From Fibrobacter sp. (GTDB taxonomy: Bacteria > Fibrobacterota > Fibrobacteria > Fibrobacterales > Fibrobacteraceae): a DNA stretch of 57,211 nucleotides. The DNA lies in the NCBI GenBank assembly GCA_017503015.1, contig JAFVTX010000058.1, positions 1 to 57,211 of the forward strand, in the 5' to 3' direction. Under the pieces are notes generated by a model, which was given only the letters and a program-made list of their open reading frames with translations, had not been told where the DNA came from and made no database searches. The translations under genes and the position numbers were made by a program. Shown piece after piece: positions 1 through 57,211 of this stretch (its first letter is position 1; each line of letters opens with the position of its first letter).

Positions 1-132
1 GTTGCGGAGACTCTTATTGAATACCGCCAACACTCTGACAACGCAACGCACATCGGAAAATCACCTGCAGGTGTTTTCCAAAAAATCAAGTGGCGGTTTG
101 ATTTAGCAAGAGCACTCTTTTCAAGTATGTAG
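1..132 (+). CDS. C-terminal end of a family 2 glycosyltransferase (partial)
   Basis: An open frame enters from the left edge and ends at TAG 130-132, giving the last 43 residues of a protein whose start lies outside the window. The segment EYRQHSDNATHIGKS followed by a basic helix resembles the tail of GT2 glycosyltransferases of the rhamnosyltransferase type, which often carry a YRQHGxN motif. It would use a nucleotide sugar at the inner membrane or in the cytoplasm to build surface polysaccharide. The assignment rests on this one motif because the catalytic domain is not visible, so it is tentative. It converges on the leftward gene ending at 182. Confidence 0.5.
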   Translation, partial: VAETLIEYRQHSDNATHIGKSPAGVFQKIKWRFDLARALFSSM

Positions 133-186
133 TGTGAAATGTGTAATGTGAAATTCCTCATTACACACTTCACATTCCACATTACA
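121..186. repeat. Palindromic short-word repeat between convergent genes
   Basis: Two arms made of the words GTGTAATGTG and CACATTACAC face each other around a CCTC turn, so the stretch can fold into a long imperfect hairpin. It overlaps the end of the partial glycosyltransferase and reaches the stop of the gene at 182-691. It may act as a shared terminator, although it has no U-tract, and it belongs to the same style of degenerate short-word intergenic repeats seen at 2085, 26680, 36110, 36840, 39050 and 57080. Confidence 0.5.
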
Positions 187-691
187 CGTTAGACATTGCC
201 TGCACCACTTTTCCCCAGCCGACCTGCACAAAGGCTCCAGCCCGTACCAGGTTGCCCTGAGCTTCTTCGTATTCTTTAAGAATGCGGTTGTATTCTGAGA
301 CATCCCGGCGGAACTTCACGTCTTTGTGGATGCGTTTTAGGAGCATGTCCTGTTTCCACTGGGCTGCGGCGGAAAGTTTTTGGCAGGAGATATCTAGGGC
401 GTCCAGGTAGGCGGGGAGGGCTTCCAGGAATTCTTTTTCAAACTCCTTGGCGACATTCTTGGCCTGCAAAACCAAATTTTTCTGGATGATGGCGTTCTTG
501 CGGATTTCGCTCATGAGTCGCACGATGCGCTCGTAGTCCACTTGGGGCCAGATGAGGCTGAAGGGCCACATCTTTTTCCAGTGGAACTTGAACATGGACT
601 CGTGGGCGGTGTTCTTGGCCCGCAGGAGTTCCTTCAAGTTCTCGAAGATGATCTGGGAGGGGATTTTTGTCTTTTCGGATTCGTTTGCCAT
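182..691 (-). CDS. Hypothetical helical protein, 169 aa
   Basis: Unrecognised. The protein is charged, lysine- and glutamate-rich and predicted mostly helical, with no signal peptide or membrane segment, so it is probably cytoplasmic. A Trp-rich patch (KKMWPFSLIWPQVDYERI) near residues 40-55 is its most distinctive part. The start ATG at 691 is preferred over a TTG nine bases upstream because GGAGG lies just before the ATG, although the spacing is short. It diverges from the membrane-anchored pair at 861 and 1430. No function is proposed. Confidence 0.6.
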   Translation of the reverse strand: MANESEKTKIPSQIIFENLKELLRAKNTAHESMFKFHWKKMWPFSLIWPQVDYERIVRLMSEIRKNAIIQKNLVLQAKNVAKEFEKEFLEALPAYLDALDISCQKLSAAAQWKQDMLLKRIHKDVKFRRDVSEYNRILKEYEEAQGNLVRAGAFVQVGWGKVVQAMSNV

Positions 692-860
692 CGCCTCCAA
701 TATAAAAAGGTTCTCTCTGTAAAATTGCTCTTTTTGGGGGAGATTTCCTTTTTTTTACGGAAATAGTCCCCTTTTTTGACCTTTTTTTCAAAAAATGTCT
801 TCTTTTTTGCAAATTAAGAATTAAATTCTACTAAAACCGTTCTATCAAGAAGGATTTTAT

Positions 861-1418
861 ATGAACAATCAAAAATTCAAGATTCTGGCCATCGTGGATG
901 CGGTCCTTATCGTGGTCCTCATTGTGGTCATGATGATTCTCAAGGGTAATTACAACGATCAGGCCCAGGCTTCTGTTAAGGAGCAGGTAGGTGCCTATCA
1001 GGAAAAGGCCAACGGAATGCTTCAGGAGCAGTGGAAATCCATGGACCAGTACGGCATGGCCTGGAAGCTGGTGTATGCGACCCTTACGGGAGACAAGTCC
1101 GAGGCCAGTTTCGATGCCGCCGTCAAGGCCATCGAGGGCGACAAGGATGCCCGCCTGAAACAGCTTTCTTACATGTACACTGCTGCAGGTATCCCGGACA
1201 AGGTCCAGAACGATATTAACGAAAAGGGCGGCCTTGCCGACAAGTTCCTGCTGAAGGATGAAGGCGGCGTGAAGGAAGTGGCCTGCGGCAAGAATTGCAC
1301 CCTCAGCTTTACCTTTGTAAAGGGCAAGCTCAAGGACAGCGATTACAAGGTCCTGGTGGAATACAACATGGACGAAGCCTTTAAACTGGAAGCTCCTGCG
1401 GCTTTCCACTTTGAATAA
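861..1418 (+). CDS. Membrane-anchored hypothetical protein, 185 aa
   Basis: Unrecognised family. A single hydrophobic segment at residues about 8-27 (ILAIVDAVLIVVLIVVMMIL) would anchor the protein in the inner membrane, with the remaining ~155 residues probably outside the cytoplasm. A putative SD (AAGAAGG) precedes the ATG. The next gene, 11 bp downstream, has the same design and shares the juxtamembrane motif KGNYxxQA, so the two look like diverged duplicates in one operon. Two cysteines near residue 140 (CGKNC) could form a disulfide. No enzymatic motif is visible. Confidence 0.65.
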   Translation: MNNQKFKILAIVDAVLIVVLIVVMMILKGNYNDQAQASVKEQVGAYQEKANGMLQEQWKSMDQYGMAWKLVYATLTGDKSEASFDAAVKAIEGDKDARLKQLSYMYTAAGIPDKVQNDINEKGGLADKFLLKDEGGVKEVACGKNCTLSFTFVKGKLKDSDYKVLVEYNMDEAFKLEAPAAFHFE

Positions 1419-1429
1419 GGAGATTTAGG

Positions 1430-1921
1430 ATGAATATCAAGAACATTGCAATCGTTTTGACGGTCCTGGTGGTGGCCATTGCCGCCATGCTCTTTATGCA
1501 GAAGGGAAACTACGTAACCCAGGCGACGGAACATTACACCAAGACCACGGGCAACAGCTTCAAGGGTTCCAGCAAGATTATCGAGTATGTGAACTCTACC
1601 GCTGGCACCACCAAAATGCTGTGGGCGCTGACCTGCGATGCAGTGCAGGGGGCAAAGACTTCCCAGGACATGGCTAAGCTGGAAGGCAAGTATTTCCCGG
1701 CTACCAAGGGTTCCAATAGCATTTCCCAGAAGACCCGTCGCTTTGAACCGACTGCGGCCTACTACATCGTCACGACCTTCGACAAGGTGGATGTGGACAA
1801 GAAGACCGACCTGAAGACCCTTGCCGGTCTCAAGTCCATTGACGTCGGTGCTTTGCTTGGCGATGCAACTATCGCTGCCGCCGTTGCTGAAGAAGAGGAA
1901 GGTGAGGAAGGCGAGGAATAG
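1430..1921 (+). CDS. Membrane-anchored hypothetical protein with acidic tail, 163 aa
   Basis: Partner and probable paralogue of the preceding gene. It has an N-terminal membrane segment at residues 5-22, then KGNYVTQA, a soluble domain, and a C-terminal run of glutamate and glycine (EEEEGEEGEE). AAGGAG sits just upstream of the ATG. A clear intrinsic terminator follows at 1979, which closes a two-gene operon. The acidic tail is absent from the paralogue and could bind cations or a basic partner, but that is speculation. The family is not recognised. Confidence 0.65.
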   Translation: MNIKNIAIVLTVLVVAIAAMLFMQKGNYVTQATEHYTKTTGNSFKGSSKIIEYVNSTAGTTKMLWALTCDAVQGAKTSQDMAKLEGKYFPATKGSNSISQKTRRFEPTAAYYIVTTFDKVDVDKKTDLKTLAGLKSIDVGALLGDATIAAAVAEEEEGEEGEE

Positions 1922-1978
1922 TTGCCGCCTCTGCAAGGGCATCTTCTTGACTCTCAACGAGTTAGAAAATAACACCAA

Positions 1979-2004
1979 ACGACCCGCCCTGCGGGCCGTT
2001 TTTT
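1979..2004 (+). terminator. Intrinsic terminator of the 861-1921 operon
   Basis: The stem CCCGC/GCGGG is extended by ACG/CGT across one mismatch, with loop CCT, and is followed by six T residues. It lies 58 bp after the stop of the 163-aa gene. Confidence 0.8.
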
Positions 2005-2057
2005 AGTTATGAATGCGCCTTGCCCAGGCAAGGCTTTTAGGTTTGGACATTGAGTTA

Positions 2058-2145
2058 AAATATGGCGCCGAAGGCGCGATTATAAAAGCTCATAGCTCAA
2101 AGCGAGTGAAACGAGCGACCTCATACCTCATACCTATTTTCTATC
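2058..2145 (+). repeat. GGCGCC/GGCGCG element plus short-word repeats
   Basis: A core reading TATGGCGCCGAAGGCGCGAT, then TATAAAAGCTCA, is followed by the words CTCATAGCTCA and ACCTCATACCTCATACCT. The same core recurs at 26719-26750 and, inverted, at 39077-39110. It sits directly upstream of purL. Confidence 0.65.
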
Positions 2146-2178
2146 TTTCCCCTCGTAAAAATCAAACCGAGGTTTATA

Positions 2179-5100
2179 ATGCTCATTCTTCGTGGTACGC
2201 CGGCTCTGTCGGATTTCCGTCTCCAGAAACTTTCTTCCGATTTCAAGAGCGCAGGCCTTTCTGTCGCTTCTGTTTACGCTGAATTCCTGCACGTGGTGGA
2301 CCTGTCCGCCGAACTCTCCGATGCAGAAACTGAAACGCTCAAGAAGGTGCTGCATTACGGTCCGGCCCGCGAACCCAAGGCTCTCGAAGGCGAACTCTTC
2401 GTGGTATGCCCGCGTCCGGGTACGATTAGCCCGTGGAGCTCCAAGGCGACCGATATCGCTCACATCTGCGGCCTTCCGGCCATCAAGCGCATCGAACGCG
2501 CAATCGCTTACTATGTGAAGTTCGAAGGTTCTGTGCCTGCCGGTGCCCGCGAAAAAATCTCGGCCAAGATTCACGATCGCATGACCCAGGCCGTTTTCGC
2601 CGACACCGCATCCCTCGAAGTCTTGTTCAGCAAAGAAGAACCGCGTCCGCTGAACGTGATTCCGGTGCTTACCGAAGGTCGCGACGCCCTCGTAAAAGCA
2701 GATAAAGAAATGGGCCTCGCTCTCTCTCCGGATGAAATCGATTACCTGGTGAAGAACTTCACCGAACTCAAGCGCAACCCCACCGACGTGGAACTCTACA
2801 TGTTCGCGCAGGCCAACTCGGAGCACTGCCGCCACAAGGTGTTCGGTGCCGAATGGACCATCGACGGCGTCAAACAGGACAAGTCCCTGTTCCAGATGAT
2901 CAAGAACACCTACCAGCTCCACAACTCAAACATCTTTAGTGCCTACAAGGACAACGCCGCTGTGATGAAGGGCGCTGTCGCTGGCCGCTACTACGCCGAC
3001 CCGCGCAACAACAAGTACGACTTCCACAACGAAGAAGTCGACATCCTCATGAAGGTCGAGACCCACAACCACCCGACGGCCATTTCTCCGTTCCCAGGTG
3101 CCGCTACCGGTAGTGGTGGCGAAATCCGTGACGAAGGTGCCACGGGTAAGGGTTCCAAGCCGAAGGCCGGTCTCACAGGCTTCAGCGTTTCGAACTTGAA
3201 ACTGCCGGGTGCAGTCCAACCTTGGGAAAAGGACTTTGGTAGCCCGTCCCGTATTGCTTCTGCCCTCGACATTATGATTGAAGGCCCGCTGGGTGGCGCC
3301 GCGTTCAACAACGAATACGGCCGTCCGAACATTCTCGGTTACTTCCGTACTTTCGAACAGGAAGTCGATGCCCAGAACGGCAAGGAAGTCCGCGGTTACC
3401 ACAAGCCGATTATGTTGGCAGGCGGTCTTGGTAACATCAAGCATGAACATATCGAAAAGGGCCACATCGACCCAGGTGACCACCTGATTGTGCTCGGCGG
3501 TCCGGCCATGCTCATCGGTCTCGGTGGTGGTGCTGCTAGCTCCGTGCAGAACGGTGCCGGTAACGAATCTTTGGACTTTGCGTCTGTGCAGCGTGAAAAC
3601 CCCGAAATGGAACGCCGCTGCCAGGAAGTCATCGACCGCTGCTGGGCGATGGACGAAGAAAACCCGATTACCTTCATTCACGACGTGGGTGCAGGTGGAC
3701 TTTCTAACGCCTTCCCGGAACTGGTGAACGATGGCGGCCTCGGCGGTAAGTTTGAACTGCGCAATGTGCCGAACGATGAACCGGGCATGAGCCCCTTCGA
3801 AATCTGGAGTAACGAATCCCAGGAACGCTATGTGATTGCAATCGCAGGCGACAAGCTCGACGTGTTCGACGCCATTTGTAAGCGTGAACGCTGCCCGTAC
3901 GCCGTGGTGGGCGAGGCGATTCCTGAAAAGCACCTGACCCTTACCGACAAGCATTTCGGTACGACTCCGATTGACATGCCGCTGGGTGTGCTCCTTGGCA
4001 AGCCGCCCCGCATGATCCGTAACGAAAAGAGCCAGAAGCGCCCGCTCAATTCCACGGTGGTTCCGGCCGATGCAACTATCAAGGACGTGGCTCACCGCGT
4101 GCTTGCAAACCCCACCGTCGCCGACAAGACGTTCCTCATTTCTATCGGTGACCGTTCTGTGACGGGTATGATTTGTCGTGACCAGATGGTTGGTCCGTGG
4201 CAGGTGCCGGTCGCCGACTGCGCCGTGACCTCTGCAACGCTCGATACTTACGAAGGCGAAGTCATGAGCATGGGCGAACGCGCCCCGGTTGCCCTCATTT
4301 CTCCGGCTGCCGCTGCCCGCATGACGGTGGCTGAATCCCTTACCAACATGGCTGCCGCTTGCGTGCCTGATATGGGCCGCGTGAACTTGTCCGCAAACTG
4401 GATGGCTACGCCGAACTACGAAGGCGATGGCGCCGACTTGTACGAAGCTGTGAAGTCCATCGGTATGGAACTCTGCCCGGAACTTGGCATCACGATTCCG
4501 GTGGGCAAGGACTCCATGAGCATGAGCACCGTGTGGTCTGACGCTCAGGGTAGCCACCGCGTGACCGCTCCGATTTCGCTTGTGATTAGTGCCTTTGCTC
4601 CTTGCGCCGATGTGCGCAAGACGCTTACCCCGCAGCTCTTGCAATGTAAGGATTCTACGCTCGTTCTCGTGGACCTTGCTCGCGGCAAGAACCGTATGGG
4701 CGCCTCCATCGCCGCTCAGGTTTACTGCAACCTCGGTGACAAGGCTCCGGATGTGGACAGCGCCAAGGAACTCCGCGCCTTCTTCGAAACCATCCAGAAG
4801 CTCAATGCGGCTGGCAAGATTATGGCCTACCACGACAAGAGCGATGGCGGCCTCTACACGACTCTCGCCGAAATGGCATTCGCAGGTCACGTGGGCGTGA
4901 CGGTGAAGGCCGATGCCCTCAAGGGTAACCTCATCGACGCATTGTTCAACGAAGAACTTGGTGCCGTGCTCCAGGTGAAGAATGCTGACCTCGCGGCCGT
5001 TCGCGACGCATTTGCTGCTGCAGGTCTCGGCGATACGGTTTCTGAAATTGCAACGCTCAACGATACTTATAACTTGGTCATCGGCGACTACGCCGAAGGC

Positions 5101-6063
5101 CTCTCGGATCTTCGCGCCATCTGGAGCGACACGACCCGCCGCATCGCGGCTCTCCGCGATAACCCGGATTGTGCCGAAAGCGAATACAAGCTCAAGCTGG
5201 AACAGGACAATCCAGGTATCACGCCGAAGGTCACCTTCGACGTGGCGGCGTCCGCAAAGATTATCAAGGACTACGCAAGCCGCCCGAAGATGGCAATACT
5301 CCGTGAGCAGGGCGTGAACGGCGAGCTGGAAATGGCTGCCGCCTTCCAGAAGGCCGGCTTCGAATCCATCGACGTTCACATGACTGACATTCTCGAAGGC
5401 CGCGTAAGCCTCAAGGACTTCAACGGTCTCGTGGCTTGCGGTGGCTTCAGCTACGGTGACGTTCTCGGTGCTGGCGAAGGCTGGGCCAAGAGCATCCTCT
5501 TCAACCCGAAGGCCCGTGCCGAATTTGAGGCTTACTTTAACCGCAAGGACACCTTCACGCTCGGCGTCTGCAACGGCTGCCAGATGGTCTCTAACCTCAA
5601 GGACTTGATTCCGGGTGCCAAGCACTGGCCGCGCTTCGTGCAGAACCTCTCCGAACGCTTCGAAGCCCGCTTCTGCACGCTCAAGGTCGAAGACACTCCG
5701 GCAGTGCTCCTCAAGGGCATGGCAGGCTCCGTACTCCCGATTGCGGTGGCACACGGCGAAGGCCGCGCGGAATTCGCTAGTCGGGTCGCCGCCGAGGAAT
5801 GCTTAAAAACTGGTCTCGTGGCGTTGCGTTACGTGGACGGCAAGCACGAATACACCGAACGCTACCCGCTGAACCCCAACGGCTCTCCGTTTGGCATCAA
5901 CGGCCTCTGCTCCGAAGATGGCCGCGCCCTCGTGATGATGCCGCACCCGGAACGCGTGTTCCGTACCTGCCAGTACTCCTGGCACCCGGCGGACTGGGGC
6001 GAAGACGGTCCGTGGATGCAGCTCTTCCGCAACGGCAGAATCTTCGTAGCCGAAAAAGGCTAA
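2179..6063 (+). CDS. purL: Phosphoribosylformylglycinamidine synthase (FGAM synthase), single-chain form
   Basis: Catalyses the fourth step of purine synthesis: FGAR, ATP and glutamine give FGAM, in the cytoplasm. At 1294 residues it matches the large single-chain PurL of Gram-negatives rather than the PurSLQ complex. Visible features in order: an N-terminal PurS-like part, the ATP-binding motif around ANSEHCRH (residue ~214), [16 protein letters not shown] (E294), the second synthase half, and a C-terminal class I glutamine amidotransferase with nucleophile Cys1131 (GVCNGCQM) and the later PHPER His/Glu motif. GAGG precedes the ATG. The gene is intact, stands alone behind an intergenic repeat, and is closed by a terminator at 6107. 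A long antisense frame inside it is a shadow of its codon bias. Confidence 0.97.
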
Positions 6064-6106
6064 TGCCGAATTGTAATTAAAGTAAGGCCTAATGAAATAT
6101 GTGAGA

Positions 6107-6130
6107 ATCCCCGTTTCTCGGGGATTTTTT
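6107..6130 (+). terminator. Intrinsic terminator of purL
   Basis: The stem ATCCCCG/CGGGGAT with loop TTTCT is followed by a T-rich tract. It lies about 45 bp after the purL stop codon. Confidence 0.88.
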
Positions 6131-6160
6131 ATATTTGAATAAAATAAAAGAGGGGAATTT

Positions 6161-7279
6161 ATGCGCAATGTTCTTTTTTTGCTCATAGCGGTGGGCTTTT
6201 GTTTCAATAATGCCCTTGCTCAGGACACAGTCCGTTTTAAGAACGGCAAAGAAATCCAAGTAAAAATCCTGGAAATGACCGAGGAAGTGGTCAGTTACAA
6301 GAAATGGAGCTACCTGGAAGGTCCGACCATTAACGCTCCTATGTCCAAGGTGGTGAGCATTACTTATGCCAACGGGGAAACGGAAGTCTTTGACGAAACA
6401 GCGGCGGCTGAAGCGGCTCCTGCAGCGGTCCCGGCTCCTGCTCCTGTCGCCGAGCCAGCCCCTGCTCCCGTTGCAGAACCAGCTCCTGTTGTTGAGCCTG
6501 TGCCTGCCGCTGAACCAGCTCCTGTTGTAGAACCTGTGCCTGTCGCTGAACCTGCTCCCGAACCGGTGGTTGCGCCAGCTCCTGTTGAACAAGAAGCCCC
6601 TGTCGAAGAGCCTGCACCTGTGGTAAAAAAGAAGAAGAAACGCCCAGTCGTAGTTGCTGAAGAGGAGCCTGCTGAAGAAGAAGAGGAAACTCCTAAAAAG
6701 AAAAAGATATCGCCTTTTGATAATCCAGAATCGGTTTGGTATCAAGCTTCCAAAAATGGGTTTAGTGTTTGGGCTCAACCATTGGGATTTGTTTTGTGGG
6801 GCCCCATGATTGGCGTCGGGTATCGCAGTGGCACGTCGTTCCTGTTCGATGTTCATTTGAGATTACCGCAGTTTGGTTTTGCCTATGGAGCGGTTTCTGA
6901 TGATCCCGATGATATGGCTGGTTTTGCGATAGGGGTCCAATTCAGGATGCTTGTTCCCAAGAGTAACGGAGGTTGGGTCTTGGGATCTTTCTTTGATTTT
7001 GGAAAGACCAATGCATTGTATAGAAAAGGGCAACTTAGGGAAGAGGAAGAGGGATGGAGTACTTTTGTTGCCGGTGTAAGCGGCGGTTACAGGTTCCAGT
7101 TTAACCACCATCTTTATTTGGATATGGGCCTTATGGCGGGAACCATTTTTGTGTCTGACCAGGATTGGCGTTATTCCAATCCCGAAAATTCCTACTATTC
7201 AAGTGACTACAATGATTCTTACGAAGGCTATATTATGGCTTTTGGTATGGTCATTTTATCGTTGGGAATCGAGTTCTAA
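6161..7279 (+). CDS. Outer-membrane protein with Pro/Ala-rich linker
   Basis: A signal peptide (about residues 1-20, ending in ALAQ) leads to a small domain (residues ~21-75, RFKNGKEIQVKILEMTEEVV) typical of short periplasmic beta domains in the Bacteroidota/Fibrobacterota. Residues ~80-150 are a degenerate Pro-Ala-Glu-Val repeat, followed by basic and acidic patches. The last ~180 residues alternate hydrophobic and aromatic positions and end in phenylalanine, as expected for an outer-membrane beta barrel. GAGGGG precedes the ATG. The lipoprotein gene 22 bp downstream is probably co-transcribed. A spacer that crosses the periplasm or binds peptidoglycan fits the linker. The exact function is unknown. 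Confidence 0.7.
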   Translation: MRNVLFLLIAVGFCFNNALAQDTVRFKNGKEIQVKILEMTEEVVSYKKWSYLEGPTINAPMSKVVSITYANGETEVFDETAAAEAAPAAVPAPAPVAEPAPAPVAEPAPVVEPVPAAEPAPVVEPVPVAEPAPEPVVAPAPVEQEAPVEEPAPVVKKKKKRPVVVAEEEPAEEEEETPKKKKISPFDNPESVWYQASKNGFSVWAQPLGFVLWGPMIGVGYRSGTSFLFDVHLRLPQFGFAYGAVSDDPDDMAGFAIGVQFRMLVPKSNGGWVLGSFFDFGKTNALYRKGQLREEEEGWSTFVAGVSGGYRFQFNHHLYLDMGLMAGTIFVSDQDWRYSNPENSYYSSDYNDSYEGYIMAFGMVILSLGIEF

Positions 7280-7301
7280 ACAGGCTTATACAGGAGAGAA
7301 T

Positions 7302-7922
7302 ATGAAAAAAGCAATTTGGCTGCTTGCTGTGTTATTTATGTTTTTTCTTAGCGCCTGCAGCGTAGAACCGACAGATTCGAATTACAAAGCGAACTCGGAT
7401 TCTGATTACGATTCGGATGATTACCGTTCGGATGATGATTGGGGCGAGTATTCGGATTATTCAAATAACGAAAATTCGATAAAAAAATGGAACTGGACTC
7501 GTGATGATTGTGAGTCTTTTGGTGGCGTGATAACTTCTACGGGAGGTTGCTATCTAGCCTGTTCGTCCGATGACGATTGCCCAGAGGACTCGGAGTGCTG
7601 GGGAGGAACCTGGAGTTACCATTATTGCCAATCGAAAGTGTCAACGTATGGAGTGCCGTCCTCATGCACTACAGGATATGGGGATATTTCAGAAGGATAT
7701 GATGAATCCTGCAATTTGTCCTGTGATTTGGCCTATGGAGATTTACAGTGCCCTCCGAATTTTAGGTGCGCTGAAACATACGGTGTTGAACGTTATGGCC
7801 TTGCTCACGATGGTTTCTGTACGGGCTACGTAGAAAACTCGGGTGGTGGAGGTTCGGGATATTGCTCTGGCTGCGGTGGAATTTTCTGTTCTGGGGATTG
7901 TATCGGTTGCCCCGGGTGCTAG
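7302..7922 (+). CDS. Cysteine-rich lipoprotein, 206 aa
   Basis: The N-terminus MKKAIWLLAVLFMFFLSAC is a lipoprotein signal with lipobox LSAC, so the mature protein starts at Cys19 and is lipid-anchored. A Ser/Asp-rich spacer follows, then disulfide-rich segments (CSSDDDCPEDSECW) resembling Cys-rich repeats of eukaryotic-like extracellular domains, and a Gly/Cys tail with six closely spaced cysteines (CSGCGGIFCSGDCIGCPGC). AGGAGAG precedes the ATG. It is the second gene of a pair with the outer-membrane protein at 6161 and ends at the terminator at 7961. A surface-exposed role is likely. No family is recognised. Confidence 0.7.
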   Translation: MKKAIWLLAVLFMFFLSACSVEPTDSNYKANSDSDYDSDDYRSDDDWGEYSDYSNNENSIKKWNWTRDDCESFGGVITSTGGCYLACSSDDDCPEDSECWGGTWSYHYCQSKVSTYGVPSSCTTGYGDISEGYDESCNLSCDLAYGDLQCPPNFRCAETYGVERYGLAHDGFCTGYVENSGGGGSGYCSGCGGIFCSGDCIGCPGC

Positions 7923-7960
7923 GCCATAAATTAATACGGGTAATTCTTTGAATTCCTTTC

Positions 7961-7992
7961 AAAACGCCGCCTGAAAAAGAGGCGTTTTTTTT
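7961..7992 (+). terminator. Intrinsic terminator after the Cys-rich lipoprotein
   Basis: The stem AACGCC/GGCGTT with a 12-nt loop is followed by eight T residues. It lies 38 bp after the stop codon at 7922. Confidence 0.85.
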
Positions 7993-8130
7993 GCTTTGAA
8001 GTCGCATTCCTGTGATATGGAATATTCCATTTTGTCCTATTTGTATCATAAAAAACTGTGAAAATGATTGTAAAATTATTGAAATGTGTCGATTTTTGTG
8101 AAAAATCTTCATTTTTGTATCGTAATAATG

Positions 8131-8159
8131 TTGCGAAATCCCTCAAAAAAGTATATATT
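8131..8159 (+). promoter_or_regulatory. Promoter TTGCGA-17-TATATT of the TIGR02147 operon
   Basis: The -35 TTGCGA (8131-8136) and the -10 TATATT (8154-8159) are exactly 17 bp apart. The ATG at 8169 begins only nine bases after the -10, so transcription should start at or next to the start codon and the mRNA is probably leaderless. No Shine-Dalgarno is present. Confidence 0.65.
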
Positions 8160-8168
8160 TATACCTGT

Positions 8169-9038
8169 ATGAAACCTGTGATGGAATACCAGAATTTTCG
8201 CGTTTTTATACGCGACTTCTATACCGAGCGGAAGGACCGTTCAGGGTTTACCTGGCGCGACTTTGCCCGGGATGCCGGGTATTCCTCTCCGGTGTTTTTG
8301 AAGCTTGTCTGCGACGGCAAGGCGAACCTGAGCGATGTGGGGCTGGAACGCACCGCTGCCGCCATGGGCCTTACCGGCGTGGACCTCCAGTATTTTAGGG
8401 AACTGGTGGCATTCAACCAGTCCAAGGATTCTGCCGCCAAAAAGCATTCCTTTGCTGCCATGCGGAAAATGGCCCGGGAAAACAACCGGGAAATTATCGG
8501 CGAAGACCAGTACGACTATTTCCAGTCTTGGCAGAACCCGGTACTGCGTGAAATGGCACCCAACATGCCCGGAGCGACCCCGGCCCAGATGGCGGGCAAG
8601 TTGGCTTTTGATGGCGAGACGGCCAACGTCAAAAAGTCCCTGGCCCTGTTGCAGAAGACGGGCCTTTTGGAAAAAGATGCGAAGGGTGCTTTCAAGCAGA
8701 ACAGCAAGGCTATTTCTACGGGTAACCTGGACGTTGCCTCCCTTTCGGTGCGGGAAATGCACCGCCAGATGGGGGAGCTTGCGGTGCGAGCCCTGGACGA
8801 GATTCCCGTGAAGGAACGGGACATTTCGGGCCTTACCCTCGGGCTTTCCGAAGAGGCTTTCCAGCGGGTGTCCATGGAAATCGAGGCTTTCCGCCGGCGC
8901 ATTGCGGCAATTGCCCTGGAAGATTCCCATACGGACAAGGTTTACCGCTTGAACATGCAGCTTTTCCCGTTGACCAAGAATTTTGGTGCCGACAACAGAG
9001 AAAACCGTAATACGCAAAAGGGGGCGCAAGATGAATAA
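8169..9038 (+). CDS. TIGR02147 family regulatory protein
   Basis: A 289-residue protein of the TIGR02147 family, which is expanded in Fibrobacter. The N-terminal MEYQNFRVFIRDFYTERK leads to a helix-turn-helix-like region (FTWRDFARDAGYSSPVFLKLV, residues ~28-48) consistent with DNA binding. The remainder is helical and ends in a segment (SVREMHRQMGELAVRALD) conserved in the family. The start is the ATG at 8169 next to a TATATT box; a longer upstream frame would run through the promoter. The stop overlaps the start of the next gene by 8 bp (ATGAATAA), which couples translation to the lipoprotein. Members of this family commonly sit upstream of surface-protein genes, so a cognate regulatory role is inferred. 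Confidence 0.85.
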   Translation: MKPVMEYQNFRVFIRDFYTERKDRSGFTWRDFARDAGYSSPVFLKLVCDGKANLSDVGLERTAAAMGLTGVDLQYFRELVAFNQSKDSAAKKHSFAAMRKMARENNREIIGEDQYDYFQSWQNPVLREMAPNMPGATPAQMAGKLAFDGETANVKKSLALLQKTGLLEKDAKGAFKQNSKAISTGNLDVASLSVREMHRQMGELAVRALDEIPVKERDISGLTLGLSEEAFQRVSMEIEAFRRRIAAIALEDSHTDKVYRLNMQLFPLTKNFGADNRENRNTQKGAQDE

Positions 9039-10392
9039 GTTCTACTTGACAGCCTTTGCGGGTCTCCTTTTTGCCGCCCTTGCCTGGGTGGGCTGCTCCG
9101 ATAACGAAGTGGCCGGCGGCGTCAGCGAAGAGACCAACACCATTGCAGGTATTTTGGTAGACAAGAAGGGTGCTCCTGTAGTAAGCGCCATGGTCTATTG
9201 CAAGTCCGTTGAGGCAGATACGGTCACCTCTTCTGACGAGACGGATTCCAAGGGCAAGTTCAGCCTGCCCGTAAAACGTTTCGGCAACTATGGAATTTCG
9301 GCTACCGTAGATTCCCTGGCTTATTACGAAGTGGTGGAATTCAAAGGCAAGGATGTGGAACTGAATACGGCAACGCTTAAGGAAACTGCCGATGTTTCGG
9401 GCCGTGTCATGCTTCGTCAAGATTCTACGGCGGCGGGCATCCTGGTCCGCATACCCGGTTCTTCCTGGACCGCGACGACGGATTCTTTGGGCTTCTACAA
9501 GCTTGAAGGTGTGCCCGCGGGTAAAACAACCTTGCAGGTAGTTCCCGCAGATCTGACCCGTTTTGTGAGGGTGGAACATGAGGTGAATGTAGGCGCTCTG
9601 GCCGGTGCAAGTGGTATAGATTTTGTGATGCTTCCGCTCTCTATGGAATACGGCCTTCGCAGCTGGTGGGCCTTTAGTGCCGTCGGTAATGAGGGTCCCG
9701 TGGATTTCGTGAATGACTCCAGGTCCTGGACCGCGGGCATGAAGCTCTATGGCAATCCTGAATGGGGTGGATTTGTCAGTTATGACGAAACTTCGAACGT
9801 TGTCGGTGCGGTTCATTTCAAGGGGGCTTCCCAGTTTGGCGTGGTAGAAGACGATAGGGGAATTCTGGATAGTGCGACCGGATTTGCTGTTGAAGTGGTT
9901 CTGCATGTGGACAAGATCTTGGATACGGCGGCCACGTACCGCAAGAACCTGGTGGGCAAGCTGGGATTTGGTTCCGAAGATGACCAGAATGTGTTCAGTC
10001 TTGCGGTGGTCAAGGGTGAATGCAGTGCAGACAAGCCCAGTTTCGCCTTCTTCATGGCAGACGGTTCCGGCGATAGCCTTTCTTGCAAGAACGCCGTGGT
10101 GAGCAAGAACGCATTGGCATTCGGTAAGCGCTATTACCTGATGGCCACCTGGAACGGCAATGCGGTATCCCTGTACGAGAACGGCAAGAAGGTGGGGGAG
10201 ACCGATGTGCAGTTCGAAAAGATTTTGCCTTCCGAGGAATCCATCTTTGTGGGCAAGGAGTCCCTGGAGTTCAGCCTGGAAGACCTTCGGATTTCCGTGG
10301 AACCCTTGAACGAAGCCGATGCGGAATTCCGCAACAAGAGCCATGAAATTGAAACTCTTTTTCTAGGAACCAATTTTCAAGGAACCATCTAA
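9031..10392 (+). CDS. Lipoprotein with carboxypeptidase-regulatory-like and LamG-like domains
   Basis: A 453-residue lipoprotein. The hydrophobic N-terminus is followed by Cys22 (VGCSD), a slightly atypical lipobox. Residues ~35-200 hold two carboxypeptidase-regulatory-like beta domains (IAGILVDKKGAPVVSAMV; VSGRVMLRQDSTAAG). Residues ~210-440 look like a LamG/concanavalin-type sandwich (AVHFKGASQFGVVEDDRG; YYLMATWNGNAVSLYENGKK) that could bind carbohydrate at the cell surface. It is translationally coupled to the TIGR02147 gene by an 8-bp overlap and is followed 15 bp later by the PAS/zinc protein. Its ligand is unknown. Confidence 0.8.
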   Translation: MNKFYLTAFAGLLFAALAWVGCSDNEVAGGVSEETNTIAGILVDKKGAPVVSAMVYCKSVEADTVTSSDETDSKGKFSLPVKRFGNYGISATVDSLAYYEVVEFKGKDVELNTATLKETADVSGRVMLRQDSTAAGILVRIPGSSWTATTDSLGFYKLEGVPAGKTTLQVVPADLTRFVRVEHEVNVGALAGASGIDFVMLPLSMEYGLRSWWAFSAVGNEGPVDFVNDSRSWTAGMKLYGNPEWGGFVSYDETSNVVGAVHFKGASQFGVVEDDRGILDSATGFAVEVVLHVDKILDTAATYRKNLVGKLGFGSEDDQNVFSLAVVKGECSADKPSFAFFMADGSGDSLSCKNAVVSKNALAFGKRYYLMATWNGNAVSLYENGKKVGETDVQFEKILPSEESIFVGKESLEFSLEDLRISVEPLNEADAEFRNKSHEIETLFLGTNFQGTI

Positions 10393-10407
10393 CAGCAGGA
10401 GGACACC

Positions 10408-10923
10408 ATGATCGAGATGAATGCAAATCAAGAAACGGCCTGCTTTGAAGTGAACGAGCACGGTCGTATCCTTTCGGGGAACAGGCGTTTTTGCCGGATG
10501 TTCGGTTTCGACGAAAACGAAATCCGCTGGCACTACCTGAACGACCTGTACCGTTACCACAAGGACTTTGTGGCCTTTCTTTCGGGGACGGACGCAATGA
10601 ACTGCAACTTTGTCGCCAAGATGCGAACCCGCAAGGGCCGCAGTTTCAAGTGCAGCATCACCCGAGAGGCGGTGCAGGATGCCTATGGCAAGGTTCGTTT
10701 CCGCAGTACGGTCCGTAAGATGGTGGCCGGTGAGGCAACAGCTACGGCTCCTGCTATAGAGAATGTGGCCCCGTCGTCCGTGGTGTTCCTTGCCAAGTGT
10801 GCCCATTGTGGCTGTCAGATTCCCGTGGCCCGTGCCCGGGGTGTCAAACTGTCCACCCTCTGTAGCGATTGCGCCCGCAAGGTCTACCCCGAGGTGTACG
10901 AGCTGAAGACTGCCCAAGTTTAA
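10408..10923 (+). CDS. PAS domain protein with C-terminal zinc ribbon
   Basis: A 171-residue cytoplasmic protein. Residues ~8-110 form a PAS sensor domain (FEVNEHGRILSGNRRFCRMF; the later GRSFKCSITREAV is a typical PAS beta strand pair). A short Ala-rich linker leads to CAHCGC and CSDC near the C-terminus, a four-cysteine zinc-ribbon pattern. There is no kinase, cyclase or HTH domain, so it would act by protein or nucleic-acid binding. AGGAGG lies at good spacing before the ATG. It is the last gene of the TIGR02147 operon and is closed by a terminator at 10940. The combination with a TIGR02147 regulator suggests a role in controlling the lipoprotein, but this is inferred only from position. 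Confidence 0.7.
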   Translation: MIEMNANQETACFEVNEHGRILSGNRRFCRMFGFDENEIRWHYLNDLYRYHKDFVAFLSGTDAMNCNFVAKMRTRKGRSFKCSITREAVQDAYGKVRFRSTVRKMVAGEATATAPAIENVAPSSVVFLAKCAHCGCQIPVARARGVKLSTLCSDCARKVYPEVYELKTAQV

Positions 10924-10939
10924 CAATCATAGAACCCAT

Positions 10940-10979
10940 AAGCCCGGATTTGCACTGCTACGCATTTCCGGGCTTTTTT
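10940..10979 (+). terminator. Intrinsic terminator of the TIGR02147 operon
   Basis: A nine-base-pair stem, AAGCCCGGA/TCCGGGCTT, with an 18-nt loop is followed by T residues. The T-tract runs into the TATATT box of the next gene (10979-10984). Confidence 0.85.
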
Positions 10980-11006
10980 ATATTTTCTGTGTCAAAGCGA
11001 GGTTTT

Positions 11007-11705
11007 ATGCAGTCCTGGACCGAAATCAAGAACATTCAGAACCCCTCCGAAGAACAACAGCTGGAGGCCATTGGCCTTAACTGGTATGCCATTAGTTTAA
11101 TTGAAAATCCCTCGGAAAAAGTCCAACTGGCCGCTTTCGAAAAGAATGTTCAGGCCATTTTGTACGTGAAGGGCGGTCCTTGTAATGCTTTGGTTGATGC
11201 CTTGAATTCCGTCTCCGAAGAGGCGATGGCAGCGGCGGTGAAGGCTGACCCGAACATCTTCAAGTTTGTTCACAATCCGGACCTGCTTCGTGCCGCTGTC
11301 CGTGAAGACTGGAAAGTGGTCCGCCAGATCAAGGATGCGGGAGACGACCTGTGGGCAGAGGCTGTTCGGGTGAGCGCCGACGCCTTGAAGTATGTCAGCA
11401 ACCCGGGGGAGAAGGTCATGCTTGCCGCCCTGGAGCGGGACTGGAAACTCCTTCAGGACATTGAACGCCCCTCCGCCGCCATGGTGGCTGCCGCTGTGAA
11501 GCAGGATTACCACGCTTTGGAATTTGTGAGCATCAAGCGCCGTACGGAGCCTGTACAGCTCGCTGCTGTCCACGCTGACCCTCGCTGTATCCAGTTCCTT
11601 GAACGGGCCAGCGAGGCTGTCCAGATGGAAGCCGTCAAAAAAGACAAGTCGGTGTTTGGCCTAATAAAGCACCCGACTCCTGCTGTCGTAGATTACTGTA
11701 AGTAG
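11007..11705 (+). CDS. DUF4116-like helical repeat protein
   Basis: A 232-residue protein made of short helical repeats with the recurring pattern NPSEExQLxAI / NPGEKVMLAALERDW / PSAAMVAAAVKQDY, resembling DUF4116 repeats found in proteins that form alpha-solenoids. It has no signal peptide or membrane segment. TATATT at 10979-10984 and GAGG before the ATG give it its own promoter and a normal led mRNA. It converges on argH, whose stop is 9 bp away. Repeat proteins of this type usually mediate protein contacts; no partner can be named. Confidence 0.65.
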   Translation: MQSWTEIKNIQNPSEEQQLEAIGLNWYAISLIENPSEKVQLAAFEKNVQAILYVKGGPCNALVDALNSVSEEAMAAAVKADPNIFKFVHNPDLLRAAVREDWKVVRQIKDAGDDLWAEAVRVSADALKYVSNPGEKVMLAALERDWKLLQDIERPSAAMVAAAVKQDYHALEFVSIKRRTEPVQLAAVHADPRCIQFLERASEAVQMEAVKKDKSVFGLIKHPTPAVVDYCK

Positions 11706-11713
11706 TTCTCAGA

Positions 11714-13153
11714 TTACTTCTTGAAGGCTTTCAGAACCGCAGCAGCCTTGCCGAATTGCTGCTTCACGGACTTGGGACCGGTACCGCCTTCGATGTTACG
11801 GCGGCTTACGCTGTATTCGAAGGTGAGGGTCTTCTTCATCTGACCCACATTCGGGACGCCGGCGGCTTCCCAGGCCTCGTCGCTGAGGTCCGTGAATTCG
11901 AGGCCTTGGCGGGCGGCTTCGCCGACCAGGCTACCGACCACGTGGTGGGCGTCGCGGAACGGCACGCCGGATTCGACCAGCAAGTCAGCGAGGTCGGTAG
12001 CCAGCAGCGCCGGCAGCATCTTTGCGTGCATCTTGTCGAAGTTAAAGCGTGCACTTTCCAAGGCCTCTTTCATGACGCGGAGAATCACCTTCACGTTATG
12101 GACGGAGTCGAATACCGGTTCCTTGTCTTCTTGCAGGTCGCGGCTGTAGCTGAGCGGGGCTCCCTTCACCAGCGTGTAAAGCGCGCTGAAGTTACCGAGC
12201 ATGCGACCGGACTTTCCGCGGATGAGTTCCATGGAATCCGGGTTCTTCTTCTGCGGCATCATCGAGGATCCGCTAGAGAAGGCGTCGTGCAGGGTGAGGT
12301 AGCCGAATTCGCTGGTGCTCCAGTTCACAAAGTCTTCGGCGTAGCGGCTCATGGTGTTCGCGATAATCGCGAGGTCCGCTTCGAATTCCAGCATCATGTC
12401 GCGGTGGCTCACGGCGTCGATGCTGTTGGGGCTCACGCCGTTGAATCCGAGTTCCTTCGCCACCAAAGCGCGGTGGTACGGGAATGCGGAGCCTGCCATG
12501 GCGCCGCTACCCAGCGGAAGTTCGCTATGCAGTTCCAAAAAGTTGTCGAGGCGCTTCACGTCGCGGCTCACGGCAAAGAACATGCTCATCAGGTAATGGC
12601 TGAAGTAGATGGGCTGTGCCTGCTGCAGGTGCGTGTAGCCCGGCATCATCTTGCCGAAGTATTTCTTGGCGAGGTCCAGCACCGTTTCCATCAAAGAAAC
12701 TTCGAGAGCGCGGATTTCGGCGGCGCGGTGGCGCATGTAAAGCTTGAAGTCCGTGCAGACCTGGTCGTTACGGCTGCGGCCCGTGTGAATCTTCTTGCCG
12801 AGGGCACCGATGCGTTCGGTGAGCACCCGTTCCACGGCCATGTGGATGTCTTCGTCGGATTCCTGCCAAAGATTCTTGCCAGCCTTGTAGTCCTTGAGAA
12901 TGCTCTCGAGGCCATCGCAAATCTTCTTGTATTCCGCCTTGCTGAGCACGCCGGATTCTACCAGGCCCTTGCCGTGGCCGATGCTTCCTTCGATGTCTTC
13001 TTCGATGAGTTCGGCGTCAAATTGCAGGCTGAAGCTCAGGTCCACCATGCTCTGCGCCATGCCGCTAGCAAAACGGCCGGTCCACATGTTGGTCTGGGTG
13101 CCTTTTTTAGCAGAATCTTTCTTTGCAGATTTTTTTGTGCTGATCCTAGCCAT
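11714..13153 (-). CDS. argH: Argininosuccinate lyase
   Basis: Cleaves argininosuccinate to arginine and fumarate, the last step of arginine synthesis, in the cytoplasm. The 479-residue product has the fumarase/aspartase superfamily signature GSSMMPQKKNPD, the TGRSRNDQ motif and MWTGRFA near the N-terminus. The start ATG at 13153 is preceded by an SD-like AAGGAC and a TATATT box (13184-13189). An odd feature is a lysine-rich N-terminal extension of about 20 residues (ARISTKKSAKKDSAKKGTQT) before the usual first motif, absent from typical ArgH. It is transcribed leftward, downstream of the ketosynthase-like gene but with its own promoter. Confidence 0.96.
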   Translation of the reverse strand: MARISTKKSAKKDSAKKGTQTNMWTGRFASGMAQSMVDLSFSLQFDAELIEEDIEGSIGHGKGLVESGVLSKAEYKKICDGLESILKDYKAGKNLWQESDEDIHMAVERVLTERIGALGKKIHTGRSRNDQVCTDFKLYMRHRAAEIRALEVSLMETVLDLAKKYFGKMMPGYTHLQQAQPIYFSHYLMSMFFAVSRDVKRLDNFLELHSELPLGSGAMAGSAFPYHRALVAKELGFNGVSPNSIDAVSHRDMMLEFEADLAIIANTMSRYAEDFVNWSTSEFGYLTLHDAFSSGSSMMPQKKNPDSMELIRGKSGRMLGNFSALYTLVKGAPLSYSRDLQEDKEPVFDSVHNVKVILRVMKEALESARFNFDKMHAKMLPALLATDLADLLVESGVPFRDAHHVVGSLVGEAARQGLEFTDLSDEAWEAAGVPNVGQMKKTLTFEYSVSRRNIEGGTGPKSVKQQFGKAAAVLKAFKK

Positions 13154-13193
13154 TTTCAAGTCCTTTTTCTTTTTACAAAAGCAAATATAAAAT

Positions 13194-13811
13194 CTAGGCC
13201 GGTAACCGAGTCCGAATGAATTCCAGGGCTTCGTCTGCGGCGGTCTCAAAGTTGCCAACTAGAGGCGACGGGTCCAGTTCAATAGCCCCTTCGGTCTTTT
13301 CTGTTGAAAGCCTCAGAGCCAAGGCGCAGTAAGTGTTGGGGTAGGGGACCCCTGCCACGGGGGCGTAGGTCTCTGGAATCTTTTCGTCGGCGAAGACAAA
13401 AATTCGTTCTTTTTCGGAACCCGATTCCAGTGCGGCGGCACAGTCCGTAAGTCCATGCCTGAAGGCGTCCCTTCCCGAAAAAACGGCTGAATAGCCAGCG
13501 GTGTTTTTTTCGAGAATGGTGGCATTGGCGATAGAAGCGTTGAATACAGATAAACTAAAATGTGCCGGAGATACGTTGCCGGTCTGTAAAAGAGTGTCTG
13601 AAATTTTCAGTTGTTGGGAGATTTCGCCATATTGGGAGGCGAAGGTCACCTTGCAGGGCGGTAAGTCCTTGGAGATGGCGTCATTTACGAACACCACCAT
13701 CTTGGAAAGGAGGCTGAGCCTGCGCCGGGTGAGCATAGGCACGAATTTCACGTCGGGCTGAGGAGCCTCTTCACTCGGGACAAAAACCTTGAATTTTTTG
13801 ATATAGATCAT
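13194..13811 (-). CDS. Ketosynthase-like partner protein of an aryl polyene cluster (ApeC-like)
   Basis: A 205-residue protein resembling the short beta-ketoacyl synthase N-terminal family (Ketoacyl-synt_2) found in aryl polyene clusters. Recognisable segments are MLTRRRLSLLSKMVVFVNDA, FASQYGEISQQLKI and the motif PAHFSLSVFNASIANATI, where a true ketosynthase has its active-site cysteine; here no cysteine is present, as expected for a chain-length-factor-like subunit. In characterised aryl polyene systems such a protein (ApeC) forms a heterodimer with the catalytic ketosynthase, here probably the gene at 22258. Its start overlaps the stop of the methyltransferase by 4 bp (ATGA), so the two are translationally coupled. 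Confidence 0.75.
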   Translation of the reverse strand: MIYIKKFKVFVPSEEAPQPDVKFVPMLTRRRLSLLSKMVVFVNDAISKDLPPCKVTFASQYGEISQQLKISDTLLQTGNVSPAHFSLSVFNASIANATILEKNTAGYSAVFSGRDAFRHGLTDCAAALESGSEKERIFVFADEKIPETYAPVAGVPYPNTYCALALRLSTEKTEGAIELDPSPLVGNFETAADEALEFIRTRLPA

Positions 13812-14899
13812 TTTGTCCTGAACCGCAGCAACGAATAGCTGTTGGGGCCAACGTTGTGGTGTGCTTCTTTCAGTTCAAAGCCTGCAATTTCAACGGCGTG
13901 TTTCAGTTCCTCGAAACGGTACATCTTGGAGTTGCCGTTGGCAATGCAGGTGAAGTAGAGGGACGTGGCCTGCAGGGAGTAGGCGGCCGCTTCGAAGCGT
14001 TGCTTGTCCCACAGGGGTTCCAGCACGTACACGTCCGTTTCTGCAGTGGCGGCGGTGCGGATTTTAGTCAAGATCTTGGTGATTTCTTCCAGGGAGAAAC
14101 AGTCCAGGAACTGGCTCATCCACACGGCGTCGGCCCCCTTCGGGAACTCGGTGGTGTTGTCTAGCACGTTGCAGGGCACCATGTCGATACGGTTCTCGAA
14201 TCCGGCGGCCTTGGCGTTCTTTTCGGCCACGGCGGTCTGGCCCGGCAGGTCGATGATGGAAACCTTTACATCGGGGTTGTACTTGCAGCAGGCAATGGCC
14301 CACTTGGCGGTATTCCCGCCGATGTCGAACAGGCGGCCCACGGGGTTGGAGAACACGATGGGGAGTGCTTCGGGGAAGGCAAGGTCGGAATAGAAATGGT
14401 CAAAGCCGAACCAGCTCTTTTTTTGCTGGTCGGTGAGCTGGGAAAGTCCCTGATAAACCGTGCTCCAGTTGCCCAGGTGCTTGAGTCCGGCGGGTTTTCC
14501 TTCGCGGATAGCTTCTTGCATATCTTCGGCGCCCAGGTAGCAGATGTCTTCGGAAAAGTCCATGTTCACCTGGGTCATTTCGTCCTTCATCAGGAAAAAT
14601 CCAATCTTTCCGAGGGTGAGCCGCAGGTCGTCTTCTTTGGAATCCTTGTGGAGCTTGATGGCACCCATGCCGAGGCCCATTTCGATAAGAACGCCTACGC
14701 CGTAGAGGGAAATGCCCAGTTTCTTGGAAAGTTCCGAAACCGTAATGCCGTTCTTGCGGGCGTTACTGATTTCTTCCAGGATTCCCATGTCACGGAGGGC
14801 CTTGGCGGCATGGAAACTGAGGGGGGCGAAAGCGATTTTTTGAGCCTCGAACTTGGCGTCCACGGCGTTGATCTTGTCTTCGGTATAAAAGTCAAACAT
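13808..14899 (-). CDS. SAM-dependent methyltransferase of the aryl polyene cluster (ApeB-like)
   Basis: A 363-residue class I methyltransferase. The N-terminal ~100 residues form a winged-helix dimerisation region typical of small-molecule O/C-methyltransferases. The SAM-binding motif LFDIGGNTAKWAI lies near residue 190, with DLPGQ as motif II. In aryl polyene pathways a methyltransferase decorates the aromatic head group (for example a 3-methyl-4-hydroxyphenyl end), which is the inferred role here. Transcription runs leftward from a TATATT box (14935-14940), back to back with the ACP operon promoter. It is the first gene of a coupled pair with the ketosynthase-like protein. Confidence 0.8.
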   Translation of the reverse strand: MFDFYTEDKINAVDAKFEAQKIAFAPLSFHAAKALRDMGILEEISNARKNGITVSELSKKLGISLYGVGVLIEMGLGMGAIKLHKDSKEDDLRLTLGKIGFFLMKDEMTQVNMDFSEDICYLGAEDMQEAIREGKPAGLKHLGNWSTVYQGLSQLTDQQKKSWFGFDHFYSDLAFPEALPIVFSNPVGRLFDIGGNTAKWAIACCKYNPDVKVSIIDLPGQTAVAEKNAKAAGFENRIDMVPCNVLDNTTEFPKGADAVWMSQFLDCFSLEEITKILTKIRTAATAETDVYVLEPLWDKQRFEAAAYSLQATSLYFTCIANGNSKMYRFEELKHAVEIAGFELKEAHHNVGPNSYSLLRFRTK

Positions 14900-14934
14900 A
14901 GCGGGTCTCTTTATTTTGGGCCAAAATATAGTTT

Positions 14935-14976
14935 TTTTTGGAAAGGCTTTTTTACTTATTGGAAAATTTCTATATT
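14935..14976. promoter_or_regulatory. Divergent promoter region of the aryl polyene cluster
   Basis: Two TATATT boxes point away from each other: 14935-14940 on the minus strand for the methyltransferase and 14971-14976 on the plus strand for the ACP operon. No good -35 boxes are visible, so both promoters may be weak or activator-dependent. The pigment genes on the two strands could be controlled together from these 100 bp. Confidence 0.5.
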
Positions 14977-14998
14977 TCCGCCGTAAAATGGAGATTCT

Positions 14999-15268
14999 AT
15001 GTCAGATTTGAACCAGAAGATTAAAGAAGTGATTATCAAGTCCTTGGAACTTGAAGATATCACTCCGGAAGATATTTACGACGACGCGCCCCTTTTCGGG
15101 GAAGGCGACCGCAGCCTTGGGCTCGACAGTATCGACGCCCTGGAACTGGGGATTGCCATCAAGGAGAACTTCGGCGTTTCTTTCTCTACCGTGAACGAAG
15201 AGACCAAGAAGCACTTTGCCTCCGTCAACGCCCTGGCCGCCTACATTTCTGCCAACTCCCCTAGCTGA
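14999..15268 (+). CDS. Acyl carrier protein, aryl polyene cluster
   Basis: An 89-residue acyl carrier protein with the phosphopantetheine attachment motif LGLDSIDALEL, Ser44. It would carry the aryl starter or the growing polyene chain as a thioester. GGAG lies before the ATG. It is the first gene of the rightward pigment operon, followed 13 bp later by a second ACP; paired ACPs are usual in aryl polyene clusters. The two ACPs are clearly different proteins rather than a recent duplication. Confidence 0.92.
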   Translation: MSDLNQKIKEVIIKSLELEDITPEDIYDDAPLFGEGDRSLGLDSIDALELGIAIKENFGVSFSTVNEETKKHFASVNALAAYISANSPS

Positions 15269-15281
15269 TAAAGGACTGAAC

Positions 15282-15539
15282 ATGGAAAAACAGGAAATTT
15301 TCGACAGAATCAAGAACGCCCTGGTCGAGGAATTCGACATGGACGCCTCCAAGCTTGTTCCCGAGGCTAGGCTTTACGAAGATTTGGAATTGGACAGCAT
15401 CGACGCCGTGGACCTGATCGTGAAGCTCAAGTCCATGCTGCCCCGCAATATCGACCCCGAAGTGTTCAAGGCCGTGCGCACCCTGCAAGACGTGGTGGAC
15501 GCCATCTACGGCCTGATCCACGAAACGGAATCCAAGTAA
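15282..15539 (+). CDS. Second acyl carrier protein, aryl polyene cluster
   Basis: An 85-residue ACP with LELDSIDAVDL, Ser39 as the phosphopantetheine site, and the acidic helix pattern of type II carrier proteins. AAGGA precedes the ATG. Its stop overlaps the start of the ligase/dehydratase fusion by one base (TAATG), so the two are translationally coupled. One ACP probably carries the starter and the other the extender chain, by analogy with known aryl polyene systems. Confidence 0.92.
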   Translation: MEKQEIFDRIKNALVEEFDMDASKLVPEARLYEDLELDSIDAVDLIVKLKSMLPRNIDPEVFKAVRTLQDVVDAIYGLIHETESK

Positions 15540-17935
15540 TGAAATCCGTGGCGGGAAAGGTCATCTTTGCCGCACTTTCGGTACTCTACCCGGCGCTGGT
15601 CTTTTGTGGACTGGTGTTTTGGGATATCTCGCCCCGACGTCTGAGCCTCTTGCTTATAGGCCTTGCCTTTGTGCTGTTTTTCAACACGACCCAGGGCCGC
15701 AGGAACGCATCTGTTGGGGCCGGCACGGTTCAGGGGAACGGTGCGGCCACAGCCGATGGGGCCGACACAGTTCAAGGGAACGGCGCATCTATAGCTGGTA
15801 GGGAAAGCGCGGCGAACAGCCTCAAGGACTACGCCCTGGTGGTGTTGATGCTCGCCTGCGGGGGCGTCTCGTTTTTTGCGGACAGCCTCTTGTTCCTGGA
15901 GTTTTACCCCGTGCTGGTGAGCCTCTCGCTCTTGGCCTTTTTCGGGATTTCCCTCTGGAAAAAGCCCAGCTTCGCTTTTCGCATGGCCTGCCTCGGCGAC
16001 CGGCGTCTGCAGGCCTCGCCGGAGCGAGCTTTTGTGGAGCGGTACTGCGACCGGGTGACTCTCGCCTGGTGCTTTTTTTTCGTGTTCAACGCCGTGGTGG
16101 CGTCTTTTACAGTTTTTGTAGGCGATGAGAAAATCTGGTCGCTGTACAACGGCCTAATCTCCTATATTTTAATCGGTATATTTTTTGCCGTAGAATTCAT
16201 GGTTCGTAAAATGATGCAGAAAAAGATGCATTCCTATATTCCCGTGTGTGAGCTTCAGCGGGATTCCCGCCCGTCCGGCATGGTGGTCTGCTTTGACGGT
16301 GACTCCGTACGCACCTGGGCCGACTTCACCGACGATGTTTCCAAGGTCCGGCGCTATCTGGAAGAGCGTGAAAACGCCCCCTGGATTTTGCACTGCGAGG
16401 ATTCCTACTACTTTATGGTGGGCCTGCTGGCCATGCTCCAGGGAGGCCGCAAGGCGCTGGTGACGGCGAACCGGCAGGAGGCTTTTATCAAGGAAATCCA
16501 GAAGCCCGGCTATGGATTCTTGACGGATGAGCCTTTTGCGGGGGCTACCCTGATTCAGGATGTTTTGCAGAACACGGAATCCGACGGTCGCTGGAATACC
16601 TTCGACAAGGACAGCTCCCCCATGGTGATGTACACCTCCGGCACTACCGGCGAGCCCAAGATGGTCCCCAAGATGTTCTGCCAGTTCGAGAACGAACTTT
16701 TCGAGCTGGTGAAGGTCTTTGGCGACGACTGGGTGAACCGCAAGGTCTATAGCACGGTGAACCACCACCACATTTACGGCCTGCTGTTCACGGTGCTGCT
16801 CCCCACGGCTACGGGGCTGCCTTACCGCAGACACCGCATCGATTACCCCAGCGAACTGGCTAGCATTGCGGGGGAGGCGGCTGTGATTGCCTCCAGCCCG
16901 GCCTACCTGAAACGCCTCGCCGCCGATGCCGAAGGGCCCATAGCGTTCAAGACGACGCCCATCATCTATTCGTCGGGAGGCCCCCTGCCAGAGGAAGTGG
17001 CCCGCAAGTGCGAGGGCATTACGGGCTACTGGACCACCGAAATCTACGGCAGTACAGAAACAGGCGGAATCGCCTATCGCCAGTCCAAGAACGGCCCCAT
17101 CTGGACGCCCTTCGAGGTCTGCAAGATGAGCATCGGCGAGAACGACTGCCTGAACGTGAAGTCCAGCTACATCCTGGAGCCCGAAGGTTTTACCACCGGT
17201 GATCTGGTGGAAATCTACGACGACGGACGGTTCCTGTTGAAGGGCCGTGCCGATTCCATCGTGAAAATTGAGGAGAAACGCATTTCCCTGCCGGAGGTGG
17301 AAAACCGCCTGAAGCAGACGGGCCTGGTGCAGGACGTGCGTGTGGTGCCTATGGTGGGTAAACGGCAGTACCTGGCCGCCGCCATCGTGCTGAATGCTGA
17401 TGGGGTGGCGCGGTTCAAGGACCAGCCCAAGCTAGAGATAAACAATTTCTTCAAGGCTCACCTGAACCAGTTCCTGGAAAACACGGTGACGCCCAAGAAA
17501 TGGCGCTACCTGGAAGAACTGCCCCAGGATACTCAAGGAAAAATCAAGATGCGCGATATCCAGGCCCTGTTCGGCCTCCCCGAATCCAAGAATTTCAGGA
17601 TCCTGAAAATGCACAAGGAACCGGGCGCCCTTTCGCTCAAACTGGTGTTCCCTGCAGACAGCGACTTTTACGACGGGCACTTTCCGGCATTCAAGCTGTT
17701 GCCTGCCGTGGCCCAGGTGGACATGGTGGCCTTGCTGGCCCACGCCCTGCTGGATACGCCCCGGGCGGTACAGAGAATCCAGCGGACCAAGTTCAGCTAC
17801 CCGGTGCTGCCCGATGTGCAGACCAATCTGGAGATGTCCTACAAGGCGGAGTCGAACAAGGTGCTGTTCACTTACACGAACGATGCAGGTCGTATGCTTT
17901 CTACGGGAACCTTAGTCATGCAGGCGGAAACATGA
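15539..17935 (+). CDS. Membrane domain / AMP-ligase / dehydratase fusion of the aryl polyene pathway
   Basis: A 798-residue three-part protein. Residues 1-~225 carry several hydrophobic membrane segments, interrupted by a Gly/Ala-rich loop with a repeated TVQGNGA motif (~residues 62-85). Residues ~235-670 are an acyl-CoA/ACP ligase of the ANL family: YTSGTTGEPK at 365-374, YGSTETGG from 503, GDLVEI and KGRAD hinge, and the late QGKIKM lysine. Residues ~685-798 are a hot-dog dehydratase with GHFP (His714) and Asp728 in the acid position, a FabA-like dyad. In other aryl polyene clusters these are separate proteins (ligase ApeH and dehydratase ApeI). It would activate the aryl acid, load an ACP and help dehydrate beta-hydroxy intermediates at the membrane. 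Confidence 0.9.
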   Translation: MKSVAGKVIFAALSVLYPALVFCGLVFWDISPRRLSLLLIGLAFVLFFNTTQGRRNASVGAGTVQGNGAATADGADTVQGNGASIAGRESAANSLKDYALVVLMLACGGVSFFADSLLFLEFYPVLVSLSLLAFFGISLWKKPSFAFRMACLGDRRLQASPERAFVERYCDRVTLAWCFFFVFNAVVASFTVFVGDEKIWSLYNGLISYILIGIFFAVEFMVRKMMQKKMHSYIPVCELQRDSRPSGMVVCFDGDSVRTWADFTDDVSKVRRYLEERENAPWILHCEDSYYFMVGLLAMLQGGRKALVTANRQEAFIKEIQKPGYGFLTDEPFAGATLIQDVLQNTESDGRWNTFDKDSSPMVMYTSGTTGEPKMVPKMFCQFENELFELVKVFGDDWVNRKVYSTVNHHHIYGLLFTVLLPTATGLPYRRHRIDYPSELASIAGEAAVIASSPAYLKRLAADAEGPIAFKTTPIIYSSGGPLPEEVARKCEGITGYWTTEIYGSTETGGIAYRQSKNGPIWTPFEVCKMSIGENDCLNVKSSYILEPEGFTTGDLVEIYDDGRFLLKGRADSIVKIEEKRISLPEVENRLKQTGLVQDVRVVPMVGKRQYLAAAIVLNADGVARFKDQPKLEINNFFKAHLNQFLENTVTPKKWRYLEELPQDTQGKIKMRDIQALFGLPESKNFRILKMHKEPGALSLKLVFPADSDFYDGHFPAFKLLPAVAQVDMVALLAHALLDTPRAVQRIQRTKFSYPVLPDVQTNLEMSYKAESNKVLFTYTNDAGRMLSTGTLVMQAET

Positions 17936-18687
17936 GAGAATTGGCCGACTTAAAATTTTGCGCTATCGTGCCCGTGTATAGGCACGAATCTACCACCCGC
18001 AAGGTGGCGGAAAGCCTTTCGGCCCAGGGACTTTCGGTTATTTTGGTAGATGACGGCAATGCTCCCGAGGGTCATGCCATCTTGGAGGCTGTGGCCAGTG
18101 AAGTGCCGAATACGGTGCTCGTGACCCGCGCCCAGAACGGTGGCAAGGGCGCGGCCGTGATATGCGGGCTTGAAAAGGCCCATGAACTGGGGTTTACTCA
18201 CGCCCTGCAGATGGATGCCGACGGCCAGCACGACGCCGACGCTATCCCCTTCTTTTTGAAGGCCGCCCGCAAGCATCCGGAGGATTTGATTGCGGGGCTA
18301 CCGCAGTACGACGGCAGCGTGCCCAAGTCGAGGGAACAGGGGCGGAAAATCACCAACTTCTGGGTGGCCATCGAGACGCTTTCGAAGGACATTCCCGATT
18401 CCATGTGTGGTTTCCGGATTTATCCGGTAAAGTCCACGATGCCTGTGGCAAAGAAAGTGACCAGCTACCGCATGGGTTTTGACATCGAGATTCTGGTCCG
18501 CCTTTCTTGGGCGGGAGTCAAGATGCGCTTTTACCCCATCAAGGTCACTTACCCCGAAGACGGTGTTTCGAATTTCAGGGTTTTCGGGAGCAATGTTGAA
18601 ATTTCCTGGACCCACACCAAGCTCTGTGTGGGAATGCTCCTGCGCCTGCCCATGCTTTTGGCCCGCCGCTTGGCGAAAAAGAAATGA
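17932..18687 (+). CDS. Family 2 glycosyltransferase of the aryl polyene cluster
   Basis: A 251-residue GT2 glycosyltransferase. Nucleotide-sugar binding is shown by VDDGNAPE (Asp40, Asp41), the metal-binding region by MDADGQHD (from Asp95), and the later CGFRIYPV is usual in dolichol-phosphate-mannose-synthase-like members. The C-terminal helix is hydrophobic. It overlaps the fusion gene by 4 bp (ATGA) and the acyltransferase by 4 bp, so all three are coupled. In aryl polyene clusters this enzyme is thought to attach a sugar to the polyene or its lipid anchor. Confidence 0.9.
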   Translation: MRELADLKFCAIVPVYRHESTTRKVAESLSAQGLSVILVDDGNAPEGHAILEAVASEVPNTVLVTRAQNGGKGAAVICGLEKAHELGFTHALQMDADGQHDADAIPFFLKAARKHPEDLIAGLPQYDGSVPKSREQGRKITNFWVAIETLSKDIPDSMCGFRIYPVKSTMPVAKKVTSYRMGFDIEILVRLSWAGVKMRFYPIKVTYPEDGVSNFRVFGSNVEISWTHTKLCVGMLLRLPMLLARRLAKKK

Positions 18688-19646
18688 GTGCCGAAAATCA
18701 AAACTGGTTTGAACTGAAAGAAGTGGGCGGAAGCCTTTGGCATTTCCGCTTTATGCTGTGGATTACCTGCCACCTGCCGCTCCCGGTGGTGGAATTTCTG
18801 GTAGCCGTGGTGTGCTTTTTCTTTTGGCTTGGGGCGGCCCCTGTGCGGGCTCGATCCAAGGCCTACCTGAAACGGCTCTACGCCTTGCAGGGCCGGAACG
18901 TTCCGCCCTTTGCCACCTACAGGCACGTGCTTTCTTTTGCCCTTTCCATGATAGAAAAGCTCTTGGGCTGGCGGGGCGTGATTCCCCTTAAGAACGTGGA
19001 AACCCAGGGCGATGACCTGGACATGCTGGTGGAACAGCTGGACCGTGGGGAAGGTGCTTTTTTAATTTGTTCGCACCTAGGGAACATGGAAATGTTGCGC
19101 TCCCTCACGGGGTATGGCAAGATTCATACCCACAGGCAGTTTACGGTACACCCGGTGGTGGATTTTTCGGGAACATCCAAGTTCAATGCCCTCCTGTACG
19201 AGCTGAATCCGGACCTGATGAATACGGTGGTGGACGCCAACAAGATAGGCGTAGATAGCGCCGTAGGGATGAAGGACTGGATTGCTTCTGGCGACCTGGT
19301 GGTGATTGCCGGGGACCGCACCTCGGCCAACTCTACCGACCGCAATGTAGAGATGAAGTTCCTGGGGGAGACCGCCAATTTCCCGGAGGGGGCTTTTACC
19401 TTGGCGAGCATCTTGAATGCCCCGATTTATTTTGCCTTTGCTATCCGCAAGAAGGACTTTGATATCCGTTCTTCTTACGAGATGCATATCGTGCGGGCCA
19501 AGACTTCTTTTGACTGCAGCCGCAAGGAGCGCTTAGCCCGTGTGGCGGCTCTGGTACAAGAATACGTGGGAATGCTCGAAAAGCATTGCCTGCGTCACCC
19601 GTACCAGTGGTATAATTTCTATAATTTCTGGCACAAAAATTTTTAA
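18684..19646 (+). CDS. Lysophospholipid-type acyltransferase (HtrB/LpxL-like) of the aryl polyene cluster
   Basis: A 320-residue membrane-associated acyltransferase. A hydrophobic stretch near residues 28-58 anchors it. CSHLGNMEML with His131 and Glu135 is the HX(3-4)E/D catalytic box of the LPLAT superfamily, and GDRTSANS followed by FPEGAFTLASILNAPIY matches LpxL/HtrB-type enzymes. The proposed role is to transfer the polyene acyl chain to a lipid or sugar acceptor that anchors the pigment in the outer membrane. It overlaps the glycosyltransferase by 4 bp and is followed 12 bp later by the ammonia-lyase. Confidence 0.87.
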   Translation: MSAENQNWFELKEVGGSLWHFRFMLWITCHLPLPVVEFLVAVVCFFFWLGAAPVRARSKAYLKRLYALQGRNVPPFATYRHVLSFALSMIEKLLGWRGVIPLKNVETQGDDLDMLVEQLDRGEGAFLICSHLGNMEMLRSLTGYGKIHTHRQFTVHPVVDFSGTSKFNALLYELNPDLMNTVVDANKIGVDSAVGMKDWIASGDLVVIAGDRTSANSTDRNVEMKFLGETANFPEGAFTLASILNAPIYFAFAIRKKDFDIRSSYEMHIVRAKTSFDCSRKERLARVAALVQEYVGMLEKHCLRHPYQWYNFYNFWHKNF

Positions 19647-19658
19647 AGGACTGTTGAA

Positions 19659-21185
19659 ATGGACAAGGTCGTAATTGGAAGTGGAAAGCTCACTATCGAA
19701 CAGGTGGTGGCCATCGCAAAACGCAAGGTTTCCGTAGAATTGGAGAGCTCTCCCGAGTTCCAGAAGAAAATCAACGCCGGTGCTGAATTCTTGGACGAGG
19801 CCCTGGCAAAGCACGGCGGCATTTACGGCGTAACCACGGGTTACGGCGATTCCTGCACCCAGGTGGTGCCGCCTGACCATTATTACGACCTGCCGGTGAA
19901 CCTGACCCGTTTCCACGGCTGCGGTCTAGGTGCCTACTTTGACGAAGAGACTACCCGCGCCATCATGGCTGTGCGCCTGAACACGCTGGCTCAGGGCTTT
20001 TCCGGTGTGAGCTACGCCCTGCTGAAGATTATTATGGACTTTTTGCAGAACGACATTTTGCCGCTGATTCCGCAAGAAGGTTCTGTAGGGGCCAGTGGCG
20101 ACCTGACGCCGCTTTCTTACCTGGCCGGGGCCGTCATTGGCGAGCGGGATGTGCTGTACAAGGGCGAACGCCGCCCGTCGATGGATGTGATGAAGGAACT
20201 GGGCATTACGCCCCACCGTTTCCGCCCCAAGGAAGCCATCGCCATCATGAACGGAACGGCTGTGATGAATGCCGTGGCCTGCATGGCCTTTAGCCGTGCC
20301 GAATACCTTTCTGACCTGAGCTGCCGCATTACGGCCATGAACACCATCGCCATGAAGGGTAACGCCTACCATTTCTACGAAAGGCTCTTTGCCGTAAAGC
20401 CCCATCCGGGCCTGGTGACCGCTGCCAAGAAGATGCGCGACGCCCTGAACCTGGAAGTGGAAAAGAACATTGTTCCCGAAAAGATTCAGGACCCTTATTC
20501 CCTGCGCTGCGCACCCCACGTGGTGGGCGTGTTCTACGATTCCGAACCTCTGCTTCGCCAGCTCATCGAAATCGAGATGAACAGCGCCAACGACAACCCC
20601 ATCGTGGACCCTGAAACAAAGAACATTTTCCACGGCGGTCATTTCTACGGCGGTCATATCTGCCTTGCCATGGATACCCTCAAGAACATCGTGGCGAATC
20701 TGGCCGACCTTCTGGACCGCCAGCTAGCCACCATCGTGGATATCAAGTTCAACCGTAACTTGCCGCCTAACTTGTCCGGAAGTAACGGGGAATTCTCCAT
20801 CAACCACGGTTTCAAGGCAGTGCAGATTGGCGTGTCGGCCTGGACGGCAGAAGCCCTCCACAATACCATGCCCATGAGCGTCTTTAGCCGCTCTACCGAA
20901 TGCCACAACCAGGACAAGGTAAGCATGGGCACTATCGCTTCCCGCGACTGCATCCGGGTGATTGAGCTTACTGAACAGGTGGCTGCCGCCGTGCTTTTGG
21001 CCGCTTCTCAGGCCCTCCATTTCCGCCTGGAACGGGGCGAGGTGGATTCCAAGCGCCTGGATGGCGTGCGCAAGACTCTGGAACAGGTCTTTGAGCATTT
21101 CAAGCCCCTGACCTGCGACCGCCAGCTGGAAGGCGACCTGCGCAAGACTCTTGAACTGATTCGCGAAAAGCATTACGCGGTATAG
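19659..21185 (+). CDS. Aromatic amino acid ammonia-lyase (HAL/PAL family), probable tyrosine ammonia-lyase
   Basis: A 508-residue member of the histidine/phenylalanine ammonia-lyase family. The MIO cofactor triad Ala145-Ser146-Gly147 (GASGDLTPLSYLAG) and GVTTGYGDS near the N-terminus are intact, as are SANDNPIV and the catalytic tyrosine region. The position that separates HAL, PAL and TAL reads Phe-His (LTRFHGCG), unlike Ser-His of histidine lyases or His-Leu of Rhodobacter tyrosine lyase. Context decides the call: in aryl polyene and flexirubin clusters this enzyme makes 4-coumarate from tyrosine as the starter. AAGGA precedes the ATG. Histidine degradation is unlikely because no hut genes are nearby. 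Confidence 0.88.
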   Translation: MDKVVIGSGKLTIEQVVAIAKRKVSVELESSPEFQKKINAGAEFLDEALAKHGGIYGVTTGYGDSCTQVVPPDHYYDLPVNLTRFHGCGLGAYFDEETTRAIMAVRLNTLAQGFSGVSYALLKIIMDFLQNDILPLIPQEGSVGASGDLTPLSYLAGAVIGERDVLYKGERRPSMDVMKELGITPHRFRPKEAIAIMNGTAVMNAVACMAFSRAEYLSDLSCRITAMNTIAMKGNAYHFYERLFAVKPHPGLVTAAKKMRDALNLEVEKNIVPEKIQDPYSLRCAPHVVGVFYDSEPLLRQLIEIEMNSANDNPIVDPETKNIFHGGHFYGGHICLAMDTLKNIVANLADLLDRQLATIVDIKFNRNLPPNLSGSNGEFSINHGFKAVQIGVSAWTAEALHNTMPMSVFSRSTECHNQDKVSMGTIASRDCIRVIELTEQVAAAVLLAASQALHFRLERGEVDSKRLDGVRKTLEQVFEHFKPLTCDRQLEGDLRKTLELIREKHYAV

Positions 21186-21197
21186 CGGGGGCCCGCC

Positions 21198-21629
21198 ATG
21201 GCACAGAAAAAACTGAAGGCGACGGTGGAATTCCAGGTGGAATTCTACGACGTGGATTCCATGAAGGTGGCCTGGCACGGCAATTACGTGAAGTACATGG
21301 AAATGGCCCGCTGTGCTTTGCTCACCAAGATCAAGTACGACTATTATGCCATGGAAAAGAGCGGTTTTGCCTGGCCCGTGGTAGATATGCACGTGCGTTA
21401 CCTGCGCCCTATGGTCTTTATGCAGCGGATTCGCGCCGAGGTGACACTGGAAGAATATGAGGTGTGCCTCAAACTTTCGTACAAGTTTTTCGATGCCGAA
21501 TCGGGCACGCTTCTTTGCAAGGCCGAAAGCATGCAGATGGCCGTGAACATGCAGACGCTGGAGTCCCTGATGGTGTGCCCGCCCTGCTTTGTGGACCAGG
21601 TCCGTGCGGCCCTGGAGGCGGAACCCTGA
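21198..21629 (+). CDS. Acyl thioesterase (4HBT hot-dog family) of the aryl polyene cluster
   Basis: A 143-residue hot-dog thioesterase. The motif FYDVDSMKVAWHGNYVKYME holds the catalytic-type aspartates (Asp18, Asp20) and the HGNY turn typical of YbgC/4-hydroxybenzoyl-CoA thioesterases. Aryl polyene clusters regularly carry one; it may release or proofread acyl-ACP intermediates. It lies 12 bp after the ammonia-lyase and just before the DUF3261 lipoprotein, with no terminator between, so it belongs to the same operon. Confidence 0.87.
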   Translation: MAQKKLKATVEFQVEFYDVDSMKVAWHGNYVKYMEMARCALLTKIKYDYYAMEKSGFAWPVVDMHVRYLRPMVFMQRIRAEVTLEEYEVCLKLSYKFFDAESGTLLCKAESMQMAVNMQTLESLMVCPPCFVDQVRAALEAEP

Positions 21630-21637
21630 TTTTGAAG

Positions 21638-22261
21638 ATGGCCGGTAGTTTCAAATCCCCTGGCTGCAAGATGCGACACCTGTTGGGGCTGCTGGCGTGT
21701 GTTTTGCTGTTGGTTGGCTGCAGCCGCTCCAACGTAAAGCCCGGAACCGCCCCTGTGTATTATTCGGACTCCCGCTCCGTGGTGCTCCTCCCTACGACGG
21801 CCATGACCGAAAAGTTGGACATGCCCCAGCATCTGCGTGGGGAATTCACCCAGCAGGACGGTTCCCTGAAGTCCTTCGAGGGAGATTCCTGGGTCAGGGC
21901 CAACGATAGCGTTCTTTCCATTATGCTGTTTAGCGGGTTCGGTACTACCATTGCCGAAATTACCTATGGTAAGGATTCCCTGCATTTTGAAAGTTCCGTG
22001 ATGGATGTGGAAAAGATGAAGGCGGAATATGTGCTTGCGGATTTCCAGGTGTGCTTTTATCCTTACGATGCTCTGAAAAAGAATTTTGAGGCGGCAGGTT
22101 TTGCTTTTGAAGAGGCCCGCGGGCCTGCACATGACTTTGTGCGGACATTGAAGGACGGAAATACTCTGGTACTTACCGCCCAGCGCAAGGGTAAAGAGAT
22201 AACGCTGGTCAACAGCCTGCGCCATTACAGTTACCACATCACCTTGGGAGAGGAGCAATGA
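21638..22261 (+). CDS. DUF3261-type lipoprotein of the aryl polyene cluster
   Basis: A 207-residue lipoprotein. The signal MRHLLGLLACVLLLVGC ends in lipobox LVGC; an in-frame ATG at 21671 would start exactly there, while the ATG at 21638 adds eleven residues, so the start is uncertain. The rest resembles the DUF3261 family that accompanies aryl polyene and related ketosynthase genes and is thought to help deliver the lipid pigment to the outer membrane, in the manner of LolB-like carriers. Its stop overlaps the ketosynthase start by 4 bp (ATGA). Confidence 0.75.
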   Translation: MAGSFKSPGCKMRHLLGLLACVLLLVGCSRSNVKPGTAPVYYSDSRSVVLLPTTAMTEKLDMPQHLRGEFTQQDGSLKSFEGDSWVRANDSVLSIMLFSGFGTTIAEITYGKDSLHFESSVMDVEKMKAEYVLADFQVCFYPYDALKKNFEAAGFAFEEARGPAHDFVRTLKDGNTLVLTAQRKGKEITLVNSLRHYSYHITLGEEQ

Positions 22262-23451
22262 ACCGTCCGCTTTATGTCAATGATTTCGGTCTTCACTGCA
22301 TTTGGGGTGGTGACAAGGAAAACGTTTTTGAAAAGCTTACCCGCGGGGAACGGGGTGTTTTTACCATGCACGACGTGGCCGGAGTCATGCGGCCTGCGGC
22401 CACCATCGAGCCGGACATGCTTCCGCGGGTGGAGAATGCCGAATTTGACAACCGGGTGAATCGCCTGAGCCGTGCGGCCTTGGACCAGATGGACGATACC
22501 GTGCGGCATGCGGTGGAAAAGTTCGGCCCCGACAGGGTGGGCATTTTCATTGGCTCTTGCGACAATGGCTCCGAATCGTCCCTTGCGGCCCTCAAGTGCT
22601 TCAAGGAAACGGGCAAGTTTCCCGAGGGCTACAAGCTGGAATACCAGTGTGCAGAATTTCCGGCCCGCTACATTGCGGAACGTTTCGGCATCACGGGAAT
22701 GTGCCAGGTCCATTCTACGGCCTGTGCGTCAAGTGCCAGCGCTTTTGTGTCGGCCCGGAACAACATTTACGCTGGCACTTGCGACGCCGCCATCGTTGGC
22801 GGCGTGGACATTGCTTCCCTTTCTGTGATTCTCGGCTTTGCCTCCTTGGAAGCAATGTCCGACAGGCCCACCAATCCTTTCAGCGCGAACCGTTCGGGCC
22901 TGACTCTGGGCGATGCTGCGGCCTACTTCGTGGTGACTCGGGAAAGCTGCCCGGACCTGTGCCGCCCCGGCTACGAAGGCTTGCAAGTGCTGGGCTTTGG
23001 CGAAAGTGCCGACGCCGACCACATTACCGCTCCCCGTGCCGACGGGGAAGGGGCATACCTTGCCATGTCTGCTGCTCTTGCCGATGCGGGCCTGGACGCC
23101 TCCGACATCGGCTACATCAACCTTCACGGTACAGGCACCAAGCTGAACGACGCCATGGAATCCCGTGCGGTAAACCGAATTTTTGGCGAAAATGTTCCTG
23201 CAAGTTCCACCAAGGCCATTACGGGCCATACCCTCGGGGCGGCAGGCGCCCTGGAGGCCGCCTTCTGCTGCCTGGCCTTGACTCACGACGGGGCGCTGCC
23301 CGCTCACCTGTACGACAGCGTCATGGACCCGGAACTTCCGGCGCTGAACCTGGTGAAGCCCGGCAAAACGGTTCCTGGCCTGCGTTACTGCATCAGCAAT
23401 TCCTTTGCCTTTGGCGGTTGTAATGTATCTTTAGTCTTGGGGAAAAAGTAA
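22258..23451 (+). CDS. Beta-ketoacyl-ACP synthase of the aryl polyene cluster
   Basis: A 397-residue FabF-type ketosynthase with the complete catalytic triad: Cys156 in TACASSASAF, His290 in HGTGT and His324 in KAITGHTLGAAGA. It would perform every decarboxylative Claisen extension of the polyene, probably as a heterodimer with the ApeC-like protein encoded leftward at 13194. This is the only catalytically complete ketosynthase in the window, while many aryl polyene clusters encode two or three. It overlaps the DUF3261 gene by 4 bp and precedes the dehydratase by one base. Confidence 0.92.
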   Translation: MNRPLYVNDFGLHCIWGGDKENVFEKLTRGERGVFTMHDVAGVMRPAATIEPDMLPRVENAEFDNRVNRLSRAALDQMDDTVRHAVEKFGPDRVGIFIGSCDNGSESSLAALKCFKETGKFPEGYKLEYQCAEFPARYIAERFGITGMCQVHSTACASSASAFVSARNNIYAGTCDAAIVGGVDIASLSVILGFASLEAMSDRPTNPFSANRSGLTLGDAAAYFVVTRESCPDLCRPGYEGLQVLGFGESADADHITAPRADGEGAYLAMSAALADAGLDASDIGYINLHGTGTKLNDAMESRAVNRIFGENVPASSTKAITGHTLGAAGALEAAFCCLALTHDGALPAHLYDSVMDPELPALNLVKPGKTVPGLRYCISNSFAFGGCNVSLVLGKK

Positions 23452-23452
23452 G

Positions 23453-23929
23453 ATGGACAAGATGGAATTCAAGACCCGCGACGAAATTTCCACCCTGGTA
23501 CCTCACAAGGGCAAGATGCTCCTGCTGGACCGTATCCAGAGTTTTGACCTGCAAGAAATCACCATCACGACCCAGGTGGACATTTCCGCAGACTGCATAT
23601 TCTACAGCGAAGAGCTGGGCGGTGTTCCCTCTTATGTGGCTTTTGAATACATGGCCCAGAGCATTTCCGCCCTTTCGGGAATCCACGGACGTTCTTGCGG
23701 CAAGAGTCCCAAGGAAGGCTTTATCATGAGCGTGTCCAACTGCAAGGCCGAACTGACGGCGTTCAAGCCCGGCGACGTGGTGGAAATCTGCGTCAAGCAG
23801 ACTATGCGCATGGACATGGCGGTCACTTTCGACGGTATTGCGACCGTAGGCGGCAAGCAGGTGCTGTCGGCTACCCTCAGCACCGTCGAGGTGGAAGACG
23901 CCAAGTCGATAATTGATTCTAAAGACTAA
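23453..23929 (+). CDS. 3-hydroxyacyl-ACP dehydratase (ApeP-like)
   Basis: A 158-residue hot-dog dehydratase of the ApeP/FabA-like family. LVPHKGKMLLLDR places the catalytic His18 and FEYMAQSISALSG the Glu65. In characterised systems this protein pairs with a second dehydratase (ApeI), represented here by the C-terminal domain of the fusion at 15539. The start lies one base after the ketosynthase stop. It is the last pigment gene; the next gene has its own promoter and no ketoreductase follows, so ketoreduction must be supplied by an enzyme encoded elsewhere, perhaps housekeeping FabG. Confidence 0.87.
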   Translation: MDKMEFKTRDEISTLVPHKGKMLLLDRIQSFDLQEITITTQVDISADCIFYSEELGGVPSYVAFEYMAQSISALSGIHGRSCGKSPKEGFIMSVSNCKAELTAFKPGDVVEICVKQTMRMDMAVTFDGIATVGGKQVLSATLSTVEVEDAKSIIDSKD

Positions 23930-23940
23930 CATTTAAGATT

Positions 23941-23946
23941 TATATT
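23941..23946 (+). promoter_or_regulatory. TATATT -10 box of a leaderless DegT-family gene
   Basis: TATATT ends eight bases before the ATG at 23955, with no Shine-Dalgarno between. The stretch TATATTTTATCTGTATGAAA closely resembles the start of the TIGR02147 gene at 8154. The best -35 candidate is TTGATT at 23913, spaced 22 bp, which is too far, so the -35 is uncertain. Confidence 0.5.
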
Positions 23947-23954
23947 TTATCTGT

Positions 23955-25217
23955 ATGAAAATGCGATTTGAAAAGAAAGTCTGGCTAAGCAGCCCCACCA
24001 TGCACGGCGAAGAAATCAAGTATGTGACCGAAGCGTACGAAACCAACTGGATGAGCACCGTGGGTGCGAACATCAACGAGGTGGAACTCCTCGCTGCCGA
24101 AAAGGTGGGCTGCAAGTATGCCGTGGCGCTCTCCGCCGGTACGGCCGCACTGCACCTGTGCACAAAGCTTGCGGGTGAGGCCCTTTACGGAATGCCCAAG
24201 GTGGGCGAGGGGAGCCTGCGCGGCCACAGGGTGTTCTGCAGCGACATGACTTTCGACGCGACGGTGAACCCCATCGCCTACGAGAACGGCGAGGCCGTTT
24301 TCATCGACACCGAGTACGATACCTGGAACATGGACCCGATGGCGCTCGAAAAGGCGTTCGAGATTTACCCCGAAGTGCGACTGGTGGTGCTAGTTCATTT
24401 GTACGGAACGCCCGGCAAGGTGGACGAAATCCGCGCGATTTGCGCCCGCCACAATGCCCTCCTTATCGAAGACGCCGCCGAAAGCTTCGGTGCCAGCTAC
24501 AAGGGTGTACAGACCGGCAAGTTCGGCGACTACAGCGCCATCAGTTTTAACGGCAACAAGATCATTACCGGTTCTAGCGGCGGCATGTTCCTGACTGATA
24601 GCAAGGACGACGCCGAGAAGGTGCGCAAGTGGAGCACCCAGAGCCGCGAGGCGGCCGCCTGGTACCAGCACGAAGAGGTTGGCTACAACTACCGCATGAG
24701 CAATGTCATCGCCGGCGTGGTCCGCGGCCAGATGCCTTATTTGGAAGAACATATCGCCCAGAAAAAGGCAATCTACATGCGCTACAAGGAGGGCCTGAAG
24801 GGCCTCCCGGTGCAGGTGAACCCCTACGACGCCGCCAACAGCGAACCGAACTTCTGGCTCAGCTGCCTGATTATCGATAAAGAAGCCATGTGCAAGCAGG
24901 TCCGCGGCGAAACCGACGCCCTGTACATCCACGAGGTGGGCAAGAGCTGCCCCACGGAAATTCTGGAACGCATTGCCGCCATGAACGCCGAAGGTCGCCC
25001 CATCTGGAAACCCATGCACATGCAGCCCATGTACATGAACCACGCCTTTATCACCGCGCAGGGTAACGGCCGTGCCCGCACCAACGCCTACATCGCGGGC
25101 GGCATCACCGACGTGGGCGCCGACATCTTTGCCCGCGGGCTCTGCCTCCCCAGCGACAACAAGATGACCCCCGAACAGCAGGATGCTATCATCCAGGCTA
25201 TCCGCGAGTGTTTTTAA
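23955..25217 (+). CDS. DegT/DnrJ/EryC1/StrS family PLP-dependent aminotransferase
   Basis: A 420-residue sugar aminotransferase of the DegT family. The PLP-binding lysine is in FNGNKIITGSSGGM; LSAGTAALHL, IEDAAESFGA and the FGDYSAISFN strand are conserved. Such enzymes aminate nucleotide-linked ketosugars, for example in the bacillosamine or legionaminic acid routes, for surface glycans. The C-terminal motif LCLPSDNKMTPEQQDAI is typical of the PglE/WecE-like branch. It follows the pigment genes by only 25 bp but has its own TATATT box with the start codon right behind it, so it is probably a separate leaderless unit. The actual sugar substrate cannot be read from the sequence. Confidence 0.9.
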   Translation: MKMRFEKKVWLSSPTMHGEEIKYVTEAYETNWMSTVGANINEVELLAAEKVGCKYAVALSAGTAALHLCTKLAGEALYGMPKVGEGSLRGHRVFCSDMTFDATVNPIAYENGEAVFIDTEYDTWNMDPMALEKAFEIYPEVRLVVLVHLYGTPGKVDEIRAICARHNALLIEDAAESFGASYKGVQTGKFGDYSAISFNGNKIITGSSGGMFLTDSKDDAEKVRKWSTQSREAAAWYQHEEVGYNYRMSNVIAGVVRGQMPYLEEHIAQKKAIYMRYKEGLKGLPVQVNPYDAANSEPNFWLSCLIIDKEAMCKQVRGETDALYIHEVGKSCPTEILERIAAMNAEGRPIWKPMHMQPMYMNHAFITAQGNGRARTNAYIAGGITDVGADIFARGLCLPSDNKMTPEQQDAIIQAIRECF

Positions 25218-25284
25218 CATAAATCATCGATGGTTGAATCTTGCCTGAACGGGCAAAAAAGTCTTGATTGTAAAGAAAGACCTA

Positions 25285-25313
25285 TTGCTTTTTTGTGCAG
25301 TTTTATGTATATT
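25285..25313 (+). promoter_or_regulatory. Promoter TTGCTT-17-TATATT of the radical SAM gene
   Basis: The -35 TTGCTT (25285-25290) and -10 TATATT (25308-25313) are 17 bp apart. The transcript would begin with a small GCTC-GTAA-GAGC hairpin and reach the ATG at 25349 after about 30 bases. Confidence 0.6.
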
Positions 25314-25348
25314 AGTGCTCGTAAGAGCAACTATACAAAAAGGCAATT

Positions 25349-26599
25349 ATGGATGTTCGTGAAAAATTGCGGATTCTATCGGCGGCAGCCAAGTACGACG
25401 TATCCTGCTCCTCTAGCGGGTCCAGCCGCTGTGCGCCTCCTGGCGGGCTGGGTGACGCCTGCAGTGCCGGCATTTGCCACACCTGGGCCGCCGACGGGCG
25501 TTGCGTCTCACTTTTGAAGGTATTGCTCAGCAACGCCTGCAAGTACGACTGTGCCTATTGCGTGAACCGCCGGAGCAACGACGTTCCCCGGGCCACCTTT
25601 ACGCCTAAAGAGCTTATCCAGCTGACCATAGAGTTTTATCGCCGGAACTATATCGAGGGCCTGTTCCTGAGCTCTGCAGTGATTAAAGATCCGGACTATA
25701 CCATGGAACTTCTGGTGAAAATCGCCCGGGAGCTCCGGACAGTGCACCGCTTTGGTGGATACATCCACCTGAAGGCAATCCCGGGGGCTAGCGCCCGTCT
25801 CTTGTACGAGGCGGGTCTATATGCCGACCGGAGCAGCGTGAATATTGAGGTTCCTTCTGACAAGTCCCTGCAGTACCTCGCTCCCGAGAAGAACTTTGCC
25901 TCAGTATATGCGCCCATGAACTTCTTTGCTGAACGCAAACTGGAATACAAGGCTTCCGTAAGCCGTTACACTCCGAGTTTCTTGCCGGCGGGTCAGAGCA
26001 CCCAGATGATCGTGGGGGCGTCGGGGGAGTCGGACTACCAGATTCTTTCCCTGACCTCGGGCTTTTACAACAAGCAAAAACTCAAGCGGGTCTACTATTC
26101 GGGCTATGTCCCTATCAATGCAGACAAGCGCCTGCCGGTGCTTACCACCAAGCCTCCTCTGGTTCGGGAACATCGGCTTTATCAGGCGGATTGGCTTATG
26201 CGGTTTTACAAGTTCCGCTATGACGAGATTCTGGACGAGGCCCATCCGAACCTGGACCTGGAGCTGGATCCGAAAATCGGCTGGGCGTTGCGCCATCCGG
26301 AAATGTTCCCGGTGGACATTCAGCATGCCGATTACGAGATGATTTTGCGCGTCCCGGGAATCGGCGTCAAGTCGGCCCAGCTTATCGTTTCGGGCCGTCG
26401 CTTTGCCAAAATCCGGCTGGAACAGCTGAAAAAGATGGGGGTGGTCCTTAAGCGGGCCAAGTACTTCATCTACCATCCGGACACTCCCGCAAGCCTGCGC
26501 AGGCTTTACCCCGAGATGGTGCGGCCCCTGCTCCTTCCGCGGCCCAAGTCCGGCCAGCTGGACTTGTTCAGCAACACCCCGCTGGCCCTGCCTGCATAA
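25349..26599 (+). CDS. Putative DNA modification/repair radical SAM protein (TIGR03916-like)
   Basis: A 416-residue radical SAM enzyme. The [4Fe-4S]-SAM motif CKYDCAYC (Cys64, Cys68, Cys71) is preceded by further conserved cysteines (CSSSGSSRC, CSAGICHTW) that could bind a second cluster. Near the C-terminus a helix-hairpin-helix, VPGIGVKSAQLIVSGRR, indicates DNA binding. This layout matches TIGR03916, a predicted DNA modification or repair radical SAM family that travels with a TIGR03915 protein, often fused to or beside uracil-DNA glycosylase. The TIGR03915 partner is the next gene on the same strand, 211 bp away. The chemical reaction is not known for the family. Confidence 0.88.
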   Translation: MDVREKLRILSAAAKYDVSCSSSGSSRCAPPGGLGDACSAGICHTWAADGRCVSLLKVLLSNACKYDCAYCVNRRSNDVPRATFTPKELIQLTIEFYRRNYIEGLFLSSAVIKDPDYTMELLVKIARELRTVHRFGGYIHLKAIPGASARLLYEAGLYADRSSVNIEVPSDKSLQYLAPEKNFASVYAPMNFFAERKLEYKASVSRYTPSFLPAGQSTQMIVGASGESDYQILSLTSGFYNKQKLKRVYYSGYVPINADKRLPVLTTKPPLVREHRLYQADWLMRFYKFRYDEILDEAHPNLDLELDPKIGWALRHPEMFPVDIQHADYEMILRVPGIGVKSAQLIVSGRRFAKIRLEQLKKMGVVLKRAKYFIYHPDTPASLRRLYPEMVRPLLLPRPKSGQLDLFSNTPLALPA

Positions 26600-26652
26600 G
26601 GCGCGACTATGATTCCGGCAAGAAGGGGTGGTGAGCTACGCAGTGCGAACCA

Positions 26653-26790
26653 GGGGAAGGCTTTCCCCTAACCCCTAAATCCTAGATCCTAGATCCTAAA
26701 AAGTTTTCAGTCCTCAGTATATATTTGGCGCCAAAGGCGCGACTATAAGAACTCACAACTCATAACTGACAACTCATTACTAATCCCACA
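26653..26790 (+). repeat. Cluster of intergenic repeats between the rSAM and TIGR03915 genes
   Basis: In order: the palindrome GGGGAAGGCTTTCCCC (26653-26668), the words CCTAGATCCTAGATCCTAAA, the GGCGCC element TATATTTGGCGCCAAAGGCG (from 26719) running into GCGACTATAA, and then CTCATAACTGACAACTCATT. Each also occurs elsewhere in the window. The element contains a TATATT that could serve as the -10 for the gene at 26811. Confidence 0.65.
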
Positions 26791-26810
26791 CCCCACACCT
26801 CACACCGCCT

Positions 26811-27572
26811 ATGTCCCTCTCCATCCAATACGATTCTACATTCGAAGGCTTTCTCAGTGCAGTCTTCGAGATTTACCGCCAGCATCTCGAAGTGGGCGAA
26901 ATCCGTCCGGATCGCTCTACGGCTCCGGCGGATATGTTCCTGCAGCCTTTCCATATCGAGACCAGCGAGGAGTCGGCGGCCCGCCTCCATCGCGCCATCG
27001 TAAACTTTGCAAGCGAAGAGGTTTATAACCTGCTTCATGCGGCTTTTTTGTCCGAAGAGGAGGGGGTCGAAATGAAGATTTTCGCCTTCTTGAAAAAGCT
27101 GTTTTCAGGAGCTGATCCAAGTTACGGCCAAAATCCAGCTTCGGCGGAAATGCTCCCGCTTTACAAGCTGGGCCAGTCCGTGCGTAGGGAAGCGGGGGGA
27201 ATGCTTGGCCTGGTCCGTTTTGCCGTAGGGCCCGATAACATGCTCTGTGCCGAAATTGAACCGAAATACGACATCTTGACCCTTATGGAAACTCATTTCT
27301 CCAAGCGTTTCGCCAATGAAAAATGGCTGATTTACGATTCCAAGCGGGACTACGGCCTGTTTCACGACCGGACGGGGTGTCAAGTGGTGACGTTACCGGG
27401 CTACAAGTCTGGCGCCATGGACCTGAAAGATTCTTTTACCGACCTGTGGAGGGAATTCTACAAGTCCATCGCCATCAAGGAACGGGAGAACCCCAAGCTT
27501 TTGAGGCGTTGCCTGCCGGTCCGATACTGGAACCACCTGCCGGAGCGCTCCATAGCAACGGCGGTTACGTAG
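26811..27572 (+). CDS. TIGR03915/DUF4130 family DNA metabolism protein
   Basis: A 253-residue protein of the TIGR03915 type, the usual partner of TIGR03916 radical SAM enzymes. Recognisable parts are QYDSTFEGFLSAVFEIY at the start, a central KLGQSVRREAGGMLGLVRF, and the C-terminal RRCLPVRYWNHLPE. It lacks the C-terminal uracil-DNA glycosylase domain found fused in some relatives. No Shine-Dalgarno precedes the ATG; the upstream sequence is a C/A-rich short-word repeat right up to the start. It probably acts with the radical SAM enzyme on DNA bases, but neither substrate nor reaction is established. Confidence 0.85.
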   Translation: MSLSIQYDSTFEGFLSAVFEIYRQHLEVGEIRPDRSTAPADMFLQPFHIETSEESAARLHRAIVNFASEEVYNLLHAAFLSEEEGVEMKIFAFLKKLFSGADPSYGQNPASAEMLPLYKLGQSVRREAGGMLGLVRFAVGPDNMLCAEIEPKYDILTLMETHFSKRFANEKWLIYDSKRDYGLFHDRTGCQVVTLPGYKSGAMDLKDSFTDLWREFYKSIAIKERENPKLLRRCLPVRYWNHLPERSIATAVT

Positions 27573-27714
27573 TGCTCGACCATGTGACCCGCCTGACTTT
27601 GCGGTTTTTCGCCGTCTAGGTTGATTTCTTTTTACGAAACTTCGAAAAAATCCTGGCCTTTTTCTTTTTCCAGATTATATATTTTATGTAAGAAATGATA
27701 ACTGGAGTGTTCCA

Positions 27715-29337
27715 ATGGTAAAAACGGCTGCGAAACCGGGATTTTTTGTTCAGGACAGGTACCTTTACAGCAAGGACAACGAGAAGGTCATCCTTCGCGG
27801 GGTGAACCACATGTTCATCTGGACCGACCGGGAAGGCAAGACCATTCCCGAAATCGCAAAGACCGGGGCCAACTGTGTCCGTATCGTCTGGAATACCCGC
27901 GGTCGTATCAGCGACCTGGACAACATCATGGGGCTATGCATAGCCAACGGCATGATTCCCATTCCCGAGATTCACGATACCACGGGTAACTGGGACCGTC
28001 TTCCGGATGCTCTGGACTACTGGCTTCGTGAAGAAACCCTGCAGGTGCTTTCCAACCATCAGGAATACATGATTCTGAATGTGGGCAACGAGCCCGGCGC
28101 CGGAGAGATTCCCGAAAGCGAATTTTTTGACGTGTACCGCATGATTGTGACCAAGATGCGTGCCGCCGGAATCCGCGTGCCCATCATGATTGATGCCGAC
28201 ATGTGGGGTCAAGACGAAAAGATTCTGCTTTCCGTGGGTCCGAAACTTTTGCAGGCGGATCCGGAACACAACCTGATTTTTTCTATCCACATGTGGTGGC
28301 CCAGCGAAAAGCACGACCCCGCCCGTACGGGTTTTGCAACCGTTCAGGAGCGCATTACCGCGACCCTTGAAAAATCCGTGGAACTGAAACTGCCCTTTGT
28401 GGTGGGCGAGTTTGCTCCGGTGGCTGCCGGTGGTGCAAAAGAAATCCCCTATAAGCATATCATGGCCGAGGCGGAACGCCTGAACATTGGTTGGATGGCC
28501 TGGAGCTGGGGTCCCGGAAATTACGACAGTCCCGAAATGGACATGACCGCCCATAGTTCCTTCAATACGCTTGTGGGCTGGGGCAAGGAAGTGGCGGTGG
28601 ATAGCCCTCTCGGTATCCAGAACACCAGCGTGATTCCGAATTTTATCCAGAACAAGGACTACGTCACCGGGTTCCAGGGAACAGGAACAAACCTTATCCA
28701 GAATGGCGATTTTTCTGACGAGAATCCGCTGGAAAACTGGGTCACCGATTTCTGGGGTGGCAAGGCCGACGTCAAGGTCGAAGACGGTGTGGTCCATTTC
28801 AACATCACCAAGGGCGGCAAGGAAACCTGGGGCCTGCAGTTCAAGCAGCACCTGCCTCTTCGGAACGGTGTCACCTACATTTTCAGTATGCGCGCCAAGG
28901 CGGACAAACCCCGCACCTTGAACGTGAACATTAAGAAAGATGCCGAAATTTACACGCCCTATGCTAACGGCCGTATCCTGGACTTGAGCACCAGCTGGCA
29001 GAGTTTCAGCTGGAAGTTCACCATGAAAGAGGATTCCGATGCTGAAGCCCTGCTGATTTTTGATATGGGCGGCACTCCGATTTCTTGGTCTCTGGCCGAC
29101 ATCTCCTTGGTGCAGGCCAGAAGTGTGGCCGACCGCCTGAATCGAACCTTCCAGCGCAATGTGCAGAAGAATTCCGGCTATTTCAACGCCCCTAATGGTC
29201 CGTGGCAGCTTTTGCTATACTCTGCCAAGGGCGAACTCTTGCAGGTCCTGGACGAAGGCAAGGGTGGCGAAGGAATGCGCTCTTACCCGAAGCTGGAACA
29301 GAGCGGCATTATGGTGGTCAAGGACAAGCTTAGTTAG
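27715..29337 (+). CDS. Glycoside hydrolase family 5 (mannanase-like) with carbohydrate-binding module
   Basis: A 540-residue enzyme. Residues ~10-300 are a GH5 TIM barrel: ILRGVNHMFIW, CVRIVWNT, the acid/base Glu126 in GNEPGAG and the nucleophile Glu232 in VVGEFAP. The RGVNH..W and VRIVWNT patterns are usual in bacterial beta-1,4-mannanases. Residues ~325-465 form a beta-sandwich CBM (NLIQNGDFSDENPLENW; WQSFSWKFTM), and the last ~60 residues resemble a short secretion or sorting tail (GPWQLLLYSAKGELLQVL). No N-terminal signal peptide is visible and no upstream in-frame start restores one, although a mannan hydrolase should be exported. TATATT (27678-27683) and GGAG precede the ATG. Confidence 0.85.
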   Translation: MVKTAAKPGFFVQDRYLYSKDNEKVILRGVNHMFIWTDREGKTIPEIAKTGANCVRIVWNTRGRISDLDNIMGLCIANGMIPIPEIHDTTGNWDRLPDALDYWLREETLQVLSNHQEYMILNVGNEPGAGEIPESEFFDVYRMIVTKMRAAGIRVPIMIDADMWGQDEKILLSVGPKLLQADPEHNLIFSIHMWWPSEKHDPARTGFATVQERITATLEKSVELKLPFVVGEFAPVAAGGAKEIPYKHIMAEAERLNIGWMAWSWGPGNYDSPEMDMTAHSSFNTLVGWGKEVAVDSPLGIQNTSVIPNFIQNKDYVTGFQGTGTNLIQNGDFSDENPLENWVTDFWGGKADVKVEDGVVHFNITKGGKETWGLQFKQHLPLRNGVTYIFSMRAKADKPRTLNVNIKKDAEIYTPYANGRILDLSTSWQSFSWKFTMKEDSDAEALLIFDMGGTPISWSLADISLVQARSVADRLNRTFQRNVQKNSGYFNAPNGPWQLLLYSAKGELLQVLDEGKGGEGMRSYPKLEQSGIMVVKDKLS

Positions 29338-30253
29338 CGGAACTCAGGTCCAGAACGTCTTTCAGGAATGCCGTAACTTTGTTCAGGTAACCGCCGGCGA
29401 TTTTTGGAATGTGCCGGTGAGAGTAGACGTATCTACCGAGCAGTTGTGACTTGGAAAAGAATCCCAGTTCGCGAGAATCCGGGGCGTGTTTCAGTTTTTC
29501 ACTGATGATGAAATAATAGTCGTCTTGTGCGACGATTTTTTCAATACGGCTGGAGTCTGTCTTGTTGTAGAATTCCCGCTTGATTTTTACAGGAGTGCTT
29601 CCGATTTCCCGCTGGAAAACTTGCAGTTCCATTAAGTAACGGTCTTGCCAGGGGAGAAGGTCCACCTCTTTAAGGCTGACTTGACGGTTCCCGAGTTTCA
29701 GGGCCCCCAGCATGTCCAGGGGAAGTTCCCGCTCGCCCTGCCAAAGGGATGTCTTGATGTAGAAGGGAATGCCTTGCTCCATCATGATGTTGATGGCGTA
29801 ATCCTGTTCCACATCGTTCAGCTTGCTCATGTAAAGGGTATCGCCCTTCTTGGGAACATCTATCTTCCGCGTTTCGATGAACACCTCTTCGTCTTCAAGC
29901 TGCTTGGTCTTGTTCTTGACGCGGACTTTACCGTTATTGTAGAACTTGATCTTGTCGCCCGGCATGGCCAGCACTCTGCGGACCAAAGTTTCCCTGTTCT
30001 TTTGGCGGGCCCAGACGATGTCGCCTACTTTTAGTTCATCGATGCAGCGGGGGAGCTTGCATATCCAGACCACGTCGTCTTCTTTGAACTTGGGGTACAT
30101 GGCGGAGTCACTGAGCCTTAAGGGCTCCAGCACGTAAAACCTGCCGTACAGGGCCGCAGCGAAAAACAGCACCAGCAGAAACACCAAGAAGAAGATGAAT
30201 GTCTTGGAATTCCGTAGCTGACGCTTGTTGACGATGTGCCTGAGAGAAGCCAT
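29330..30253 (-). CDS. Signal peptidase I-like protein with altered catalytic residues
   Basis: A 307-residue S26-type protein with one N-terminal membrane segment (residues ~18-37). The domain order matches type I signal peptidase, which cleaves exported proteins outside the inner membrane. The key residues are changed: the box B motif reads DSAMYP (Ser50-Ala51-Met52-Tyr53-Pro54), where the residue before Met is normally the nucleophilic serine, and box D reads VRRVLAMPGD, with Arg92 in place of the general-base lysine. It may be inactive or use Ser50 with a different base. It lies 21 bp behind lepA, the gene order of the classical lepA-lepB operon. Confidence 0.8.
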   Translation of the reverse strand: MASLRHIVNKRQLRNSKTFIFFLVFLLVLFFAAALYGRFYVLEPLRLSDSAMYPKFKEDDVVWICKLPRCIDELKVGDIVWARQKNRETLVRRVLAMPGDKIKFYNNGKVRVKNKTKQLEDEEVFIETRKIDVPKKGDTLYMSKLNDVEQDYAINIMMEQGIPFYIKTSLWQGERELPLDMLGALKLGNRQVSLKEVDLLPWQDRYLMELQVFQREIGSTPVKIKREFYNKTDSSRIEKIVAQDDYYFIISEKLKHAPDSRELGFFSKSQLLGRYVYSHRHIPKIAGGYLNKVTAFLKDVLDLSSAN

Positions 30254-30274
30254 ACCAGAAAGTGAATGGCGGAA

Positions 30275-32095
30275 CTAGTCGCCGTTTCCGTTGGAGTTGT
30301 CCGAAAGGGAAAGCACAGCCAGGAACGCCTTTTGCGGTACTTCTACCGAGCCGATACTCTTCATGCGTTTTTTACCCTCTTTCTGCTTTTCCAGGAGCTT
30401 GCGCTTGCGGGTGATGTCACCGCCGTAGCACTTGGCCAGCACGTCCTTGCGCACGGCCTTCACGGTAGAACGGCTGATGATCTTTCCGCCGATAGCTCCC
30501 TGGATGGCTACGTCGAACTGTTGCCGCGGAATCAGGTCTTTCAGCTTTACGCAGATGGCGTTGGCGTAGGTGCTTGCCTTGTCCCTGTGGATAATCACCG
30601 AGAAGGCGTCCACCGGGTCGCCGTTCAGCAAAATGTCCAGCTTCACCAGGTTGTTCCGCCTATACTCGCTGGGAGCGTAGTCCAGGCCTGCGTAGCCACG
30701 GCTCACGGACTTGAGACGGTCGTAGAAGTCGAACATGATTTCGGCGAGAGGCAGGTTATACTTGAGAATGACCTTCTCCTCGTCGATGTATTCCATGGTT
30801 TCGAATTCCCCGCGCTTTTCTTCGCAGAGGGTCATGAGGGCACCCACGTAGTCCTTGGGTGTAAAAATCTGGGCCTTTACGTAGGGCTCTTCGATGTGGT
30901 CGTAACGGCTCGCGTCGGGGAGCTTGGAGGGGCTCTCGATTTTCACCATGGTACCGTCGCTCATGTACACGTGGTATTCCACGTTGGGCACGGTGGTAAT
31001 GATATCCACGCCGAATTCGCGGTCCAGGCGTTCCTGCACGATTTCCATGTGCAAAAGTCCCAAGAATCCGGTGCGGAAACCGAAGCCCAGGGCGTCGGAA
31101 GTTTCCGGTTCCCAGCTCAGGGCGGAGTCGTTCAGGCGTAGCTTTTCCAGGGCTTCGCGCAAATCCTTGTAATCTTCGGGGTCGATAGGGTAGATGCCCG
31201 AATAAATCATGGGCAAAATATCCTTGTAACCCGGGAGCGGTTCTGCGGCAGGGTTTGCCGTGTCGGTCAGGGTGTCGCCGATCTTGACGTCGCTGATGGT
31301 TTTAACGTTGGCAAGAACATAGCCAACCATACCTTCGGTAAGTTCGGGCCTGGGGTCACGGTGCATACTGAAGGTGCCCACTTCGGTCACCATGTATTCT
31401 CCGCCGGTTTTCATCATGCGGATTTTCATGCCCGCCTTGATGGAGCCTTCTACGATACGGATGTAGTTGATGACCCCGCGGTAGCTGTCATAGACGGAGT
31501 CAAAAATCAGGGCCTTCAGGGGCTTTCCGCTATCGCCCTTGGGGGCGGGAATCTCGTCGACGATTTTGTCCAGGACTTCGCCCACGTTCAGGCCCGTCTT
31601 TGCCGAAATACGGGGAATCTTGTCGGGGTCGTAGCCCAAAAGGTCGCCTACCAGCTGGGCGATATGGTCGGGCTGTGCTCCCGGCAGGTCCACCTTGTTC
31701 AGCACGGGAATCACCGTCAGGTCATTTTCGATGGCGAGGTAAAGGTTGCTGAGTGTCTGGGCCTCGATTCCCTGGCTTGCGTCCACCACCAGGATGGCGC
31801 CTTCACAGGCCGCCAGAGAACGGCTCACCTCGTAGGTAAAGTCCACGTGCCCCGGGGTGTCGATCATGTTCAGGATGTATTCCTGCCCATTCCGCTCATA
31901 AACCATGCGGATGGCGTGGGCCTTGATGGTAATGCCGCGCTCCCGTTCCAGGTCCATGTCGTCCAGCAGCTGGTTCGTCATTTCGTTCTTGGAAACGGTC
32001 TTGGTCAGTTCAATAAGGCGGTCGGCCAGGGTGGATTTGCCATGGTCGATGTGGGCGATAATGCTGAAATTTCTGATGTTGTCGTTTTGCGGCAT
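30275..32095 (-). CDS. lepA: Elongation factor 4 (LepA)
   Basis: A 606-residue ribosome-associated GTPase that promotes back-translocation or assembly of ribosomes. G-domain motifs are complete: [21 protein letters not shown] and NKVDLPGA, followed by EF-G-like domains and the LepA-specific C-terminal domain ending in [23 protein letters not shown] box lies at 32122-32127. The signal-peptidase-like gene follows 21 bp downstream in the same direction. Length and motifs agree with the family throughout. Confidence 0.97.
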
Positions 32096-32157
32096 AGGGA
32101 ATTTCTTTTAAAGTCAGCACAAATATAGAAATCTGCCCATAGTTTTTCCATTTTATT

Positions 32158-32186
32158 TTGCCTTGACCCTTTACTTTTTCTATATT
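32158..32186 (+). promoter_or_regulatory. Promoter TTGCCT-17-TATATT of the cyclophilin gene
   Basis: The -35 TTGCCT (32158-32163) is 17 bp from the -10 TATATT (32181-32186). The leader to the ATG at 32222 is about 30 bases. It is divergent from the lepA promoter. Confidence 0.55.
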
Positions 32187-32221
32187 ACGACCGATAATTA
32201 AAATGGGGTAGTTGCTCGCTT

Positions 32222-32749
32222 ATGAAGTTGTTTTTCCGCATTTTTGCAGCTTTGCTGTTTGCCGTTGTGCTTTCTCATGCCGAGGGCAAGGTTTTTAACA
32301 AGGACTATTCGGAGATTAAGGAAATTCAGGCGATTATTACCACCCACGAAGGTGAAATTGTCCTTTCCCTCGATTTTAAGGCTGCTCCCAATACGGTGGC
32401 GAACTTTGTGGAACTTGCAAATAAGGGCTTTTACAACGGACTGACGTTCCACCGGGTTATTCAGGGCTTCATGATTCAAGGTGGTGACCCCGAGGGCAAT
32501 GGCAAGGGTGGCCCGGGCTATACCATCGATGACGAAATTAGTGAACTAAAACATGAAACTGGCGTGATTTCTATGGCCAACCGTGGCCCCAACACCAATG
32601 GTTCACAATTCTTTATAACACAGTTGCCACAACATCATCTAGATGGCAAGCATACTGTCTTTGGAAAAGTTTTGTCCGGGCAAGACGTCGTTTGCCGCAT
32701 TGAACAGGGCGATCCCATTATAAACATCAAAATTCTGGAAAAGAAGTAA
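32222..32749 (+). CDS. Secreted cyclophilin-type peptidyl-prolyl isomerase
   Basis: A 175-residue cyclophilin. A signal peptide (residues ~1-20, [14 protein letters not shown]) sends it to the periplasm. [35 protein letters not shown] and the [11 protein letters not shown] segment are the conserved active-site and fold motifs, including the arginine and phenylalanine used in catalysis. It would speed proline isomerisation of exported proteins. It is followed 3 bp after its stop by the histone-H1-like gene, so the two are probably co-transcribed. Confidence 0.93.
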
Positions 32750-32752
32750 TCT

Positions 32753-33799
32753 ATGGCTACAAAGAAAAAAGCTTCACCTGCGAAAAAAGCCCCTGTAAAG
32801 GCTGCTGTCAAGAAGGCCGCTCCCGCAAAGGCTGCTGCCAAGAAGCCTGCTGCGAAGGCCCCTGCAAAGAAGGCTGCTCCGGCAAAGGCTCCAGCCAAGA
32901 AAACGGCTCCGGCCAAGAAGGCTGCTCCCGCGAAAAAGGCGGCACCTGCGAAGGCTCCCGCCAAGAAGGCTGTGCCCGCGAAAAAAGTTGCTCCTGCCAA
33001 AAAGGTAGCTCCGGCAAAGAAGCTCGCTCCCGCAAAGAAACCTGCGGTGAACCCCCCCGCCAAGGCTCCTGCCAAGAAACCGGCTCCTACAAAGGCTCCT
33101 GCTGTCAAGAAGCCCGCTCCCGTCAAGGAAACTCCGAAGACCGTCAAGAAGGACAAGGTCGAGAAGGTCAAGGGCGGCAAGAAGCCTGCGTCTGCTCCTG
33201 TTGAAGCGGAAACTGTAGCTGAAGAAGTGATGGAAACTGCTGCCGAAGTCAAGGGAACAAAGCAGGGCAAGGGCGGCAAGCCCAAGATCGAACTGCCTTT
33301 TGCCGTGCTCCTGGAAGGTGGCAAGCGCCTTTCCAAGACCATCATGTTCTACGAAATCGACGAGCACGAAGACGGCGCCAACAAGAAGAAGGTGTCCTCT
33401 GAGCTCAAGAATCTTGAAAAGAAGCCCACCATGGCGATCCGCCGCAAGGCCTCTCTTGCCGAAGAGACCCAGGAAGAGCTGACGGAACGCATCTTGAAGG
33501 AACTGGAAGAGCAGAACCTGGCGTTTACCCGGGAAGCGGCGACCCAGATTTGCACCCGCTGCAACAAGAACCTGGTCTCTCCGGAATTCTGGGTGGACAA
33601 GCACCTGGGCTACTGCGAAGAATGTGCCGCCATCCTCAAGCTTGGCCAGTCCAAGGAAGCCCGTAAGGTAGATTACCAGATGGGTCTTCTCGGCCAGGAT
33701 TCCCTGGACGAAGAGGATGAGGACAATGAATTCATGGACGGTCCCGATGCTGCAGACTTGAAGGAAGCGGAAGAGGAACTGGCCGAAATGGACGATTAA
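32753..33799 (+). CDS. Histone H1-like / DksA-type zinc finger fusion protein
   Basis: A 348-residue protein with three distinct parts. Residues ~1-150 are almost only Lys, Ala and Pro in AKKAAPAKKA-type repeats, like bacterial histone H1 homologues and eukaryotic H1 tails, which bind DNA by charge. Residues ~175-300 include a DksA/TraR-type zinc finger: Cys267 and Cys270 (CTRC), then Cys288 and Cys291 (CEEC), preceded by a helical segment. The last ~40 residues are strongly acidic (DEEDEDNEF; EEELAEMDD). The protein could join nucleoid binding to RNA polymerase contact. It lies behind the cyclophilin and ends at a terminator at 33818. Confidence 0.85.
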   Translation: MATKKKASPAKKAPVKAAVKKAAPAKAAAKKPAAKAPAKKAAPAKAPAKKTAPAKKAAPAKKAAPAKAPAKKAVPAKKVAPAKKVAPAKKLAPAKKPAVNPPAKAPAKKPAPTKAPAVKKPAPVKETPKTVKKDKVEKVKGGKKPASAPVEAETVAEEVMETAAEVKGTKQGKGGKPKIELPFAVLLEGGKRLSKTIMFYEIDEHEDGANKKKVSSELKNLEKKPTMAIRRKASLAEETQEELTERILKELEEQNLAFTREAATQICTRCNKNLVSPEFWVDKHLGYCEECAAILKLGQSKEARKVDYQMGLLGQDSLDEEDEDNEFMDGPDAADLKEAEEELAEMDD

Positions 33800-33817
33800 T
33801 CGTTACAGGTCGTTGAA

Positions 33818-33856
33818 TAAAAAAGCGCAGACCCTTAGATGGATCTGCGTTTTTTG
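33818..33856. terminator. Bidirectional intrinsic terminator between the H1-like gene and lexA
   Basis: The stem CGCAGA/TCTGCG is extended by partial CC/GG pairing. It is flanked by A residues on the left and T residues on the right, so it can stop transcription arriving from both convergent genes. Confidence 0.82.
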
Positions 33857-33936
33857 CTTAAATATGTATGGCCGCGACGACGAATCTTGCGAACCGAAAT
33901 GTGTGAATAAAGTGCGCGATTAAAGATGCGGAAACT

Positions 33937-34590
33937 CTAGTTCACCTTGCGCATGACACCGATGACGCGCCCTGCAATGGAAAAGTCCTTGTTGCTCTTG
34001 ACAATGATGGGGCGGTACTTGGGGTTTGCGGGCCTGAGTTCGATATGGTCGGAAGATGGCTGGTAATACTTGACGGTAGCCTCGTTGTCGATCTGGGCCA
34101 CGATGATTTCGCCCCGTTCGGCAGATTTTTGCTGGCGGGCAAAGACCAGGTCACCGTCGAAGATGCCGGCGTCGATCATGGAATCGCCACGGACCCTCAG
34201 GGCGAACACGTCGCTACGGCAGGCGAGGAAATCCCTATCGACGGTGACGGTGCCTTCCAGGTTCTGGACGGCCAAGATAGGAGCGCCTGCGGCCACGCGA
34301 CCCACGATGGGAATCTCGACGGTATTGCTGCGGGCGGTAGAGGCGTTCTTGCCATTGTCGGTATCGAGAATCTCGATGCCGCGGCTAAGGCGGGGAGAAC
34401 GGTTGATGTAGCCCTTCTTGATGAGGGCGGCCAAGATGGAACGGACCCCGTTAGTGGAGGAAATCTCGAAATGGGTGCCGATTTCCCGGACGGTAGGGGG
34501 CATGTGGTTTTCTCTGGAATATTTCTTGATGTATTCGTAAATCTCGGCCTGGCGGTCGGTCAAGTCCTTTTTTTTGCCTGAATGTTCCAT
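33937..34590 (-). CDS. lexA: LexA repressor of the SOS response
   Basis: A 217-residue LexA. The N-terminal winged helix ([35 protein letters not shown]) binds DNA. The cleavage site is the AAGAP region ([10 protein letters not shown]), and the self-cleavage serine and lysine lie in [10 protein letters not shown] and in the later ATVKYY region. It represses DNA-repair genes until RecA-stimulated autocleavage. GGGAGG precedes the ATG at 34590, which is preferred over an upstream start that would lie inside the promoter. Its own promoter carries a matching LexA box, so the gene is autoregulated. Confidence 0.97.
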
Positions 34591-34631
34591 TTTGAACCTC
34601 CCAGTATAGGGTTTGGAATTTCTATACCATA

Positions 34632-34660
34632 AATATAATGCACAATTGGGCATTTGTCAA
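34632..34660 (-). promoter_or_regulatory. lexA promoter TTGACA-17-TATATT
   Basis: On the minus strand a perfect -35 TTGACA (34655-34660) and -10 TATATT (34632-34637) are separated by 17 bp. This is the clearest promoter in the window and serves as the reference for the TATATT -10 used elsewhere. Confidence 0.85.
34639..34652 (-). promoter_or_regulatory. LexA box TGCCCAATTGTGCA
   Basis: TGCCCAATTGTGCA fits the pattern TGCNC-N4-GTGCA reported for LexA of Fibrobacter succinogenes. It fills the spacer between the -35 and -10 of lexA, so bound LexA would block RNA polymerase directly. The match also supports the taxonomic placement. Confidence 0.85.
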
Positions 34661-34714
34661 TAGGTTCACTGCACAAAATTTCATTTTTTTTTGAATGGTT
34701 GCTTTAAGATAACA

Positions 34715-34744
34715 GCAAAAAAGCAAGGCCGCTAGACCTTGCTT
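34715..34744 (-). terminator. Intrinsic terminator of serS
   Basis: Read on the minus strand, AAGCAAGG pairs with CCTTGCTT across an eight-base loop and runs into TTTTTT. It lies about 35 bp after the serS stop codon. Confidence 0.82.
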
Positions 34745-34779
34745 GAATTTTTTGCTGTTGCGGCTGCCCGCAAACAGGG

Positions 34780-36066
34780 CTATTTCTTCGGCTCGATCTT
34801 CTCGAGACCACCCATGTACGGACGCAGCACTTCAGGAATCAACAGCGAGCCGTCCTTCTGCTGGTAGTTGTCGCAAATGCCCACCATCACGCGCGGGGTG
34901 GCAAGTCCGGAACCGTTCAGCGTGTGCACGAAGGTGTTCTTGCCGTTAATCTTCGTCTTGATGTTGGCGCGGCGTGCCTGGTAGTCTTCGAAGTTGGAGC
35001 AGGAGCTGACTTCGAGCCACTTCTTTTCCACCGGAGCGTAGACTTCCAGGTCGTAGCACTTGGCGGCACCGAAACCGAGGTCGCCCTTGCAGAGGGCCAG
35101 ACGGTGGTAGGGGAGGCCGAGCTTTTCCAGGAGTTTTTCGCCGAAGCGGGTGAGTTCCTCGTGGTCTTCGTAGCTGTGTTCCGGGTGGGCAAAGTAGACC
35201 ATTTCCACCTTGTTGAACTGGTGCAGGCGGAGAAGTCCGCGGGTATCCTTGCCGTAGGAGCCGGCTTCGCGGCGGAAGCAGGCGGAGTAGGCGCAGATGC
35301 GCTTCGGAAGTTCAGATTCCGGAATCACTTCGCCGGCATAGAGGTTGGTCAGAGGCACTTCTGCGGTCGGGATGAGGAACAGGTCGTCGTCCTTGTCGCA
35401 GCGGTACATGTCTTCTTCGAACTTCGGGAGCTGGCCCGTGCCGCGCATGGTATTGCGGGTCACCAGGTACGGCGGCGTGAATTCCTCGAAGCCGTTCTTC
35501 TGGTGTTCGTCGAGGAAGAACTGGATGAGGGCGCGTTCCAGGCGGGAACCGAGACCACGGTAGACCGGGAAGCCGCTACCGGAAATCTTGGCGCCGCGTT
35601 CGAAGTCAAAAATGCCGAGGCGTTCGCCCAGGGTCTTGTGGTCCACGCGGGCAAAGTCATCGTTCTTGGTGTAGTAGTCAAACGGAATCGGGCCGTCCTT
35701 CTCCACCACGTTGTCCGAGCTGTCCTTGCCTTCCGGGGAACGCGGGGCGATGTTCGGCACGTGCATGAGCATTTCGGTCTGCTTGTAGTCCAAATCCTTG
35801 AGCTTCTTGTCGAGTTCGTCAATCTTGTCGCCCAGGGCGCGCATGGCGGCCACGGCCTCGTCGGCGTTTTCGCCCTTCTTCTTGAGGTCGCCAATCTTCT
35901 TGGATTCGGCGTTGCGTTCGCTCTTGAGGCGTTCCACTTCGGTGAGGAGCGGGCGACGTTCGTTGTCGATGGCGAGCACGTCCTTCAGGCTCACTGTGGT
36001 GTACTTCTTTTCGGTTTCAGCAATGTAGTATTCCGGATTTTCGCGGATTTTCTTGATGTCAAGCAT
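34780..36066 (-). CDS. serS: Seryl-tRNA synthetase
   Basis: A 428-residue class II aminoacyl-tRNA synthetase that charges tRNA-Ser (and tRNA-Sec where present). The N-terminal ~110 residues form the long antiparallel coiled coil that grips the tRNA variable arm. Motif 2 is CFRREAGSYGKDTRGLLR, and motif 3 includes NGSGLATPR near the C-terminus. GAGG precedes the ATG. It is a single-gene unit with a terminator at 34715. Length and motifs are standard. Confidence 0.97.
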   Translation of the reverse strand: MLDIKKIRENPEYYIAETEKKYTTVSLKDVLAIDNERRPLLTEVERLKSERNAESKKIGDLKKKGENADEAVAAMRALGDKIDELDKKLKDLDYKQTEMLMHVPNIAPRSPEGKDSSDNVVEKDGPIPFDYYTKNDDFARVDHKTLGERLGIFDFERGAKISGSGFPVYRGLGSRLERALIQFFLDEHQKNGFEEFTPPYLVTRNTMRGTGQLPKFEEDMYRCDKDDDLFLIPTAEVPLTNLYAGEVIPESELPKRICAYSACFRREAGSYGKDTRGLLRLHQFNKVEMVYFAHPEHSYEDHEELTRFGEKLLEKLGLPYHRLALCKGDLGFGAAKCYDLEVYAPVEKKWLEVSSCSNFEDYQARRANIKTKINGKNTFVHTLNGSGLATPRVMVGICDNYQQKDGSLLIPEVLRPYMGGLEKIEPKK

Positions 36067-36109
36067 TTTATGCCTCGGATGATAAAAATTTTACGCGGGT
36101 AAATTTAGC

Positions 36110-36290
36110 AAAAGTGGTTAGTGGTTAGTGGCTAGTGGCTGGGAACGAAGGATGAAATAGACTCCTAGATTGTGTAGGGGAAAGCCTTCCCCTCGCTTCC
36201 TTCGACCCTCTCAGGTCCCCGAGCTTGCCGAGGGGCCGAAGGGCGCTACCCCTTCGCCTAGGGGGACACCCCCTAAGACCCCCGCTTTCT
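36110..36290 (+). repeat. Short-word repeats and ~100 bp composite repeat, copy 1
   Basis: GTGGTTAGTGGCTAGTGGCT words (36120-36140) are followed by a ~114 bp element (36177-36290) beginning GGGGAAAGCCTTCCCCTCGC and ending GGGGGACACCCCCTAAGACC followed by CCC. The element is nearly identical to the reverse complement of 48149-48243 and resembles rearranged copies at 44851-45077 and 52976-53104. It lies upstream of the LptE-like gene. Confidence 0.8.
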
Positions 36291-36315
36291 AATCAGTATT
36301 TTCTAGATTTGAGCC

Positions 36316-36831
36316 ATGCTTTTTGCAAGATGCTTATTTCGGTCTGTCCCCATGTTTTTGGCCGTCCTATTGGCAAGCCTTCTTTCGGGCTGTTACAGCT
36401 TTACGGCGTCCACGCTGCCAAGCCACATCAAGACGGTCCAGATTCACGAGGTCGAAGACAAGACTTTGGATCCGGTGCTGGCCAACAACATCCGCGCAGG
36501 CGTGCTGGACATGTTCAAGAGCAACGCGGGCGGTGTCCGTATTGTGAACGAGAATGCCAACGCCGATTTCGAGATGACTCTTCTCAGTTACACCAACAAG
36601 CCCGAAAACTACAACAGCTCGAGTGACGTAGAGACTTACCGCGTCACCATCCGGGTGAGCGTCAAGTTCTACGACAATGTAAAAGACAAGATTATCTACG
36701 AGAACAAGTCCCTTTCGGCGGACGGAACCTACGATGTGGCCAAGAACGAGTCCGAAGACCGCCACGGCCAGGCCCGCGCCATCGAGAAACTGCAAGACCT
36801 GATCGTAGCCAATGCCCTTGCAAAGTGGTAA
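36316..36831 (+). CDS. LptE-like LPS-assembly lipoprotein
   Basis: A 171-residue lipoprotein. The signal ends in LLSGC, so the mature protein starts at the cysteine and is anchored in the outer membrane. The segment CYSFTASTLPSHIKTVQIHE and the later VRIVNENANADFEMTLLSY match LptE-family proteins of Bacteroidota/Fibrobacterota, which plug the LptD barrel and help insert lipopolysaccharide. No SD is evident and the upstream 140 bp consist of dispersed repeats. LptD is not in the window. Confidence 0.8.
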   Translation: MLFARCLFRSVPMFLAVLLASLLSGCYSFTASTLPSHIKTVQIHEVEDKTLDPVLANNIRAGVLDMFKSNAGGVRIVNENANADFEMTLLSYTNKPENYNSSSDVETYRVTIRVSVKFYDNVKDKIIYENKSLSADGTYDVAKNESEDRHGQARAIEKLQDLIVANALAKW

Positions 36832-36832
36832 A

Positions 36833-36930
36833 CAGTGATGAGTCGTGAGTGTTGAGTTATGAGTGCTCATTTCACATGCCACACCTCCCTAGATCCTAGC
36901 CCCTAAATCCAAAATCCTAGATCCTAAATC
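36833..36930 (+). repeat. Degenerate short-word repeats upstream of trmJ
   Basis: Words such as GAGTCGTGAGTGTTGAGTTA and CCTAGATCCTAAATC tile the interval from the LptE-like stop to the trmJ start, leaving no recognisable promoter or ribosome-binding site. The same words occur at 26680-26780 and 39050-39145. Confidence 0.6.
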
Positions 36931-37713
36931 ATGCGCAAATTCAGAGTTGTACTTGTTGAACCGGAACACCCTCACAATGTGGGCTTTGTAGCTCGTGCCA
37001 TGCACTGCTACGCCCTCGACGAACTGTATATCGTTTACCCCAGGCGCGACAAGGTAATTGAAAACTCTTACCACACGGCCCCCAACAGCCACGAGGTTTT
37101 GGACAAGGCGACTATCGTCCACAAGTTCGAAGACGCCATCGGGGACTGCGCCTGCGCGGTGGCCTTCAGCCGCCGCATCTACGGTTCGGCCATCAAGCAC
37201 ACCATGATGCCCGGGCTTTCGGAACTGCTGCCCGAAGATGGAACCGTCGCTCTCGTGTTTGGTCGTGAATCTTGTGGGCTGGAGACCGAAGAGGTAAATG
37301 CCTGTACCTACCAGTGCGAGATTCCTGTGCCGGGACTCATGAGCCTGAACTTGGCCCAGGCGGTAACGGTAGGCCTGTACGAACTTTGCCGTAGCGGAGC
37401 GTTGGCCAACGGCGAGGGCCGTGCCAAACGGACCACACGGGGTGTTGCCGAAACGGGGCCTGCCACCATCGAGCAGATCGACAGCTTTAAGAAGTTCATG
37501 GACCGCTACCTCACGGGGCAGTACCACGACCAGGCCTGGCGGGACAATTTCCTCAATACGCTTTTGCAGAGGCTGCACCCGACACGTAATGAACTTTCCG
37601 CCTTGTTCGGGCTAATCCGCAACATCGCCGGCAAGCCGGCCCGTCTGGAACACGCGGCAGAAAAGGCCGCCAAGGCAGCTAAAGCTGCCGATACTACAGA
37701 AAACGCGGATTAA
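36931..37713 (+). CDS. trmJ: tRNA (cytidine/uridine-2'-O-)-methyltransferase TrmJ
   Basis: A 260-residue SpoU-class (SPOUT) methyltransferase that 2'-O-methylates position 32 of tRNA. Motif 1 is EPEHPHNVGFVARAM, motif 2 FGRESCGL and motif 3 PGLMSLNLAQAV, forming the trefoil-knot SAM site; the C-terminal helical extension is usual in TrmJ. It ends in an Ala/Lys-rich tail. The start ATG directly follows a CCTAGATCCTAAATC repeat with no Shine-Dalgarno. Its stop codon overlaps the convergent phosphatase stop by three bases. Confidence 0.88.
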   Translation: MRKFRVVLVEPEHPHNVGFVARAMHCYALDELYIVYPRRDKVIENSYHTAPNSHEVLDKATIVHKFEDAIGDCACAVAFSRRIYGSAIKHTMMPGLSELLPEDGTVALVFGRESCGLETEEVNACTYQCEIPVPGLMSLNLAQAVTVGLYELCRSGALANGEGRAKRTTRGVAETGPATIEQIDSFKKFMDRYLTGQYHDQAWRDNFLNTLLQRLHPTRNELSALFGLIRNIAGKPARLEHAAEKAAKAAKAADTTENAD

Positions 37714-39011
37714 TTCTTGTTGGCAATCTTGCCGTAGAATTCACGAAAATCGTCCCAGCGGTAATACGGGGCGGCGGGGCAATTCTTTACCATCGTGGAA
37801 TCGCAAGTCACGGGCAGTTTCTGCTCGGTTTCGTTGAGCATCACCTTCACGAGAATGGGGGAGCCCTTCCTACTGGACTTGTAAAAGACAAACTGCACGT
37901 TGGCGGCCATGGGGCAGATTTCGTAGTCCCGCCAGACCTTGTGCAGGCCTTCCATTTCGGCGATTTCGATGCCTGTATTCCGCGTGTCGTTTTCCATTTG
38001 CAGCAATACGGCGAAGGGGAACACCATGGTGTCGTGACCAAAGCGCAGCGTGGCGGCAGGTTGTTTCCCGGTCTTTGCTTTTGCGGTGTCGGTGTCAATC
38101 ACCTTGTCTGCCATTTCAAGGACGTTTTTCAGGAGGGGGCGTGCGTTTTCTAGACCTTCTTTTTTACCGAAGGGATTGTTCCCGAGGACGCTGTACCACC
38201 AGGCGTTCTGTGCACGCCAGCGGGAGAAAAGCTCGTCTTCGGTCCACAGGTCGTAAAAATCAAAGCTTATTTCGGGGCTGCCTTGAAGGCTGTTTCCGAT
38301 TTCGTAAATCTTGCTGTAAAGGTCGCCCGCATCGATGTTCTTCTGTACGTATGTCGAATCATTGAAAATCGCGTGCATCATGCGGGCGGGATTCACATGG
38401 CTGTACATCTTTTCGTTTTCTTTTTGCCAGGCGGGGGTGTTGGATTCGCTGATGATTTTTCCGAAATCCAGCGGGTTGATAAAGCTCATCAGGTACTTGC
38501 CCGATTCCTGATGGATATCCAGTTTCGGTTTCTGGGCCCGCAGTTCTTCAAGGAATGCCGCCATGCTCACCACGCAACGCACACTGGTGCTTGCGTAGGC
38601 TTCGATGTAGGCGTCGTTCTTGAACACTTCAGGGAAGTTCTTCACCATGCACTTGGCAATGCCCTGGTGCTATGCAACGCCCAATCGAGTCAGGTCTCCT
38701 GCCCGCGGGGCGGCGTATTCGTCCAGATATTTGGCGCGCTCCAGCAGGCTCTTGCCCAGGTCGGTAAGCTTGCCGGCAGAGTCGGCTTTTGCAAGAGTGC
38801 TATAAAGAAAATGATAATGGTCGGCGGGCTGATGAAAGCGGCTGCCGTGCCTGCCGTAATGGCTTATATAGAACGGCTTGTAACCGGCAGGTGCCTTGGT
38901 GTACTTGGCGGTGGGAGTGGGGTAGGCGTAGTAGTTGCTGCCCATCTGGTAGCGGTCCTGGGCAAATCCAGAAATCACAATCGTGAGCAATAGCGCAATG
39001 ATAATTTTCAT
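37710..39011 (-). pseudogene. Histidine phosphatase family protein interrupted by an in-frame amber codon
   Basis: A 434-codon frame for a secreted histidine acid phosphatase (phytase/MINPP-like) carries one in-frame TAG at 38670-38672. The upstream part (residues 1-113) has a signal peptide (KIIIALLLTIVISGFAQ) and the catalytic HYGRHGSR motif; the downstream part continues in the same frame with HQGIAKCMVKNFPEVF and the second catalytic motif RFGHDTM. Relatives have glutamine or a similar residue at the position of the stop, so a single C to T change (CAG to TAG) explains it. It could be a recent pseudogene or need amber suppression; two-gene expression is unlikely because the second part lacks a signal and active-site arginine. 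Confidence 0.85.
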
Positions 39012-39039
39012 GTCGTTAATTACCGGTCAAAATGCTTAG

Positions 39040-39148
39040 TTATGGGTTTTGAGTGGTGCTACGCACCTTTGAGTTTTGAGTTTTTATAATCGCGCCTTTG
39101 ACGCCAATTTATGAACTGATAACTCGTAACTGATAACTGACAACTCGT
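39040..39148 (-). repeat. Inverted GGCGCC/GGCGCG element with short-word repeats
   Basis: Read on the minus strand, CTCGTAACTGATAACTG-type words lead into AAATTGGCGTCAAAGGCGCG and then ATTATAAAAACTCAAAACTC. The core is the same as at 2058 and 26719 but in the opposite orientation. It lies between hisI and the phosphatase. Confidence 0.65.
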
Positions 39149-39150
39149 CT

Positions 39151-39504
39151 TTACTTCCGGTCCACCACTTTAAAAAAGCAGCTTCTCGCGCCCGTGTGGC
39201 AAGCGACCTGCGGGCCCTGCATGCGGACCTTAAAGAGCAATGCGTCAGAGTCGCAGTCGGCGGCCCATTCAACGACTGTCATCACGTTTCCGCTGGTGTC
39301 GCCCTTGTGCCAGTATTCCTTGCGGCTACGGCTCCAGAACACCATCTCGCCGCATTCGTGCGTGCGGCGGAGGGCTTCCTCGTTCATCCAGGCCATCATC
39401 AGTACGTCGCCCTTGTCTGCGTCCTGCACAATTGCCGGCGCAAGTGCAACCCCGTCCACGACGACTTCAAATTTAATCTCTTTAATCAGGTCCTCGAATT
39501 TCAT
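39151..39504 (-). CDS. hisI: Phosphoribosyl-AMP cyclohydrolase
   Basis: A 117-residue single-domain HisI that opens the adenine ring of PR-AMP in histidine synthesis. Motifs: [29 protein letters not shown], zinc-binding DCDSDALL and [10 protein letters not shown]. The phosphoribosyl-ATP pyrophosphatase domain (HisE) found fused in many bacteria is absent. The ATG at 39504 with AAGGAAT upstream is chosen; it starts two bases after the FISUMP gene stop, so hisI is probably read through from that gene or from an internal promoter. No other his genes are present. Confidence 0.93.
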
Positions 39505-39506
39505 GT

Positions 39507-40889
39507 TTATTCCTTTATGCAGCGAATGGGATGTGCTGAATTTTTCTCTGATGTATGCCAAAGAATATTTGACCAGATAAGCTCTTCGTTCATAGCGGTG
39601 TACGCATAATAACCAGCGAATGTTCCGCTTTTAGGGGATTCTTCTAAACTCCAAAAAGCTGTATATGCGTCGATTCCTTGATAATTGCCTTGGTATTTTA
39701 GGCCAGTGGAAAGCATTGAAAAACCAAATTCATCGGTTGCATCTAAATCCTTTTCTTCCCATGTTTTCATGTCTCTTAATTTTGTTGCCGCCCCATGATA
39801 GTAAGCGTATGAACCTTTATCTTCAATGCCTGTCATAATAGATTCTAATAAAGTTATCCAATCCGTTTTGTTGGGAATTCTATATCCTTCTGGGCAAATA
39901 CCTCTTAACTTTTCGTCTTCCGAAAAATTACAGAGAGCCTGAAATCCACAGGTTCCATATCCGTCTTTTTCTATAGAGACGCTGTCAACTGCAGCAGCCC
40001 ATGTATAGAGCCTTCCGTATTTTTTACAATATTCAAGGCTGTCGTTATAGCAAAAGCTGTTGGAATCTGTTTCACTCAAAACGTATCTATAATCCAGGTT
40101 TTGAGCCATCCATTCCTGGTCAAAGATTTTTACGGTTCTATAAACTTTATTTTCACGAGCGTCTAGTAATTCTCCATACTCGATGTCTGGATTTAGGTAG
40201 TCGGTTGCAACGCAATTGTACTCCTTGCAACTGTATTTTCCTTCGGGTAATACAGTCGGAATCCAGACGCTTGAACTAGATTCTTCGGAGGAACTAGATT
40301 CTTGTACAGACGACGAATAAACTGATGAGGAAGATTCTTTTAAAAAAGAACTGCTAGACGATTCAGGAACGGAACTCGATGATTCTTCTTCGGAAATTTT
40401 CGGGATGACGTTACGGTAATATGCTTTATTGTTTTCAACCTTGCAGATACATGATTCGAGGGACTTCTCTCCATAGTTTGTTATCATGGGGGAAAGATCA
40501 CCATCGCTTTCTAGTACATAGGAGCAATTTGAAATTTTGGCACGAATATGCATGTAGCGTTGTTCAGTGACAATTTCAATGTCGTAATGATTCTGAGCTT
40601 TGTTGTACCTGGAAGATGTGCATCGTGCATAGAACGCTAGCATGTTGCTCATGTACTCGTTAAGGTCATCGCATATATAATTGGCGATGAAATCATTGCC
40701 AGATAGTGAATCAACCCATGGATCGGTTTCAGTAATTCCGAATTGTTCGTTACACCATGAATCGATTTCCTGTTCTAAGGAACTAGAACTGTTGGATGAA
40801 TCCTCTGCTGAAGAACCGGAGTCCCCACCACAGGCATTAAAAAGAAGCGCAATCAGTATGCAGAAAACAAATGACCATTTATTGCTCAT
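39507..40889 (-). CDS. FISUMP-domain lipoprotein, 460 aa
   Basis: A lipoprotein with lipobox FNAC and a C-terminal FISUMP (Fibrobacter succinogenes major paralogous) domain, TIGR02145. The domain shows [24 protein letters not shown] and [17 protein letters not shown] Ser-rich linker of SSSSS and ESSSS blocks (residues ~165-210) joins an N-terminal unknown domain to it, a common spacer in Fibrobacter surface proteins. The gene is visibly richer in A and T than its neighbours and breaks the run of housekeeping genes, so it may be a recent acquisition or simply a fast-evolving surface protein. Its role at the surface is not established. Confidence 0.9.
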
Positions 40890-40921
40890 TGTATATAATC
40901 ATCTTGTTGTTTGTTTTATTA

Positions 40922-42193
40922 CTAGCCACGCACCTGCCCATTCCCGCGCAAAACCCACTTGTAGGTGCAGAGGCTTTCCACGCCCATGGGGCCGCGAGCA
41001 TGCAGCTTGTCGGTAGAGATTCCCACTTCGGCGCCGAGACCGTATTCGCCGCCGTCGGCAAATCGGGTGCTGGCGTTTACCATGACGCTGCTGCTATCGA
41101 CATTGGCCACAAAGTAATCCTGCACGCTTGCGTCTTCGGCAACTACGGCTTCGGTGTGGCGGCTGCTGTTCTGCTCGATATGCTCGCAGGCTTCGGCCAC
41201 GTTGTCCACGAACTTGACGCTTGCCTTCAGGGCCAGGTATTCGTGGTGGTAGTTGCTGTCGTCGCCAATGTCCTTGATGCGGCTATCGTGGCTCTGGGCA
41301 TCTTTGTTTCCGAAGAGTTCCACGCCACGGTCGGCGAGGCAGTCCAGGAGTTTCTTCACGTTGGCGTCATCGATATGGCGGTCGATAATCACGCATTCCA
41401 TGGCGTTGCACACGCCGGTGCGCTGCGTCTTGGCGTTAATCAGAATGTTCACCGCCTTGTCCATGTCGGCGGACTTATCGATGTACACGTGGCAGATGCC
41501 GTTGAAGTGCTTGATCACAGGAATCTTGCTCTGTTCCACGACGGCGCGGATCAGGCGTTCGCCACCGCGGGGGATCACCAGGTCGATGCAGTCGCTACGC
41601 TGCAACAGCATGCCCACCAGGTCGTGGCTGGTTTCGGTCACCAGCTGCACGGCGTCTTCGTCAATGCCGTTTTCGGCAAGGGCCTTGTGGAAAATCCCGG
41701 CGAGGCACTTGGCGGAATTCAGGGATTCCTTGCCGCCGCGCAAAATCACGGCGTTTCCCGCCTTGAAGCAGAGGCATGCGCCGTCAATCGTCACATTCGG
41801 GCGGCTTTCAAAAATAAAGAACACGGAGCCGATAGGCACGGCCACGCGGCTAATCTTGATGCCGTTCTTCAGTTCGCGGCTTTCCAGCACCCGGTTCAGC
41901 GGGTCGGTAAAGGCGGCAATTTCTTCGGCGCCCTTGGCCATGGCCTCAATGCGGGTGTCGTTCAATGTCAAACGGTCCATCTTGGCGTCGTCGAGCTTGC
42001 CGGCGGCAGCTTCCAGGTCAAGTTTGTTCGCGGCCAGGATTTCCGGCTTGTGTTCCCGGAGCAACTTTGCCACCAGGTTCAGCACGGCACTCCGTTTTTC
42101 GCCAGAGAGGGTGCGCAGGTTCTTGCTTGCTTTTTTGGCGTTTTTCGCCAAAAGGTCGGAATATTCGTCCAAGTTGGAATAATTTTTAGTCAT
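40922..42193 (-). CDS. proA: Glutamate-5-semialdehyde dehydrogenase (gamma-glutamyl phosphate reductase)
   Basis: A 423-residue enzyme that reduces gamma-glutamyl phosphate with NADPH in proline synthesis. The catalytic cysteine is in KTQRTGVCNAMECV, and the family segments FIFESRPNVTIDGA, ILRGGKESLNSAK and the C-terminal ARGPMGVESLCTYKWVL are intact. ProB is not in the window. A TATATT box at 42200-42205 ends six bases before the ATG at 42193 with no Shine-Dalgarno, so the transcript is probably leaderless. Confidence 0.95.
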   Translation of the reverse strand: MTKNYSNLDEYSDLLAKNAKKASKNLRTLSGEKRSAVLNLVAKLLREHKPEILAANKLDLEAAAGKLDDAKMDRLTLNDTRIEAMAKGAEEIAAFTDPLNRVLESRELKNGIKISRVAVPIGSVFFIFESRPNVTIDGACLCFKAGNAVILRGGKESLNSAKCLAGIFHKALAENGIDEDAVQLVTETSHDLVGMLLQRSDCIDLVIPRGGERLIRAVVEQSKIPVIKHFNGICHVYIDKSADMDKAVNILINAKTQRTGVCNAMECVIIDRHIDDANVKKLLDCLADRGVELFGNKDAQSHDSRIKDIGDDSNYHHEYLALKASVKFVDNVAEACEHIEQNSSRHTEAVVAEDASVQDYFVANVDSSSVMVNASTRFADGGEYGLGAEVGISTDKLHARGPMGVESLCTYKWVLRGNGQVRG

Positions 42194-42199
42194 GTTTTT

Positions 42200-42205
42200 A
42201 ATATA
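42200..42205 (-). promoter_or_regulatory. TATATT -10 box of a leaderless proA
   Basis: Read on the minus strand, TATATTAAAAACATG places the start codon six bases after the -10, where transcription normally begins. No clear -35 is visible 17 bp upstream. Confidence 0.5.
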
Positions 42206-42239
42206 GAAACTTGCTTTTTCACAAAAAGAAGTGTATTTT

Positions 42240-42338
42240 CAAAATACAGGTTTGTTTTTACCCTCGACATTGAGTGGTAGTCTAGGGTATCGGACTTGGG
42301 TGTAAGAGCCCGGCGTTCAACGTCGGGTTTCTTTTTTT
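42240..42338 (+). ncRNA. Candidate small RNA between proA and the exonuclease III gene
   Basis: A promoter-like TTGCTT-17-TATTTT (42211-42239) and a good terminator (42309-42338) bracket about 95 bases on the plus strand with no reading frame of note. Within it, ACCCT/AGGGT could form a first hairpin. It could instead be a leader of the exonuclease III gene that ends early by attenuation. The evidence is only signal layout. Confidence 0.3.
42309..42338 (+). terminator. Intrinsic terminator upstream of the exonuclease III gene
   Basis: CCCGGCG pairs with CGTCGGG, including one G-T pair, across a TTCAA loop, followed by TTTCTTTTTTT. No gene on the plus strand precedes it, which is why a small RNA or attenuator is suspected. 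Confidence 0.75.
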
Positions 42339-42373
42339 ATATCTTTATACCGTAAAATAAAGAACGGTAAGTA

Positions 42374-43195
42374 ATGAACATTTACAGTTGGAACGTCAAC
42401 GGAATCCGTTCCGCCCTCAAGAAAGGGCTGGAAAACTGGTTCCACGAGACCAATCCCGATATCCTGTGCCTCCAGGAAGTCCGCGCCGAGACAGACCAGA
42501 TTCCGGAATCCATGGCCAAGCCCGAAGGCTACTTTGCCTACTGGAACCCCTGCCAGCGCAAAAAGGGCTACAGCGGGGTAGGCGTGCTTACAAAGATCGA
42601 GCCCGATGCGGTGAACTACGGTTTCGATATTGAAGAGTTTGACGTCGAAGGCCGCGTGCTGCAGCTGGTGTTCCCGGACTGGGTGCTCAACAGCATCTAC
42701 TTCCCTAATGGCGGCTCCGGCGACGACCGTCTGGACTACAAGCTCCGCTTTTACGACGCCTTTTTGGAAAATTCGGAGCGCTGGATTGCCGACGGCAAGC
42801 ATGTGCTTACAGTAGGCGACTACAACACCTGCCATAAGGAAATAGACATTGCCCGCCCCAAGGAAAACGAGAACGTGAGCGGCTTCTTGCCTGTGGAACG
42901 GGCCTGGATGGACAAGTACGTGGAACACGGCTTTGTGGATTCCTTCCGCAATCTGCATCCGGACACACGGGACGTTTACTCCTGGTGGTCCAACCGTTTC
43001 GGCGCCCGGGGCAGGAACGTGGGTTGGCGTCTGGACTATGCCTTTGTAGATGAGGCCCTGATGCCCAACGTGGTCCGCTCCGAAATCCACACAACGGTTA
43101 TGGGTTCGGACCATTGCCCCATCAGCATCGAGCTGGAGCCGCCCTTCGCTCCGCTGCCCATAAAGTCCGCATCTGCCGAAGCAGAAGTCCAGTAG
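42374..43195 (+). CDS. xth: Exodeoxyribonuclease III (AP endonuclease)
   Basis: A 273-residue EEP-family nuclease that cuts DNA 5' to abasic sites and degrades 3' ends in base-excision repair. SWNVNGIRSA, CLQEVRAE (catalytic Glu), VGDYNTCHKEID and MGSDHCPISIEL carry the metal and catalytic residues. The end carries a short Ala/Glu tail not needed for activity. It stands alone, with a terminator before (42309) and after (43197). Confidence 0.94.
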   Translation: MNIYSWNVNGIRSALKKGLENWFHETNPDILCLQEVRAETDQIPESMAKPEGYFAYWNPCQRKKGYSGVGVLTKIEPDAVNYGFDIEEFDVEGRVLQLVFPDWVLNSIYFPNGGSGDDRLDYKLRFYDAFLENSERWIADGKHVLTVGDYNTCHKEIDIARPKENENVSGFLPVERAWMDKYVEHGFVDSFRNLHPDTRDVYSWWSNRFGARGRNVGWRLDYAFVDEALMPNVVRSEIHTTVMGSDHCPISIELEPPFAPLPIKSASAEAEVQ

Positions 43196-43196
43196 A

Positions 43197-43228
43197 AAAA
43201 AGTCGCCCTTTCGAGCGACTTTTCTTTT
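43197..43228. terminator. Terminator shared by the exonuclease III and aminotransferase genes
   Basis: The stem AGTCGC/GCGACT with loop CCTTTCGA is flanked by A residues on the left and T-rich sequence on the right. It can serve the two convergent genes ending at 43195 and 43245. Confidence 0.78.
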
Positions 43229-43244
43229 AACTTGTTTGCGACAA

Positions 43245-44546
43245 TTACGAGTGCAGGTATTCCACGATGGCGTCGTGGATGGTGGTGAACACTTCCCGCA
43301 GTTCCTCTTCGTCTTCTTCCAGGAGCGTCACGCGGAAGCCCTTCAGGTCGGTGCAGAAGCTGGTGCTGGGCACCACGCAGATGCCCTTCGCGCCTAGCAG
43401 GTAGTAAACGAAGCGGTAGTCCAGGTTCGTGGTCTTGCTGCACCATTCTTCCACCTTCTTCTTGATAATCGGGTTGTCGATTTTCAGCGTCTGGTGGCTG
43501 TTCAGCGTGCCTTCGCGGAAGATGATGGTGTTGTAGAACGCACCGTAGGTTGGGTTGAAGTACAGTTCCGGAATGTCTGAAAGTATTTCGTTGATGATGG
43601 CGCTACGGCGGCCAATCTTCTCGTTCAGCGCGGTGCGGTGCTCGATAAAGCGCGGATCGCCCAGCACGCGGGGAATGGTCATCTGCGGGAGCGTGGTGGA
43701 GCAGACTTCCACCATCTTGGCGTTGTCGATGGCGCGGCAGAAGGCGTCGAACTGTTCGTCCTTGTCGCGGTTGTAGTATTCGGCCCAGCCGCAACGAGCG
43801 CCCGGCCAGGGGTATTCCTTGGAGATTCCCTTCAGCGCGATGCCCGGAACGTCGCCGATGTATTCGGCCAGGGCGTAGGCGTGGGCGCCATTGTAGGTAA
43901 TCTTGTTGTAGATTTCGTCGCAGATGATGAACAGGTTGTAGCGCTTCGCGATATCCACGATTTTCTTGAGGATATCCAACGGATAGACCATGCCCGTCGG
44001 GTTGTCCGGGTTCAGCACCAGGATGCCCGCGATGCTCGGGTTGTACTTCACCTTGTTCTCGAGCTCTTCCAGGTCCGGATACCAGTGGTTTTCGGGCTGG
44101 AGGCTGTAGGTGATGGGGGCCGTGTGGGCGTGTGCCGCTTCGGCGGAACTGTGGGTGCTGTAGGCCGGGGCAGGTCCGATAATGCGGGTGTTCATGGAGA
44201 GCAGGCCGTAGATGGTGGCGATGGCGTCACCCAGGCCGTTGAAGAACAGGATGTCGTCCACGCTAATCTGCGCGACGCCCAGCTTGTTGTTCTCCTTCAC
44301 CAGGAATTCGCGGGTTTCCAGCATGCCCTTGGAGGGGCAGTAGCCGTAACTGCGGTTGGTCTTGACCAGGTCCACCACGATATCCTTGATCCAGTCGGGC
44401 AGCTGGCATTTCTTTTCGATAGGGTCTCCGATGTTTTCCCAGTGGATGGGGAGACCCAGGGCCTTGAGCTGGTTTGCCTTCTTCACGATCTCGCGGATTT
44501 CGTAAGAAAGTTCCTTGGCACCTTCGCTCAAAAGTCTTCTGCGCAT
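43245..44546 (-). CDS. Class I/II PLP-dependent aminotransferase (alanine/aspartate type)
   Basis: A 433-residue fold-type I aminotransferase. LNPDNPTGMVYP, the YNLFIICDEIY strand and KGISKEYPWPGARCGW with the PLP lysine are present. The length and the SYGYCPSKGMLETREFL segment suit alanine- or aspartate-type enzymes of amino-acid metabolism, but the substrate cannot be decided from sequence. AGGAG lies before the ATG, with an AT-rich leader of about 90 bases. Confidence 0.88.
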   Translation of the reverse strand: MRRRLLSEGAKELSYEIREIVKKANQLKALGLPIHWENIGDPIEKKCQLPDWIKDIVVDLVKTNRSYGYCPSKGMLETREFLVKENNKLGVAQISVDDILFFNGLGDAIATIYGLLSMNTRIIGPAPAYSTHSSAEAAHAHTAPITYSLQPENHWYPDLEELENKVKYNPSIAGILVLNPDNPTGMVYPLDILKKIVDIAKRYNLFIICDEIYNKITYNGAHAYALAEYIGDVPGIALKGISKEYPWPGARCGWAEYYNRDKDEQFDAFCRAIDNAKMVEVCSTTLPQMTIPRVLGDPRFIEHRTALNEKIGRRSAIINEILSDIPELYFNPTYGAFYNTIIFREGTLNSHQTLKIDNPIIKKKVEEWCSKTTNLDYRFVYYLLGAKGICVVPSTSFCTDLKGFRVTLLEEDEEELREVFTTIHDAIVEYLHS

Positions 44547-44644
44547 TTTATGCTCCTATATAGGTATCGTAAATTCTCAAATTTTACTGCGTAATTATAG
44601 AATAATAAAACAGTGAAATTTCTTTAAGTTAATGGTTTGGGGTA

Positions 44645-44674
44645 TGAAAAAAGCAGCCTTTTACGGGGCTGCCC
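44645..44674 (-). terminator. Intrinsic terminator of the 36-residue gene
   Basis: On the minus strand GCAGCC and GGCTGC form a stem across CCGTAAAA and run into TTTTTT. It lies about 30 bp after the stop at 44702. Confidence 0.82.
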
Positions 44675-44701
44675 TTGAAACTTGCTATCTGGATTTTGGC
44701 G

Positions 44702-44812
44702 TTATGCCTTACAGACCTTGGTTTCTCTGGACAGCCCCACAATAGCTCGGGCTGCTGCCGGGCTTGCTGCCATTGCCGCTGCTGCGATGTTCTGTCCAAA
44801 GAATTTATTCAT
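44702..44812 (-). CDS. Leaderless small protein gene, 36 aa
   Basis: A short open frame encoding MNKFFGQNIAAAAMAASP and then AAARAIVGLSRETKVCKA. It is supported by a full set of signals rather than by homology: a perfect TTGACA-17-TATATT promoter whose -10 ends seven bases before the ATG, and an intrinsic terminator behind it. The product is alanine-rich and amphipathic, with a basic C-terminus, and has no recognised family. A small regulatory RNA that happens to contain this frame is the main alternative. It diverges from the composite repeat and structured RNA to its right. Confidence 0.6.
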   Translation of the reverse strand: MNKFFGQNIAAAAMAASPAAARAIVGLSRETKVCKA

Positions 44813-44819
44813 GTGCAAA

Positions 44820-44848
44820 AATATAGTTCCAGGTGCAGAAGTTGTCAA
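44820..44848 (-). promoter_or_regulatory. Promoter TTGACA-17-TATATT of the 36-residue gene
   Basis: On the minus strand TTGACA (44843-44848) and TATATT (44820-44825) are spaced exactly 17 bp, the same as in lexA. The start codon at 44812 follows after seven bases, giving a leaderless mRNA. Confidence 0.8.
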
Positions 44849-44850
44849 GA

Positions 44851-45077
44851 GGGGGAGGTCTCCCCCTGATTGCAGCCTTGCCTCGTTGAGTCACATCCCT
44901 GCGTGCCATTCTTGCCATCCCCGCGCATCCTTCGTTGTCATCCCCGCGCATCCTTCGTTGTCATCCCCGCGCATCCTTCGTTGTCATCCCCGCGAAGGCG
45001 GGGATCTCCCTTCATCTACCCACTCGGCAAGTCTTCCATCACCCCCACGCCTAGGGGCGTAGCCCCTAAAACCCCTG
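44851..45077 (+). repeat. Composite intergenic repeat, rearranged copy
   Basis: The left end GGGGGAGGTCTCCCCC and the right end CCTAGGGGCGTAGCCCCTAA followed by AACCCC match the ends of the ~100 bp element at 36177. The middle is replaced by a 23-bp tandem repeat and a REP-like palindrome (44983-45007). From 44813 to 45352, a stretch of 540 bp without a gene on the plus strand, the only contents seen are the promoter above, this repeat, an AT-rich part and the structured RNA at 45188. Confidence 0.7.
44917..44997 (+). repeat. 23-bp tandem repeat, about 3.5 copies
   Basis: The unit ATCCCCGCGCATCCTTCGTT plus GTC is repeated head to tail from 44917, 44940 and 44963; the fourth copy diverges into the palindrome ATCCCCGCGAAGGCGGGGAT. 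The copies are nearly identical, so the array is young. Confidence 0.85.
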
Positions 45078-45151
45078 TTTTAATATCACGTTTTGAAGTG
45101 TTTATATCGTTAATTTATAAAAAGAAGATAATTTGAAAAAATTGCTCTAGG

Positions 45152-45181
45152 TTGGAATAATCGCTTCCATTTTTGTATATT
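45152..45181 (+). promoter_or_regulatory. Promoter TTGGAA-18-TATATT of the structured RNA
   Basis: TTGGAA (45152-45157) and TATATT (45176-45181) precede the first hairpin by a few bases. The start of transcription would fall near 45188, at the base of the long stem. Confidence 0.6.
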
Positions 45182-45187
45182 ACCTCC

Positions 45188-45333
45188 CGAAAAGCCGTAT
45201 TGCTATATCCCATAGCAACCGGAATGGTTGCGGGCTATGGAAATACGGCTTTTGTGCTTTTAGCACAAAGTCCAGCGGCTCGGAAGTGTTGATGCAAGCA
45301 TCAACGTTTCACTCGCCTTGGGGGCTTTTTTTT
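45188..45333 (+). ncRNA. Structured RNA ending in a terminator, upstream of an ORF6N/PLD gene
   Basis: About 145 bases with several strong stems: an 11-bp outer stem AAAAGCCGTAT/ATACGGCTTTT (45190-45253) enclosing CCATAGC/GCTATGG and AACC/GGTT; TTTGTGC/GCACAAA (45251-45269); GTTGATG/CATCAAC (45288-45305) inside a longer stem that closes as AAGTCC/GGGGCTT and runs into eight T residues. Some arms can pair alternatively (TGCTAT/ATAGCA; the TTT shared by two stems). It may be a stand-alone RNA or a leader that attenuates the gene at 45353. No known RNA family was recognised. Confidence 0.55.
45268..45333 (+). terminator. Terminator at the end of the structured RNA
   Basis: A long branched stem closing with AAGTCC/GGGGCTT is followed by TTTTTTTT. 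It ends 20 bases before the ORF6N gene start, so that gene needs readthrough or its own start. Confidence 0.6.
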
Positions 45334-45352
45334 GTTTTGAAATGGAGGAAAA

Positions 45353-46336
45353 ATGACCAAAAAGGCCGAAAAGACGGAGATTGTGACGACAAATCCTCTC
45401 GTGGAATCGGGAGTGGAAAAGATGATTCAGGTTATTCGGGGCAAGCAGGTGCTGCTTGACCGCGACCTGGCGATGCTTTATGGCGTGGAAACGAAACGTA
45501 TCAACGAGCAGGTAAAACGTAATATCGAACGGTTTCCCGAGGAATTTTGCTTTCGGTTAGACCGAGATGAAATTGAATTCGTGAAGTCGCAACTTGCGAC
45601 TTCACGGAAAGAAGGGTTCTTTTCGGGACAAAAAGGCGGAGGTCGTAAAAATCCCTATGCCTTCACCGAACAGGGGGTAGCGATGTTATCTACCGTTTTA
45701 CACAGTGAAAAAGCGATAAAGGTTAGCATCGACATAATGAAAGTTTTCGTCGCAATGCGGCATTATATGCTTGCGAATGGTGGGCTGGTTAATCGGCTTT
45801 CTAATGTGGAGTCCAAAATTTTGGACCATGATCGCAAAAACATCGAATATGATCGCAAATTTGACGAGGTTTTCGAAGCGATGGACCGGGGAGAACTCAA
45901 GTCCAAGGGGTTGTTTTACAATAATCAGGAGTTTGACGCCTATGTGTTCGTTTGTGACCTGATTCGCAGCGCAAAAAAGAGGATTGTTCTTGTTGACCGC
46001 TATGTAACCGAAAAGACGTTAACCATGATGCTCAAGCGGGAGAAAGGTGTTTCCGTTACCATTTACACCTACGACAAAAGTAAGGTTTTAGAGATGGATT
46101 TGGCAACCTACAACGAGCAGTATCCCGACAGTCCAATGCGGGTCCTGCCAAGTTATGGTATGCACGACAGATTTTTGTTCATTGACGAGGTTGCTTATCA
46201 TTTTGGGGCGTCGTTGAAAGATTTGGGCAAGAACACATTTTTCTTTACACAAGAAGATTTTACACTAGAGGAAGTGCTGAAGGAGTCGCAGAAGATTCAG
46301 GACGCATTATCATCTCCGCCGACCTCTAAAACCTAG
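45353..46336 (+). CDS. ORF6N domain protein with PLD-like C-terminal domain
   Basis: A 327-residue accessory protein. Residues ~22-115 are an ORF6N domain (VIRGKQVLLDRDLAMLYGVE; RFPEEFCFRL), a DNA-binding module of phage and mobile elements. A coiled-coil-like link (residues ~140-175) leads to a PLD-type domain: HDRFLFID (His271, Asp278), then GAS, fits HxKx4D...GxS with arginine in place of the catalytic lysine. GGAGG precedes the ATG, and the structured RNA lies immediately upstream. Its base composition is more AT-rich than the neighbours. Similar ORF6N proteins occur widely in gut bacteria; a role in defence or gene regulation is possible but unproven. Confidence 0.85.
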   Translation: MTKKAEKTEIVTTNPLVESGVEKMIQVIRGKQVLLDRDLAMLYGVETKRINEQVKRNIERFPEEFCFRLDRDEIEFVKSQLATSRKEGFFSGQKGGGRKNPYAFTEQGVAMLSTVLHSEKAIKVSIDIMKVFVAMRHYMLANGGLVNRLSNVESKILDHDRKNIEYDRKFDEVFEAMDRGELKSKGLFYNNQEFDAYVFVCDLIRSAKKRIVLVDRYVTEKTLTMMLKREKGVSVTIYTYDKSKVLEMDLATYNEQYPDSPMRVLPSYGMHDRFLFIDEVAYHFGASLKDLGKNTFFFTQEDFTLEEVLKESQKIQDALSSPPTSKT

Positions 46337-46359
46337 TGCTTTTTTCTATCTTGAATCAC

Positions 46360-46776
46360 ATGACCCACGGAACATTATATGACCCGATTCGCCAAAAGGA
46401 TGTGCCCGACACCCCCGAGGAGCGGGTGCGTCAGGCGACGGTGCAGTTCTTGCTGAATGAGGTGAAGGTCCCTGCCCACCTGATTACGGTGGAGTTCGGC
46501 CTGAGTTCCGTGGACCCCAAGACGGATGACCGGGTGGACATCGTGGTGCACGATTTCCGCAACGGGAACGACCAGGCGAAACCCTGGCTTTTGGTGGAAT
46601 GCAAGGCTCCCGGCGAATACACCTGGGAGGCTTTGCAGGTTCAGCTGAACAAGTACCTGCAGGTGCTCACGCCCAGGTTCGTGATGCTTTCGTTGGGGGA
46701 TTGTGAGCGTTTTTTTGAAATGGACGCCGCCACCAAGAGATTTGTTAAGATTGAACGGCTTCCTGAATTCCGTTAG
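46360..46776 (+). CDS. HsdR N-terminal-like PD-(D/E)XK protein
   Basis: A 138-residue protein resembling the stand-alone type I restriction HsdR N-terminal domain family (HSDR_N_2). VDIVVHD and LLVECKAP give the Asp...Glu-x-Lys catalytic pattern of PD-(D/E)XK nucleases. The start is taken as the ATG at 46360; a GTG at 46336 would overlap the ORF6N stop. No Shine-Dalgarno is visible. The last 32 bp overlap the convergent trmFO gene. Relatives in Bacteroidota are common housekeeping neighbours rather than restriction enzymes, so an R-M role is not assumed. Confidence 0.8.
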   Translation: MTHGTLYDPIRQKDVPDTPEERVRQATVQFLLNEVKVPAHLITVEFGLSSVDPKTDDRVDIVVHDFRNGNDQAKPWLLVECKAPGEYTWEALQVQLNKYLQVLTPRFVMLSLGDCERFFEMDAATKRFVKIERLPEFR

Positions 46777-48121
46777 GCGGGTATTCGAAGGAGCGGCGTT
46801 CCGCAATCCACTTGCGCACGGCTTCGACCGCACGGGCGCCCAGAATCTCTTTCTTGTTCTTTTTTTTGAGGCCCTCGTGGTGGGGGAGCAGCCCGAAGTT
46901 GAAGTTCATTGGCTGAAAATTTTCGTTTTCCTCTACCAAGCGGTTCATCAAGGACCCGATGCAGCTCTCGTCGGGGAGCGGGTCGGCATGCCCGTGCAAA
47001 ATGGTCTGGGCCATGTTCCAGGCGGCATACCATCCGGTAGCCACCGCCTCGGTGTAGCCTTCGCTTCCGGTAATCTGCCCGGCGAACCAGGTGGGCGGAA
47101 TGTCCTTGGCGCAGGGCAGTTCAGGCCGCAATCTCAAAGTGGCATCCAAGAACTTGGGCGATTCAATGAAGGTGTTCCGGTGCATGCAACCTAGGCGGGC
47201 AAATTTCGCATTGCGCAAGGCCGGCACCATGGTGAAGATTTCTTTTTGCGTGCCCCACTTGAGGCGGGTCTGGAAACCCACCATGTTAAAGAGGGTCTTT
47301 TGCTTGTTTTCGGCTCGGAGCTGTATTACCGCGTACCACAAATGCCCATTGTTGCCGAGTCCGAGTCCGATGGGGCGCATGGGTCCGTGACGGAGGGTCT
47401 CATAGCCGCGGCGGGCCATTTCTTCGACAGGCAGGCAGCCCTCGAACAGTTCGTTCTTTTCGAAGGGGCGGGGCTCCACGGCTTCGGCCTCGCACAGTTT
47501 ACGGACAAACTCCGTATAGGTTTCCTTGTCCAGGGGGCAGTTGATAAAGTCTGCCGTCTCGCCCTTTTCCCAGCGGTTCATGTAGAAGGCGTGGTCGAAG
47601 TCGATGCTGTCGGTCTCTACCACAGGGGCTATAGCGTCGAAGAAATGGAGGCGCTCGCTTCCCAGCCGCTTGAAGATATCGTCGGCGAGCGCGTCGCTGG
47701 CCAGCGGCCCCGCCGCGACTAAGGTCGGGCAGTCGCCTTCGAGGCTGGTTACTTCTTCTCGGTGGAGCGTGATGTTTGGAGATTCTGCAATTTTCTTTTC
47801 CACCGATTCGCTGAAAATGTCCCGGTTCACGGTGAGGGAATCGCCAGCGGGAACGGCGGCTTCGCGGGCGGAGTCCAAAAGGAAACTCCCCAGCATGGTG
47901 AGTTCCTGCTTTAAAAGTCCGTGTGCCGATGTGACGCCCAGCGCCTTGAAACTGTTGGAGCAGACGAGTTGTGCCAGGTGGCCGTCCTTGTGGGCGGGAG
48001 TCTGCTTGACCGGACGCATTTCGTACAGGTCCACCTTGAAACCGCGGCTCGCCAGTTGCAAAGCCGCCTCGCAACCTGCGAGACCGCCACCTATGACTCT
48101 TACTCGTTGCTGTTCGCTCAT
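46745..48121 (-). CDS. trmFO: Methylenetetrahydrofolate-tRNA-(uracil-5-)-methyltransferase TrmFO
   Basis: A 458-residue flavoprotein that makes ribothymidine at position 54 of tRNA using methylene-THF. The FAD-binding GGGLAGCEAALQLASRG opens the protein, and AQLVCSNSFKALGVTSA, GYTEAVATGWYAAWNMAQ and NFQPMNFNFGLLP are typical TrmFO segments. It has a short C-terminus compared with MnmG. The end overlaps the convergent PD-(D/E)XK gene by 32 bp. A ~95 bp repeat lies upstream of its start. Confidence 0.94.
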   Translation of the reverse strand: MSEQQRVRVIGGGLAGCEAALQLASRGFKVDLYEMRPVKQTPAHKDGHLAQLVCSNSFKALGVTSAHGLLKQELTMLGSFLLDSAREAAVPAGDSLTVNRDIFSESVEKKIAESPNITLHREEVTSLEGDCPTLVAAGPLASDALADDIFKRLGSERLHFFDAIAPVVETDSIDFDHAFYMNRWEKGETADFINCPLDKETYTEFVRKLCEAEAVEPRPFEKNELFEGCLPVEEMARRGYETLRHGPMRPIGLGLGNNGHLWYAVIQLRAENKQKTLFNMVGFQTRLKWGTQKEIFTMVPALRNAKFARLGCMHRNTFIESPKFLDATLRLRPELPCAKDIPPTWFAGQITGSEGYTEAVATGWYAAWNMAQTILHGHADPLPDESCIGSLMNRLVEENENFQPMNFNFGLLPHHEGLKKKNKKEILGARAVEAVRKWIAERRSFEYPPNGIQEAVQS

Positions 48122-48148
48122 TTCATTCGCTTTGTGGTTTAAGGTACG

Positions 48149-48243
48149 GGGTTTTAGGGGTGTCCCCTAGGAGAAGGGGTAGCGCCCTTCGGCAGGCTCA
48201 GGGACCTGAGACGGTCGAAGGAAGCGAGGGGAAGGCTTTCCCC
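48149..48243 (-). repeat. ~100 bp composite repeat, inverted copy
   Basis: The reverse complement of this stretch matches 36177-36290 along its length with few differences, beginning GGGGAAAGCCTTCCCCTCGC and ending ACACCCCTAAAACCCC. Together with the copies at 44851 and 52976 it defines a dispersed family. The interval 48244-48363 holds nothing else recognisable. Confidence 0.8.
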
Positions 48244-48363
48244 TTTTTGCCAGTTAGTGCTAGTCGGTTCCCTTGGACTGGATCCTTTATGCTTCGCATT
48301 CAGGATGACACACTTGCGTTTTACTCATCGGTCAATTCCGAATTTCGAAATCTGAATTCCGAA

Positions 48364-48819
48364 TTAATTCGTCACCACTTTCCGGTAGCTCTTGGCGTTT
48401 CCGATCCAGAGTTTCACCAGGAGTTCTTCCAGGGAGGCAGTGGAGACGCATTCGGGGTCGGCGTCCTGGATTTCGTCGGAAATCAGGTTTGCCTGGGTCA
48501 GGTTCAGCATGCCGTAGTACATGGCTTCCATGAGCTGGGAGGCGAACTTCGGGGAAATCCGCGCCACTGCGTCCATGTCGTTCAGGGGCGGCAGTTGGGT
48601 CTTGTCGGGGCTGAACTGGTCCAGGTTGTCCATGGTCCACATGTCGGCGGCCTTGCCCATGTCGTCGCTGGGGGCGATTTTCAGGAGCTTTTCCTTGTAG
48701 GCGTTCCATTCCACGTTGGTGGTCTTTCCCGCCTTGCGCACGGACTTCAAGAAGGACAGGACGGCGTAGTAGAGGTCCTTTTCTCTCTGGTTCATTTCTT
48801 TCTGCGAAGCGGGAATCAT
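48364..48819 (-). CDS. Hypothetical helical protein, 151 aa
   Basis: Unrecognised. The protein is soluble, charged and predicted all-helical, with no signal peptide, cysteine pairs or catalytic motif; the segment MDNLDQFSPDKTQLPPLNDM is a non-helical linker in the middle. It starts 16 bp after the AICAR transformylase stop on the same strand and is probably co-transcribed with it. The link to purine synthesis is only positional. Confidence 0.65.
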   Translation of the reverse strand: MIPASQKEMNQREKDLYYAVLSFLKSVRKAGKTTNVEWNAYKEKLLKIAPSDDMGKAADMWTMDNLDQFSPDKTQLPPLNDMDAVARISPKFASQLMEAMYYGMLNLTQANLISDEIQDADPECVSTASLEELLVKLWIGNAKSYRKVVTN

Positions 48820-48835
48820 GGCAAGCCCCTCGGGA

Positions 48836-49888
48836 TTAGTGGCGGAAGTGCCTCATGCCGGTGAACACCATGGCCACCCCAAGCTTGTCGCAAGCTTCGA
48901 TGGAGAGGTTGTCCTTCTTGGAACCGCCCGGTTGCACGATGTACTGGACGCCAGCCTTGGCAGCGGCTTCCACGTTGTCCGGGAACGGGAAGAAGGCGTC
49001 GGAGCCCATGACGACTTCGCTGAACACCTTCTTTTCGAGAGCCTTGAGACCGGCCTTGTCGATGCACTTGCCCTTTTCGTTGAAGAACTTCTTGGCGGCT
49101 TTCATGCGGGCGACGTTGTCACGTACGCGTGGCTGGCAGAGGCGGAGGTTACTATCGATGCGGTTCGGCTGGCCGGGGCCAAGGCCGATGACCTGGAAGT
49201 AGCCGCGGGCGTATTCGTAACCCATGACGATGGCGTTAGACTTGGTGTGCTTGGTCACGATCCAGGTGAAGCGGGCGAGGGCTTCCTTGTTCTTTGCGAA
49301 CTTCTTCTTGGTGACGCATTCGAACTTTTCGTAAACGTCCACGTCGCGGTCCTGAACCAGCATGCCACCGATCACGTGCTTGTAGACCTTGCAGCGGGTC
49401 GCCTTCTTGATCTTGCCCACTTCAAGGAGACGAATGTCCTTGGACTTGTTCTTCAAAAATTCCAGAGCGTCCTTGTCGAATGCCGGGGCGAGCAGAATTT
49501 CGACGAACTTGCCCTTCAGGAATTCGGCGGTTTTCAGGTCCACCTTCTTGGTTACGGCAATCACGGAACCGAAGGCCGACACCGGGTCGCCTTCCCAGGC
49601 GGCTTCCATGGCGTTGCGCAGTGTCTTGCCGGTAGCAAGGCCACAGGGATTCATGTGCTTTACGATAACAACGGCATTTTCGTCTGCGAATTCGCGGGCC
49701 ATTTCCAGGGCGGCGTCGGCATCCACGATGTTGTTGTAAGAAAGTTCCTTACCCCAGAGCTGCTTTGCGGTGGCGAGGCTTGCTTCGGTGCAGGTCGGGT
49801 CGCGGTAGAAGACGGCGGACTGGTGGGAGTTTTCACCGTAGCGCATGGGCTTCGGGTCAACGAATTTCAAAACGAGTTCTTCGGACAT
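48836..49888 (-). CDS. purH: AICAR transformylase, stand-alone domain of PurH
   Basis: A 350-residue phosphoribosylaminoimidazolecarboxamide formyltransferase, catalysing the penultimate step of purine synthesis with 10-formyl-THF. KHMNPCGLATG holds the catalytic Lys-His, and MGSDAFFPF, QPGGSKKDN and FTGMRHFRH are typical of the AICARFT domain. The usual N-terminal IMP cyclohydrolase (MGS-like) domain of ~200 residues is missing, so IMP cyclohydrolase must be encoded elsewhere. A TATATT box (49917-49922) and AAAGGAA precede the ATG. Confidence 0.92.
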   Translation of the reverse strand: MSEELVLKFVDPKPMRYGENSHQSAVFYRDPTCTEASLATAKQLWGKELSYNNIVDADAALEMAREFADENAVVIVKHMNPCGLATGKTLRNAMEAAWEGDPVSAFGSVIAVTKKVDLKTAEFLKGKFVEILLAPAFDKDALEFLKNKSKDIRLLEVGKIKKATRCKVYKHVIGGMLVQDRDVDVYEKFECVTKKKFAKNKEALARFTWIVTKHTKSNAIVMGYEYARGYFQVIGLGPGQPNRIDSNLRLCQPRVRDNVARMKAAKKFFNEKGKCIDKAGLKALEKKVFSEVVMGSDAFFPFPDNVEAAAKAGVQYIVQPGGSKKDNLSIEACDKLGVAMVFTGMRHFRH

Positions 49889-49941
49889 GTTTTTTCCTTT
49901 GTGATTTACATAGGATAATATAGGAAATTAGAAGAAAGGAG

Positions 49942-49966
49942 ATGCCCGCTCGGAGGCGGGCATGAC
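49942..49966. repeat. REP-like palindrome
   Basis: ATGCCCGC and GCGGGCAT form a hairpin, with GAC after it. It is a variant of the ATCCCCGCGAAGGCGGGGAT palindromes at 44986-45005 and 53030-53049. Confidence 0.75.
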
Positions 49967-50006
49967 AAGAATAATACTGGCGTGACAAGAATTAACGCGG
50001 CTCGAT

Positions 50007-50828
50007 TTAATACATCGTTGCCGGAGGGTTGTTGTCGTCGAGACCCGGCAGATTCGGGTTGGGCGCGATGTTGTCCAGCGGGTCTTCGGGTTCTACAATC
50101 AGGTTGTAATAGACGTTGTTCTTCAGTTCGTCTTCGATGTAGAAAAGGGTGCCGCCCATGGCAGAGCCGCAACCGGCGCAGGCTCCCTGGTAGCGGATTT
50201 TCAGGCGGTTGTCGTCGGTCAGGTCCAGCACTTCCAGGTCGCCACCGTCGCCTTGCAGCATCCCGCGCACGGACTGGTGGAGCCAGGCTTCGATTTTTTC
50301 GATTTTCTGCGGCTTGGTGAGGGCGTTCCATTCGGCGTCGGCTTCGGCACGGCCCTCGGCGGTCTGGGTGCGGTACTTGATGCGCTCCATCTTCTCGCGG
50401 ACCAAAATAGCGGTGGCCTTCTTTTCGGGATAGGCTTCCAGAATCCGCTGTATAAGCGTGTTCATTTGTTTGAGCTCAGGTGCGGAGGCATCGAAAGCCG
50501 GCACGTCGGGTGTGTCCCGCAGTTCCTGTTCCAGGCTTTCGGCGGTGATAGCGCAGGCTTCTTCCACCGTGACCATCTGGATTTTCTTGCAGAAGGTGTC
50601 GGCAAGTGCGGTAAAGATTGGCCCGCCGTAGGTGAAGAACCGGGTCTCCAGAATCTTGTCGCATTCCGGGTCTATCATCAGGTAGACCTTCAGGCTCGCT
50701 TCCTTCACATCTACAAGGGCAAGGCCCTTTTCGTCGGCTTCAATCTGGAAAATCGCGCCCCTGTACTTGGGGGCCTTTGCAATCTCCTGCACCTTCTTGG
50801 AAAAATTCGCACACAGTTCTTCGCTCAT
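50007..50828 (-). CDS. NifU-like Fe-S cluster assembly/carrier protein
   Basis: A 273-residue protein with an N-terminal NifU/IscU-type scaffold-like half (residues ~1-110, FTALADTFCKKIQMVTVEEACAIT) and a C-terminal NifU/NfuA domain (GDGGDLEVL and GACAGCGSAMGG), whose CxxC pair carries a transferable [4Fe-4S] cluster. It would deliver clusters to client enzymes such as the radical SAM protein. A TATATT box (50838-50843) ends nine bases before the ATG with no Shine-Dalgarno, so the mRNA is probably leaderless. Other isc/suf genes are not in the window. Confidence 0.82.
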   Translation of the reverse strand: MSEELCANFSKKVQEIAKAPKYRGAIFQIEADEKGLALVDVKEASLKVYLMIDPECDKILETRFFTYGGPIFTALADTFCKKIQMVTVEEACAITAESLEQELRDTPDVPAFDASAPELKQMNTLIQRILEAYPEKKATAILVREKMERIKYRTQTAEGRAEADAEWNALTKPQKIEKIEAWLHQSVRGMLQGDGGDLEVLDLTDDNRLKIRYQGACAGCGSAMGGTLFYIEDELKNNVYYNLIVEPEDPLDNIAPNPNLPGLDDNNPPATMY

Positions 50829-50837
50829 AGTGCACCA

Positions 50838-50843
50838 AATATA
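50838..50843 (-). promoter_or_regulatory. TATATT -10 box of the leaderless NifU-like gene
   Basis: On the minus strand TATATTTGGTGCACTATG places the start codon nine bases after the -10. No clear -35 is visible. Confidence 0.5.
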
Positions 50844-50977
50844 GAATATTTGGCCAGTATGCACTTGAATGGTGATTTATTTGGCTTGTTTAGTAAACGA
50901 AAGTTAACATACGGATGTTTAATAATGGAGGCGAATAATATATATTTGAATTATAAGAACAAACGAACGGGGCCTTT

Positions 50978-52876
50978 ATGAAAAAATTTCTCTTTCTTGC
51001 CGTGCTGGTTTCGGCCTTTTTTACCGCCTGCGGTAGCGACAGTGGCAGCAAGGGTTCTGACCCTGAAGATGGCGTTGAGCGGGATTCCACCGACCAGGGT
51101 GGCGACAAGAAGCCCCTGCCCGACATTCCGGCCCTGGCCATGGACTCGGTGGACACCGAAGATGACCTGCCCGCCTGCGTCTCTTCCAATGATGGGGATT
51201 CCGCCTACGTGAAGAGTGTCTACTCCATATATCGCTGCGACGACGGGCTCTGGGAACCCGATGGGTTTGTGCTTCAGAGGGTAAAGTCCAAAGATAAATT
51301 GCCCGAATGTACCAAGGACCGCATTTCGATGCTTGTGGTTACAACCGACAGTTCAATGGTTTATCGCTGCGGAAGGGAATCGTGGACTGTTCTTGGCAAG
51401 ATGGTTGTCTCGGAGACGGACTTGCCCAACTGCACGGCCAACAGGGACGGGGAGATGGCATACGTCCAGGAATCCGGCAAGGTCATGGTGTGCGATGGCA
51501 GATGGACGGAACAGGAGTTCGATGACGCGGTATATTGCGGAACTCGGTCCTATGACCCGGCCGAGAAGTTCTGTATAGCGGAAAAACTTTATGCCCTTTG
51601 TGGCGGCAAGGACTTCGACCCTGCCAAGCAGTTCTGCTTCGAAGATACCCTCTACGCCCTTTGCGGTGGCGAAGACTACCGCCCCACCAGGCGTTTCTGC
51701 GTCAGGGATACCCTTTACGACATGTGCGGAGGCAAGACCTTTGACCCTGCTAAGAAGTTCTGCATCGACGATAAACTCCATGACCTGTGCGGCGGCAAGA
51801 GTTTCGATGTGGACAGGGAACGTTGTGAGGGCGGAAAAGTCCAAGGAACCTGTGGCACGGAAGCGTATGACGCAAGTGAAAAGTTCTGTGTTTCAGGAGA
51901 ACTTTACGACCTGTGCGGCGGCAAAAAATACGACACTGCGACTGAATTCTGTTCTGGCGACGAAGTCTACAATTTTTGCGGCGGAGCAAGTTACGATGTG
52001 ACAGCGAAATTCTGCTCCGGTGGTCAGACTTACGACCTGTGCGGCGGAGCAAGTTACGATGTGACGGCGAAATTCTGCTCCGGTGGCCAGACTTACGACC
52101 TGTGTGGCGGAGAAGAATATGATGTGACGGCAAAATTCTGTTCTGGCGGTAAAACCTATGATTTGTGTGGCGGCTCCGGGTATGATGTGGAAGAGGAACA
52201 CTGTGTAAACGGAGAACCAAAGAGTTGTAATGCCTTGACATACGACAAATCCACCCATTTCTGCGATGCAAGGGATCTACAAATCTATAGGTTCGTTACC
52301 ATCGGCACCCAGACATGGATGGCCTATAACCTGAACTATTCGGATAGCGCGAATTATCCCAGTATGCTGGAACGGAATTGGTGCTACAAAAACAGTCTGG
52401 ACAGTTGTGTCAAATATGGTCGCCTTTACACCTGGGCCGCGGCAATAGACTCGATGAAACTCGCAAATGATGCCACGAATCCGTTGACCTGCGGCTACGG
52501 CGTGGAGTGTGGCCTCTCCGGCAAAGTTCAGGGCATTTGCCCCAAGGGCTGGCACCTGCCGAGCCGAACGGAATGGGAAGCCCTGTTCACGGCCGTGGGT
52601 GGCTTCTCAACAGCAGGTCCAAAGCTCAAGTCCCTGACAGGCTGGAATAGTGGCGGCAACGGCACGGACGCCTTCGGGTTTTCGGCGTTGCCTGCTGGCG
52701 GCAGGTACGACTATGGCAACTTCCGCTACGGTGGCAACTACGCGAGCTTCTGGAGTTCTACGGAGGGCAATAGCAACAGCGCGTACTGCATGTACCTGTT
52801 CTACGACTACGACCTTGGGGGCCTGGGCAACTACAGCAAGGACTACGGGTATTCAGTTCGTTGTCTCCGGGACTAA
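50978..52876 (+). CDS. FISUMP lipoprotein with twelve 21-residue Cys repeats
   Basis: A 632-residue lipoprotein (lipobox FTAC). After an acidic spacer and two Cys-containing beta modules (residues ~60-185), residues ~187-438 are twelve tandem 21-residue repeats of the form CGGxxYDxxxxFCxxGxxYDL, each with two cysteines. A C-terminal FISUMP domain follows ([40 protein letters not shown]). TATATT lies at 50941-50946. The repeats likely form disulfide-stapled rods that hold the FISUMP domain away from the cell. Confidence 0.9.
   Translation: MKKFLFLAVLVSAFFTACGSDSGSKGSDPEDGVERDSTDQGGDKKPLPDIPALAMDSVDTEDDLPACVSSNDGDSAYVKSVYSIYRCDDGLWEPDGFVLQRVKSKDKLPECTKDRISMLVVTTDSSMVYRCGRESWTVLGKMVVSETDLPNCTANRDGEMAYVQESGKVMVCDGRWTEQEFDDAVYCGTRSYDPAEKFCIAEKLYALCGGKDFDPAKQFCFEDTLYALCGGEDYRPTRRFCVRDTLYDMCGGKTFDPAKKFCIDDKLHDLCGGKSFDVDRERCEGGKVQGTCGTEAYDASEKFCVSGELYDLCGGKKYDTATEFCSGDEVYNFCGGASYDVTAKFCSGGQTYDLCGGASYDVTAKFCSGGQTYDLCGGEEYDVTAKFCSGGKTYDLCGGSGYDVEEEHCVNGEPKSCNALTYDKSTHFCDARDLQIYRFVTIGTQTWMAYNLNYSDSANYPSMLERNWCYKNSLDSCVKYGRLYTWAAAIDSMKLANDATNPLTCGYGVECGLSGKVQGICPKGWHLPSRTEWEALFTAVGGFSTAGPKLKSLTGWNSGGNGTDAFGFSALPAGGRYDYGNFRYGGNYASFWSSTEGNSNSAYCMYLFYDYDLGGLGNYSKDYGYSVRCLRD
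51536..52291 (+). repeat. Coding tandem repeat, 12 x 63 bp
   Basis: Twelve 63-bp units lie inside the FISUMP lipoprotein. Units 8 and 9 (about 51977-52102) differ by very few bases while the outer units are strongly diverged, which suggests recent growth from the middle. Confidence 0.88.
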
Positions 52877-52975
52877 CATGGCGCAAGCCGAAGGCTAGCG
52901 CCAGGGCCTAGGCCGCCTGCGGCCACGGCCATGATAATTTCGTGCAAACTTGGTTGTCACGGCATTTCGCCTTAT

Positions 52976-53104
52976 GGGGGTTTTAGGGGCGGGGCCCCTA
53001 GGCGAGGGGGTAGCGGAGACGGCAAGGAGATCCCCGCCTTCGCGGGGATGACAAAAAAAGAGGTGGGGATGACGAGCCGTTGTAGCGAGGGGGAGGCTTC
53101 CCCC
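52976..53104 (-). repeat. Composite intergenic repeat, inverted copy with REP-like insert
   Basis: The ends GGGGGTTTTAGGGGCGGGGC and AGCGAGGGGGAGGCTTCCCC match the ends of the 48149 copy, but the middle holds the palindrome ATCCCCGCCTTCGCGGGGAT (53030-53049). Just after the FISUMP stop two smaller hairpins (52880-52902 and 52911-52924) lack T-tracts. From 52877 to 53127 no gene is seen. Confidence 0.75.
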
Positions 53105-53127
53105 TTCTAATCGCTACTGCGTAGCCG

Positions 53128-55428
53128 TCACTTCACGTCCACCGTCACCTTGTACATGGGCTTGCCGCGGTAACTGTTCAGGCCCTTGGCGGTCTGGACT
53201 TTCAAGTTCTTGGCGGTGACGCCCTTCTGCTGCTTGAGCACGTTCAGCAGTTCCTGGTTGCGCTTTTCGGCCAGGTTTGCCAGGTCTTGTTGCATGGCCT
53301 TGCTGTCGAATTCGGCGTCGTGTTCCTTGGCGTAGGCTTTGAAACCGGCATCGCTGTCCTTGATGGCGAGGGCGGCCTTTTCGTCAATCTCGTTGAGGCT
53401 AGCCTTGCCTTCTTTTTGCTTGTAGTATTCGGTCTTGAGCTTGTGGGCCTTGTGTTCTTTTGAAATCTTGGCGGGGTTGTAGTACTGGGTGTAGGTGAGG
53501 GTCAGGTTCTTGTCTTTGGCCAGAGCCTCGGTCATCTTGGAAGCCTTGGCGAACTGTTCGCTGGTAAATGTTCCGCTAGAAACGTCGATCAGGATTTCGT
53601 CGTCTTTGCCCAGGTTCAGGCCCACGGCAGAGGCTCCCGTGTTGGCCACGTTGCCTACAATCTTGATGGGGGAGAGGGCTACCTTAATGAGCAACTTTGT
53701 CACCGTGTCCCACACGATTTTCAGGTACGAGAATTCCGGGTCCTTCACGTTGCCCTTCACGGGAACGTCGAACTGGATCTTGTCATCCTTGTCCTTGAGC
53801 ACATAGAGGCCGACTTTCATGGGCACGGGGTATTCCGGGTCAACGCTGTCGTCTTTGTCGCCCACGTCAATGTTATAGATGTCAATGGTGTTCTTGCTAT
53901 CGACATTAAAGTTATTCATCTTGTTGTCGCTGGCAAAGGCCATGGTGCCTGCGATGATGGGGTAGCCCGTGAAGTGCAGACTGTAACTGCTGAAATGCTT
54001 AAGGGCCAGGTTCTTGACGCTTACGTAGGCGTCCATGGTACCGATGTCGTTGAGGGCGCCCTTGTACTTGACGGACACGGAGCCTCCTTCGGGGAAGGCG
54101 GCGCTCACGTTCACGTTGCAGGGTTTGTCGAAGTTGATGTTGGAACCGCTTACCGTGATGGCGGAGACTTTGTAGTTGAAAGGTTTGGAAAGGGTGTAGT
54201 CGTTGGCGGTGACGGTGGTGTTCTGCACCAGGAGTTTTGTGACGATGGCGTCCAGCTTTTTGGCGGGTTCGACCTTGGCATTTGCACTGGCTGAGTCCGT
54301 CGCAGCATCAGGTGCGGGTGCTACCAGGGAATCCAGCGGAACCGCATTGGAATCGGTGGCTACGGTGTCCGCCTTGGCTTTGCCCTTGGGGGTGAGCAGC
54401 ACGTCGATGTTGGTCTTTCCGCCCTTGTACAGGTCCAGGTGGGCGAATGCTCTGTCTACCACGACGGAGTCGATGCGGAACTTGAACTTTTCCAGGTTGG
54501 CTTCGGCAATGCCTACGCCCACATGGCCCGCCCCGATGGTCTTGTCGTTGGTCTCTGTGATCACCACGCTATCCACGCTGACAATGCCCTTCACGTTGGA
54601 GGCGAGAATGCTGTTCAGGTTGCCCTGGATGTCCATGTCTGCGGAGAGGTTGCCCTTGAAGTCCTTGATGTTCACGAAGTCGTTCAGGTAGGGTTTGCCT
54701 GCAGCCAATGCGAAGTCCTTGAGACCCACGTTCACGTTGAAGTCGTTGGTGGCCGCATTGACGGTCACCTTCACGTTCAGGTCGCCGCCGTCGGCGAATT
54801 TGAGGCTCACGCCCACGTCGGTCTGCTTGTTGCTCAGGTAAACTGCGGGTATGGCCACTCCAAAGTCCTTGATGTGGATCTTGGAACCCACCTTGGCGTC
54901 TTCGTAGATGATGTTGCCGTTCTCGAAGACGATGTTCTTGACGGAAATGCTCACGGGGAGTCCGTCGGCGATTTCGGCCGCGTTGATCATGCCGGTGGAA
55001 TCGGCGGCGGTAGTGTCGGCGGGTTCGGCAGCGGTGGAGTCAGACTGGGAGAGAAAATCCAGAATGTCGCTGAAGTTGAAACGGTCGCCGCTCTGGACCA
55101 CGTGCACGTAGAGGCCCTTCATGTAGATTTCGCCTACGCTGGCCGTTCCGGTAACGATTCTCGTGGGGTTCAGGTTGATGCGGAACTTTTCGAAGGAGAC
55201 AAAGGGCGTTTTGCCGTCCCGTTCCAGGAGGGCGAAGTTATCTACGTTGACGGTCCAGGTCAGGGGACTCAGGCTCACGCTTTCGATGTTGACCTTACGG
55301 CCGATGTATTCTTCGGAGTGGGCCACGATGTAGTCCTTCACGAACCCGGGGGCAAGTTTCAGGGCGGCAAAAACCAGGACGAACAGGGCGGCGACGACAA
55401 TCAGGATAATCTTCACGGACTTTTTCAT
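53128..55428 (-). CDS. DUF748/AsmA-like envelope protein, 766 aa
   Basis: A large protein with an N-terminal membrane anchor (residues ~5-27) followed by long beta-rich repeats of the AsmA/DUF748 type. Typical segments are GRKVNIESVSLSPLTWTV, NIKDFKGNLSADMDIQGN and FDVPVKGNVKDPEFSYLK. The last ~180 residues are helical and lysine-rich. Such proteins span the periplasm as hydrophobic grooves and are thought to help move phospholipid to the outer membrane. A Thr/Ser/Ala/Asp-rich linker lies near residues 355-390. It stands alone with its start next to an AT-rich leader. Confidence 0.82.
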   Translation of the reverse strand: MKKSVKIILIVVAALFVLVFAALKLAPGFVKDYIVAHSEEYIGRKVNIESVSLSPLTWTVNVDNFALLERDGKTPFVSFEKFRINLNPTRIVTGTASVGEIYMKGLYVHVVQSGDRFNFSDILDFLSQSDSTAAEPADTTAADSTGMINAAEIADGLPVSISVKNIVFENGNIIYEDAKVGSKIHIKDFGVAIPAVYLSNKQTDVGVSLKFADGGDLNVKVTVNAATNDFNVNVGLKDFALAAGKPYLNDFVNIKDFKGNLSADMDIQGNLNSILASNVKGIVSVDSVVITETNDKTIGAGHVGVGIAEANLEKFKFRIDSVVVDRAFAHLDLYKGGKTNIDVLLTPKGKAKADTVATDSNAVPLDSLVAPAPDAATDSASANAKVEPAKKLDAIVTKLLVQNTTVTANDYTLSKPFNYKVSAITVSGSNINFDKPCNVNVSAAFPEGGSVSVKYKGALNDIGTMDAYVSVKNLALKHFSSYSLHFTGYPIIAGTMAFASDNKMNNFNVDSKNTIDIYNIDVGDKDDSVDPEYPVPMKVGLYVLKDKDDKIQFDVPVKGNVKDPEFSYLKIVWDTVTKLLIKVALSPIKIVGNVANTGASAVGLNLGKDDEILIDVSSGTFTSEQFAKASKMTEALAKDKNLTLTYTQYYNPAKISKEHKAHKLKTEYYKQKEGKASLNEIDEKAALAIKDSDAGFKAYAKEHDAEFDSKAMQQDLANLAEKRNQELLNVLKQQKGVTAKNLKVQTAKGLNSYRGKPMYKVTVDVK

Positions 55429-55478
55429 GGGCTATAATTTAGAAATGTTAGGCAAGAAGGTGCTTTTTTCTGCTTTTT

Positions 55479-55700
55479 TTGCTTTCAGTGGAATATTTTT
55501 TTATAAATTTGCAGCCGTGATTGCTCTTTTTGCCGTTTTTTCGGCAAAACCTGCTCCGTTATTTTGGAGCGAACCTGGCCGTCAAGTCTCCTCGAGGCGT
55601 TATTAAGATGGCCCCCTAACACATTCACTTGCAATCACCCCTTCTGCAGGTCTTTTCCAGCCTGCAGTCGCGGTTTAACCCTTACTTATGAGGTGCCTAG
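55479..55700 (+). promoter_or_regulatory. Promoter and structured 5' leader of the Arg-rich protein
   Basis: TTGCTT (55479-55484) and TATAAA (55502-55507) are 17 bp apart. The ~187-base leader holds three hairpins: TTTTGCCG/CGGCAAAA with a six-T loop, GCTCC/GGAGC and CTGCAGG/CCTGCAG, plus a tiny ATGGCCCCCTAA frame at 55608. GAGGTG precedes the ATG. A regulatory leader is likely; no known riboswitch was recognised. Confidence 0.45.
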
Positions 55701-56333
55701 ATGGAAATAATCACTCTCGCATGCTCTGCTCTTGCAGTCGTGCTCTGTATCGTTATCCTGACTAAGGTTAACAAGATTCTTGACAACCTTCACACTCCTA
55801 TCGTTAAGAAGCTCACCCCGGACATGAACCTGAGGCCTAACTCTCGTCGTCCTGTCTCTGCCCAAGAAATGGCACAGCGTGGTGATCGCAACAACAAGGG
55901 TGATCGCAAGGATCGTCAGAATAAAGACAACCGCGGTGAAAAGAACGGCCAGGCCCAGCAGGGTCAGAACCGTGACCGCAACGAACAGCGCGATCGCGGC
56001 AATCGCCGTGACCGTCGTGACGGTCGTCCTGACCGCAACAATCGTCGTGAAATGAACGCAGACGCCCAGGCCGCTTCTTCTGAAGCTCCCGTGGCCCAGC
56101 CTGCCGAAGCGGCCGCTCCTGCTGCCGCCGAAGGTCGTCGCCCTCTGGCTCCGCGTATTCCGGTTGAAACTCCGGCCGCTCCTGTCAGCGCTCCCGTGGC
56201 TCCTGCAGCACCTGCCGCCGTTGCCGCCGAACCTGCTGTGGAAGTCGCCGAAACCACCTTCGATCCCGCCAAGGTCCGCTATGGCCGCCGCAACGTGATC
56301 AAGAAGGCTCCGGAACTCTCCGACGAAGCATAA
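55701..56333 (+). CDS. Membrane protein with Arg/Asn/Asp-rich low-complexity region
   Basis: A 210-residue protein. Residues ~3-22 are a membrane segment (ITLACSALAVVLCIVILTKV). Residues ~60-115 are almost only Arg, Asp, Asn, Gln and Gly (RDRNEQRDRGNRRDRRDGRP), a composition typical of disordered RNA-binding regions. A Pro/Ala-rich stretch follows, and a short conserved-looking end (FDPAKVRYGRRNVIKK). It has a long structured leader upstream and a strong terminator at 56359. It might tether RNA or ribosomes at the membrane, which is inferred from composition alone. Confidence 0.7.
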   Translation: MEIITLACSALAVVLCIVILTKVNKILDNLHTPIVKKLTPDMNLRPNSRRPVSAQEMAQRGDRNNKGDRKDRQNKDNRGEKNGQAQQGQNRDRNEQRDRGNRRDRRDGRPDRNNRREMNADAQAASSEAPVAQPAEAAAPAAAEGRRPLAPRIPVETPAAPVSAPVAPAAPAAVAAEPAVEVAETTFDPAKVRYGRRNVIKKAPELSDEA

Positions 56334-56358
56334 TCACGAAAAGCCAAAAGCTTGATAG

Positions 56359-56395
56359 AGCCCTCGGTCTTAGGACCGGGGGCTTTATGTTTTTA
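56359..56395 (+). terminator. Intrinsic terminator after the Arg-rich protein
   Basis: AGCCC-T-CGGTC pairs with GACCG-G-GGGCT across a TTAG loop, with one wobble pair, and is followed by TTTATGTTTTT. Confidence 0.83.
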
Positions 56396-56418
56396 TAAAT
56401 GGGGTTGTCAGGTGCTGC

Positions 56419-57051
56419 CTAGCGCCAACGGCGATGGTTGTCCGGCCCGTCGAAATCGTCGTAGCGGTCGTCGTAGTTTTCGGGATAGTCGCCGTCGTCG
56501 TAGTTGTCGTCCCGGTCGGGGAATCCCGATTCCAGCTCGGTGAAACTGGGCTCCTCGATGTTCACCACCTGGACTTCGAAAATCAGGTCCTTGCCTGCGA
56601 AGGGGTGGTTCCCGTCCACCAGCACGGTATCCTTGTAGATTTCTTTCACGATGTAGATGCCGTCGGCGTCGTCCTCGTCGTCCAGGTTCAGTCCATCTAC
56701 AAACTCGTCGGCGGTGTCGGGCAGCTGGAATTCCCGGATGTCGTTGTCCAGCATCATCTCCAGCTCCATGCCCAGCCAGAGTTCCCCTACGTCCTGGAGT
56801 TCTTCTTTGGGAACTTGGAGCAGCAGGTCGTCGCGGTATGGTCCGTAGCCCTGGTCAAAGGGAATCTCTACGGTGAACTTTTCGCCCAGCTTGCGGCCTT
56901 CCAGGGCGGATTCAAGTCCGGGGATAATGTTGTCGTAGCCGTGGATATATACAAAGGGGTGGCTCGGAGGAATTTCCTCCAAGATGCGCCCGCTCATCTC
57001 TTTGAGCGTGTAGGCGATGCTCACCTTTGTCTTTGCTTCCACGATTTCCAT
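56419..57051 (-). CDS. SlyD-like FKBP-type peptidyl-prolyl isomerase
   Basis: A 210-residue SlyD-type isomerase and chaperone. The FKBP part is split by an insert-in-flap domain: IPGLESALEGRKLGEKF and FDQGYGPYRDD, then the IF domain, then DGNHPFAGKDLIFEVQVV. The tail is rich in Asp and Tyr (DRDDNYDDGDYPENYDDRYD) rather than the His/Cys metal tail of enterobacterial SlyD. The ATG at 57051 is chosen because TATATT (57062-57067) ends ten bases upstream, which again suggests a leaderless mRNA without Shine-Dalgarno; an upstream in-frame extension would cross the promoter. Confidence 0.88.
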   Translation of the reverse strand: MEIVEAKTKVSIAYTLKEMSGRILEEIPPSHPFVYIHGYDNIIPGLESALEGRKLGEKFTVEIPFDQGYGPYRDDLLLQVPKEELQDVGELWLGMELEMMLDNDIREFQLPDTADEFVDGLNLDDEDDADGIYIVKEIYKDTVLVDGNHPFAGKDLIFEVQVVNIEEPSFTELESGFPDRDDNYDDGDYPENYDDRYDDFDGPDNHRRWR

Positions 57052-57061
57052 AGGCGCGACA

Positions 57062-57067
57062 AATATA
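57062..57067 (-). promoter_or_regulatory. TATATT -10 box of the SlyD-like gene
   Basis: On the minus strand TATATTTGTCGCGCCTATGG places the ATG ten bases after the -10, with no ribosome-binding site between. Confidence 0.5.
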
Positions 57068-57071
57068 GAAT

Positions 57072-57211
57072 TTTTAGCTATGAGTTGTGAGTTCGCCTTG
57101 CGTCGCAAGGCTTTGAGATTTTGAGGTGGCGTATACGGGGACATTCCCGAAATGACTCATAGCAACCGAAGGTTGTGACCTCATGCCTCGAACCTCGTGC
57201 CTCGAACCTTA
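57072..57211 (+). repeat. Short-word repeats at the right edge
   Basis: Words such as CTCATGCCTCGAACCTCGTG and GAGTTGTGAGTT continue to the end of the window and resemble the ACCTCATACCTCATACCT run at 2130. No gene is visible here. Confidence 0.5.

Follow-up and report, generated by a model that had tools for sequence, protein, structure and literature searches.

What is the use of a promoter, a 36-codon open reading frame (ORF) and an intrinsic terminator packed one after the other into about 200 bp? This question is raised by positions 44,645 to 44,848 of a 57,211-nucleotide stretch of Fibrobacter sp. DNA (contig JAFVTX010000058.1), which in its full length is here called the window. An earlier note saw at this place a complete minimal gene, starting without an untranslated leader and encoding an Ala-rich amphipathic peptide, and did not mention that an aminotransferase gene lies directly downstream in the same direction. 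The comparative analysis presented here indicates that the element is very probably an alanine-responsive, ribosome-mediated transcription attenuator, the leader peptide of which would be read from a leaderless transcript and which would control an alanine-type aminotransferase. In order of transcription, the features to which the text refers are the following.

44820-44848, minus strand: promoter P1, with TTGACA (44848-44843), a 17-nt spacer and TATATT (44825-44820), matching the consensus at 11 of 12 positions
44702-44812, minus strand: leader peptide ORF MNKFFGQNIAAAAMAASPAAARAIVGLSRETKVCKA, 36 codons, ATG at 44812, TAA ending at 44702
44792-44803, minus strand: segment 1 TTCTTTGGACAG, codons 4-7, pairing with segment 2 (putative protector or anti-antiterminator)
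44744-44785, minus strand: putative regulatory region, codons 10-23, with 10 Ala codons out of 14, mainly GCA
44721-44738, minus strand: segment 2 GGGGCTGTCCAGAGAAAC, codons 25-31, pairing with segment 1 or segment 3
44687-44716, minus strand: small hairpin GTCTG...CAGAT around the stop codon, between segments 2 and 3 (minimum-free-energy fold)
44665-44681, minus strand: segment 3 GTTTCAAGGGCAGCCCC, 3′ half of the putative antiterminator and 5′ arm of the terminator
44647-44674, minus strand: intrinsic terminator GGGCAGCC-CCGTAAAA-GGCTGC-TTTTTT (minimum-free-energy fold), made of the 5′ arm GGGCAGCCCC, a loop, segment 4 GGCTGC (44658-44653) and the U tract (44652-44647)
44594-44599, minus strand: TATAAT, -10 box of a candidate second promoter, inside an inverted repeat of the GAAATT...AATTTTC type (found by eye)
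43245-44546, minus strand: AlaA-like pyridoxal-phosphate aminotransferase, 433 aa (NCBIfam PRK06855, 696 bits)

Promoter, Leader Frame and Downstream Gene

The basic parts described before, that is, TTGACA-17-TATATT, an ATG 7 nt after the -10 box, a frame of 36 codons and an intrinsic terminator, were all confirmed on the minus strand. Promoter P1 outranks the other four of the five promoter-like sites found in a scan of 3.5 kb and, given the 7 nt between its -10 box and the ATG of the window copy, the 5′ end of the mRNA should lie at or adjacent to the AUG. Read on the minus strand, positions 44674-44647 give GGGCAGCCCCGTAAAAGGCTGCTTTTTT, the terminator 3′ of the leader ORF, which was absent from the output of a simple terminator scan though present in the minimum-free-energy fold. 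The RNA beginning at the AUG folds with -57.7 kcal/mol, compared with -46.8 kcal/mol for shuffled sequences (z -2.8), and the small hairpin around the stop codon is formed instead by GTCTAA...TTAGGC in some divergent copies, as read by eye. The aminotransferase gene starts 100 nt past the U tract, on the same strand as the leader. No second copy of the leader was found in the same genome, and no phage match was found for the element.

Regarding the downstream gene, the PRK06855 model carries only the name "pyridoxal phosphate-dependent aminotransferase", and the second-best model, the "alanine aminotransferase" PRK08363, gives 180 bits versus a cut-off of 534. The best PDB match of the protein is the glutamate-pyruvate aminotransferase AlaA of E. 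coli (4cvq, E 5.6e-42), so that the regulated Fibrobacter enzyme can be called AlaA-like; we know of no attenuator before the alaA gene of E. coli itself. The codons of the leader suggest that the product of the enzyme is alanine, and the match between the AlaA-like family and the amino acid that would be sensed counts in favour of an alanine attenuator.

Distribution and Synteny within Fibrobacter

Of 80 Fibrobacter genomes, 58 gave a protein match to the ORF (59 at E ≤ 0.5, minus one at chance level with E 0.27), including 34 of the 40 high-quality genomes of the genus; most of these relatives are represented by metagenome-assembled genomes from the rumen or gut. When 101 relatives were searched with DNA and protein queries, the leader was confined to the genus, with weak, chance-like protein matches beyond it (E 0.16-0.92). 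The statement that the peptide has no known relative holds for Pfam and NCBIfam, but relatives do exist across the genus. Boxes of the type TTGA(C)-N-TATATT are repeated among them, followed by a start codon that is either ATG or, in several copies, GTG. This codon lies 7 nt past the -10 box in nearly all of the 44 leaders read, and about 9 nt past it in three divergent copies. Such a near-constant spacing implies a leaderless transcript, and in this respect the leaderless start advanced earlier fits nearly every copy.

The genomic context is equally constant. All 44 leader loci lie directly upstream of the same aminotransferase and co-oriented with it, and the terminator was found 3′ of the leader in the relatives read. 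From leader start to aminotransferase start there are 265-500 nt where the N-terminus of the enzyme is aligned (the 226 computed for locus L032 is not a true start distance, the alignment beginning at residue 22). The same architecture is shown by three deeply divergent copies (L255-L257), with aminotransferases about 75% identical. These three are the exceptions among many homologues of 60-80% identity, upstream of which no leader was detected; neither was one detected 5′ of the aminotransferase homologues read from beyond the genus. As the promoter, start spacing, frame and terminator are repeated in dozens of Fibrobacter genomes, their combination is, as judged from sequence comparison, far above chance.

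Signature of Translation and Alanine Codons

In the 37 leaders of the main clade, segments 1 and 2 are separated by 54, 57, 60, 63, 66, 72, 81, 84 or 87 nt, nine distances that are all divisible by three (the one of L062 was taken directly from its sequence, the others by script). The main-clade insertions are Ala-rich (AADARIAANAAMAK and similar), with lengths that are only multiples of three. Together with the near-fixed ATG/GTG spacing, these distances indicate that the leader frame is almost certainly translated.

Each leader contains 9-15 Ala codons, located mainly between segments 1 and 2. In the window copy they make up 11 of the 36 codons, compared with 9.1% in the local background (binomial p 2.4e-4). 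A bias for a rare codon is present as well: GCA accounts for 8 of the 11, versus 13.6% in 30 long ORFs of the window (p 1.6e-5). The expected reader of this codon, tRNA-Ala(UGC), was not found among the tRNAs scanned, in which GGC and CGC were present; we suspect that the assembly has a gap at the rRNA operons.

At the protein level, conservation is lacking in the C-terminal half of the peptide. Segment 2 of the horse-gut clade is found 67 nt from segment 1 and consequently in another reading frame, and the C-terminus there reads SCATVQEL versus GLSRETKICKA elsewhere, with the RNA pairing of segment 2 retained. What remains conserved throughout are only the Ala codons, with the Ala run staying in frame, and the RNA segments. 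Since the horse-gut clade retains the pairing and the Ala run but not the C-terminus, two features, both probably under selection, can be told apart, the Ala codons as a sensor and the RNA segments as a switch.

Alternative Helices in the Leader RNA

The core of segment 1 that is complementary to segment 2 is TTTGGACAG, in codons 5-7. Segment 3 follows the layout GTTTC-AA-GGGCAGCCCC, in which the second part doubles as the 5′ arm of the terminator, and its two partners, segment 2 and segment 4 (GGCTGC), are mutually exclusive. Alignment rows were anchored on CTGTCC and GGGCAG, so that the invariance of the core pairs is partly by construction, whereas the flanking pairs are free. In 25 distinct rows, 96.4% of the cells of helix 2:3 are paired, versus 37.6-53.2% when the strands are slid, and 10 cells are changed on both sides, a count reached by none of 500 shuffles. 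These double-sided changes occur in three lineages and include G-C to A-U, C-G and U-A; loci L255 and L257 carry the helix as UCGACUGUCC:GGACAGUCGA. In the horse-gut clade, the second part of the antiterminator goes from GAAAC:GTTTC to GAATT:AATTC, a direct reading with the register shifted by one that stays outside the formal count. Helix 1:2 is paired in 93.5% of the cells (25 distinct rows), with a covariation only slightly above that of slid controls, and shows a double change in the horse-gut clade, from GGACAG:CUGUCC to GAACAG:CUGUUC (G-C to A-U).

A further control came from shuffling the codons of the ORF, which preserves composition and peptide content. None of 1000 shuffled window ORFs matched the observed duplex energy with segment 3, and in seven other copies 0 to 4 of 1000 did so; by locus, the count was 0 of 1000 in L031, L042 and L047 and 0-4 of 1000 in L065, L067 and L255-L257. 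In two horse-gut copies the duplex was modestly above the codon shuffles (55 and 72 of 1000 match). An antiterminator helix 2:3 that excludes the terminator is therefore supported both by compensatory changes and by the codon-shuffle control. The description of the locus as a complete minimal gene is not supported: its presumably conditional terminator stands before the aminotransferase, and a segment of the ORF itself is complementary to it.

Proposed Mechanism of Attenuation

In the mechanism that we propose, RNA polymerase would start at P1, the AUG would be the first codon of the RNA, and the ribosome would load directly there. When charged tRNA-Ala is scarce, the ribosome would stall on the GCA-rich Ala codons and cover segment 1, so that segment 2 is available to segment 3 and both form the antiterminator, and the aminotransferase would be transcribed. 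When alanine is plentiful, the ribosome would pass over segment 2, segments 3 and 4 would pair, and transcription would stop after about 165 nt. If the ribosome is absent, the 1:2 helix could serve as protector.

Nascent RNAs were folded in silico without segment 4, with a ribosome assumed to block 13 nt on the 5′ side of the P site and 14 nt on its 3′ side. A ribosome whose A site holds one of the early Ala codons gave helix 2:3 a mean probability of 0.96 (44 copies); in the window copy, an A site placed at codons 23-33 brought this probability to 0.00. The outcome follows the logic of trp attenuation, with alanine replacing tryptophan. A ribosome at the stop codon gave a mixed outcome (mean 0.23 for 2:3), and with no ribosome the equilibrium favoured 2:3 (mean 0.73) over 1:2 (0.13) in most copies. 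The branch in which lack of translation leads to termination is thus unsupported by folding and would need kinetics; more generally, the outcome in these two states (ribosome absent or at the stop codon) would be set by the kinetics of folding and by the release of the ribosome.

Alternative Explanations

The same conserved start, frame and Ala-rich sequence that speak for translation are also the coding signature expected of a functional small protein of 36 residues, amphipathic and encoded by a stand-alone gene that the terminator just ends. Such a gene, however, would not account for a leader that always lies directly upstream of one aminotransferase, nor for an ORF length ranging from 33 to 45 codons. 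The C-terminal third, moreover, is unrelated in the clade in which the frame of segment 2 differs but the RNA pairing is kept, and the complementarity of the ORF to the terminator goes far beyond the codon-shuffle expectation. All this makes a stand-alone gene very improbable. A small functional protein was rejected because, over the C-terminal half, the RNA is conserved but the protein sequence is not, and the Ala-rich product is most likely a leader peptide rather than an amphipathic effector.

Translation could also be coupled to termination by a signal other than alanine, such as a general slowdown, an antibiotic or nascent-chain arrest. The SPAAARAI stretch of the peptide, nearly invariant in the main clade, would agree with an arrest sequence, but its conservation can be explained by the RNA pairing with segment 2, and in divergent clades it is altered to GAAEARAC or SAAAARAS while the Ala codons stay. 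As these codons fit the enzyme family and the trpE leader described below follows the same logic with Trp, we regard another signal as very improbable. Most improbable of the three is a non-coding RNA with an incidental ORF, either an sRNA gene or a terminator that works independently of the ribosome, riboswitch-like or otherwise: the strong conserved structure and the predicted terminated product of about 165 nt would suit it, but frame-preserving indels and the conservation of the start codon argue that translation matters. The window contains no match to an Rfam family at or above the gathering score; below it, the one bacterial RNA matched is NsiR4 (21.4 of 40 bits), and this match covers just the terminator end. 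A known RNA family was rejected too, the sub-threshold Rfam matches being a terminator look-alike and plant snoRNAs.

Leader Gain and Loss and a Candidate Second Promoter

The presumed alanine attenuator is not present in every genome that has the enzyme. In 14 genomes of the genus the aminotransferase was found and the leader was not detected, from which we conclude that the leader is dispensable; some of these absences may be assembly artefacts, and G039, scored absent, is cut by a contig end. On the aminotransferase tree, the presence or absence of the leader changes at least nine times, as forced by well-supported branches, which suggests its repeated loss. Terminator-like remnants are retained in G012, G027 and G040. 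At the loci of the last two genomes (L092 and L096) there is no leader ORF and a terminator-like hairpin still lies upstream of the aminotransferase, which in G040 is nearly identical to that of the leader-bearing G058.

The candidate second promoter is located 3′ of the terminator and has no good -35 box. Since it lies beyond the terminator and a similar box is kept in leader-less genomes, the attenuator may govern only part of the expression of the aminotransferase. Around it, at 44550-44625 on the minus strand, the arms of the inverted repeat seem by eye to co-vary in other genomes, from TTCTT/AAGAA to TTCAC/GTGAA, and this repeat with its TATAAT is a possible operator or second promoter.

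A Tryptophan Leader and Other Features

In the same genome, trpE is also preceded by a short ORF, MMNFVTCATLNRRWWRGL, which ends in NRRWWRGL (L182, contig C54 of G000, about 1125-1330). Its promoter is TTGCCG-17-TATCTT, the ATG comes 7 nt later and a GC-rich hairpin stands before trpE. Of the 80 genomes of the genus, 63 contain DNA similar to this leader (E ≤ 0.001), and Trp-Trp is kept in the ORF of the 20 loci read. The trpE leader shares with the alanine leader the genome, the leaderless promoter-ATG spacing and the GC-rich hairpin before a biosynthetic gene, and differs in its Trp codons and in its leader peptide. It can be considered a candidate leaderless trp attenuator and, judging from these two leaders, Fibrobacter appears to employ leaderless ribosome-mediated attenuation at more than one place. 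No His leader was seen upstream of HisG.

A genome-wide search for TTGA-N18-20-TATATT followed by ATG 5-9 nt later gave 12 hits, most of them at the start of a long ORF (L110-L120 and L078, on several contigs of G000), and the reversed pattern gave none. Besides the leader, short-ORF matches of the pattern were L080, L081 and L120. In Fibrobacter, genes that are leaderless or nearly so may be common. Closer to the locus, short direct repeats CCCCGCGCATCCTTCGTTGTCAT in about 3-4 copies adjoin the upstream side of the leader (44910-45005), and inverted repeats GCCGTATTGC...AATACGGC with a T run (45190-45345) are found directly upstream of an ORF6N-domain gene (45353-46336), of which this region looks like a structured leader.

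Relation to Known Attenuators

As in the trpL, hisL, leuL, thrL, ilv and pheA leaders of enterobacteria, the Fibrobacter leader has an ORF with codons for the presumed end product and, as in the trp-type attenuators of these bacteria, potential protector, antiterminator and terminator helices just before a biosynthetic gene. Unlike the latter, it would sense alanine and have a leaderless start, and it belongs to the phylum Fibrobacterota. A bias in leader codons is known for the trp-type class, and alanine is not included among the attenuated operons of E. coli and Salmonella treated by Elf and Ehrenberg (PMC1183508). The leaders of trp, ilv, leu, cys and hisS in Actinobacteria and Firmicutes are also similar, with a short ORF, runs of regulatory codons and usually a terminator (PMC1262725, PMC2965389); the word "alanine" is absent from both publications. 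According to Naville and Gautheret, leader-peptide systems were known in 2010 only in Proteobacteria and Actinobacteria, to which these authors added the Firmicutes (PMC2965389).

A leaderless leader peptide has a precedent in the trpL attenuator of Sinorhizobium meliloti (rnTrpL/peTrpL), in which the start codon ATG of the leader ORF forms the 5′ end of the RNA (PMC7298713), although that system differs in its amino acid (tryptophan), its target (trpE(G)) and its class (Alphaproteobacteria). Trans-acting roles have been reported for both the sRNA and the peptide of S. meliloti (PMC7298713). By analogy, there is a slim chance that the terminated RNA of about 165 nt, the Ala-rich peptide or both also act in trans on other genes; if so, the alanine switch would be a dual cis and trans regulator, whose products would be made when alanine is plentiful.

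A search of open-access papers for alanine attenuators found nothing relevant. As far as the searched literature shows, an alanine leader-peptide attenuator has not been described, nor has leader-peptide attenuation in Fibrobacterota, and what we propose would extend an established mechanism to a new amino acid and a new phylum, with good comparative evidence. If this is correct, a textbook mechanism gains one amino acid and one phylum, and alanine is predicted as the product of PRK06855, a family that has only a general name. Within this single genus the leader is absent again and again, which offers natural comparisons. The proposed attenuator would also suggest that, in rumen fibre degraders, at least two operons (those for alanine and trp) have leaderless mRNAs that can carry ribosome-timed attenuation.
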